Shown piece by piece: positions 1 to 33,104 of a stretch of 33,104 nt of DNA (the first letter of the stretch is position 1; every line of letters begins with the position of its first letter). The stretch lies in NCBI GenBank assembly GCA_937923575.1, contig CALDUL010000032.1, forward strand, positions 1 to 33,104. Direction: 5' to 3'. The notes beneath the pieces were generated by a model. It made no database searches, had not been told where the DNA came from, and saw nothing but the letters and a program-made list of their open reading frames with translations. The DNA is from an uncultured Algimonas sp. GTDB lineage: Bacteria; Pseudomonadota; Alphaproteobacteria; Caulobacterales; Maricaulaceae. The translations under genes and the position numbers were made by a program.

Positions 1-108
1 CAGCGCGCGGGCTTTGCGGGCTCGGACGACACGCCGAAAAACGAGATGGAGGCCGCGATGCAAGAGGCTGCTCCGACGGACTATGAGGAGTGCATCGCCT
101 GCCAGTAG
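1..108 (+). CDS. 3' end of an unidentified gene (partial)
   Basis: An open frame enters from the left edge and stops at TAG 106-108, giving the last 35 residues of a protein. The tail is acidic (SDDTPKNEMEAAMQEAAP) and ends in a two-cysteine patch, EECIACQ. I do not recognise the family and the visible part is too short to assign. A hairpin with a short T-rich tail follows about 30 bp later, which fits the end of a transcription unit. The codon choice is rich in G and C at third positions, like the rest of the window, which supports real coding. Confidence 0.55.
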   Translation, partial: QRAGFAGSDDTPKNEMEAAMQEAAPTDYEECIACQ

Positions 109-138
109 CGGCGCGCGACTCACATTCAGAAACCGTTC

Positions 139-178
139 AGGCGCGCTCATCCATCCGGGGGGCGCGCCTTTAATTTGT
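139..178 (+). terminator. Probable intrinsic terminator after the first gene
   Basis: An 8-bp GC-rich stem pairs AGGCGCGC (139-146) with GCGCGCCT (162-169) around a 15-nt loop and is followed by TTTAATTT. The long loop makes it weaker than the other terminators in the window. The rest of the 109-370 gap is AT-richer than its surroundings and probably holds the promoter of the next gene; I could not fix its elements. Confidence 0.5.
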
Positions 179-370
179 CAAAATATCATCCTGATGTGGC
201 CAAAATGCCGCATGATCAACGTAATCGCACATCAGCCACCCGATTTGGGGGTTGCGGTTGTTCGGTTTTCTTGCATTTTAAACCGGGGCGCATGGAACAG
301 ATCGTTTTCACGCGCATATGCAAAAGGCAGCCGCGTTGTTCGTGGTGGTCCGGTATTTGAAGGCGGGACG

Positions 371-1222
371 ATGGTGGAAACCGTGTCCACATCGCTGTTT
401 CCCCTGCGAAAGCGGGGCTTGCGTTTCGCTCTCGCGACAGTGAGCGCGATTGCCAGCTTCGGCTGCCTGACTGGCACCGTCCAGGCTCAGGACACCTCCG
501 CTCAGAACAAAGACGTCGCCGCAGAGCGAGCGACGGATGTCGAGACACTGCCGCAGGCGCGTCTCGACGACAGGGCGGATGAGCGCGACCGTGCGCGTGC
601 CTCTTCGCTCGGCCTCAGCCTCAATCTCAGCTCTAGCCCGCTCGGCGCGACTGCGGTCAGCAATGCGGACGACCCTTTCGGCATCAACGTGCCGCGCATC
701 GAACTGCCCGCCAATGCGGTCGGCTCGACCCTGTTCAAGCTTGATCTGTCCGACACGGCCTGCCTGTCGGGCACAGCCGCCTGTGCCCCGCGCAGCGAAC
801 GGCTCGGCATCGGCGTGACCAAGCCGATCTCGATTCGCGACAATGACGACGGCATCGATCTGGTCCTGCGCCCGCGCGCTAATTTCCGTTTCAATGACGA
901 CAGTAGCTCGGCCCTCGTCGGCGCGGTCGTCGAGATTGGCGAGAACTTGCGCCGCGGCTCCGATCTGCGTTCTAAGACGTGGTATCTGTTTGCGGGCGCT
1001 GACGCCGAAGCGCTGACCTTCTCGCCGGACGGGCTGACCAAGCTCAACTCCGGGCAGTTCCACCTCCAGGACCGCATCATCGTCGGTGATGCCCAAGCCG
1101 GCCTCGGCTACCGCATCGGCGACGCCGACCTGTCGCTGTCCTACATGCGCCGCGAAGCCAATGCCGAGGGCATCAGCTACAATGAAGACGCGGCAGCTCT
1201 CAGCTTCACCTGGAAGCGCTAG
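371..1222 (+). CDS. Exported protein, probable outer-membrane beta-barrel, LpxR-like C-terminus
   Basis: This 283-residue protein starts at ATG 371, behind a weak AAGGCGGG. The reading frame is open further upstream, but that part looks non-coding. A basic n-region (RKRGLRF), a hydrophobic core and VQA-QD form a type I signal peptide of about 40 residues. The C-terminal third alternates polar and hydrophobic residues (TWYLFAGADAEAL, LGYRIGDADLSLSYMRRE, AALSFTWKR), as barrel strands do. It recalls the last strands of the LpxR/DUF2219 lipid A deacylase family, where a YVFAGADGRA-type segment occurs. The N-terminal LpxR catalytic region is not evident, so this could be a shortened relative or another barrel. 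The middle part contains CLSGTAAC, a possible disulfide. The family link is inference from memory. Confidence 0.7.
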   Translation: MVETVSTSLFPLRKRGLRFALATVSAIASFGCLTGTVQAQDTSAQNKDVAAERATDVETLPQARLDDRADERDRARASSLGLSLNLSSSPLGATAVSNADDPFGINVPRIELPANAVGSTLFKLDLSDTACLSGTAACAPRSERLGIGVTKPISIRDNDDGIDLVLRPRANFRFNDDSSSALVGAVVEIGENLRRGSDLRSKTWYLFAGADAEALTFSPDGLTKLNSGQFHLQDRIIVGDAQAGLGYRIGDADLSLSYMRREANAEGISYNEDAAALSFTWKR

Positions 1223-1226
1223 GCAA

Positions 1227-1249
1227 TCGCGGGCCAGCCCGCGGCTTTC
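1227..1249 (+). terminator. Weak hairpin terminator after the barrel-like gene
   Basis: CGCGGG (1228-1233) pairs with CCCGCG (1238-1243) over a CCAG tetraloop, 5 bp after the stop codon, and GCTTTC follows. The T-run is short, so it may act as a processing hairpin rather than a terminator. It lies between two convergent genes. Confidence 0.4.
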
Positions 1250-1300
1250 ACTCACTCCGGCGCAAAGCCTCCACCAAGTCAGGCCTATCGCGGCCGTCCG

Positions 1301-2731
1301 CTACCCTTCCGGCGACGGTCCCGTCGGTGCCGGATCGACCACCCGGAAGGCGCCGCCGCGGATGCTGTAGACGGCGAGGCCGCGCTCCGGCTGGCCGGCG
1401 CGGGAGAAGCGCACAAAACCGTCAGTGCCGTAGAAGCCCTCGAACCCGGTCGCGCGGTCTTCGCGCTGTCTCGGGTCACCGTCGGCGATGAAGCTGCCAA
1501 GGCGCACCGCGTCATGGGCAAGGCTGGCGAGCGAGCTGGGCTCTTCGCCAAAGGCACGCTCGTAATTGGAAAGAAAAGCCGCGCGCGCGTCCTTATCGGC
1601 CGAGGCGAAGATGCCGCCGTCCAGCGCAGGTTCGCGGGCGGCGTCCGGATCGTCCCAACGCGACGTGCCCATGAACTGCACATCGCGCGGATCGACACCG
1701 TTGAACGGCAGCAGCGGCGCGAGCGAGCGCAGCGCCGTGCCGCCTTCGGGCATGAGGATCGCTTCGAACGCACGCGGCGTCAGCCCGCCATTGGAGCGCG
1801 CTTTCAGCTCCGCATCGCGGTAGGCCTGTGCAAGGCGGCGGGCCGGCTCCTGCATGACCGAGATGTCGTTGCCGGAGTAGGTTTCCGACGCGGTGATCTG
1901 CCCGCCCACGGAGGCGACAGCGCGCTCATAGGCGGCGCGGACGCGGCGACCATAGGCACCGTCGGGGCCAAGATAGGCAAAGCGTGTCGCGCCCTCGCTG
2001 GCGGCGTGATTGACCACGCGCGCGACTTCGGCTTCCGGCGGAAAGGACAGCAGATAGGTGCCACGGTCCGCGACGTTCATGTCGTTGGAAAAGGCGATCA
2101 CGGGCGTGCCGGAGCGCCGGGCTTCGCGCGACGCGGCCTTAACATTGCCCGCGATGATGGGGCCAAGAATGACGTCAGCGCCTTGGGAGAGTGCGGCGCG
2201 GGTAGCCGAACGGGCGCCGGAATCCGTGCCCTTGGTGTCCAGAGCGATCAGCACCGTGTCGGCATTGTCGCGCTCGAACACGGCGAGCTCGGCGGCGCGG
2301 AACATGGAATTGGCCTGCTCGCGCAAGCCCGCGCTGGAGGATGAGAACGGCAGCAGAAGGGCAAGGCGCTTCGTGTCGCGGCCCGCCATATGCGGCAGGG
2401 TCAGGCCCTGGCGGTTGTTGAAATAGGGCTGGGCCGTGTCAGGCACATCGCCGCCGAATGTGCCCTCGATCGGTGCGGGCGCTTCGGTATCCTTATTGCC
2501 CCTGTCGCGCGTCTCTGTGTCGTTGCCTGTGTCAGTCGGCGTGTCGGTCTCTGTCGGGTTCTTCGTCGGGCTGGGCGATTGCACGACGGGACCGGTCGGC
2601 CGGGTCTGGACGGGGGCCCGCTGGGGCGGATCGACGGGCACAGTCGTGCAGGCCGACAGCAGAACGGCCGCCGCCGCTGATGCCAGCCACAGCTTGCCCT
2701 GATGGCTTGTTTTTCCGTCGCGCTCACGCAT
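1301..2731 (-). CDS. lppC: Penicillin-binding protein activator, LppC/LpoA family lipoprotein
   Basis: This 476-residue protein starts at ATG 2731, behind GGGTGAAG. The start gives a classic lipoprotein signal: basic n-region, hydrophobic AAAAVLLSAC with the lipobox cysteine, then a Pro/Thr/Asp-rich linker to about residue 110. The rest is a periplasmic-binding-protein type I fold (RLALLLPFSSSSAGLREQANSMFRAAELAVF, GADVILGPIIAGNVKAASREA, GTPVIAFSNDMNVA), as in LppC/YraM. In Gammaproteobacteria LpoA activates PBP1A from the outer membrane. The alphaproteobacterial homologues have the same fold, but their partner is less clear. It is divergent from rsmI, an arrangement often seen with this family. 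The two coding regions overlap by 30 bp if rsmI starts at its only canonical codon. Confidence 0.85.
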   Translation of the reverse strand: MRERDGKTSHQGKLWLASAAAAVLLSACTTVPVDPPQRAPVQTRPTGPVVQSPSPTKNPTETDTPTDTGNDTETRDRGNKDTEAPAPIEGTFGGDVPDTAQPYFNNRQGLTLPHMAGRDTKRLALLLPFSSSSAGLREQANSMFRAAELAVFERDNADTVLIALDTKGTDSGARSATRAALSQGADVILGPIIAGNVKAASREARRSGTPVIAFSNDMNVADRGTYLLSFPPEAEVARVVNHAASEGATRFAYLGPDGAYGRRVRAAYERAVASVGGQITASETYSGNDISVMQEPARRLAQAYRDAELKARSNGGLTPRAFEAILMPEGGTALRSLAPLLPFNGVDPRDVQFMGTSRWDDPDAAREPALDGGIFASADKDARAAFLSNYERAFGEEPSSLASLAHDAVRLGSFIADGDPRQREDRATGFEGFYGTDGFVRFSRAGQPERGLAVYSIRGGAFRVVDPAPTGPSPEG

Positions 2732-3685
2732 AGACTTCACCCAATCGATACTCACTCGAAAAGCGAGCCAAACATTTCCAACCGCCCTACAAGCGAGCCG
2801 CCTGAGGCGCAACAGTCGCCCAGCTTTGCAGACACTGCACCGACGCTGTCATCTGCCAAGCCGGTTGAACCGGGGCTGTATGTCGTCGCCACGCCGATCG
2901 GCAATCTGCGCGACATCACCTTGCGCGCGCTCGATGTGCTCCAGGCCGCCGACCGCGTGCTGGCCGAGGATACGCGGGTGACGGGAAAGCTGCTGGCGGC
3001 GCACGGCATATCGGCGTCCCTGACCGCCTATCATGACCACAATGCGGCCAAGCGTGCGCCGGGCATCATCAAGCAAATGGCCAAGCGCGGAGAGATCGTG
3101 GCGCTGGTCTCGGACGCGGGGACGCCGCTGGTCTCCGACCCTGGCTACCGGCTGGTGCGGGCCGCTGTCGACGCGGACGTGCCGGTCTATCCCGTGCCGG
3201 GCGCCAGCTCCGTCATGGCGGCACTGGTGAAGTCGGGACAGCCCTCGGACCGCTTCCACTTCGCGGGTTTCCTGCCGCCCAAGACGGCCGCCCGCAGCAC
3301 GGCGATTGCGGGGCTAAAGGCGGTGCAGGCGACGCTGATCCTGTTCGAGACGGGTCCGCGGGTCGAAGCCGCCCTGCGCGATCTCGCATCTGGCTTGGGC
3401 GAGCGGGACGCCGTGCTGACGCGCGAGTTGACCAAGACGTTTGAGGAAGCGCGGCGCGGTACGCTGACCGAACTCGCCGATGGGATCGTGGACGACCCAC
3501 CGCGCGGCGAAATCGTGTTGGTCATCGCCCCGCCCGAAGCGGAGCGCTGGGCGGGCGACGTGGTCCGCGGTGCGCTGCGCGAAGCGCTCGTCACGCAGAA
3601 GTTGAAGGCCGCTTGCGCCGAGGTCGCCGAGGTGTCCGGCTGGAGCAAGCGAGAGCTCTACGCACTGGGACTGACGCTGAAATAG
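2702..3685 (+). CDS. rsmI: 16S rRNA (cytidine(1402)-2'-O)-methyltransferase
   Basis: RsmI methylates the 2'-OH of C1402 in the 16S rRNA decoding centre. The SAM-binding tetrapyrrole-methylase fold is plain: GLYVVATPIGNLRDITLRAL, AEDTRVTGKLL, LVSDAGTPLVSDPGYRLV and PVPGASSVMAAL are near-diagnostic. The conserved domain begins at about residue 57, so the protein has an unusual Ser/Pro/Glu-rich leader of some 55 residues. No ATG, GTG or TTG exists in frame between 2702 and the domain. The true start is therefore either ATG 2702, which has no visible Shine-Dalgarno and lies inside lppC, or a rare codon such as ATT 2774 or CTG 2846. The stop overlaps the yraN start by one base. Confidence 0.92.
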   Translation: MACFSVALTHRLHPIDTHSKSEPNISNRPTSEPPEAQQSPSFADTAPTLSSAKPVEPGLYVVATPIGNLRDITLRALDVLQAADRVLAEDTRVTGKLLAAHGISASLTAYHDHNAAKRAPGIIKQMAKRGEIVALVSDAGTPLVSDPGYRLVRAAVDADVPVYPVPGASSVMAALVKSGQPSDRFHFAGFLPPKTAARSTAIAGLKAVQATLILFETGPRVEAALRDLASGLGERDAVLTRELTKTFEEARRGTLTELADGIVDDPPRGEIVLVIAPPEAERWAGDVVRGALREALVTQKLKAACAEVAEVSGWSKRELYALGLTLK

Positions 3686-4062
3686 TGGCCGCGCGAAGCC
3701 GGCAAGACGCAGAACGGGCAGGGCGGCGCGCCGAGACGCTTGTCGCGCTCTATCTCATGCTGACGGGCCACCACATTCTCGCGCGGCGCTTTCGCTGCAA
3801 TGCGGGGGAGGTGGACCTCATCGCGCGGCGAGGTCGGACGCTAATCTTCATCGAGGTGAAGCAGCGCACTCGGGCCGAGCACGCCGTCGATCCGGTTAGT
3901 GCGCGCTCCGAAGAGCGGATCATCAGAGCGGGAGAAACCTATCTGGTGCGCCATCCGCGCTATATCGAAGACGGCTTTGCCCTGCGCTATGATGTGGTGA
4001 TTGTGACCGGGAGATGGAGGATTTCTCATCTCCGAGACGCCTTTCGCGGATGGGCGCGTTAA
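3685..4062 (+). CDS. yraN: UPF0102 (YraN-like) nuclease-fold protein
   Basis: This 125-residue protein starts at GTG 3685, which shares its G with the rsmI stop (TAGTG), so the two are probably translationally coupled. The start gives the usual YraN length of about 120 residues; a longer frame from 3613 would lie within rsmI. The conserved core GEVDLIARRGRTLIFIEVKQR carries the E-V-D and E-V-K residues of the PD-(D/E)XK nuclease fold, preceded by RRAETLVALYLMLTGHHILARRFR. The cellular role of the family is unproven. It commonly follows rsmI in Alphaproteobacteria, which supports the call. Confidence 0.9.
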   Translation: MAARSRQDAERAGRRAETLVALYLMLTGHHILARRFRCNAGEVDLIARRGRTLIFIEVKQRTRAEHAVDPVSARSEERIIRAGETYLVRHPRYIEDGFALRYDVVIVTGRWRISHLRDAFRGWAR

Positions 4063-4097
4063 CGCAGCGTTGACTCTGATCAGGCATTTTGTGCGCC

Positions 4098-4985
4098 ATG
4101 AAACACGCTCTCGCCGCTCTCGTCACTGCCACCATGCTGTCCGGCTGCGCGCTCGCGACCGCGGGCGTCAAGAAGGGCGATGAACGCAATTTCGTCCGAT
4201 CGCTGCAGGATGTGAACGCGGGTCGCGCGATCGAAGCCCGCATGCGCCGCGCCTACGATTACGAGCTAGGCGGCATCGACGTGGAGGTCGCGGAAGGCGT
4301 CGTGCTGCTGTCCGGCAATGTCCCCAGCCAGGAAGACAAGATCGAGGCCGCGCGCATCGCCTGGTCCGCACCGCAAGTGCAGCAGGTCGGTAATGAGGTG
4401 ATGCTGAGGGACAAGCAGGGACTCATTCGTAATACCAAGGACGGCTTTCTGGAGAAGTCCGTGCGCGCGCGGCTGCTGGCCGACAAATATGTCAAAGGCC
4501 GCAACTACAATGTCGAGACGCATGACGGCGTCGTCTACATCATGGGCGTGGCGCGAACCAAGGCGGAGCTCGAACGCGCCGCTCGCATCGCCTCGCTGAC
4601 ACGCGGTACGAAGGAAGTGATCTCCTATGCGCGCGTCGCCGATATCAGGGAGTCCACCGACATGCGCCAGGAGGACACGCGTCAGGCCGAGTTGCGCGAG
4701 AGCTGGGGCGGAGAGCTGGCAGGCGGACCGAGCAGTGCCGCCCCGACACCGAGCCGACGCGCCCTGCCGGACTTCGTCACCGATGCACCGCTACCGAGCC
4801 AGGACTCCACCACCATCCCCGCCCCCATGCGCAGCGCGCCGTTGGACGAGCCGATCCAGCTGATCCAGCCAAGCCCGGTCGTGCCCTATGGTCTGGGTGA
4901 GAACAACATCGTGCCTGCCGATCCGGGCAAGGCGCCCTATTATGTCGATCCAGACACAGGTGAGCAGATCCCCGTTCGCTGGTAG
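4098..4985 (+). CDS. BON-domain lipoprotein
   Basis: The 295-residue protein starts at ATG 4098 and has a short lipoprotein signal ending in TMLSGC. Two BON domains follow: one at about residues 45-110 (RAIEARMRRAYDYELGGIDVEVAEGVVLLSGNV) and one at about 115-185 (KSVRARLLADKYVKGRNYNVETHDGVVYIMGVA). The C-terminal third is a Pro/Ser-rich, probably disordered tail ending in a conserved-looking YYVDPDTGEQIPVRW. BON domains bind phospholipid in OsmY-type proteins and often sit in the outer membrane or periplasm. Envelope maintenance is a reasonable inference, but no substrate can be named. It follows yraN by 35 bp and could be in the same operon, though GTTAACGCAGCGTTGA in the gap may mark its own promoter. 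Confidence 0.85.
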   Translation: MKHALAALVTATMLSGCALATAGVKKGDERNFVRSLQDVNAGRAIEARMRRAYDYELGGIDVEVAEGVVLLSGNVPSQEDKIEAARIAWSAPQVQQVGNEVMLRDKQGLIRNTKDGFLEKSVRARLLADKYVKGRNYNVETHDGVVYIMGVARTKAELERAARIASLTRGTKEVISYARVADIRESTDMRQEDTRQAELRESWGGELAGGPSSAAPTPSRRALPDFVTDAPLPSQDSTTIPAPMRSAPLDEPIQLIQPSPVVPYGLGENNIVPADPGKAPYYVDPDTGEQIPVRW

Positions 4986-4988
4986 GCC

Positions 4989-5327
4989 CTAGAGCCAAGC
5001 CTCTTTCGCGGCTGCGTCCCAGCCGACCGTCATGCGGTCTCCGTCGATGATGGCGGGGCGTTTGAGGAGTGTGGGATATTCGCCGATCAGCGCGGCTGCC
5101 TTGCCGTCGTCGACATCCGCCTTCTGCGCATCGCTCAGCCCGCGCCATGTCGTGCTGCGTCGGTTGAGTGCGCGTTCCCAGCCAACCGACGCGATGATCG
5201 CGAGCAGGTCGTCAGCCGCAACACCGTCCGCACGCACGTCGCGGTAGTCGGGCGACAGCTCTGCGGCGTCCAACGCCTTGCGCGCCTTGCGGCATGTGTC
5301 GCAGTTTTTCAGGTGATAGACGCGCAT
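4989..5327 (-). CDS. ArsC/Spx (YffB-like) family reductase
   Basis: A small thioredoxin-fold protein of 112 residues. The N-terminus VYHLKNCDTCRKARKAL carries Cys9 and Cys12 in a CxxC arrangement, and GEYPTLLKRPAIIDGDRMTVGWD is the hallmark LLKRP segment of the ArsC/Spx family. The length and the CxxC fit YffB-like proteins better than true arsenate reductases, and no ars genes are nearby, so an arsenate role is not supported. It is the last gene of a minus-strand operon; its ATG overlaps the TGA of the hydrolase by one base (TGATG). Confidence 0.87.
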   Translation of the reverse strand: MRVYHLKNCDTCRKARKALDAAELSPDYRDVRADGVAADDLLAIIASVGWERALNRRSTTWRGLSDAQKADVDDGKAAALIGEYPTLLKRPAIIDGDRMTVGWDAAAKEAWL

Positions 5328-6163
5328 CAGCTTGCTTTCGTAAAGGCCTCCACCGCGTCGTAGATCGCGGCGCGGGCAGTGTCGTTGTGCAGCTCGTGCT
5401 GCGTACCATCAAACCGCAGGAACTGCGCGCCCGCCCTTTGTGCGAAGCTTTCTGATGCCGCGAAGTCGGTCAGCTGATCACCGGACGAGTGGACCATCAG
5501 CAACGGCAGATCAGGGGGCCAAGCTGCCGCCTGCTCACCGATCTCGCGTCCGCGACCGATCATCTCCAGCGCCAGTCGAAAGCCCAGCTTGGCGTGATTG
5601 TCGGGATCCTGTTCATAGCGCGTCTGCTCTTCGGCGATGGTTGAGATCTGGTCGCCGGTGATGACGTTCTTCATCGCCGAATTGGGCGCGATCTTTGCCA
5701 TGGCGCCCGCGATGAATTCCAGCGGAGCCGGGATCGGCTCGGCCGGTTCGATCAGCGGTGCAGACGCGATAATGCGGGCGATTCCGTGCTGCGCGGGCGC
5801 GCCCGTCAGTCCGAAATCCAGCACCACGCCGCCGCCCATGGAATGGCCGTAGAGTGTGGCTGTGTCCGTGCGACGCGCGCTTCCGACATGGTCCAAAAGC
5901 GCACGCAGGTCGGCGCGGAAATCGTCATAGCTGTCGACGATACCCCGCTTGCCCTCGCTGCGGCCATGCCCGCGCAGATCGGCGGCGAAGATGTCGATTC
6001 CTCGCGCCGACAGGCTCATGCCGAAGTCCGAATAGCGGCCGGAATGTTCGCCAAAGCCGTGTATGAGGACCAGCGTCGCGGTCGGCGCTTTCGCCTCCCA
6101 ATGGCGTGCGCAGAGCTTTGTGCCGTCAGCGGATGTCAGTGTGAAGACGTGGCAATCGTCCAT
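5327..6163 (-). CDS. Alpha/beta hydrolase, lysophospholipase/monoacylglycerol lipase type
   Basis: The 278-residue protein starts at ATG 6163 with GAGGGG just upstream; a longer frame to 6295 lies within the next gene and is discarded. The fold markers are LVLIHGFGEHSGRYSDF (oxyanion region), FAADLRGHGRSEG, the nucleophile elbow YGHSMGG (Ser), the acid in SSGDQLTD (Asp) and the catalytic His in TQHELHND. This is the Hydrolase_4 pattern of lysophospholipases and monoglyceride lipases. No signal peptide is seen, so it is probably cytosolic and acts on lysolipids or acylglycerols. It is encoded 22 bp after the membrane YbjQ gene and is coupled to the ArsC-like gene. Confidence 0.9.
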   Translation of the reverse strand: MDDCHVFTLTSADGTKLCARHWEAKAPTATLVLIHGFGEHSGRYSDFGMSLSARGIDIFAADLRGHGRSEGKRGIVDSYDDFRADLRALLDHVGSARRTDTATLYGHSMGGGVVLDFGLTGAPAQHGIARIIASAPLIEPAEPIPAPLEFIAGAMAKIAPNSAMKNVITGDQISTIAEEQTRYEQDPDNHAKLGFRLALEMIGRGREIGEQAAAWPPDLPLLMVHSSGDQLTDFAASESFAQRAGAQFLRFDGTQHELHNDTARAAIYDAVEAFTKAS

Positions 6164-6185
6164 GATGCGCCCCTCGATTCTTAGC

Positions 6186-6641
6186 CTAATCCCAAACGGC
6201 CGTGCCGTAGGCCATGACCTCGCAACCGCCCATGGCCGAATCGCTGGAGGCGAGATTGCTGCTGACGAGGCGGATGTTGCAGACACCGGCGGCACCGTCG
6301 GCGCGGGCTGTCTCTGCCATGCGCAGCACGGCCTCGCGTCGCGCGCGCATCATCATGTTCTCATGCATGCGAAAGTGCCCGCCGACGAGTTTTCGAAAAA
6401 ATAGCGCGATACGGCGAAAGTAATCGAACCCGACGACGGTCGATCCGGTCACCAGTTGCACGCGCGACCCATGAGCCTGCGGGACTGTGCCGAGGCGAAA
6501 ATCACCCAGCCCGGCCTCTCGCCGATCGAGATCGCGCTCCTCCCGCCGGGCGATGATCGTGCCTGTCGTCAGGCCGAGCGCCATCAAACCCAGCGTGGCG
6601 ATCAGGGGCCAGAGCGTTATGAAGATTTCTGTCCCGCTCAC
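6186..6641 (-). CDS. Membrane-anchored YbjQ/UPF0145 family protein
   Basis: This 151-residue protein starts at GTG 6641, which overlaps the TGA of the preceding YbjQ gene (GTGA). One transmembrane helix lies at about residues 7-30 (IFITLWPLIATLGLMALGLTTGTII). A charged linker follows, then a degenerate YbjQ domain (VQLVTGSTVVGFDYFRRIALFFRKLVGGHFRMHENMMMRARREAVLRMAETARADGA... CEVMAYGTAV). YbjQ proteins form pentamers and are annotated as possible heavy-metal binding, with little functional proof. It is about 40 residues longer than the upstream paralogue because of the added membrane segment. Confidence 0.82.
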   Translation of the reverse strand: MSGTEIFITLWPLIATLGLMALGLTTGTIIARREERDLDRREAGLGDFRLGTVPQAHGSRVQLVTGSTVVGFDYFRRIALFFRKLVGGHFRMHENMMMRARREAVLRMAETARADGAAGVCNIRLVSSNLASSDSAMGGCEVMAYGTAVWD

Positions 6642-6970
6642 CGGAGTACGACGGCCGTGCCGTAAGCGTAGAGCTCGGACGCTCCCGATGTGACAGAGCT
6701 GGTCGCGAGGCGCACATTGATCACGGCATTGGCGCCGCGCGCGCGCGCGTCCTCGGTCATGCGATTGATGGCGTCGCGGCGGCTCTCTTCGAGCAGTTCG
6801 GTATAGCCGCGCAGCTCTCCACCGACGATGTTCTTAAAGCTCGCCGCGATATCGCGGCCGACATGTTTGGCGCGCACGACATTGCCTTGGACCAGCCCGA
6901 TGTGCCGCTCGATAGTTCGCCCCGGCACGGAGTCCGTATTGGTCAGAAGAATGTCGGTGTTGTTTTGCAT
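6638..6970 (-). CDS. YbjQ/UPF0145 family protein
   Basis: At 110 residues this is a complete single-domain YbjQ protein. It shows the family's ILLTNTDSVPGRTIERHIGLVQGNVVRAKHVGRDI start, the KNIVGGELRGYTELLEESRRDAINRMTEDARARGANAVINVR centre and the ASELYAYGTAVVL end. It is soluble, with no signal peptide. It is the first gene of a four-gene minus-strand unit (two YbjQ, hydrolase, ArsC-like) with overlapping stops and starts. The pairing with a membrane-anchored paralogue suggests a mixed oligomer docked at the membrane; that is inference. Confidence 0.9.
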   Translation of the reverse strand: MQNNTDILLTNTDSVPGRTIERHIGLVQGNVVRAKHVGRDIAASFKNIVGGELRGYTELLEESRRDAINRMTEDARARGANAVINVRLATSSVTSGASELYAYGTAVVLR

Positions 6971-6989
6971 TACCGTTCAGAGTGCCAAC

Positions 6990-7019
6990 AAAAAACCCGT
7001 CCGGCAAGGCCGGACGGGT
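6990..7019 (-). terminator. Strong intrinsic terminator of the fasciclin gene
   Basis: An 11-bp perfect stem (6995-7005 with 7009-7019) closes a 3-nt loop, and on the minus strand it runs into six U (A 6990-6995). It lies 60 bp beyond the fasciclin stop and 20 bp before the YbjQ start, so it separates the two minus-strand units. Confidence 0.9.
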
Positions 7020-7079
7020 CGTCTTCGGTGCGGGCAAAAGCCCTCGACAGATCAGCGACCTGCCTCGGTTGGGTGCGCC

Positions 7080-7748
7080 TTAGTAGGTGCGGCCCAGCAC
7101 ACCGGAGATGCCGTGGACATAGCCGTTCTTGAACTCATTGTCGGCGGCGTCGATGTCGTAGGTGTAGCCGTTCTTGTCCGCGACCTTGATCTTGTCGCCC
7201 ATGCGCATGAACGTCACCGTGTCGCCGGACAGGGTCTGCGCCATGTAGGTCCCGCCGTTCTGGTCGAGCTTCATCTGCAGGTCAGTGCTGCTGATGCGGC
7301 CCGCCACGACGTGGCCCTTTAGCACGGTTTGCAGATCGGCTTTCGACGCACCAGACAGATCCATGCCGGAGAAGGCGGTGTTGGACGGAGCGAAGACGGT
7401 ATATTCCGTGTCACCATCAAATGTGTCTGCCAGGCCCGCGGTGACGACGGCGTCGGTCACGGTGCTGTAGTCATACATGCTCGGCAGCGCGCCTGTGATG
7501 GTCGTGTCGGTGCGGATCACGCGGCTTGCGACGGCGGTGTTGGGTGCGACGGTGACGGCTTCGAAATTGTCATCGTCATTGATGCCGAAGGTCTGGGCAT
7601 CGGACAATTCGACATCGGGATTGGTCGAGGCGAATTGGTCATTGTCGTTGCCGCCGACGCGCATGCTGTCATCGACATCGGTCGAGGCGCAGGCGGTCAT
7701 CATCAGGGCTGCGACGGATGCGGTCGCGAGTTTGAAGTAGGTGTTCAT
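7080..7748 (-). CDS. Fasciclin (FAS1) domain lipoprotein
   Basis: The 222-residue protein starts at ATG 7748 with AAAGGAG upstream. A lipoprotein signal ends in ALMMTAC. An acidic low-complexity linker (residues 20-85, rich in Asp, Asn and Thr) precedes one FAS1 domain at about residues 90-222. That domain has YSTVTDAVVTAGLADTF, the H1 box EYTVFAPSNTAFSGM, LKGHVVAGRI and the H2 box NGYVHGISGVLGRTY. FAS1 domains mediate adhesion and surface interactions; bacterial single-domain forms are secreted or lipid-anchored. It is monocistronic with its own terminator. A near-match to the EcfG promoter lies about 110 bp upstream. Confidence 0.9.
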   Translation of the reverse strand: MNTYFKLATASVAALMMTACASTDVDDSMRVGGNDNDQFASTNPDVELSDAQTFGINDDDNFEAVTVAPNTAVASRVIRTDTTITGALPSMYDYSTVTDAVVTAGLADTFDGDTEYTVFAPSNTAFSGMDLSGASKADLQTVLKGHVVAGRISSTDLQMKLDQNGGTYMAQTLSGDTVTFMRMGDKIKVADKNGYTYDIDAADNEFKNGYVHGISGVLGRTY

Positions 7749-7854
7749 GGGTTTCTCCTTTGGGGCACCGCGGAATTATGTCGGCGGCACTTGCGGTCCG
7801 GGACGTGCGAACACGTCCGGTGAGGGGGTGTCGCCCTGGCACGGGCTCCCAATC

Positions 7855-7879
7855 TACGAATGCGCGCGAGAATCGTTCC
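7855..7879 (-). promoter_or_regulatory. Near-match sigma-EcfG-type promoter for the fasciclin gene
   Basis: Read on the minus strand, GGAAC (7879-7875) is followed after 16 bases by CGTA (7858-7855). That is one mismatch from the GGAAC-N16-CGTT form seen three times elsewhere in the window. The predicted leader is about 100 nt. It is a weak candidate on its own. Confidence 0.35.
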
Positions 7880-7927
7880 GCTTTTACGCCCCTTGCGCGT
7901 TTTGCAGGCTTTCGGCAGAGCGCGGCC

Positions 7928-8893
7928 ATGAGCACCGCTACACCCCTTAGAGTCGCTTTTCAGATGGACCCGATGGAGGGCGTTGACATTGCCGGCGACA
8001 CGACCTTCGCGTTGGCGCTCGAAGCGCAGTCGCGCGGCGCGGAGCTCTATGAATACGGACCCGAGCACCTCGCCTATGTCGAGGGGCGCGTTGTCGCCAA
8101 CGCCCGGCCCATGCGCGTGCAGCCGGCGCTCGGCGACCACGTCAGCTTCGAGCCGCGCCGGGTGATCGACCTCGCGGATGATGTCGATGTCGTCTGGATG
8201 CGCCAGGACCCGCCTTTCGACATGGCTTATATCACGGCGGCGCATTTGCTGGAGCGGCTCAAAGGCACAACGCTGGTCGCGAATGACCCCGAGTGGGTGC
8301 GAAGCCTGCCGGAAAAGATCGTCCCGCTCGACTACGCGCACCTCATGCCCGCCACGTTGATCGGGCGCGACCGCGGGCTAATCGACGCCTTCCGCGCGCG
8401 CCACGGCGATATCATTCTAAAGCCCCTCTACGGCAATGGCGGGGCGGGCATCTTCAAGGTGAAAAGCGACGACAGCAACTATTCGTCGATCATGGAGATG
8501 TTCATGGAGAGCTCGCGCGAGCCTGTCATCGCGCAGGCGTTCCTGCCGGAAGTCAGCGCCGGCGACAAACGCATCCTGATTATCGACGGAGAGCTGGCGG
8601 GCGGTTTCAACCGCGTCCCGCAAAAGGGCGAAACCCGATCCAACATGCATGTCGGCGGCAGCGCACAACCGGTGGAGCTGACCGATACCGATCGCGCCAT
8701 CGCGGCCGAGCTTGGTCCGATGCTGAAGAAGCGCGGCCAGATACTCGTCGGCATCGACGTGATCGGTACCAAACTGACCGAGATCAATCTCACGAGCCCG
8801 ACCGGTGTGCACGAGCTCAAGCGCTTCACCGGTGTCGATGCCGCAAAGATGTGTTGGGACGCGATAGCGGTCCGGCTCCGCCGGAATTTTTGA
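7928..8893 (+). CDS. gshB: Glutathione synthetase
   Basis: GshB joins gamma-glutamylcysteine and glycine with ATP in the second step of glutathione synthesis. The 321-residue length from ATG 7928 matches the bacterial family; the frame extends upstream to 7760, but that part does not resemble GshB. Markers are VAFQMDPMEGVDIAGDTTFALALEAQSRG, DVVWMRQDPPFDMAYITAAHLLE, the ATP-grasp segments DIILKPLYGNGGAGIFKV and AGDKRILIIDGELAGGFNRVP, RSNMHVGG and EINLTSPTGVHEL. Together they leave little doubt. It is a cytosolic enzyme. In many relatives it lies near rsmI-yraN; here a few genes intervene. Confidence 0.97.
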   Translation: MSTATPLRVAFQMDPMEGVDIAGDTTFALALEAQSRGAELYEYGPEHLAYVEGRVVANARPMRVQPALGDHVSFEPRRVIDLADDVDVVWMRQDPPFDMAYITAAHLLERLKGTTLVANDPEWVRSLPEKIVPLDYAHLMPATLIGRDRGLIDAFRARHGDIILKPLYGNGGAGIFKVKSDDSNYSSIMEMFMESSREPVIAQAFLPEVSAGDKRILIIDGELAGGFNRVPQKGETRSNMHVGGSAQPVELTDTDRAIAAELGPMLKKRGQILVGIDVIGTKLTEINLTSPTGVHELKRFTGVDAAKMCWDAIAVRLRRNF

Positions 8894-8972
8894 CGACGTC
8901 AAAAATAGCGAAGCGCCGCGAGTTCAAACGAGCGGACGGATGCGCCAGCATCCGCAACCAACTCTCGTCCGC
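8887..8972. repeat. Palindrome at the gshB stop and a further inverted repeat
   Basis: TTTTTGACG (8887-8895) and CGTCAAAAA (8897-8905) form a 9-bp dyad about one base, with the gshB stop inside it. About 30 bp later CGGATGC (8937-8943) pairs with GCATCCG (8948-8954) across GCCA, enclosed by GCGGAC/GTCCGC (8932-8937 and 8967-8972). They may end or stabilise the gshB transcript. The remaining sequence to 9185, where the next gene begins, shows nothing else I can support; its end is AT-richer and may hold a promoter. Confidence 0.45.
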
Positions 8973-9185
8973 GACCACAGTCGAGCAGACAGCCCAAATG
9001 ACCGCCGCTCACCCCACCCGACTAGGCGCGGCATGACCTAGACAGTTGGATCCCCGCCGCCTCGGAGAGGTGCGAAGAGAGCGATGTCCGCCCCGCGCTT
9101 CTCCGACAGACACCCCACATTATAACACCAAGCAATTTTTCGTCCCCTCTCTGCGACGTCCCGCCGCCCTGGCCGTATAGTCACC

Positions 9186-10532
9186 ATGGCGACCTTCGCG
9201 CTCATCACCCTGCCGTTGTCCGGCCACATGAATCCGATGATGACGGCGGCGCGTGCGATGATGCGCTCGGGTCATCGGCCGGTCGTGATCGGCCCACATG
9301 ATCTGATTGCGCGTGTGCCCAAGGACATAGAGACGCTGACGATCGGCGCGCGTGACATACCGCCGGGCGAGCTTGACCGTGTCTGCGCCTGCCTGTCGCG
9401 CATGCGGTCGTGGTCGGATTTGAATGCCATGTTCACGCTGACCGCGCGGCTTTCGCAATTCTACCTCAAACACCTGCCGCGTGCGCTGGAGCGGCTCGGC
9501 GCGGATGGTGTGATCCATGACCAGTTGGAGCCGGGTGCGGGCATTGTCGGGCGCGGGCTAAGCTCGAAACACTTCGCCCATATCAGCCTTGCCTGCGCGT
9601 TGCCGATGAATCGCGAGCCATCCGTCCCGCCGCCTTTCATGGGCTGGAAATACAATGCCAGCGCCTATGGCCACTGGTTGAATGCGGGCTATTACCGCAT
9701 CGTCAACGCGCTGCTGCGCCCGCAATGCGAGGTTCTGGCGGGCGGGGCGGCGGACTTCGGTCTGACCAAGCCAGACGGGCTAGACGATTGGCAGCAGGTC
9801 TGGAGCGTGGATGACGGCATCTCGCGCACGACCGATCTGGCGCAGGGCCTCGCCTCGCTCGACTTCCCGCGCGAGCGTCCGCCGATCTATCTCGGGCCGT
9901 TTCGCGACGCGGGGCTGTCCTATCCGGGTCTCGAGACCATTGCGCATGAGCGGGACGGCCGACCTTTGGCGTTTATTTCGTTGGGAACGCTCATGGGTGG
10001 CCGTGCCAAGGTCCTGCGCGCCATGGCCCGCGCTGCGATCCATAAGGGGCTGCAACCGGTCGTCTTGCATGGAGGTCGGTTGAAAGACGAAAACTATCTG
10101 CCAGTAGGGACGATCGCGCGAGACTTTCTCGATCAGCGCGCCGTCATGGCGGAGGCATCAGTGGCGATAATTCACGGCGGGTATAATTCGACGACCGACG
10201 CCGTCGCGGCGGGCGTGCCGCTCGTCACCGTTCCAATTGCCTTCGAACAGTCCGCCATCGCCGCGCGCGTCACGCGTGCGGGCCTGGGCTGCAAGGTCAG
10301 CGCCCTAGGCCCCGCCCTGTCGTCGCGCATTTCCGATGCGCTGGGCGAGGTGCTGACCCGTGACAGCATTGCGAAAGCCGCGCGACGCGCGCAATTCGAA
10401 GCGCTCGCCGCGCCGGGTCTCGACGGGCTCATCGCCGCGATAGACGGCGCGATCAGCAGGACGTCGTCGACCTATCGTGCTGTGCCAAGCTCGGGCCGGG
10501 TCGGCCTTCGGTCACCCGTCGCGGCGGAGTAA
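9186..10532 (+). CDS. UDP-glycosyltransferase, CrtX/MGT-like
   Basis: A GT1-family (GT-B fold) glycosyltransferase of 448 residues. The N-terminal acceptor half opens with ALITLPLSGHMNPMMTAARAMMRSGH. The donor half has FISLGTLMGG at about residue 260, and an HGGYNSTTDAVAAGVPLVTVPIAFEQ segment near 330-355 that corresponds to the nucleotide-sugar-binding signature. ALPMNREPSVPPP and LASLDFPRERPP closely recall zeaxanthin glucosyltransferase CrtX. No carotenoid genes are in the window, so the acceptor (carotenoid, macrolide-like or another lipid) is undetermined. ATG 9186 directly precedes the conserved start. It appears to be transcribed alone. Confidence 0.83.
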   Translation: MATFALITLPLSGHMNPMMTAARAMMRSGHRPVVIGPHDLIARVPKDIETLTIGARDIPPGELDRVCACLSRMRSWSDLNAMFTLTARLSQFYLKHLPRALERLGADGVIHDQLEPGAGIVGRGLSSKHFAHISLACALPMNREPSVPPPFMGWKYNASAYGHWLNAGYYRIVNALLRPQCEVLAGGAADFGLTKPDGLDDWQQVWSVDDGISRTTDLAQGLASLDFPRERPPIYLGPFRDAGLSYPGLETIAHERDGRPLAFISLGTLMGGRAKVLRAMARAAIHKGLQPVVLHGGRLKDENYLPVGTIARDFLDQRAVMAEASVAIIHGGYNSTTDAVAAGVPLVTVPIAFEQSAIAARVTRAGLGCKVSALGPALSSRISDALGEVLTRDSIAKAARRAQFEALAAPGLDGLIAAIDGAISRTSSTYRAVPSSGRVGLRSPVAAE

Positions 10533-10535
10533 ATC

Positions 10536-10560
10536 GGAACGAAGCGAAGGCCTCGGCGTT
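10536..10560 (+). promoter_or_regulatory. Sigma-EcfG-type promoter (GGAAC-N16-CGTT)
   Basis: GGAAC at 10536-10540 and CGTT at 10557-10560 are separated by exactly 16 bases, matching the known alphaproteobacterial general-stress sigma-EcfG consensus. The -35 box begins 4 bp after the stop of the glycosyltransferase. The -10 box ends 48 bp before the start codon of the entericidin-like gene, a normal leader length. Confidence 0.75.
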
Positions 10561-10608
10561 TTCTCGGCAAGCGGCAAACCTATGCCGACGATCGAAAGGA
10601 CAAAAACC

Positions 10609-10773
10609 ATGCCCCGCAAACAGGATAAACCCGCTCTCTTTCTCGCCGGACTGATGCTGGCTGCCACATTGTCACTCGGCGCCTGCAACACCATCGCCGG
10701 TGCCGGACAGGACATCGAATCCGTCGGCGGAGAAATCGAAGAGGGCGCGGAAAAGGTCAAACGCAAGATGTAG
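10609..10773 (+). CDS. Entericidin A/B-like small lipoprotein
   Basis: This 54-residue lipoprotein starts at ATG 10609, with AAAGGA eight bases upstream; an earlier in-frame ATG (10582) has no such site. The signal ends in LSLGACNTIAGAGQDI, the entericidin hallmark (ACNT..G.G.D), followed by ESVGGEIEEGAEKVKRK. Entericidins are tiny outer-membrane or periplasmic lipoproteins; EcnB in E. coli is stationary-phase and stress induced. That agrees with the EcfG-type promoter here. A strong terminator follows, so it is a single-gene unit. Confidence 0.9.
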   Translation: MPRKQDKPALFLAGLMLAATLSLGACNTIAGAGQDIESVGGEIEEGAEKVKRKM

Positions 10774-10798
10774 CGGCGCGACAGCCCCGACCGACAAC

Positions 10799-10833
10799 AC
10801 GGCAGTCCTCCTTAAAGAGGGCTGCCGTTTTTT
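10799..10833 (+). terminator. Strong intrinsic terminator of the entericidin-like gene
   Basis: A 12-bp stem (10799-10810 with 10817-10828, one G-U pair) encloses the loop CTTAAA and runs into six T (10828-10833). The G-U pair exists only in the plus-strand RNA, and no T-run is present on the other strand, so it serves the plus-strand gene. Confidence 0.92.
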
Positions 10834-10840
10834 ATAAGGC

Positions 10841-11410
10841 TCAGACCTTTTCCGTGACGCGGATAGCCGCGTGGCAGCCGGTGCGAATGATCCGCGACAG
10901 CAGGCGATAGCCAGGGGCTTCGCGCGCGCCGCCTTCTACTGCGACATCCTTGTGGTGCAGCTCGTCCTCGCGAAATTCGCGGAAAGTGGCGGCGAGCTGA
11001 GGCTCTTCATGCTCGACGGCGTCCGCCTGCTCACCGTAGTGCTGCTCGATAACGGTCTCGACGGCTTCCGTGCAGGCATGGGCGGCCTTGCGCCCCATTA
11101 GCGCGGTCACGACACCCAGACCATAGCCTGCGGCATTCCACAGAGGTGCCATCGCCGTCGGGCGTACGCCGCGTTCCACCAGCATGGCGTCGAAGGCGTC
11201 GAGGTGCTTCTGTTCTTCCGCCTCCATCTCGGCGAGCTGTTCGGCCATGGGCTGCGTTGCAACGCTTTGCCCGAAGACGGCCTGCTGACCGCGGTAGATC
11301 GCCACCGCGCCGTATTCGCCGGCGTGATCGACGCGCAGCATTTCCGCGATACGCCGCGGCGTGTGCGCGCGGTTGTTCTGGCTGCGTTTGGCTTTGCCGC
11401 GAGGTTTCAT
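10841..11410 (-). CDS. coq7: COQ7-type demethoxyubiquinone hydroxylase
   Basis: This 189-residue di-iron monooxygenase carries out the C6 hydroxylation of 2-polyprenyl-3-methyl-6-methoxy-1,4-benzoquinone in ubiquinone synthesis. The ferritin-like ligand motifs are visible: RVDHAGEYGAVAIYRGQ (Glu32), EMEAEEQKHLDAFD (Glu and His of an ExxH), the second-half VETVIEQHYGEQ and REDELHHKDVAVEGGA. ATG 11410 overlaps the dsbB stop by four bases, so it is the second gene of a two-gene operon. A much longer frame to 11968 lies within dsbB and is not used. The protein is membrane-associated in known cases. Confidence 0.94.
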   Translation of the reverse strand: MKPRGKAKRSQNNRAHTPRRIAEMLRVDHAGEYGAVAIYRGQQAVFGQSVATQPMAEQLAEMEAEEQKHLDAFDAMLVERGVRPTAMAPLWNAAGYGLGVVTALMGRKAAHACTEAVETVIEQHYGEQADAVEHEEPQLAATFREFREDELHHKDVAVEGGAREAPGYRLLSRIIRTGCHAAIRVTEKV

Positions 11411-11958
11411 GCGCGTCCTCCTCTGGTGGCCAACCGATAAGTGCCGACCGCGCCGAACAGGCTGATCAGCGCATTCCAGCCTGCCATGGAAATGCCGAGA
11501 AAACTCCAGGCGACATCCGCGCAGGACGGACCCTGGATTTCGCCGTCGAGTATGGAGAGCGGGTCGTTGGGATCGATGGTCGGCAGTGCACCCGTATTGG
11601 CCGCACACGCCGCCGGTCCGTCCCAGAAGCCGAACTCCACGCCGACGTGAAACGCGCCCAGCACGAATGATCCGACAAAGGCGCTGACCAGTAGAACCGG
11701 CCCGAGCCAGCGCGGCAATCCGCCAACGGCATGGGCGGCGATAGTCGCCGCCGCGACGGCCAACACGACTTTGTGGGCATGGCGTTGCCAATAGCACATG
11801 ATGCAGGGCGCGTAGCCGAGAACATATTGGAAAAACCACGCCCCGCCGAGCAGTGCCGCCGAAATCACGAAGCCAAACAGCGCCGCACGCGCATCCGGAC
11901 GCACGAACAGCGGTGTCGTGCCATAAGACCGTGTTGGGGACTGGGTCAGCGGTTTCAT
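11407..11958 (-). CDS. dsbB: Disulfide bond formation protein B
   Basis: DsbB re-oxidises DsbA by passing electrons to quinone. The 183-residue protein has four predicted membrane helices. The first periplasmic redox pair is Cys52/Cys55 (APCIMCYWQRH) and the second is Cys118 with Cys146 in the second loop (AACAANTGAL ... GPSCADVAW). Helix segments are LFGFVISAALLGGAWFFQYV, VVLAVAAATIAAHAVGG, WLGPVLLVSAFVGSFVLGAF and FLGISMAGWNALISLFGAV. A GTG at 11961 directly precedes ATG 11958; either could start translation. It is co-encoded with coq7, a sensible pairing because both depend on the ubiquinone pool. Confidence 0.9.
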   Translation of the reverse strand: MKPLTQSPTRSYGTTPLFVRPDARAALFGFVISAALLGGAWFFQYVLGYAPCIMCYWQRHAHKVVLAVAAATIAAHAVGGLPRWLGPVLLVSAFVGSFVLGAFHVGVEFGFWDGPAACAANTGALPTIDPNDPLSILDGEIQGPSCADVAWSFLGISMAGWNALISLFGAVGTYRLATRGGRA

Positions 11959-12049
11959 CACGGCTCATATAGGGGAGGGACGCGGCGCGCGAAAGCGCGG
12001 CAAAATTGCAGTTCGGTCACAGTGGCGCTTGTCAGGGTCGGTGAAAAGC

Positions 12050-12064
12050 TTAACCGAGCATTAG
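12050..12064. promoter_or_regulatory. CtrA-like site (7 of 8) upstream of the RodZ-like gene
   Basis: TTAA (12050-12053), seven bases, then TTAG (12061-12064), followed by a half-site TTAACC at 12075. CtrA binds TTAA-N7-TTAA. The site lies 28 bp from the RodZ-like start codon, in a locally AT-rich gap, so control of a cell-shape gene by CtrA is plausible but unproven. Confidence 0.4.
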
Positions 12065-12091
12065 TTCCAGTCCGTTAACCTTTTTGAGATC

Positions 12092-12823
12092 ATGCGCTCA
12101 GATCCGTCCCATATCGTCCCGCGTCTGACCGATCAGCCGACTGGCCGTGCCTTGCGCGCGCGGCGCCTTGAGCTGGGCATGGATATGCAGGCCGCGAGCT
12201 TTGCCTCCGGCGTGCGCGCAGAACACATCAAGGCGATCGAAGACGGGGATCTCTCCGCGCTGCCCACACTGGGATACGCGCTTGGCTATGTCCGCGCCTA
12301 TGCCCGCGTGCTGGAGATGGACGCGGAAAGCGTTGTCGCCGATTTCAAATCCGACATCAGCGCGCCGCGTCAGCTCGCCCGCCGCGGTGTGCCGCATTTC
12401 GTGCCGACGCGGTCACTGCGACTGCCCAAGGGCTCGGTGCCAGCGCTCGGCGTCATCGCAGCCGTGGTCATGCTCGGCGCGTGGTACGGCGTGCAGCTGG
12501 ATACGGTCGCGTCTCCTAACCTGGCGAGCACGCCCGCGCTGCAACCCGGCGCGACGGTCGCGTCCGAACCCGTCTCCGATTCCGTGGTCAGCCTCGTCGC
12601 GACGGCCCCTTCCTGGATGAGCATTCGCAACAGCTCTGGCACGCTGGTCGCCAACCGCGTCTTCGTGACGGGCGAGCGGTTCGATGCCGCGCGGGGTGAG
12701 GGATTTACCGTGACCGTGCGCGACGGCGGCGCGGTCGAGCTACGCATCGGCGAGCGCTCACTAGGCCCGCTCGGCAAACGGGGCGAGCCGGTGGAGAACT
12801 ACGCTCTGGGCGGGGTGGACTGA
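12092..12823 (+). CDS. RodZ-like protein: helix-turn-helix, transmembrane helix, periplasmic domain
   Basis: A 243-residue type II membrane protein. Residues 17-75 form an HTH_25-type domain (GRALRARRLELGMDMQAASFASGVRAEHIKAIEDGDLSALPTLGYALGYVRAYARVL), as in RodZ. A basic stretch (ARRGVPHFVPTRSLRLPKG) precedes one membrane helix at about 115-135. A linker then leads to a small C-terminal domain of the DUF4115 kind (SWMSIRNSSGTLVANRVFVTGERF ... GGAVELRIGERSLGPLG). RodZ links MreB to the membrane and helps set cell shape. It sits just before ispG, the order seen in many Proteobacteria (rodZ-ispG), which strengthens the call. Confidence 0.85.
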   Translation: MRSDPSHIVPRLTDQPTGRALRARRLELGMDMQAASFASGVRAEHIKAIEDGDLSALPTLGYALGYVRAYARVLEMDAESVVADFKSDISAPRQLARRGVPHFVPTRSLRLPKGSVPALGVIAAVVMLGAWYGVQLDTVASPNLASTPALQPGATVASEPVSDSVVSLVATAPSWMSIRNSSGTLVANRVFVTGERFDAARGEGFTVTVRDGGAVELRIGERSLGPLGKRGEPVENYALGGVD

Positions 12824-12828
12824 ACTCA

Positions 12829-12851
12829 GATGCGGCCTAACGCGCCGCATC
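12829..12851 (+). terminator. Hairpin after the RodZ-like gene
   Basis: GATGCGGC (12829-12836) pairs perfectly with GCCGCATC (12844-12851) around a 7-nt loop, 6 bp after the stop codon. Only a mixed TTC-rich tail follows, so termination may be partial, allowing some read-through into ispG. Confidence 0.55.
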
Positions 12852-12892
12852 TTCGACTTCATTCCGTCATGCGCTTGCGCTAGAGCGCGCTC

Positions 12893-14029
12893 ATGAGCTC
12901 CAACCCAACCTCGCTGCATGCCGTCCGTCCCTGGCGCACCATCGAACGCCGTCCGTCGCGCAAAATCCGTGTCGGCTCCGTCGAAGTCGGTGGCGACGCA
13001 CCCATTGCGGTGCAGTCCATGACCAATACGATCACTCACGATGTCGAAGCGACCGTGGGTCAGATCAGGCGGCTGGAAGAGGTCGGCGCGGATATCGTGC
13101 GGGTCTCGGTCCCCGATCCTGAGAGCTCGGCGGCTCTGCGCGCGATCGTCGATCAGGTCGACGTGCCGCTCGTCGCAGACATCCATTTTCACTATAGGCG
13201 CGGGATCGAAGCGGCAGAGAACGGCGCGGCGTGTCTGCGCATCAATCCTGGCAATATCGGCGGGCAGGACCGTGTACGCGAAGTCGTCGCGGCGGCGCGG
13301 GCCAATGGCTGTTCCATCCGGATCGGCGTGAACGGCGGGAGCCTGGAGCGCGATCTGCTGGAAAAATATGGCGAGCCATGCCCCGACGCCATGGTCGAGA
13401 GCGCGCTGATGCACGCCCGCATGCTCGATGACGAGGGTTTTCACGACTACAAGATTTCGGTGAAGGCGTCCGACCTGTTTCTGACCGTCGCCGCCTATCA
13501 CCAGCTGGCCGACGCCACAGACGCGCCGCTGCATCTGGGAATTACCGAGGCGGGTGGAACGCGCATCGGCACAGTCAAGAGCTCGATCGGCATGGGCAGC
13601 TTGCTCTGGGCCGGGATCGGCGACACCATCCGCGTAAGCCTGTCCGACGAGCCCGAAGAGGAAATCCGCGTCGGCTTCGACATGCTGAAATCGCTGGGTC
13701 TGCGCACACGTGGCGTGAATATCATCTCTTGCCCGTCCTGCGCACGGCAGGGATTCAACGTCATCGAGACGGTGCGCACATTGGAAGACCGCCTGTCCCA
13801 CATCAGCGAGCCGATCAGCCTGTCGATCATCGGCTGTGTCGTGAACGGACCAGGCGAGGCGATGTTCACCGATGTCGGCTTCACGGGTGGCTCGGCTGGC
13901 TACGGCATGATGTATCACGCGGGCAAGAAAAGCGGAAAGACCGACAATGACGACATGATCGAGGAGATCGTGCGCGCTGTCGAGGCCCGCGCCGACGCAC
14001 TTCGCACCGAGCGTATCGCGGCCGAATAG
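12893..14029 (+). CDS. ispG: 4-hydroxy-3-methylbut-2-en-1-yl diphosphate synthase
   Basis: IspG (GcpE) is the penultimate enzyme of the MEP isoprenoid pathway and converts ME-cPP to HMBPP using a [4Fe-4S] cluster. The 378 residues fit the two-domain bacterial type. The N-terminal TIM barrel shows [47 protein letters not shown] and KISVKASD; the C-terminal part has cluster cysteines Cys280, Cys283 ([12 protein letters not shown]) and Cys315 ([12 protein letters not shown]). It is cytosolic. Isoprenoid supply links loosely with coq7 nearby, but they are on opposite strands. Confidence 0.97.
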
Positions 14030-14058
14030 ACCTTTTGGAAAAATTCTATCGAACTTAA

Positions 14059-14083
14059 GGAACCAGATTTTTCAACATACGTT
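14059..14083 (+). promoter_or_regulatory. Sigma-EcfG-type promoter (GGAAC-N16-CGTT)
   Basis: GGAAC at 14059-14063, a 16-base spacer that is AT-rich, then CGTT at 14080-14083. It lies in the markedly AT-rich 87-bp gap between ispG and the carbonic anhydrase-like gene and ends 33 bp before that gene's start codon. Confidence 0.8.
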
Positions 14084-14116
14084 GAGCATTGAACTTCATC
14101 TAATTGGAGATACGCA

Positions 14117-14995
14117 ATGCGTTCCCTTCTCGTTTTATCCGCCGCCGCGTTGGCACTCTCTGCCTGTTCGGGCGAACAAGCCGACACGGCTGTCGCCGAT
14201 GCGGAAGCCGCCGTCGACCGCGTTGCCGAGGCCGCCGCGCCGATCTTCACCGCAGGCGCAGAGCCGGCCTTCGTGGAAGACGCGAATGCCTGCACCACCA
14301 TGGGGGCTCAGACGCCGCGCGACATCAGCTTCAAGGCAGGCCTGAACACGGATGACAGCCCATTGGCGGGCGACGCGTCCGGCATGAACCTCTGTAACAT
14401 CCACTTTCACGCCCAGGCCGAGCACAAGGGCCCTGGCTTTTCCATGTATGCCGGACCCGCCCCGGACGGCGGCTACCGCTGCAACGGCACCAACGACCTG
14501 ACGGCGGCCGAGCGCGCGCCCTATGACACCAAGCATGTCGAGGGCGTCGATGTCGGTGACACGATCGAGGTCCACTGGGTCCACACGACTTGCGACATTG
14601 AACCGGGAGAAGGTCTCGGCTCCTGCCTCTCCGACACGTGCGAAAACCCGCGCCTGCGGGTCGAAACGCAGGTCTTCCTCGTGGTCAATGACCGCGGCGC
14701 CATGGACTTCACTAAGATGGACTACATGCCCAAATCGGCCGGAATGCACCAGCCGGGCATGATCCCGACAGGTACAGGCACGCCTGTCGTCTTCCGCGGC
14801 TCCACCACTGGGCCGAGCTATACGGACAACAAGTGCTCACCGCTCAACGTGACATGGTCGGTGCGCCCGCAATGCGCCAAGATCGACATCGCGACGCTCG
14901 ACGCCTGGGCCGAGGACAATGTCTTTAACGAAGATGAGGCCCACGGCGTGCGCACGCTAGTCCGTGACCCGCGTCTGATCTCGCCAATTCGCTAG
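14117..14995 (+). CDS. Delta-class carbonic anhydrase-like lipoprotein
   Basis: This 292-residue protein starts at ATG 14117, with TTGGAG upstream. A lipoprotein signal ends at Cys17 (LALSAC), followed by an Ala/Glu helix and then one globular domain. NLCNIHFHAQAEHKGPGFSMYAG at residues 91-113 holds His96, His98 and His103, and EVHWVHTTC adds His153 and His156. The HxH followed by AEH closely matches the metal-binding region I recall from delta-class carbonic anhydrases of marine algae, which have bacterial relatives. Several cysteines (59, 93, 122, 159, 170, 175) suggest disulfides, as expected outside the cytoplasm. The inferred role is interconversion of CO2 and bicarbonate in the periplasm, possibly for pH or carbon handling under stress. 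The enzymatic activity itself is not shown by sequence. Confidence 0.72.
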   Translation: MRSLLVLSAAALALSACSGEQADTAVADAEAAVDRVAEAAAPIFTAGAEPAFVEDANACTTMGAQTPRDISFKAGLNTDDSPLAGDASGMNLCNIHFHAQAEHKGPGFSMYAGPAPDGGYRCNGTNDLTAAERAPYDTKHVEGVDVGDTIEVHWVHTTCDIEPGEGLGSCLSDTCENPRLRVETQVFLVVNDRGAMDFTKMDYMPKSAGMHQPGMIPTGTGTPVVFRGSTTGPSYTDNKCSPLNVTWSVRPQCAKIDIATLDAWAEDNVFNEDEAHGVRTLVRDPRLISPIR

Positions 14996-15020
14996 TCAAA
15001 AAGCGACCCGTAAATGAATG

Positions 15021-15049
15021 GCCCGCCGGTTCATCCGGCGGGCTTTCTT
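15021..15049 (+). terminator. Intrinsic terminator of the carbonic anhydrase-like gene
   Basis: GCCCGCCGG (15021-15029) pairs perfectly with CCGGCGGGC (15035-15043) over a 5-nt loop and is followed by TTTCTT. It lies 26 bp after the stop, between convergent genes, and could also act on the minus strand less well. Confidence 0.88.
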
Positions 15050-15061
15050 GTGGCGTCGTGA

Positions 15062-15619
15062 CTATTGCGTGACCTTGGTGATCGACACGCTCGCCAGATC
15101 CATGCCCTTGCGCTCGCCCGCCTTGCCGGGCCAAATCGAGATCAGATCGGCATTGGGTTCGGCCGCCACGACAGGCGGGGTGAAGCGGTAGGTAAAGTCC
15201 TGCCAGTCCGCACCGAGCGTAAAGCGCTGCCACTCGCTCGCTGCACCTTCCAGCGGGAAATAGGCACTCTCGAACACGTCCAGCGGGTCATTGCGCGCGG
15301 CACGAGCGCGCAGCGTGATCTCGATCGTCTCTCCCGCAAAGCTGCGCTCCTGCGTCGGGCCGAGACTGGCGAATATGCCGATCGAACCCGGCCCCTGATC
15401 GAACCCGGTGAAGGCCGACAGCACGACGTAGCCGCCTTCGTCCGCGCGGTAGTCCATCTCCGTGCCGGGACTGACTTGTAGGGCATTCAGCATGTCGCCC
15501 GCGAGCTCCCAGCGGTCGACCTCGCCGACGATCGTCCGCCCGCCCGGCGCGAGCGCCAAGGCGATAATCCCGGCGAAGACGAGAAGGGCAAGCGGGTAGA
15601 AAAAACGGTCCTTGAGCAC
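15062..15619 (-). CDS. Membrane-anchored protein of unknown function
   Basis: This 185-residue protein is not recognised. One hydrophobic helix at residues 9-26 (PLALLVFAGIIALALAPG) anchors the N-terminus. The remainder looks like a single extracytoplasmic beta-sandwich (YVVLSAFTGFDQGPGSIGIFASLGP, SFAGETIEITLRARAARNDP, ADWQDFTYRFTPP, DLISIWPGKAGERKGMDLASVSI). This is reminiscent of carbohydrate-binding or jelly-roll modules, with a buried-tryptophan pattern. No catalytic residues stand out. It is transcribed alone towards the carbonic anhydrase-like gene. Confidence 0.75.
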   Translation of the reverse strand: MLKDRFFYPLALLVFAGIIALALAPGGRTIVGEVDRWELAGDMLNALQVSPGTEMDYRADEGGYVVLSAFTGFDQGPGSIGIFASLGPTQERSFAGETIEITLRARAARNDPLDVFESAYFPLEGAASEWQRFTLGADWQDFTYRFTPPVVAAEPNADLISIWPGKAGERKGMDLASVSITKVTQ

Positions 15620-15698
15620 GACTGCACGTTACCACGAATTTACAATGCGGATAGCGTGTTCGGCGTTAGGTTTTCGCAACGTGTCTGGAGTCTGTCCC

Positions 15699-16166
15699 AT
15701 GAAATATCTGATCATCCCTTTCGTCGCGCTCGCCTTGGCGAGCCCTGCCTATGCCCACCCGGACGAGCCGGAGGTCAATGTCAAACCCAAGGTCGAGAGC
15801 AAGGCAGCGACCAAGACATTCTCCTGGGACGGGGAAGAGTTGCAGGAGGCCGCTCGTGAGCTGGAGAAGGCCCTTCAGGACACCGAAGTCATCTCCGAGT
15901 TCGCCGACATGTTCGCGGCCTTCGCATCCAGCGTCGAGGTCAAGCGCGACGACGACGGCGCGACGCTGATGTTCGACGGTGATGAGCTGATGACCATCGA
16001 GCGGGAGACGTCCCGCGACAGCGAGGACAAGCTTTCCATTAGTGGTTTGGGCAAGAACCTAAGCCTGCAGCGCGAGACCGTTGTGGTCGACGGGCAGAGC
16101 AAGACGCGCATCGTCATCGAGATGGACGGCGCCGATGATGTCGAGATCGAGCTAGATCAGGAATAA
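15699..16166 (+). CDS. Secreted acidic protein of unknown function
   Basis: This 155-residue protein starts at ATG 15699, with GGAG upstream; the frame is open to 15612, but the later start gives a clean signal peptide ending SPAYA-H. The mature part is highly acidic (WDGEELQEAARELEKALQDTEVISEFADMF, VEVKRDDDGATLMFDGDELMTIE, EMDGADDVEIELDQE). It looks like a helical segment followed by a small beta domain. No known motif is seen. Its last 15 bp overlap the 3' end of the convergent Hsp70-like gene. Confidence 0.78.
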   Translation: MKYLIIPFVALALASPAYAHPDEPEVNVKPKVESKAATKTFSWDGEELQEAARELEKALQDTEVISEFADMFAAFASSVEVKRDDDGATLMFDGDELMTIERETSRDSEDKLSISGLGKNLSLQRETVVVDGQSKTRIVIEMDGADDVEIELDQE

Positions 16167-18125
16167 CACGGCGCGTTCGTCGGCCCGCTCCAGCAGCGCG
16201 CGGCCGAGCATGCCCGACAGGTCTTCGCCAAAGCGCGAGGCCGCTTGGTCGTCCCACGCGGCGTGGACGGCTTTGACCATGTCGGGGCGCTGCTTGGCGG
16301 TAGCTTGGTCGATGCGCTTGTCCGTCAGCACATGACGCGCGAGCACGGGCACATTGGCCGATTTGAACCGCCCGGATAACGCCTTGCGCCCATAGAGATA
16401 GCCGCCCCCCGTCACCACGCCGCCGATGATCAGCCCGATCGGGTTCATCAGCAGCGGCGCGAACAGATTGGCATGGGCGAGAAGGGCGGACACGGTGATC
16501 GCCGCCAAGGTTGTGCCGAGCAGGGCTGTGTCGGTTTCCAGCTGGGCGATGTTGGGCGCAGACAGGCTGAGGCCTTCCAAGTGCTGCGAGACGTGAGAGC
16601 TATCGTCCAAACTCAACACCATCGCGGGCAGGCCGTGCTCGCGGCAGAGCGGATCGGTGATCGTTTCGATGTCGCGTTGCAGCCCGGCGAACCAGCTGTC
16701 GATAACAGGCTTGAGGCGGGCCTGCGCAGCGTCCGACCGCAGCCAGTCGGCAGTGCGCTGCATCAGATCGACTTCGACATCGGATAGCGAGCGCGTGTCG
16801 CCGGAACGCCAGGCACGGAAAGCAGGGCGGATGCAGTCTTCGGCCAGACCGTCAACCAGCGCCGGCGCGAGCGTGTCGCCGAGGCGTTTGGCGGCTTGCC
16901 CAGCCAGTTTCGTCACGTCGCCGTCCGGTCCCATCAGTGAACCGACCTCGCGCTTGAAGCTCTCATGCAGGAACTCGAACCGGCCCAGCCAGGCCAAGCC
17001 GCGCGCGATGGCAAATTCCGGCTCCGCGCCGCGGATGACACGCGCGTCGGGGAAGGCGGCCTGAGTCGCGGGCAGGACCAGCGGCAAACGCGACGCGCCG
17101 CCTGTCAGTAACACAGTATCGGGTGCGCGTCCGCCCAACTGCTCGATCGTTTCGCGCAGTGCGTAATCATAGGCGCCCTCCCAGCTATAGCCGTGAAGCG
17201 ACGGGAGCGGTTTGGCGAGGATCGCATCGGCGTCGGCTTTATCCATGCGGATCTCGAATAGGATGGATTTGCCGCCGCCAGCACCTCCAGGGCCGGGTAG
17301 GCGGCGGATCATCTCGACGGGTTTGTCCTCGCCGGTGAAATAGGCCTCTTTTGCCTCGCGGCACCAGAACTCCAGGATAGGGCGGTAGGAGGGATGCGCA
17401 GTGAGCAGCGCGTCGATCGCCTCGCGATGCGGTTGGCGGGCGAGGTTCACGGCGAGGATTTCATTGTCCAGCAGGCCCGAGCCCAGCACATTGTGCCCGA
17501 CATCATCTGCGGCCAGATCGCGGCAATAGGTAAAGTCTGTGGTGGAGCTGCCAATGTCCACGATCAGCACCGACGCCCGCGCGTCATCCATCGACAGATA
17601 GCCCTGCTCCAGCGCCGTCATCAGCGCCGCGCGCGACTCGGACACGATGCGCGCGTTGGTCAGCCCAGCAGCGTTGAACAGCCTCAAATAGTCGGCGCGC
17701 ACGTCGTCATCCCAGCCGGACGGGCAGCCGATGACGAAGCGGCTCTCGCCCGGTCCGCGCAGGCTGCCATCGTCCGCCAGGCCCTCCACCAGCGTCCGCG
17801 TAAACAGGGTCAGCGGCTCGGCGACGTCAGCCGCATCCAGCTCGGGCGACTTGAACTTCGCCCAGATCTTGGCGTCTGATAGTGACAGCGCTTCCGCGCC
17901 GATGCGCACGCCATCTCGGTCTTTTGCCACGGCTGTGATCAGGCTGCGCACACCGCGATATTCGAGGATTTCCGGCTCGGCATGGCCTTGCGCGAAGGCG
18001 CGAGTCAGCGCCGTTTCGCCGTGGCCGAGGTCGAAGCCGACGAACTCGATGTCCTTGCGGGTCTTGGGACCGGTCTTGGGGCCGGTCTTGGGGCCGGTCT
18101 TGGGGCTCGTCTTGGGAGAACTCAT
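16152..18125 (-). CDS. Hsp70-like ATPase with atypical C-terminus and membrane segments
   Basis: A 657-residue protein. After a repeated SPKT/GPKT leader (residues 3-22) comes an actin-like ATPase domain: phosphate-1 VGFDLGHGET (29-38), FVIGCPSGWDDDVRADYLRLFNAAGL (about 130-155), SESRAALMTAL, phosphate-2 VLIVDIGSSTTDFTY (186-200) and the adenosine motif TVLLTGGASRLPLV (337-350). DnaK's substrate-binding beta domain and EEVD-type tail are not visible. Instead a helical region (about 385-530) leads to a hydrophobic stretch at about 533-582 (LLGTTLAAITVSALLAHA ... IGLIIGGVVTGGGYLYG), probably two membrane helices. ATG 18125 overlaps the TGA of the upstream partner gene (ATGA). A membrane-docked chaperone or remodeller is inferred; clients are unknown. 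Confidence 0.82.
   Translation of the reverse strand: MSSPKTSPKTGPKTGPKTGPKTRKDIEFVGFDLGHGETALTRAFAQGHAEPEILEYRGVRSLITAVAKDRDGVRIGAEALSLSDAKIWAKFKSPELDAADVAEPLTLFTRTLVEGLADDGSLRGPGESRFVIGCPSGWDDDVRADYLRLFNAAGLTNARIVSESRAALMTALEQGYLSMDDARASVLIVDIGSSTTDFTYCRDLAADDVGHNVLGSGLLDNEILAVNLARQPHREAIDALLTAHPSYRPILEFWCREAKEAYFTGEDKPVEMIRRLPGPGGAGGGKSILFEIRMDKADADAILAKPLPSLHGYSWEGAYDYALRETIEQLGGRAPDTVLLTGGASRLPLVLPATQAAFPDARVIRGAEPEFAIARGLAWLGRFEFLHESFKREVGSLMGPDGDVTKLAGQAAKRLGDTLAPALVDGLAEDCIRPAFRAWRSGDTRSLSDVEVDLMQRTADWLRSDAAQARLKPVIDSWFAGLQRDIETITDPLCREHGLPAMVLSLDDSSHVSQHLEGLSLSAPNIAQLETDTALLGTTLAAITVSALLAHANLFAPLLMNPIGLIIGGVVTGGGYLYGRKALSGRFKSANVPVLARHVLTDKRIDQATAKQRPDMVKAVHAAWDDQAASRFGEDLSGMLGRALLERADERAVLFLI
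18061..18119. repeat. 12-bp tandem repeat coding for the SPKT/GPKT leader
   Basis: About 4.9 copies of the 12-bp unit GTCTTGGGRCCG, with slight variation, lie at the 5' end of the Hsp70-like gene (minus-strand coding). They encode a Lys/Thr/Pro/Gly repeat before the ATPase domain. Because the unit is a multiple of three, copy-number change would keep the frame. Confidence 0.85.
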
Positions 18126-18997
18126 TTGCGTACCCACACAGTTCCGCGGCGCACAACTCGGCCATCCTCTGTCACCAGCGCGGGTGCGGCGGTCTCCAGC
18201 TTCGGACCCTCGCCGATGGCGGGCAGGCGGTCGAACCATTCGGCGCGTGCCTTGGAATAGTCCACGAGCGTGAGCCCCGCGCCCTCGATCAGGCTCGGCA
18301 GCTCCCGGCGCGACAGCTCCAGCGCGAACGCGCCGTCGCCGCTGCGGCCTGCCTCGATCAGGCTTTGCAGCATGGCGGTCAGCCGGCCATCGTCGCGCCA
18401 ATGGGCTTCGGACGCGGGCTGAGCGAGGCGTAGCAGGATGTGATCCGCCGTCTTCATGGCGTCGCTGACCTGGTTGATCAGACCGGCGCGGTCCAAACGG
18501 ACAACCGCCGTCGCGCGTTGCATCCGGCCGTTGTCGCTGCGCAGGGCCTTGGGCCGCGGCAGGAACGGCAGGCGCAGGCGAACATTGGTCGCGGCGTGCA
18601 GCCCGGCCAAGGCGACCGCGCCCCAGAATGCGAGTCCCACGCCCTGCAACAGTCCCGCGGCGCCAAACAAACCCGCGCCGGCGTAGAACAACCCGTCGCG
18701 CGCGGTGATGGTAAAGTCGTTTTTCACCGCGACTTCGTCCCAGATGATGTCCGCATGGCTCGCACGGTCGATGAGGCCCGTGCCCGATTTGACGATCTCC
18801 ACCAGCCATTGCCCAGCGCGTTGTAGCTGCGGGTCGTCGGTGGAGCGGGCATATCGCGCAGCGGTTCTGTCCAGCGTCCGGCGCACCGCACCCACGGCCT
18901 CGGCCGGGGTATCGGACGCCGACAGGCTCAGCTGCTGCACTTCCTGGGCAAAGTGCTGGGACAGCGAAAGGGCGGGGAGGTTGGGCGTATCGCTCAC
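18122..18997 (-). CDS. Membrane protein partner of the Hsp70-like gene, GrpE-like C-terminus
   Basis: I do not know a named family for this 291-residue protein. It begins with a helical, probably coiled region (1-75), then a hydrophobic stretch at about 103-135 (LFYAGAGLFGAAGLLQGVGLAFWGAVALAGL), probably a membrane hairpin. A second helical region with long amphipathic stretches (155-240) follows. The last 55 residues (SLIEGAGLTLVDYSKARAEWFDRLP ... PALVTEDGRVVRRGTVWVRK) resemble the beta-wing of GrpE, which in GrpE contacts the Hsp70 ATPase domain and promotes ADP release. It lies directly before, and overlaps, the Hsp70-like gene, so a dedicated exchange-factor role is an attractive inference. 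No signal peptide is seen. Confidence 0.72.
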   Translation of the reverse strand: MSDTPNLPALSLSQHFAQEVQQLSLSASDTPAEAVGAVRRTLDRTAARYARSTDDPQLQRAGQWLVEIVKSGTGLIDRASHADIIWDEVAVKNDFTITARDGLFYAGAGLFGAAGLLQGVGLAFWGAVALAGLHAATNVRLRLPFLPRPKALRSDNGRMQRATAVVRLDRAGLINQVSDAMKTADHILLRLAQPASEAHWRDDGRLTAMLQSLIEAGRSGDGAFALELSRRELPSLIEGAGLTLVDYSKARAEWFDRLPAIGEGPKLETAAPALVTEDGRVVRRGTVWVRK

Positions 18998-19048
18998 GAT
19001 GTCGATGTCGGGAGGGCGGAGCGCAGAGTCAAGCGGACTGCCCCGCTG

Positions 19049-19073
19049 GGAACACCCGAGTCCACGATGCGTT
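19049..19073 (+). promoter_or_regulatory. Sigma-EcfG-type promoter (GGAAC-N16-CGTT)
   Basis: GGAAC at 19049-19053 and CGTT at 19070-19073 with exactly 16 bases between, in the 105-bp gap between the divergent Hsp70-partner and DUF2383 genes. It points to the DUF2383 gene, whose start codon is 29 bp beyond the -10 box. Confidence 0.8.
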
Positions 19074-19102
19074 TAGCCGGTCCAACACTAAGGAGACCCT
19101 AC

Positions 19103-19552
19103 ATGAGCACCGTACTTCCCGATGACGTGACCGTCCTCAACACCATCACAAAGACGCTGATCGACAGCCACAAGGGCTATGAAACCTGCTGCGAGGCGTC
19201 CGACGACAGCTATGCACTGGCCAAGAACTTCCGAGAACGCGCCGACGCCCGCTCCGCGCTGGTCCGTGAATTTCAAGCCGAAGTGACGTCGCTCGGCGGC
19301 GAAGCGGCAACGGCCGGCTCTGTTGCCGGCACGGCGCACCGGGCGTGGACCTCGTTCACGACGATTTTCGTGGATGACGAAAAGGCCGCAATCGAGGCGA
19401 TCGACGACGGCGAGGAATATCTTGCCAACAAGATCGAGACGGCGCTGAACAGCACCGACCTCGCCCCGCGCACCCAGGAGCTGCTCCGCAAGGCTCACGC
19501 ATCTGCCCGCGAAGGCGAACGCTTCGCCGACGCGCTGGACAAGGCGCTTTAG
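19103..19552 (+). CDS. PA2169-family four-helix-bundle protein (DUF2383)
   Basis: The 149-residue protein starts at ATG 19103, 7 bp after a strong AAGGAG. The ferritin-like DUF2383 pattern is clear: VLNTITKTLIDSHKGYETCCEASDD, FRERADARSALVREFQAEVTSLGGEAATAGSVAGTAHRAWTSF, then DDGEEYLANKIETAL. It has no signal peptide and is all helical. The family is of unknown biochemical role, but it is often stress induced and sometimes tied to outer-membrane or metal homeostasis. Here an EcfG-type promoter and a following terminator make it a single-gene stress unit. Confidence 0.9.
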   Translation: MSTVLPDDVTVLNTITKTLIDSHKGYETCCEASDDSYALAKNFRERADARSALVREFQAEVTSLGGEAATAGSVAGTAHRAWTSFTTIFVDDEKAAIEAIDDGEEYLANKIETALNSTDLAPRTQELLRKAHASAREGERFADALDKAL

Positions 19553-19578
19553 GCTTTCGCCGGATCCTGAATGAAGAG

Positions 19579-19607
19579 GCCGCGCTCCTCCGGGGGCGTG
19601 GCTTTCT
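19579..19607 (+). terminator. Intrinsic terminator of the DUF2383 gene
   Basis: GCCGCGCTCC (19579-19588) pairs with GGGGCGTGGC (19593-19602), with two G-U pairs, over a TCCG loop and runs into TTTCT. The wobble pairs exist only in the plus-strand RNA, so it serves the plus-strand gene although a minus-strand gene ends nearby. Confidence 0.65.
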
Positions 19608-19865
19608 CTATGTCCCGACCAGAGCCAACTTCGCCTTCCGCGACAACCGCTTGATGGCATATTCCCGTCGGCTGGCCTCGCTGCGATCCGCGGCCGTCTC
19701 GCAATAGATCATTGCGACTGGCCGCCGCGCGCGCGTATATTTCGCGCCTTTTCCAAGGTTGTGCGCGGCTACGCGCTTCTCGGCGTCGCGCGCGATCCCG
19801 GTGTAGATCGTGTCGTCCGCGCAGCGGAGCATGTAGACGGTCCAGGGCTGTGGCTTTGCGCTCAT
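19608..19865 (-). CDS. GIY-YIG domain protein (YhbQ/URI type)
   Basis: An 85-residue, single-domain GIY-YIG protein: WTVYMLRCADDTIYTGIARDAEKRVAAHN gives the VYML ... YTGI core, with Arg and His following, then GAKYTRARRPVAMIYCE and SEASRREYAIKRLSRKAKLALV with the catalytic Glu region (REYAIK). Similar stand-alone proteins (UPF0213/YhbQ, URI family) are widespread, and some have nuclease activity; the function here is unproven. It starts 23 bp beyond the M28 peptidase stop on the same strand and may be the last gene of that operon. Confidence 0.88.
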   Translation of the reverse strand: MSAKPQPWTVYMLRCADDTIYTGIARDAEKRVAAHNLGKGAKYTRARRPVAMIYCETAADRSEASRREYAIKRLSRKAKLALVGT

Positions 19866-19888
19866 GCGGGCAGGCTGGGCGGGTGCGG

Positions 19889-19903
19889 TTAATCCGCGCT
19901 TAA
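19889..19903. promoter_or_regulatory. Exact CtrA-type palindrome TTAA-N7-TTAA
   Basis: TTAA at 19889-19892 and at 19900-19903 with seven bases between, matching the full CtrA box. It covers the stop codon of the M28 peptidase gene and lies 24 bp from the GIY-YIG start codon. The position could repress or drive that small gene, or it may be chance. Confidence 0.4.
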
Positions 19904-20830
19904 CGGCTTTGCGAGGGTGCCCAGCTCGGCGTCCAACAAATGGGCCGCATTGACCGTGAGCTGCACCGCACCCCGGTAGGTCTGCAGCGGAATGGTGTCG
20001 AAGTCATCCGTCGGCTGGTGGTAGTGCGGGTGATCTTCAACGCCGAAATACACAAACGGAACGCCGCGCGCGTGGAAGGCGGCGTGGTCCGATTGCGTCG
20101 TCCAGTCGTTGGGCGGATCGGCCGGGTCGTCATGGCCGAAGCGGACAGACAATCCCGTGCCCTTGCCAGCACGTTCGACGAGCGGCTTGAGTTCCGGCGT
20201 GTGCCGCGCTCCCGCCATATAGATCTCGCCGTCTTCGTTCTGGCTGATCATGTCGAGGTTCAGATTTACGCGCGGTCGGCCGTCCGCGGCTAGCTCGCCG
20301 ACCAGATGGTACGCGCCGGACAGCCTGCGCTCCTCTCCGTCCAGCCAGACGATGCGCACATCGTGGTCCGGGCGGTCTTCGAGAAACGACTTGTAGACCG
20401 ACAGCAGCGCGCCCGCGCCGGACGCATTGTCGTCCGCGCCGTTATAGAGCTTTCCGTCCCGCACGCCGAGATGATCGAAATGGGCCGTCACGACCAGCTC
20501 AGGGCCTTCGCCGGGGGTCTTGCCCTTGACGATGCTGATCAGGTTCACGCCGTTAATATCGAATGGCTCCTGATCAGGGTAGGCGATGGTTGCGGTGAAG
20601 GGCTGGCGCGCGGGCGCATCGCCGAGCGCGTCGATCTGCGCTTCGAGATAGCGGATCGCGCGCTTGCCGCCGTCCGTGCCCACGCCGCGGCCTTGCATGA
20701 CATCGTCTGAGAGCGTTTTCAGGGCCTGCACGGCGAGCTCGGTGTCGGCTTTGGGCGGGCCGGGATTGCAGGCCGCCAATGCGACAGCAGACGTCGTCGC
20801 GACGGCGGAGATCAGAAGAACTCGTTTCAT
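19889..20830 (-). CDS. M28-family metallopeptidase, lipoprotein
   Basis: The 313-residue protein has a lipoprotein signal (AVATTSAVALAAC) and one M28 (aminopeptidase Y/S-like) domain. The di-zinc ligands are visible in order: His and Asp in LVVTAHFDHLG, Asp in NGADDNASGAG, Glu-Glu in WLDGEERRLSGAY, Asp in NLNLDMIS and His in DHPHYHQPTDDFDTI. Such enzymes cleave N-terminal residues from peptides, here probably in the periplasm. Its ATG overlaps the TGA of the M19 dipeptidase gene (ATGA), so the two peptidases are made together; stepwise degradation of a peptide is a reasonable inference. Confidence 0.92.
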   Translation of the reverse strand: MKRVLLISAVATTSAVALAACNPGPPKADTELAVQALKTLSDDVMQGRGVGTDGGKRAIRYLEAQIDALGDAPARQPFTATIAYPDQEPFDINGVNLISIVKGKTPGEGPELVVTAHFDHLGVRDGKLYNGADDNASGAGALLSVYKSFLEDRPDHDVRIVWLDGEERRLSGAYHLVGELAADGRPRVNLNLDMISQNEDGEIYMAGARHTPELKPLVERAGKGTGLSVRFGHDDPADPPNDWTTQSDHAAFHARGVPFVYFGVEDHPHYHQPTDDFDTIPLQTYRGAVQLTVNAAHLLDAELGTLAKPLSAD

Positions 20831-21990
20831 TGAGGAAGCGTCCTTTGGAAGAAGTCGCGCGCATTGCCGCCCATGATGGCGCGTATGCTCCGCTCGCTCA
20901 TGCCGCGGTCCAGCAGCGCCTGGGTGATGGCGGCGAGCTCGGACGTGTCGAGCGAGGTCGTCACGGTCCCGTCGAAGTCGGAGCCGAGCGCGACAGCGTC
21001 GATGCCGACCAGCTCGACCGCGTCGATAATCGCGCCAGCAATTCCGGCCGGGGTGATGTCGCAGATCGCGCCTTCGAAATAGCCAATGCCGATGATCCCG
21101 CCCTGACGCGCGAGCTCCTTGAGCAGGTCGCTCGGCAGGTTGCGTTGATTGGTGACCGAACAGCCGCCGCGCACGCCACCGTGACTGATGAAAACCGCGC
21201 CGCCATTATTCATGGCGAGCACGTCACGCACGACGGCCTCGCTGCTATGGGCCAGATCGACGGAAATCGACAGCCGCCACATCTCGGCGACGGCCTCTCG
21301 ACCGAATGTCGTCAGCCCGCCCTTCGTCTCTCCGTGCAGGCTGCCGCCCAGCCGATTGTCAAAAAAATGCTGCAGCCCCATCGCGCGGTAGCCCTCGTCA
21401 TAGAGGCGCTGAATATTATTGATGTCGCCTTCCAGCGGGTGAGAGCCCTCGGTCAGCAGAATGCCGACGATGGTCCCGTCCGGCTGATCGAGGTCCGCTG
21501 CCGTGCGGGCGATGACGAGCTTGTTCTTGTCCGCGCGCTCGACCTTTTGCAGCCGCTGCGCCTGATAGGCCGCGCGCTCGTAGATCGAACCCCAGGTGCG
21601 AAACGGCCACATCTGGGCTTGGGCGAGCGTGGTGATCTGGTCCGGCGCATCGGAGCTGTTGCCCGCGAAGTTCTGACCCTTGGGGCTCTGAGTGACCGCG
21701 GAGAAGACCTGTAGCTCCACCCCGCCGTCGCGCAGTCGCGGCAGATCGACATGACCGTAAGTCTGCCGCTTCGCCACGTCGCGCCGCCATAGCAGGCTGT
21801 CGGTGTGCAGGTCCGCAATATAGAGATCATCGTGCAGCGCCTGAGCCGCGTCGCTGACCGGGTAGGGCGCGTGGTCGATAACGGCGTTCATCTGCCCGTC
21901 GATCGTGGGCACTTGCACGATCTGGAACCACAGAGCGCCCGCCACAAGAAGGAGCAGAAGCACGCCAAATAGTCGCCGTAGGAACGTCAT
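20827..21990 (-). CDS. M19 (renal dipeptidase-like) membrane dipeptidase
   Basis: The 387-residue protein starts at ATG 21990, which overlaps the Rieske gene stop by one base (TGATG). An N-terminal membrane helix (FGVLLLLLVAGALWFQIV) anchors or exports it. M19 zinc-site markers are IADLHTDSLLW (HxD), ILLTEGSHPLEGD (bridging Glu), SVDLAHSSEAVV, FISHGGVRGG and VALGSDFDG. Members hydrolyse dipeptides, including those with D-amino acids in the second position, which suits peptidoglycan-derived or oxidised peptides. It sits third in a four-gene operon. Confidence 0.93.
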   Translation of the reverse strand: MTFLRRLFGVLLLLLVAGALWFQIVQVPTIDGQMNAVIDHAPYPVSDAAQALHDDLYIADLHTDSLLWRRDVAKRQTYGHVDLPRLRDGGVELQVFSAVTQSPKGQNFAGNSSDAPDQITTLAQAQMWPFRTWGSIYERAAYQAQRLQKVERADKNKLVIARTAADLDQPDGTIVGILLTEGSHPLEGDINNIQRLYDEGYRAMGLQHFFDNRLGGSLHGETKGGLTTFGREAVAEMWRLSISVDLAHSSEAVVRDVLAMNNGGAVFISHGGVRGGCSVTNQRNLPSDLLKELARQGGIIGIGYFEGAICDITPAGIAGAIIDAVELVGIDAVALGSDFDGTVTTSLDTSELAAITQALLDRGMSERSIRAIMGGNARDFFQRTLPQ

Positions 21991-23090
21991 CAGCTTCTCC
22001 AACGCAGTGTTTTCGCCTTGACCGGATTGACGAAGGGCTCACCCGTCGCATTGGACTGCGCCCATCGGCGCTTAAGCGCATGGTACCATTTGGCCTGCGT
22101 ATCCGCGTCGTCGATCAGCATCAGCTTGGGATCGAACCGCAGCCCTTGGGCCTGCAGGTCGACCATATGCGCGTCCTGCCGCAAGAAGGCCTTGGCACCC
22201 AATTTCAGTATGGGCGAGAGTAGGCGGAAGCTGGTGCGGTCGGTGAAGAAGAGCTGGCGGACTCGCGTCGTCTGCTCGTCCTGCGGCGTGACGGCGGTAA
22301 AGCTCAGCACAGTCTTGTCGCCGGTCTTGATCTCCTCCGTCCTGATGCCGGGCAGCTGAAAAGTGATCTCCGTCGTGCGCTCCCTGCCGAGCAGCTTGTA
22401 AGCCTTGGAGTTGGAGCTCGGCGCATGGGCGGCCATCGCGAAGCCGCGCTCTCGGGGCTCGAACGCCTTGGCCTTTTCGTGGATCGACGCCTCACTGCGC
22501 CACCACCATTGGCGGTGCACGAACGGACCATGCGCCGGGTCCATCAATCCGATGACGGCGTGATCGACATGGCAGGCCAGCTCGACCCCGTCGTCGATGA
22601 CGGGCCGCGTGTCGACCAGCGGGAAGGCGGGCGGGGCGAAGGGCGGCTCGCCCGCAAATTTCGGGTCGCTCGAGAGCCAGACCCAGAGCAGGCGCCCCGT
22701 CTGCGCGACCGGGAAAATGCGCACGGAAATACGCTCAGCGCGGACTGCGCTGTCCTCTGTGAGCGCCGGGATCAGTTTGCACGCGCCGTCGGACGTCCCG
22801 AATTGCCATCCGTGATAGGGGCATTCGACACAGTCTCTCCCCAGAGAGTCTTGAAGGACGCGTCCGGCGGAAAAGGGTGCCGCGCGGTGAGGGCAGATAT
22901 CGCGCAGGGCAAAGTGTTCGCCGCTCGACTTGCGCCCGATGCAGATTGGCTCGCCCGCGATGATCACCCGCATGAGACCTGATTTCGGGAGGTCGCTGGT
23001 CAGCCCTGCGAAATACCAGATATCATGGACGAAGCGGGTGGGTTTGGCTGCCGCATTCATGCCTTCCGCCTTCATGCCCTCCGCCCTCAT
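21990..23090 (-). CDS. Rieske [2Fe-2S] aromatic-ring-hydroxylating oxygenase (PaO-like)
   Basis: The 366-residue oxygenase component has a Rieske domain with Cys66, His68 (DICPHRAAPFSAG) and Cys90, His93 (VECPYHGWQFG), and a catalytic domain with the mononuclear-iron segment DHAVIGLMDPAHGPFVHRQWWWR. The segment and the overall size fit the pheophorbide a oxygenase/VanA-like branch more than naphthalene-type dioxygenases. No ferredoxin or reductase gene is adjacent, so electrons must come from elsewhere. Three in-frame ATGs (23090, 23075, 23060) lie in a 15-bp repeat; ATG 23090 overlaps the aldose-epimerase stop by four bases, and the domain begins after residue 18. The substrate is unknown. 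Confidence 0.9.
   Translation of the reverse strand: MRAEGMKAEGMNAAAKPTRFVHDIWYFAGLTSDLPKSGLMRVIIAGEPICIGRKSSGEHFALRDICPHRAAPFSAGRVLQDSLGRDCVECPYHGWQFGTSDGACKLIPALTEDSAVRAERISVRIFPVAQTGRLLWVWLSSDPKFAGEPPFAPPAFPLVDTRPVIDDGVELACHVDHAVIGLMDPAHGPFVHRQWWWRSEASIHEKAKAFEPRERGFAMAAHAPSSNSKAYKLLGRERTTEITFQLPGIRTEEIKTGDKTVLSFTAVTPQDEQTTRVRQLFFTDRTSFRLLSPILKLGAKAFLRQDAHMVDLQAQGLRFDPKLMLIDDADTQAKWYHALKRRWAQSNATGEPFVNPVKAKTLRWRS
23056..23090. repeat. 15-bp direct repeat with three candidate start codons
   Basis: Two copies of a 15-bp unit plus part of a third encode MRAEG-MKAEG-MN on the minus strand. Each unit carries an in-frame ATG and a purine-rich GGAGG or GGAAGG stretch, so the start of the Rieske gene is ambiguous by up to 10 residues. 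Confidence 0.75.
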
Positions 23091-24190
23091 GGAAGCCCCG
23101 GCCCGGCAAAGCGGAACTCGATCATGTGCTCATAGACTTCGCCCGGGCGCAGGATCGTGTCATCTCCGTCCACTGGCTGGTTGACCGCGTCGGGCGAATA
23201 CTGCGGCTCGAATGCGATGGCAGAGCGCGGGCTCAGGACGCCGTCAGCCAGGCCTTCTCCCGTATAGACTTGCAGCCCGGGATAGTCGGACAGAACGGTA
23301 ATTGTCCGCTGCCCATCGCCGAGCTGCACCATCTCGCGCAAGCCATCGCCCGGGATCAGCAAGTTGTGATCGATAGGCGCGCTGCCCACGATGCGGGCCC
23401 TGCGGTAGTCGAAGGGCGTGCCGGCCACCGCAGGGGTCTCGCCGGTCGGGATCAACTCGGCATCTACCGCGCTATAGCGGTCGGCGGGTATGCGCATGGT
23501 CAGGCCGTCAACGGGCGTCTTCGTCACGCCTGCCGGGTTCCAGTAACCGTGCAAGGTCAGGTTCAGCGGAGCGGGCTCCGACACGCTCGCGCGGTAGGTC
23601 ACGCGCAGGGCGCTCTCGCTCAGTGTGGCCGTCATTTCGACATCCAGCTTGGCCGGATAGCCTTGATAGCCAGCCTCCTGACTATGGCGCATGACCAGCT
23701 GGCCATTGGGTTTGAAACCGCCGCGCCAGAGCAGGCGGTCCATGCCTTCGGGTCCGCAATGCAGCGTGTTGTCGCCTTCATTGGTCGTAAGTCCACAGCG
23801 TTTGCCGTCGACCACGAATTGTCCTCGGCCTATCCGGTTGGCCACCGGTCCGATGGTGACGCCAATCTTGGAATCACGGTCGGCATAGGCGTCTTGATTG
23901 GATAGTCTCGCCGCAACCTCCGTGCCGTCCGGCAGCGTTAGCCGAGCCAGTGTGGCGCCGAAGGACAGCCACTCCGCAGTCAGACCATTTGGCGCAGTCT
24001 GGCGAAAACGCACCATCTGCGGGCCGGGTGTGCCGCTGGTGTCGAGTATGGTGGACGTCTTGATGGCGGCAGGCTTCGGCGCGGCCTGTTCCGCAAGGGA
24101 TGCGGGCTCTACGGAGGCGTTTGTCGCTGAAGGCGTTTCTGAGCAAGCGGGCATGAGGAGAAGTCCGAACAAGGAGAGCCAGAAGCGCAT
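23087..24190 (-). CDS. Aldose 1-epimerase (GalM-like) lipoprotein
   Basis: The 367-residue protein starts at ATG 24190, behind AGGAG. Unlike cytosolic GalM it has a lipoprotein signal (LLLMPAC) and a Ser/Ala/Pro linker. The mutarotase fold is clear: LSFGATLARLTLPDG, GVTIGPVANRIGRGQF, NTLHCGPEGMDRLLW (first His), LTLHGYWNPAG (catalytic His, HxYxN) and IAFEPQYSPDAVNQP (catalytic Glu). It should interconvert alpha and beta anomers of a sugar at the cell surface. It is the first gene of an overlapping operon with a Rieske oxygenase and two peptidases. Confidence 0.9.
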   Translation of the reverse strand: MRFWLSLFGLLLMPACSETPSATNASVEPASLAEQAAPKPAAIKTSTILDTSGTPGPQMVRFRQTAPNGLTAEWLSFGATLARLTLPDGTEVAARLSNQDAYADRDSKIGVTIGPVANRIGRGQFVVDGKRCGLTTNEGDNTLHCGPEGMDRLLWRGGFKPNGQLVMRHSQEAGYQGYPAKLDVEMTATLSESALRVTYRASVSEPAPLNLTLHGYWNPAGVTKTPVDGLTMRIPADRYSAVDAELIPTGETPAVAGTPFDYRRARIVGSAPIDHNLLIPGDGLREMVQLGDGQRTITVLSDYPGLQVYTGEGLADGVLSPRSAIAFEPQYSPDAVNQPVDGDDTILRPGEVYEHMIEFRFAGPGLP

Positions 24191-24283
24191 GAACGCTCCT
24201 AGCAAGGGCAGGGCGCGATGAGCAAGCGATGCAAATGCCAGGCTTATGAGGCGATCATCAAGCGGTCATGGGTGGGCGAAGTC

Positions 24284-24298
24284 CTAACCCCGCCTTAA
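24284..24298. promoter_or_regulatory. CtrA-like site (7 of 8)
   Basis: CTAA (24284-24287), seven bases, TTAA (24295-24298), in the 202-bp gap between the divergent galM-type operon and the membrane-protein gene at 24393. One mismatch from the CtrA consensus; it could act on either gene or be chance. Confidence 0.3.
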
Positions 24299-24392
24299 CC
24301 CCGTCCTACAATCCATCGGAAAGACACTCTTCGCTAAAGCCTTAGGACGTCTCGGGGCGGGAAACCCCGAACGAAGGAGAGGAAGGGGCGGC

Positions 24393-24884
24393 ATGGCTGT
24401 ACTCACGGAACAAGTCGAACTGGACGGGGGAGCGGAGCCCGCGATAGCAGAGCACAAGGCGCGACGCGCAGATGGCTCTCTGGGCATACTCGCCGTTTTC
24501 GCCGTCGTCTGGGGCTTGCTGAATTTGGTCGGTCTAGCTCTGGCGCTGACCCAGTCGCCGGACTCGCTGGCGCGCAATTTCTCGCCGGAACAGGTCGCCT
24601 ATATTCTCGATACGCCCGTCTGGGTGCGCATCTGCCATGCGGTCTCGGTCGTCTGCCTGCTGGCCGGCGCGGTCTATCTGCTGTTGCGCCGCGCCTCGGC
24701 CTACCTCTGGCTGATGGGCTCGGTCTTCGCCATGCTGGGCCTGATGGTCGACGGCATGCTGCGCGGCGGTTTCGAGCTACTCGCCTCGATCACGACCGGG
24801 CTGAACCTCGGCTATATCATCGTCGGCGTCTTCCTGTTCTGGGCCGCTCTGTCGGCAAAGCAGGACGGTCAGCTCTCGGCCTAG
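24393..24884 (+). CDS. Four-helix integral membrane protein of unknown function
   Basis: The 163-residue protein starts at ATG 24393, with AAGGAGAGGAAGGGG upstream. A charged N-terminal tail (1-28) precedes four predicted helices: LGILAVFAVVWGLLNLVGLALAL, VWVRICHAVSVVCLLAGAVYLLLR, YLWLMGSVFAMLGLMVDGML and SITTGLNLGYIIVGVFLFWAAL. The layout (helix, SPEQVAYILDTPVW loop, three helices, short Lys-rich end) is the same as in the next gene. Such small proteins are common in Alphaproteobacteria, sometimes labelled sugar transporter without proof. I assign no function. Confidence 0.82.
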   Translation: MAVLTEQVELDGGAEPAIAEHKARRADGSLGILAVFAVVWGLLNLVGLALALTQSPDSLARNFSPEQVAYILDTPVWVRICHAVSVVCLLAGAVYLLLRRASAYLWLMGSVFAMLGLMVDGMLRGGFELLASITTGLNLGYIIVGVFLFWAALSAKQDGQLSA

Positions 24885-24964
24885 GATGGCCACAACGTCC
24901 GGGCGCTAGACTTGCCAGCGACGGCCTGCCACACTCTTCTCACGACTTTCGGGGGAGAGCTGAC

Positions 24965-25390
24965 ATGAGAAAACCATCCGTCCTGTACTGGATTTTGGCG
25001 GTCCTGTTCCTGCTGTGGAACCTGATTGGCTGCTATTTCTACTGGATCGATCAGACGATGAGCGATGCCGCCTATGCGAGCACCTACGGCCACGCGCTTA
25101 CTGCATTGCGCGACCAATATCCCGTTTGGGCGACATCCGCCTATGCGATTGCCGTCTGGAGCGGGCTTATCGCCGCGATCTCAATGCTGCTGCGAAAACG
25201 CTGGGCCGTGCCACTGTTCTCACTGTCCCTGATCAGCGCCGTGATCAGCTTCATCTGGCCCGTGATCAATGCCGAGTTTCGAGCCGCCACGGGCACGGAA
25301 GGGTTCATCATGCCGGTCATAGTCGTCCTGCTCGGTCTGCTGGAGGTGTTCTACGCCCGCGCGCAGAAGGCAAAGCGCATCCTGCGATAG
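24965..25390 (+). CDS. Four-helix integral membrane protein of unknown function
   Basis: The 141-residue protein starts at ATG 24965, with GGGGGAG upstream. Four helices are predicted: LYWILAVLFLLWNLIGCYFYW, WATSAYAIAVWSGLIAAISMLL, WAVPLFSLSLISAVISFIWPVI and GFIMPVIVVLLGLLEVFYARA. The loop after helix 1 (QTMSDAAYASTYGHALTALRDQYPVWATSAYAIAVW) resembles the equivalent region of the preceding gene (SPEQVAYILDTPVWVRICHAVSVV), so the two are probably distant paralogues. The gap between them is 80 bp. The function is unknown. Confidence 0.83.
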   Translation: MRKPSVLYWILAVLFLLWNLIGCYFYWIDQTMSDAAYASTYGHALTALRDQYPVWATSAYAIAVWSGLIAAISMLLRKRWAVPLFSLSLISAVISFIWPVINAEFRAATGTEGFIMPVIVVLLGLLEVFYARAQKAKRILR

Positions 25391-25473
25391 CGGCGATCCA
25401 CCCCGCCTCGCGCATTGCTCTTGCACTCCCACGCGCCTAAAGCGCGCAGGTCAAACAGGAGCGATACACGACC

Positions 25474-26856
25474 ATGGCAGACACTTACGACGTCATTATC
25501 ATCGGCGGCGGACCCGGCGGCTATAACTGCGCCATTCGTTGCGGACAGTTGGGCCTGAAAGTGGCCTGTATCGAGACGCGCAAGACGCTCGGCGGGACTT
25601 GCCTGAACGTCGGCTGCATCCCGTCCAAGGCGCTGCTCCACGCGACCGAGCTCTATGAGACCGCCTCCACCGAATTCGCCGCCATGGGCATGAAAGCCAC
25701 GGTCGAAGCCAATGTGCCGGACATGATTGCCGCCAAGGAGAAGGTCGTCGGCGGCCTCACGCAGGGCATCGAATATCTGTTCAAGAAGAACAAGGTCGAC
25801 CATATTCAGGGTTTCGGGAAGATCACCGGTAAGGGCAAGGTCGATGTGGACGGAAAGAGCTACTCCGCCAAGAATATCGTTATCGCCACGGGCTCCGAAG
25901 TCGCGACACTGCCTTTCATCGAGATCGACGAGAAAAAGGTCGTGTCCTCGACAGGCGCGCTCGATCTGCAATCCACGCCCAAGCGCATGGTCGTCATTGG
26001 TGGCGGCGTGATCGGGCTGGAGCTCGGCTCGGTCTGGCGCCGTCTGGGTGCTGAAGTCACTGTCATCGAATATCTCCCGCAAATCCTGCCCGGCATGGAT
26101 GAGGAAATCCGCAAGACCTCTGCGCGCATATTCAAGAAGCAAGGCATGAAGTTCGAGCTCGGCCGCAAGGTCACGGCGGTCGACGGCAAGGGTAAGACGG
26201 TCAAGATCGAGTCTGAGGCCGCGGACGGCGGAAAGCCGAAATCATTCGAGGCCGATGTCGTCCTCGTCGCCATCGGCCGCAAGCCCTATACGGACGGGCT
26301 CGGCCTCGACACCATCGGTGTGGAGACGACGAAGCGCGGCATGATCCCCACAGAGCACTGGAGAGTACAGGACGGCGTTTACGCCATTGGCGATGTCATC
26401 GAGGGTCCGATGCTGGCGCACAAGGCCGAGGAGGAGGGCGTCGCCGTGGCGGAGATCATCTCCGGCAAGAGCGGTCACGTGAACTACAACACAATCCCGG
26501 GCGTGGTTTACACCTTCCCGGAAATCGCGTCGGTCGGCAAAACCGAAGCCGAGCTGAAAGAGGCTGGCGTGCCCTATAAGGTCGGGAAATTCCCGCTGAC
26601 CGCCAACTCTCGCGCGCGCTGTAACCACGAAACAGATGGTCTGGCGAAGATCATCGCCCATGCCGAAACCGACGAAATTCTCGGCGGTCACATCATCGCG
26701 CCGGGCGCGGGCGACATGATTCACGAAGTCTGTCTCGCCATGGAATTCAAGGCGAGCAGCGAGGATATCGCGCGGACGTGCCACGCACACCCGACGGTGA
26801 GCGAAGCTGTCCGCCAGGCCGCGATGGACGTTGAAGGCTGGGCCATGCAGATGTGA
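25474..26856 (+). CDS. lpdA: Dihydrolipoyl dehydrogenase (E3)
   Basis: E3 re-oxidises the dihydrolipoyl groups of 2-oxo-acid dehydrogenase and glycine-cleavage complexes and reduces NAD. The 460-residue protein has the FAD-binding GGGPGGY (11-17), the redox disulfide Cys43/Cys48 ([17 protein letters not shown]), the NAD-binding [19 protein letters not shown], the FAD motif [22 protein letters not shown] and the C-terminal catalytic His in [14 protein letters not shown]. No E1 or E2 gene is in the window, so it may serve an E1/E2 set encoded elsewhere. It ends in an unusual 16-bp palindrome immediately after the stop. Confidence 0.97.
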
Positions 26857-26910
26857 GGATTTCATTTGGTCCGGGGGACCAAATGAAATCCGAACCGCGC
26901 GTCTGCGCGG
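26857..26910 (+). terminator. 16-bp perfect palindrome after lpdA, with a second hairpin
   Basis: GGATTTCATTTGGTCC (26857-26872) and its exact complement (26876-26891) enclose GGG and begin one base after the lpdA stop codon. A second stem CCGCGC/GCGCGG (26895-26900 with 26905-26910) follows. No T-run is present, so Rho-independent termination is doubtful; a 3'-end stabiliser or a REP-like element is as likely. The remaining gap to 27072 shows no further structure I can support. Confidence 0.6.
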
Positions 26911-27072
26911 CAAAAGACTCCTCCGGCCTTTTGGTTGGGGTGGATTAGCGAGAGGGTCCGAATAGGCCGCTTCGCGCCCTCGTCCTGACGGACGGCGACA
27001 AAAGAACATCATGCTCGCTTCGCTGCGCGTGTTGCCCTTTTGCCGACGGGCGAAATCACAAAAGGTACGCAT

Positions 27073-27891
27073 ATGTCGAATCGCGTCATCATAGTCACCG
27101 GTGCCGCCAAGGGCATCGGTCTCTCTTGCGCGCAGCGTCTTGTCGAGGACGGCCACCGTGTCGTGCTCACCGATATGGATGCGGTCAACGGCGCCAAGGC
27201 CGCGCGTGATCTGGCGGACGGGAACGACCGCGCCGTCTTTATCGAATGCGACGTCTCCGATCCGCTGCGCGTGCACAATCTCATTGCGGAGACGCTGTCG
27301 TCTTTCGGGCGCATCGACGGGCTGATCAACAATGCCGCCATTGCGATGAAGGGCGGAGCGCTGGACATGAGCGTGGAGGATTTCGACCGCAATATCGCGG
27401 TGAACCTGCGCGGGCCGTTTCTCGTCAGCCGCGCCGTCGCCAAGCATATGGTCGCCGAGATCGAGAACCGCGACGACCGCTCGCGCTTGAACGAACGCCC
27501 ATACGCCATCGTCAATATGAGCTCGATCAACGACACCGTCGCGATCCCAGACTACCTGGCCTACACGGTTTCCAAGGGCGGCCTGCGGCAGATGACGCGT
27601 GCCATGGCGCTGGAGCTCGCGCCCTATGGCATTCGCGTCAACGCAATCGGCCCGGGCTCCATCAAGACCGAAATGCTCGCCAAGGTGAATGCCGATCCGG
27701 CTGCGATGAACAAGATATTGAGCCGCACCCCGCTGGGTCGCCCCGGCCTGCCCGACGAAATCGCCGCAATCGCTGCGTGGCTATTGGGCGAGGAGAGCAG
27801 CTACATCACCGGGCAGTGCATCTATGCGGATGGTGGGCGTCTGGCGCTGAACTACACCGTGCCGGTCGCCGGCGGTAATGAGGGCGAATAA
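27073..27891 (+). CDS. Short-chain dehydrogenase/reductase (FabG-like)
   Basis: A classical SDR of 272 residues: the cofactor motif TGAAKGIG (9-16), NNAAI (86-90), the active-site Ser150/151 (VNMSSIND), Tyr164 and Lys168 (YLAYTVSKGG) and the GIRVNAIGPGSIKTEM segment. An acidic Asp34/Asp36 at the end of beta-strand 2 (LTDMD) favours NAD(H) over NADP(H). ATG 27073 starts directly at the fold. The substrate is not predictable; a 30-residue insert (ENRDDRSRLNERPY region) before the Ser strand is a little unusual. It lies 216 bp from lpdA and is probably a separate unit. Confidence 0.9.
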   Translation: MSNRVIIVTGAAKGIGLSCAQRLVEDGHRVVLTDMDAVNGAKAARDLADGNDRAVFIECDVSDPLRVHNLIAETLSSFGRIDGLINNAAIAMKGGALDMSVEDFDRNIAVNLRGPFLVSRAVAKHMVAEIENRDDRSRLNERPYAIVNMSSINDTVAIPDYLAYTVSKGGLRQMTRAMALELAPYGIRVNAIGPGSIKTEMLAKVNADPAAMNKILSRTPLGRPGLPDEIAAIAAWLLGEESSYITGQCIYADGGRLALNYTVPVAGGNEGE

Positions 27892-27902
27892 GACCAGCCA
27901 AT

Positions 27903-27927
27903 AAAAAGGCCGGGCGTGAGCCCGACC
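27903..27927 (-). terminator. Intrinsic terminator, minus strand (trcR unit)
   Basis: On the minus strand GGTCGGGC pairs with GCCCGGCC (27920-27927 with 27908-27915, one G-U) over a 4-nt loop and runs into five U. On the plus strand the G-U pair becomes a C-A mismatch and the T-run is poor, so it most likely ends the trcR transcript, about 160 bp after its stop, though it also lies just after the SDR gene. Confidence 0.65.
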
Positions 27928-28084
27928 ATCTTATTCGACCGCTGCGCGCGCGTCCCGGCCCATAAGCCGGGGTTCCAGCTATGCTGGATGGTCCTCCTGC
28001 GTCGGACGCTAGCCTAGAACCATCGTGCTCCCTCGCTGCGCTCGGTCCGCGCGACGCCCTTGCGTTGTGGGAGAGGGGAGTGCC

Positions 28085-28738
28085 CTACTCGCCTTTGCCG
28101 AAGAGGTTCTCCAACGTCAGATCCGCTTTGGACGTCTCTTCCACAGGCTCCGGCGCTGGGGCTGGTTTCAGCTGCTCGCCGCCTTCGACCGCGTTCTTGG
28201 CGTCCTTCTTGGCCTTCTTCTCGGCGGCGATCTTCACGGTCGCGTCGAGGTCGATCTGGCTGCAGAGGCCGAGGCTGACCGGGTCCTGCGGGTTGATCGT
28301 GTTGATTTTCCAGTGGGTGCGCTCGCGGATCGATTTGATCGTCGGCTTGGTCGTGCCGATCAGCTTGGAAATCTGCGCGTCGGACACTTCCGGATGATTG
28401 CGCACGAGCCAGGCAATGGCATCGGGACGATCTTGCCTGCGTGACAGCGGGGTGTAGCGTGGGCCGCGTTTCTTGGGCTTGGGCAGTTCGTCGGCGTCGA
28501 ACGTGTTGGGCTTCATCGCGTAATTCGGATCCTTTTCGGCCTTCTCGATCTCCTCGCGGGAGATCTGGCCGTTGGCGATGGGGTCGGCTCCGCGAATGCC
28601 TGCGCCGACATCGCCGTCGGCAATGCCTTCGACTTCGAGAATGTGCAGGCCGCAGAATTCGGAAATCTGGCGGAAGGTCATACCGGTATTGTCGATCAGC
28701 CAGACGGCGGTGGCCTTGGGCATCAGGATCTGTGTCAT
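28085..28738 (-). CDS. trcR: DUF1013 family, TrcR-type cell-cycle regulator
   Basis: The 217-residue protein begins MTQILMPKATAVWLIDNTGMTFRQISEFCGLHILEVEGIADGDV, the conserved start of the alphaproteobacterial DUF1013/TrcR family. The first part has helix-turn-helix character and GIRGADPIANGQISREEIEKAEKDPNYAMK follows. A second helix-turn-helix-like segment (DAIAWLVRNHPEVSDAQISKLIGTTKPTIKSIRERTHW) lies at about 110-145. The Lys/Ala/Pro/Glu-rich tail is probably flexible. The family is named as cell-cycle transcriptional regulators; targets are unknown to me. Its leader contains two hairpins, one terminator-like, and it diverges from DUF1192-rcdA. Confidence 0.88.
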   Translation of the reverse strand: MTQILMPKATAVWLIDNTGMTFRQISEFCGLHILEVEGIADGDVGAGIRGADPIANGQISREEIEKAEKDPNYAMKPNTFDADELPKPKKRGPRYTPLSRRQDRPDAIAWLVRNHPEVSDAQISKLIGTTKPTIKSIRERTHWKINTINPQDPVSLGLCSQIDLDATVKIAAEKKAKKDAKNAVEGGEQLKPAPAPEPVEETSKADLTLENLFGKGE

Positions 28739-28762
28739 TGCGGCGTCTCCAAACTCACGCGC

Positions 28763-28783
28763 GCCCGCACTTGCGTTGCGGGC
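28763..28783 (-). promoter_or_regulatory. Leader hairpin of trcR
   Basis: GCCCGCA (28763-28769) pairs with TGCGGGC (28777-28783) over 7 nt. On the minus strand it lies between the terminator-like hairpin and the trcR start codon, about 25 bp before the ATG, so it could mask or expose the ribosome-binding region. Confidence 0.45.
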
Positions 28784-28785
28784 AA

Positions 28786-28810
28786 AGAAAAACCCCGCTC
28801 GCTGCGGGGT
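28786..28810 (-). terminator. Terminator-like hairpin in the trcR leader
   Basis: ACCCCGC (28792-28798) pairs with GCGGGGT (28804-28810) over TCGCT and runs into a U-tract on the minus strand (A 28788-28792 in the plus strand). No minus-strand gene is seen upstream of it in this gap, so it does not end a known gene; attenuation of trcR is possible. Confidence 0.7.
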
Positions 28811-28900
28811 CCGGTCTCGGGCGGCTGCCCATCGACTTTGGTCAACTAGGCTCATAACACCGCAAAAGCAAGTCATACCAACCCCGGAGACAGGAAAGTC

Positions 28901-29083
28901 ATGTCAGATCAGCAACGCCGCGCCCGCGAGAGCTACCGCCTCGACGAGGATCTCTATGGTCTGTCCCTGCATGAGCTCGAGCAACGCATCACCGCCTATG
29001 AGAGCGAGATCGAACGCCTGCGCCGCGAATTGGCGAAAAAGGGTAGCGAACGCAATGCAGCGGACAAGCTATTCGGGGGTTAG
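28901..29083 (+). CDS. DUF1192 family small coiled-coil protein
   Basis: A 60-residue protein with the DUF1192 pattern: a short leader, then DLYGLSLHELEQRITAYESEIERLRRELAKKGSERNAADKLFGG. The core is a single coiled coil with a heptad-like spacing and the conserved C-terminal AAD.LF. It is found in Alphaproteobacteria, often next to rcdA, as here. The function is unknown. ATG 28901 is preceded by GGAGACAGGAAAG. Confidence 0.9.
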   Translation: MSDQQRRARESYRLDEDLYGLSLHELEQRITAYESEIERLRRELAKKGSERNAADKLFGG

Positions 29084-29290
29084 GGTGACCGCTTGCCTGC
29101 GGATAGGGGATCATCTCGGTCTCGTTATGAAACTGCCGCGGTTTTGACGTGGTAGGGGCCGATAAAACCGACTCAGTCGCAGGCGCTGGCGCGACCCTTG
29201 CAATCACTCTTGGCAACGATACACATGCCGTGTGTCCGTCCCTCGGTATGTGTGGGGGCTGGGCGGACCCGGCATCAGTCCGGGACACTA

Positions 29291-29878
29291 ATGATGACTG
29301 CCACTGCCATGACCAAACCGACCGCACATAGCCCCGTACCCACCTCGCTCGACCCGATGACCGCGCAGGCCGAAGCACGGCTGATGCAGTTCACGCGCTC
29401 CGAGCTCTTCGCCCGCACGTTTCGCGAGGGCATGGATCTGGTCGAAGAAGCGGCCGCCTATCTGGACGGGCCGGGCCGTCAGGACGCAAAGCAGCTGCCG
29501 CGCAATGACGCGCTGACCTACGCCAGCCAGTCCATGCGCCTGACGACGCGCCTCATGCAGGTGGCGTCATGGCTGCTCGTGCAGCGCGCTCTGAAGGAAG
29601 GCGACATGGAGCTGACCGAAGCCCGCGCCGACAAATACCGTCTGGTGGCGGAAGAGACCTCCGAGACGGAAGATTCGCTGTCGTTCTCGCAGATCGCCAA
29701 GGACTCCTACGCACTCCCCGGTCGCCTGCTCGATCTGATGGCACGTTCCGAGTCGCTCTATCAGCGCATCATGCGGCTGGACCGTTCGCTCTATGGCACG
29801 ATCGCCGCTCAGGCTGGCAATACGGTCGCCGACCAGATCACGCGTCTGGAAGCCGCTTTCGGCCGCGTACCCAAATAA
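29291..29878 (+). CDS. rcdA: RcdA-family regulator of CtrA degradation (DUF1465)
   Basis: The 195-residue helical protein carries the RcdA core: FREGMDLVEEAAAYLDGPGRQDAKQLPRNDALTYASQSMRLTTRLMQVASWLLVQRALKEGDM, then the KYRLV...LP..L..L...S..LY..I.RLD segment. In Caulobacter RcdA is an adaptor that, with CpdR and PopA, helps deliver CtrA and other proteins to the ClpXP protease at the G1-S transition. ATG 29291 is chosen; ATG 29294 and 29309 are alternatives, and the first 20 residues are variable. It lies 207 bp after the DUF1192 gene; the gap holds no other gene. Confidence 0.92.
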   Translation: MMTATAMTKPTAHSPVPTSLDPMTAQAEARLMQFTRSELFARTFREGMDLVEEAAAYLDGPGRQDAKQLPRNDALTYASQSMRLTTRLMQVASWLLVQRALKEGDMELTEARADKYRLVAEETSETEDSLSFSQIAKDSYALPGRLLDLMARSESLYQRIMRLDRSLYGTIAAQAGNTVADQITRLEAAFGRVPK

Positions 29879-29962
29879 GTCGGTAACATGGTGAACTGCA
29901 GCCTAACGGCGCGCTAACCGGACTTTCACGATGGCTGTGCCAAGACGTTCCTTCCAAAGGGA

Positions 29963-30841
29963 ATGGGTAAGACATTGGCCGCTTCGACACAAAGAGTGCA
30001 GACAACAGATGACCGCCCGGTCGATTTCGTCCCGGCCGTGCCACGCGGGGAGGACCGTCGTCAGAGTCGCCCCGGCGCGCAGGACTGGCGCATCAATCCG
30101 CGTACCTATGAATTTATCGGCGCGATCTTCGATCCGCTGACGCCGATCCAGACATTGCAGCGCGCCAAATGGATGAGCGTGCGCCACGGCTTTCGCTATA
30201 TCGTCACGCCCAATGTCGACCACCTCGTGCGGCTCGCCAAGGAGCCGGACGTCTACCGCCCGCTATACGACGCCAGCTGGCTATCGGTCTGCGACTCGCG
30301 CATTCTGGAAATGCTCGCACGGCTGTCGGGCCTGCCGCTGTCGGCCGTGCCGGGTTCGGACCTGTCGCAACAGCTGTTCGACAACGTCATCACGGCGGAC
30401 GATCCGATCACAGTCATCGGCGCGGACGAAGAAATCGTGAACCGCGTCAAGGCGCGCTACGGCCTGACCAAGGTCCACCACCACATGCCGCCCATGGGCC
30501 TGCGCAAGAAACCGGACGCCGTCGCGGAATGCGCGCAATTCGTGGCCGACCACCCGTCGCGCTACGTCTTCATCTGTGTCGGCTCGCCGCAACAGGAAAT
30601 GGTCGCCAAGGCTTGCCTCGACCGCGGCGACTGCGTCGGTCTCGGCCTGTGCGTCGGTGCCTCGCTCGACTTCATCGGCGGCCGCGTGAAGCGCGCGCCG
30701 AAGTGGATGCAGCAGAACCGGCTGGAATGGCTGCACAGGCTAGCCAGCGAGCCGAAGCGCCTCTGGAAGCGCTATCTGGTGGAAGGGCCGAAGATTTTTG
30801 CGCTGTATCTGCGGTGGTGTCTGCGTAAAAATCGCGCCTAG
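29963..30841 (+). CDS. WecG/TagA/CpsF family glycosyltransferase
   Basis: The 292-residue protein has a variable 45-residue leader and then a GT26 domain: FRYIVTPNVDHLVRLAKEPDVYRPLYDASWLSVCDSRILEMLARLSGLPL, VPGSDLSQQLFD, ITVIGADEEIVNRVKARYG, VFICVGSPQQEMVAKACLDRG and GLCVGASLDFIGGRVKRAPKWMQQNRLEWLHRLASEPKRLWKRYLV. This fits transfer of a sugar (N-acetylmannosamine type) to a lipid-linked precursor at the inner membrane face, for a surface polysaccharide. The basic C-terminus probably contacts the membrane. AAAGGGA abuts ATG 29963 too closely to be ideal; TTG 29975 is an alternative start. It is convergent with mrp, the two sharing CTAG. Confidence 0.9.
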   Translation: MGKTLAASTQRVQTTDDRPVDFVPAVPRGEDRRQSRPGAQDWRINPRTYEFIGAIFDPLTPIQTLQRAKWMSVRHGFRYIVTPNVDHLVRLAKEPDVYRPLYDASWLSVCDSRILEMLARLSGLPLSAVPGSDLSQQLFDNVITADDPITVIGADEEIVNRVKARYGLTKVHHHMPPMGLRKKPDAVAECAQFVADHPSRYVFICVGSPQQEMVAKACLDRGDCVGLGLCVGASLDFIGGRVKRAPKWMQQNRLEWLHRLASEPKRLWKRYLVEGPKIFALYLRWCLRKNRA

Positions 30842-31887
30842 CCGTTCGGTAACCGCGCCAGCAGCGCATAGGCGAGATCGTCATACCCCTCCCGAGCGCC
30901 GCGCATTTCCAGCGATAGCGGCAGGCTCGCGAGCTTGGGCACGCTCAAACCCGGATCACCGTCTCCAAATAGCGCATGGGTGCTGCCGCAGTCGGGGCAG
31001 GTGAATGTCGCCATATTCTCGACCCAGCCCAACACGGGAATATCGACGGCTTTGAACATGCCAACGCCCTTGCGCGCGTCCAGCAGGGCAAGGTCTTGCG
31101 GCGTGGTCACGACGACGGCGCCGCGGAAGGCTGCGCTCGGCTTGATGTCCTGCGCCAGCCCCAACTGTGGGTCGCCCGTGCCCGGCGGCATGTCGATCAG
31201 CAGCACATCAAGCTCGCCCCAATCCGTGTCCCACAGCATGCGCGCGATCGCGCCCTGCACCATGGGTCCGCGCCATACGACCGGGTCGGAATTGCCTGTC
31301 AGCAGCCCGATTGAGACGGCCTTGACGCCTTCGCTTTCCGCCGGCGCAATCAGCCTCCGGCCCTCGACCTCGCGCGTGCCGAGTTGGCCTGACACCCCCA
31401 GCAAGCTCGGCAGGCTCGGTCCGTGCACATCGGCGTCCAACACACCGATCTTTAGCCCCTGTGCCGCCAGCGCGCGCGCCGTGCCGATGGTCACAGTGCT
31501 CTTGCCGACGCCGCCCTTGGCGGAGCTGATAGCGACGATGTGGCGGACCTTGGCATCGCCCTGATATCCATCCGGGCGTTTGTTCGGGTGCGGATTGCGG
31601 TCCACTTTGCGGCTCTTGGCAGCCACCTTCGGCGCGGCGCGGTGCGTTGTCAGCAGCACGGCAAGGCGCTCGACACCGGCTAACCCATCCAGCGCGGCCT
31701 CGGTGGCCTGCTGCAGCGCCAAGCCCTGTTCCTGCGTCGTTTCCGGCGGCAGCGCATAGGTCACGCGCAAGATGCCGTCCTTGAAGTCGAGCGCGGAGAG
31801 CCGCCCGGCAGAGACCACGTCGCGGCCGCCCAGCACATCGTCGATCCCGCCCAGCGCGCGCAGCGCCTCGGACTCCCGATACGTCAC
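30838..31887 (-). CDS. mrp: Mrp/NBP35 (ApbC) iron-sulfur carrier ATPase
   Basis: The 349-residue protein starts at GTG 31887, which overlaps the TGA of the next gene (GTGA); the frame extends to 31989 but only into that gene. An N-terminal MIP18/PaaD-like domain (1-85) and a linker precede the ATPase: deviant P-loop SSAKGGVGKST (121-131), GVLDADVHGPSLPSLLGV, LLIDMPPGTGDPQLGLAQ and the C-terminal FTCPDCGSTHALFGDGD with the CPxC cysteines that bind a bridging [4Fe-4S] cluster. Proteins of this type deliver Fe-S clusters to apo-enzymes. Likely clients here include IspG, and possibly the Rieske oxygenase, but that is inference. Confidence 0.95.
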   Translation of the reverse strand: MTYRESEALRALGGIDDVLGGRDVVSAGRLSALDFKDGILRVTYALPPETTQEQGLALQQATEAALDGLAGVERLAVLLTTHRAAPKVAAKSRKVDRNPHPNKRPDGYQGDAKVRHIVAISSAKGGVGKSTVTIGTARALAAQGLKIGVLDADVHGPSLPSLLGVSGQLGTREVEGRRLIAPAESEGVKAVSIGLLTGNSDPVVWRGPMVQGAIARMLWDTDWGELDVLLIDMPPGTGDPQLGLAQDIKPSAAFRGAVVVTTPQDLALLDARKGVGMFKAVDIPVLGWVENMATFTCPDCGSTHALFGDGDPGLSVPKLASLPLSLEMRGAREGYDDLAYALLARLPNG

Positions 31888-33104
31888 GGCGTGGCGTCCG
31901 GACGTCCGCCCGCAAGCGCTTCGGCCACGCAGCCGCGCTGCAGCGCACCGCTCGGCAACAGACGCAGCGGCGGGTGCGCGTCGACCCATCCGGGCATGAT
32001 ATTGTCGCCAACCAGCTTCGGCTGAAAGCTCACGCGCGCATCGTGGAAATGCAGCAGCAGGCTGTCGTCAGACAGCCGGAACACATCGCGCACAGGGCCG
32101 GGCAGGGAAGCGACAAAGGTGGTCTGGTTCGCGCCGTCGGGCGCGAGGCTCTCGACCGTGCTCATACCGATGACCCAAAGGCGCTGCGGCTGCTGCCCGA
32201 TCTCCGGCACGCTGTCGGGGATGAGGTAGCGCACGGGCGCGTCGCTGATAACGCTGGCGCGGGCTTGGGCGTAGTCGAAGGCGATAAGCGATCCCGCGGA
32301 AGCCCCGTGGCGCGCATAGCCCGCGAGCCAGCGTTCGCGCGCGGGGTAGCTGGTCTGCAGGTGTTGGCGCGACACGGACAGTTCCGCGTCGAGTCCGGTT
32401 TGCTCTTCCTCGAATGTCGGTAGCAGCGCGTAGTCTGGCAGGGCGGAGACACGCTCGCCGTCTACGCAGTAGTTCTGCTCTCCCGCGCGAGACCGGAGCG
32501 CGCGAATGTCCGGCTCCACCGGGTTGCGGTCGAGCTTGGCGGCAGCGACGGCGCGCACACTATCGAACGGATGGCTGCGCGCGAGGGTGCGCAGGCGCGG
32601 CTCCCAGCGGTCCACGTCCGACATGGACACCATGGACAGAGCCGTCTGCACGATAGGCGCGCGGGAGGACTGTAGCGCCAGCGCTGTCCACTCCGCCCGC
32701 TCGCCCGGCTGCATCTGAACGGTCGCCACGATCGGGATGAGCGTTTCCAACACGCCCGGCGAACGGCGCGCGGCATCGAGATAGGCGGCACGAACCGCCG
32801 CATCGCTGCGCGCAAAGGCCTGCGACAAATCGAGCGCATCGGCCGCGTCCAGCCGGATGAGCTGCTCTGCCAGATCCGTGCTGTAGGATAGCGGAGCGCC
32901 TGATCTGGCAAGCGAGAGAGAACCCGCGCGCATGCCGTCGCGCATCGCCATCGGATAACCCGGATCATTCGCGATATCGTCGAGCATGCGCGCATAGAAC
33001 CCGTCCGCGCGACCCGTATCCCGTCCCGCAATCATGCGCCCGATGGCGAGTGCTTCTGGCAGCGTCTGCGTGCGGCGCATCTGCGCGACGAGCGCCTGCA
33101 GCGC
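31884..33104 (-). CDS. Unidentified protein, partial at the right edge
   Basis: The frame runs off the window (33104) and ends at TGA 31884-31886, giving at least 406 residues. An in-frame ATG at 33080 is probably internal. I do not recognise the family. The first 200 visible residues are alpha-helical with repeated Ala/Leu/Asp helix pairs (LAEQLIRLDAADALDLSQAFARSDAAVRAAYLDAARRSP, HPFDSVRAVAAAKLDRNP), resembling HEAT-like repeats. The second half is beta-rich (PQRLWVIGMSTVESLAPDG, RDVFRLSDDSLLLHFHDARVSFQP). No signal peptide is visible because the start is missing. It overlaps mrp by four bases and is probably co-transcribed. Confidence 0.75.
   Translation of the reverse strand, partial: ALQALVAQMRRTQTLPEALAIGRMIAGRDTGRADGFYARMLDDIANDPGYPMAMRDGMRAGSLSLARSGAPLSYSTDLAEQLIRLDAADALDLSQAFARSDAAVRAAYLDAARRSPGVLETLIPIVATVQMQPGERAEWTALALQSSRAPIVQTALSMVSMSDVDRWEPRLRTLARSHPFDSVRAVAAAKLDRNPVEPDIRALRSRAGEQNYCVDGERVSALPDYALLPTFEEEQTGLDAELSVSRQHLQTSYPARERWLAGYARHGASAGSLIAFDYAQARASVISDAPVRYLIPDSVPEIGQQPQRLWVIGMSTVESLAPDGANQTTFVASLPGPVRDVFRLSDDSLLLHFHDARVSFQPKLVGDNIMPGWVDAHPPLRLLPSGALQRGCVAEALAGGRPDATP

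Follow-up and report, generated by a model that had tools for sequence, protein, structure and literature searches.

The window, i.e., the whole stretch of 33,104 nucleotides analysed here from an uncultured Algimonas sp., holds a two-gene module which is explained best, at moderate confidence, as a membrane-docked Hsp70-type ATPase with an obligate membrane partner. Judged by sequence, the Hsp70-like protein has an Hsp70-type ATPase domain with subdomain IIB, no interdomain linker and no detectable substrate-binding domain (SBD). Hydrophobic stretches occur in both proteins, the C-terminal part of the partner is conserved, and the two genes are closely coupled. A likeness of the partner to GrpE is a weak part of the observation and is partly supported, in the main lineage of the module.

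Locus and distribution

The features of the locus are collected in Table 1. The ATGA at 18122-18125 is common to both genes (4-nt overlap), as had been described in the initial annotation, and both open reading frames (ORFs) were found in place on the minus strand. An ORF of 885 aa ending at 18809 is merely the Hsp70-like frame running on into the partner gene. Close spacing is also common among the relatives. In the 47 loci scored out of 51 examined, the start spacing was -4 in 25 and at most 20 bp in 44, counted from the start nearest to the partner stop, which leans to small gaps. The absence of a nearby J-protein, claimed earlier, was confirmed: no match to the J-domain family PF00226 lies on the window contig (C32). 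The genome as a whole has six such matches, one of them under the cut-off, and it carries DnaK and a J-domain gene on one contig (C75) and GrpE on another (C95).

Table 1 Features of the two-gene module (positions in the window)
Feature	Position	Strand	Details
Hsp70-like ATPase gene	16152..18125	-	657 aa, stop included in the positions, ATG start; Pfam HSP70 match
Partner gene	18122..18997	-	291 aa, GTG start; upstream of the Hsp70-like gene
PKTG-type repeat	18060..18113	-	Residues 5-22, N-terminal start of the window's Hsp70-like protein
Hsp70-type nucleotide-binding domain (NBD) with subdomain IIB	16974..18050	-	Residues ~26-384; hhalign and motifs
Subdomain IIB beta-hairpin region	17244..17336	-	Residues 264-294; equivalent segment contacted by GrpE in DnaK
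C-terminal helical region replacing linker and SBD	16155..16973	-	Residues 385-657
Hydrophobic hairpin-like stretch, Hsp70-like protein	16410..16526	-	Residues 534-572; hydropathy peaks 1.68 and 1.84
Hydrophobic hairpin-like stretch, partner	18593..18691	-	Residues 103-135, limits by eye; peak 113-131 (1.64)
Partner C-terminal region, weak GrpE likeness	18125..18322	-	Residues 226-291; strongest at ~226-247

A gene-neighbourhood survey, as suggested in the initial annotation, bore out the pairing. The Hsp70-like gene was found in 51 of 137 genomes of the host family and the partner gene in the same 51, always adjacent and on one strand (51/51). The co-occurrence is beyond chance; the figure is inflated by shared descent but still spans 8 of the 19 genera of the family. 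In a sample of the order, the module is patchy and therefore dispensable for many (at least 25 of 299 genomes; the wider samples scored at most 3, 4 or 6 candidates per genome and miss relatives, as a Calothrix copy shows).

Divergent copies in six genomes, all from one genus of another family, make up a second lineage with the same gene order and different neighbours. In two genomes of that genus, the window protein had no match. Position and layout are the main ties of the second-lineage partner to the main one (hhalign P 0.0033, probability 9.6%). A Calothrix plasmid of the conjugative type carries a further copy, flanked on either side by integrase genes. Its Hsp70-like protein was found at 33% identity (E 2e-72). 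The Calothrix partner, upstream of the Hsp70-like gene, was detected by profile only (E 2.7e-9): BLASTP against the window partner gave E 5.1, and a tblastn search of plasmids with the window partner gave no match. Two genes only are constant across the lineages. A phage origin was rejected, with no match in phage records or viral contigs. The pair had been thought possibly undescribed, and no description of it was found in the literature searched (most subscription journals lie outside it).

Patchy spread and a plasmid copy between integrase genes would suit a mobile defence or conflict module, i.e., a two-component immune or addiction-like system on plasmids. Published conflict systems do pair an SBD-less HSP70 with HSP70 and GrpE (PMC7159879). 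Such a role is nonetheless considered highly improbable. Pfam shows no known effector domain, the window flanks consist of ordinary metabolic and envelope genes, and the only PADLOC match is a weak one to LeoBC (E 0.015).

The Hsp70-like protein

Pfam HSP70 is matched by all 24 aligned members, among them the window protein with 23.1 bits (cut-off 20.6). With hhalign, the NBD gave an alignment of 332 columns, up to residue 381, with a DnaK-type profile (E 4.3e-13) of 22 sequences picked by pattern, other Hsp70 types included. The Hsp70 motifs phosphate-1, connect-1, phosphate-2 and adenosine are present, each kept in 24-29 of 29 sequences. The phosphate-1, lysine region, ESRAA and GGASR motifs occur in all 29 and phosphate-2 in 27. 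A PDB sequence search with the whole protein gave weak Hsp70 matches only (best E 0.035). In phosphate loop 1, H-G or H-A takes the place of the T-T of DnaK, so that ATP may be hydrolysed weakly or not at all. The PKTG-type repeat of the window protein is absent from its 23 aligned relatives (alignment A1).

Downstream of the NBD, the protein departs from DnaK. A DVLLLD-type interdomain linker was found in none of 29 sequences, and the alignment to DnaK stops within the NBD. The SBD (beta-sandwich and lid) was not detected; the C-terminal profile compared with the DnaK linker and SBD was not significant (3/50 shuffles equally good). The C-terminal region had no match at E 1 in a PDB sequence search, and AlphaFold gave helices only, in a low-confidence model. 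A hydropathy peak, defined as 19 residues with a mean of at least 1.3, falls in the hairpin region of 24/24 Hsp70-like proteins, 16 of which have two peaks and 8 a single one. In the partner, such a peak was found in 21/21 main-lineage proteins (20 with one peak, 1 with two) and 6/6 of the second lineage (two peaks in 4). From hydropathy and stretch length, the stretches of both proteins probably form membrane hairpins. Of the initial annotation, the retained ATPase motifs and the lack of a visible SBD hold up, and so do the hydrophobic hairpin-like stretches read there as probable membrane helices and a membrane hairpin.

The missing SBD would also be compatible with an actin-like membrane scaffold. 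In this reading, the ATPase would form polymers or act as a switch at the membrane, as FtsA, PilM or MamK do, with the partner as anchor or regulator and no chaperone function. MreB is a secondary match of 19 of the 24 members (E <=0.1), and PRTRC_D and PilM-like models were matched as well, which points in the same direction. The Hsp70 match is the stronger one and spans the NBD with IIB (the MreB profile gave E 5.7e-6 over 267 columns), although the profiles differ in size, with 4 sequences in the MreB profile and 22 in the DnaK-type one. A scaffold is judged improbable.

Subdomain IIB and the cleft latch

In DnaK, GrpE contacts the IIB hairpin region (PMC10825016). GrpE-dependent Hsp70s were defined here by a long IIB hairpin (DnaK 276-302, signature 290-295) and by the cleft salt bridges K55-E267 and R56-E264. 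The hairpin has 25-33 residues in the 24 members of alignment A1, 17 of which have 25, and 25-32 in the eight members of alignment A9, near the 27 residues of the genome's own DnaK. Two comparison proteins with short hairpins (~17 and 22 residues) are presumably HscA.

Most of the salt-bridge positions closing the DnaK cleft are not kept in the Hsp70-like proteins. In the register of the hhalign NBD alignment to the DnaK-type profile, the K55 equivalent (position 80) is L, V or I and non-basic in 24/24, while the R56 equivalent (position 81) is N, S or T in 23/24 and basic (R) only in the second lineage. The E264 equivalent (position 254) is W or Y; that of E267 (position 257) is E in 14/24. 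For HscA, missing bridges are reported to accompany fast intrinsic ADP release (PMC8215388). Since most latch positions are lost, fast release without an exchange factor is predicted for the Hsp70-like proteins as well.

The partner and its likeness to GrpE

The window partner has no family match in Pfam, NCBIfam or PADLOC and looks unnamed. A PDB sequence search gave no meaningful match, and the repeat-protein matches were judged spurious. The AlphaFold models (two sequences each) had mean pLDDT values of 43.8 and 36.3, with <50 in the GrpE-like region, and are too poor to decide the fold or an interface between the two proteins.

The C-terminus of the partner had been claimed to resemble the GrpE beta-wing. 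In the main lineage, hhalign aligns residues 205-291 with the C-terminal region of GrpE (E 1.4e-4 to 3e-4), and 0/200 and 0/60 shuffles as well as 0/32 and 0/37 decoys were equally good. The decoy margin is small (score 24.8 vs 22.9 for the best decoy with GrpE), and so is the decoy set (32 neighbour families and 5 other profiles). The hhalign probability is modest at 39-56% for 205-291 and reaches 82% for 222-250. The match is carried by residues ~226-247, the junction of the last helix and first strand, and the wing alone (residues 241-291) is borderline, with 1/60 shuffles equally good. For the whole main-lineage partner, P was 0.0041 and the probability 8.2%. The GrpE set of the later comparisons comprised 45 of 54 loci, nine having been missed by pattern.

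The other lineages add little. Equally good shuffles numbered 6/200, 3/100 and 6/100 for the second-lineage partner (P 0.2 for the whole protein), and 2/200 and 11/200 for the cyanobacterial one. Residues 151-250 of the Calothrix partner were not significant against GrpE or the second lineage (E 0.02-0.035). Of the three lineages, the main one alone has a profile match to the GrpE C-terminal helix and beta-wing that reaches significance. Pfam GrpE (PF01025) was not among the families matched by 21 partners at E 1. The GrpE signature, for which we assumed a PROSITE-type pattern, was found in 0/51 partners and 0/6 of the second lineage, while 37/45 GrpE were positive. 

These matches raise the possibility of a true Hsp70/exchange-factor machine, with the partner as a membrane-anchored nucleotide exchange factor that derives from GrpE. 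The main-lineage match, the colinear order of helix, strand and wing, and a IIB hairpin of about the length of that of GrpE-dependent DnaK argue for it. It stays doubtful, given the borderline wing, the narrow decoy margin, the whole-protein comparison, the other two lineages and the predicted fast ADP release (PMC8215388). Of the self-contained membrane Hsp70/exchange-factor machine first proposed, the two-gene unit, ATPase domain, hydrophobic stretches and co-occurrence stand; the exchange-factor half is weakened by the partial GrpE likeness and the mostly lost latch.

Proposed working of the module

For the preferred reading, a membrane-docked ATPase with an obligate partner, the two hairpins would be embedded in the cytoplasmic membrane, both ends lying in the cytoplasm. 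Like GrpE, the C-terminal domain of the partner would dock close to lobe IIB of the ATPase domain, and it would control the nucleotide state of the latter. Rather than peptide binding, the ATP cycle would drive a change of shape in the membrane-embedded helical domain. As a guess, the module might remodel membrane proteins or control their quality. A bolder version is hard to favour: an autonomous, J-protein-independent membrane Hsp70 machine, whose SBD-less motor drives the membrane-embedded helical domain by its ATP cycle, clocked by a GrpE-derived membrane-integral partner, and which moved on plasmids between the Alphaproteobacteria and the Cyanobacteria.

If the proposed working is true, an Hsp70 motor can act without a peptide-binding domain by moving a membrane-embedded one, which would widen the Hsp70 repertoire. 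The strictly co-inherited partner would provide a clean two-protein system for testing membrane-integral exchange-type regulation of an Hsp70 ATPase.

Comparison with known systems

DnaK/GrpE is similar in its Hsp70 NBD with IIB hairpin, and the small partner here has a weakly GrpE-like C-terminal region. In contrast, the module is without linker, detected SBD and GrpE signature, has lost most cleft latch positions and has hydrophobic hairpins in both proteins; the genome also has separate DnaK, J-domain and GrpE genes. Among the best NCBIfam matches are PRTRC system protein D (33.6 bits, cut-off 214.8) and PRK11678 (19.5 bits, cut-off 331), the latter being presumably YegD. PRTRC protein D and YegD are likewise Hsp70-type ATPases without a substrate domain, but the Hsp70-like protein scores far under their cut-offs.

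DUF2760 (PF10816), which we take to be a similar Hsp70-linked membrane protein, is present in 11 of 150 genomes of the phylum. An Hsp70-like ORF, recognised by pattern, lies directly downstream in 4 of the 11 loci, with a one-base overlap in two. The likeness lies in a small protein, hydrophobic in its N-terminal part (by eye), adjoining an Hsp70 gene. The partner itself was rejected as a DUF2760 member, with 11/100 (main lineage) and 79/100 (second) shuffles equally good.

HscC is a specialised Hsp70 thought to act at the membrane with tail-anchored DjlB/DjlC, and it resembles the module in having a dedicated membrane partner (PMC8215388). HscC, however, retains linker and SBD, and its partners are J-proteins (same source), whereas the HPD motif of J-proteins occurs in 0/51 main-lineage and 0/6 second-lineage partners. 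The GAP1-N2 conflict systems unite HSP70, GrpE and an HSP70 from which the peptide-binding domain is missing in one cluster, which is a precedent for a substrate-domain-less Hsp70 with GrpE (PMC7159879). Those systems carry GTPase, FNIII/DnaJ or TPR genes (PMC7159879), whereas the module described here consists of two constant genes.

A conserved gene pair and its neighbourhood

The Hsp70-like gene and its partner form a real and conserved cassette. The ATGA overlap described in the initial annotation was confirmed. When 137 genomes from the family were searched for the two genes separately, both searches returned an identical set of 51 genomes, the pair being adjacent and on the same strand in 51/51 (8 of 19 genera are involved, and shared descent inflates the significance of the identical sets). 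The nearest Hsp70-like start lies at most 20 bp from the partner stop in 44 of 47 scored loci, with a spacing of -4 in 25. A near relative is found in a Hellea sp. MAG, whose partner is 95% identical to that of the window; the window therefore probably belongs to this part of the Alphaproteobacteria. Within the sources searched, the pair seems indeed to be undescribed, as had been thought possible.

The main-lineage pair, i.e., the copies of the family, is often located near envelope and sugar-nucleotide genes; the neighbours GalU, GlmS and an epimerase were named from their sequences by eye, without a family search. A gene of the 185-aa type, with a hydrophobic segment at its start, is near the pair in 14/16 main-lineage loci. 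The convergent small-protein gene, which slightly overlaps the 3' end of the Hsp70-like gene, belongs to a cluster with nine members in 21 compared regions. No J-domain gene is present on the window contig, in agreement with the earlier remark that no J-protein is nearby. The main-lineage context is not retained in the second lineage (six genomes of one genus of another family), where the neighbour genes are different; only the two genes therefore form the unit. The window of this alphaproteobacterium also carries a delta-type carbonic anhydrase gene. Marine algae are the best-known source of this class.

Features of the gene pair and its surroundings in the window
Feature	Position	Strand	Description
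Partner gene	18122-18997	minus	291 aa, GTG start
Hsp70-like gene	16152-18125	minus	657 aa, ATG start; downstream of partner gene
PKTG-type repeat	18060-18113	minus	start of Hsp70-like protein
Small protein	15699-16166	plus	probable signal peptide, judged by eye; gene converges on the Hsp70-like gene
185-aa protein	15062-15619	minus	N-terminal hydrophobic segment; no Pfam or NCBIfam match
Carbonic anhydrase, delta-type	14117-14995	plus	PF10563, E 2.2e-70

Domains of the Hsp70-like protein

Pfam HSP70 matches all 24 aligned members, the window copy barely above the cut-off (23.1 against 20.6 bits). The Hsp70-like profile aligned with a DnaK-type set (E 4.3e-13, 332 columns) up to residue 381, the end of the DnaK ATPase domain, and with MreB (E 5.7e-6, 267 columns), the comparison profiles being unequal (22 DnaK-type and 4 MreB sequences). 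The ATPase motifs are kept, as annotated: phosphate-1, the KFK-type lysine, ESRAA and GGASR occur in 29/29 sequences, phosphate-2 in 27/29 and GCPSGW in 24/29. Where DnaK has DLGT in phosphate loop 1, the aligned sequences have DLGH. The PKTG-type repeat of the window copy was seen in none of the 23 aligned relatives.

The view that no substrate-binding domain is visible also held. A DVLLLD-type linker was found in 0/29 sequences, and the match of the C-terminal profile to the substrate-binding part of DnaK was not significant (3/50 shuffles as good). The C-terminal region is predicted to be helical in a low-confidence model, with a hydrophobic hairpin-like stretch at residues 534-572.

The partner and its likeness to GrpE

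The window partner matched no Pfam, NCBIfam or PADLOC family. Among 21 aligned partners there were weak matches only, e.g., to DUF3000 in six partners (best 0.00028) and to DUF1993 in five (best 0.0043), and none to Pfam GrpE. A hydrophobic peak is present in 21/21 main-lineage and 6/6 second-lineage partners, and the best-conserved blocks in 51 sequences are 61-75, 181-195 and 211-225.

The initial annotation placed a GrpE-like beta-wing in the last 55 residues. In the main lineage, a likeness was found over residues 205-291, which matched the GrpE C-terminal region with E 2e-4 and probability 47% (18 GrpE sequences, 0/200 shuffles as good), E 3.1e-4 with 45 GrpE sequences (score 24.8 versus 20.2 and 22.9 for the best decoys) and, starting from 51 partners, E 1.4e-4 and probability 52% (0/60 shuffles). 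None of 37 decoy profiles did as well, and the strongest segment was 222-250 (E 1.1e-5, probability 82%). The match was borderline for residues 241-291 alone (1/60 shuffles as good), and the second lineage added little (P 0.2; 6/200, then 3/100 and 6/100 shuffles). Other segments gave 4/60 (N-terminal 100 residues) and 1/60 (150-240), and the whole proteins just P 0.0041 and probability 8.2%. In the third lineage, a Calothrix plasmid copy, the wing piece gave 2/200 and 11/200 shuffles as good and the helix part no significant match to GrpE; pooling the lineages lowered the score to 20.7. Given these mixed results, homology of the partner to GrpE is possible, not established.

DUF2760 proteins can also sit immediately before Hsp70 genes (L132:1243-1875 and following, a DUF2760 locus). 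A portion of the C-terminal domain of these proteins can be aligned to the GrpE wing with a score of 16.2, against a mean of 11.4 and a maximum of 16.9 for 100 shuffles.

Other lineages

In the order sample, the second-lineage protein matched in 25/299 genomes, 19 from the family and 6 from one genus elsewhere. These six encode their own upstream partner of 256-267 aa with a hydrophobic stretch. Its alignment to the first partner family is colinear, with P 0.0033 and a probability of 9.6%, and 2/200 shuffles were as good for the C-terminal part; the sequence link between the two families is thus modest, position and layout carrying much of it. In the class (385 genomes) and phylum (398 genomes) samples, the own genome was the sole match.

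Among 72,556 plasmid records, one relative was found (33% identity, E 2e-72). It lies on the conjugative plasmid of Calothrix brevissima NIES-22 and is flanked by integrase genes on both sides. Profile comparison identifies the gene upstream as a homologue of the partner (E 2.7e-9, 232 columns); plain BLASTP of the single protein against the window partner gave nothing (E 5.1). The conserved C-terminal end of this partner gene (L200:8009-8902, the plasmid locus) is still present in another frame (E 2.3e-9 against the partner profile, 0/200 shuffles as good), so the copy is frame-shifted, wrongly sequenced or read with an unusual frame change.

Proposed mechanism and comparison with DnaK and HscA

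Beyond co-occurrence and domain anatomy, we infer the following steps. Both proteins would be anchored at the cytoplasmic face via their hairpins, the partner would bind the ATPase domain and set its state, and ATP cycling would shift the membrane-embedded helical domain. The self-contained exchange-factor machine of the initial annotation is a live but unproven reading.

In DnaK, the hairpin 276-302 contacts GrpE (PMC10825016). HscA is described as lacking residues 290-295 of the DnaK-type hairpin and the cleft bridges, with fast ADP release and a presumed independence from GrpE (PMC8215388). In the Hsp70-like proteins, the hairpin comprises 25-33 residues versus 27 in DnaK. Two proteins which we take to be HscA have hairpins of about 17 and 22 residues. 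By the register of the DnaK-type profile alignment, the position of K55, one of the cleft-closing residues of DnaK, is non-basic in 24/24 members of the alignment including the window. That of R56 is basic in the second lineage only (R in 1/24, and in 3/8 of an alignment including that lineage). In the alignment of 24, that of E264 is W or Y, and that of E267 is E in 14/24. The DnaK-like hairpin length and the mostly missing cleft residues pull in opposite directions on GrpE dependence.
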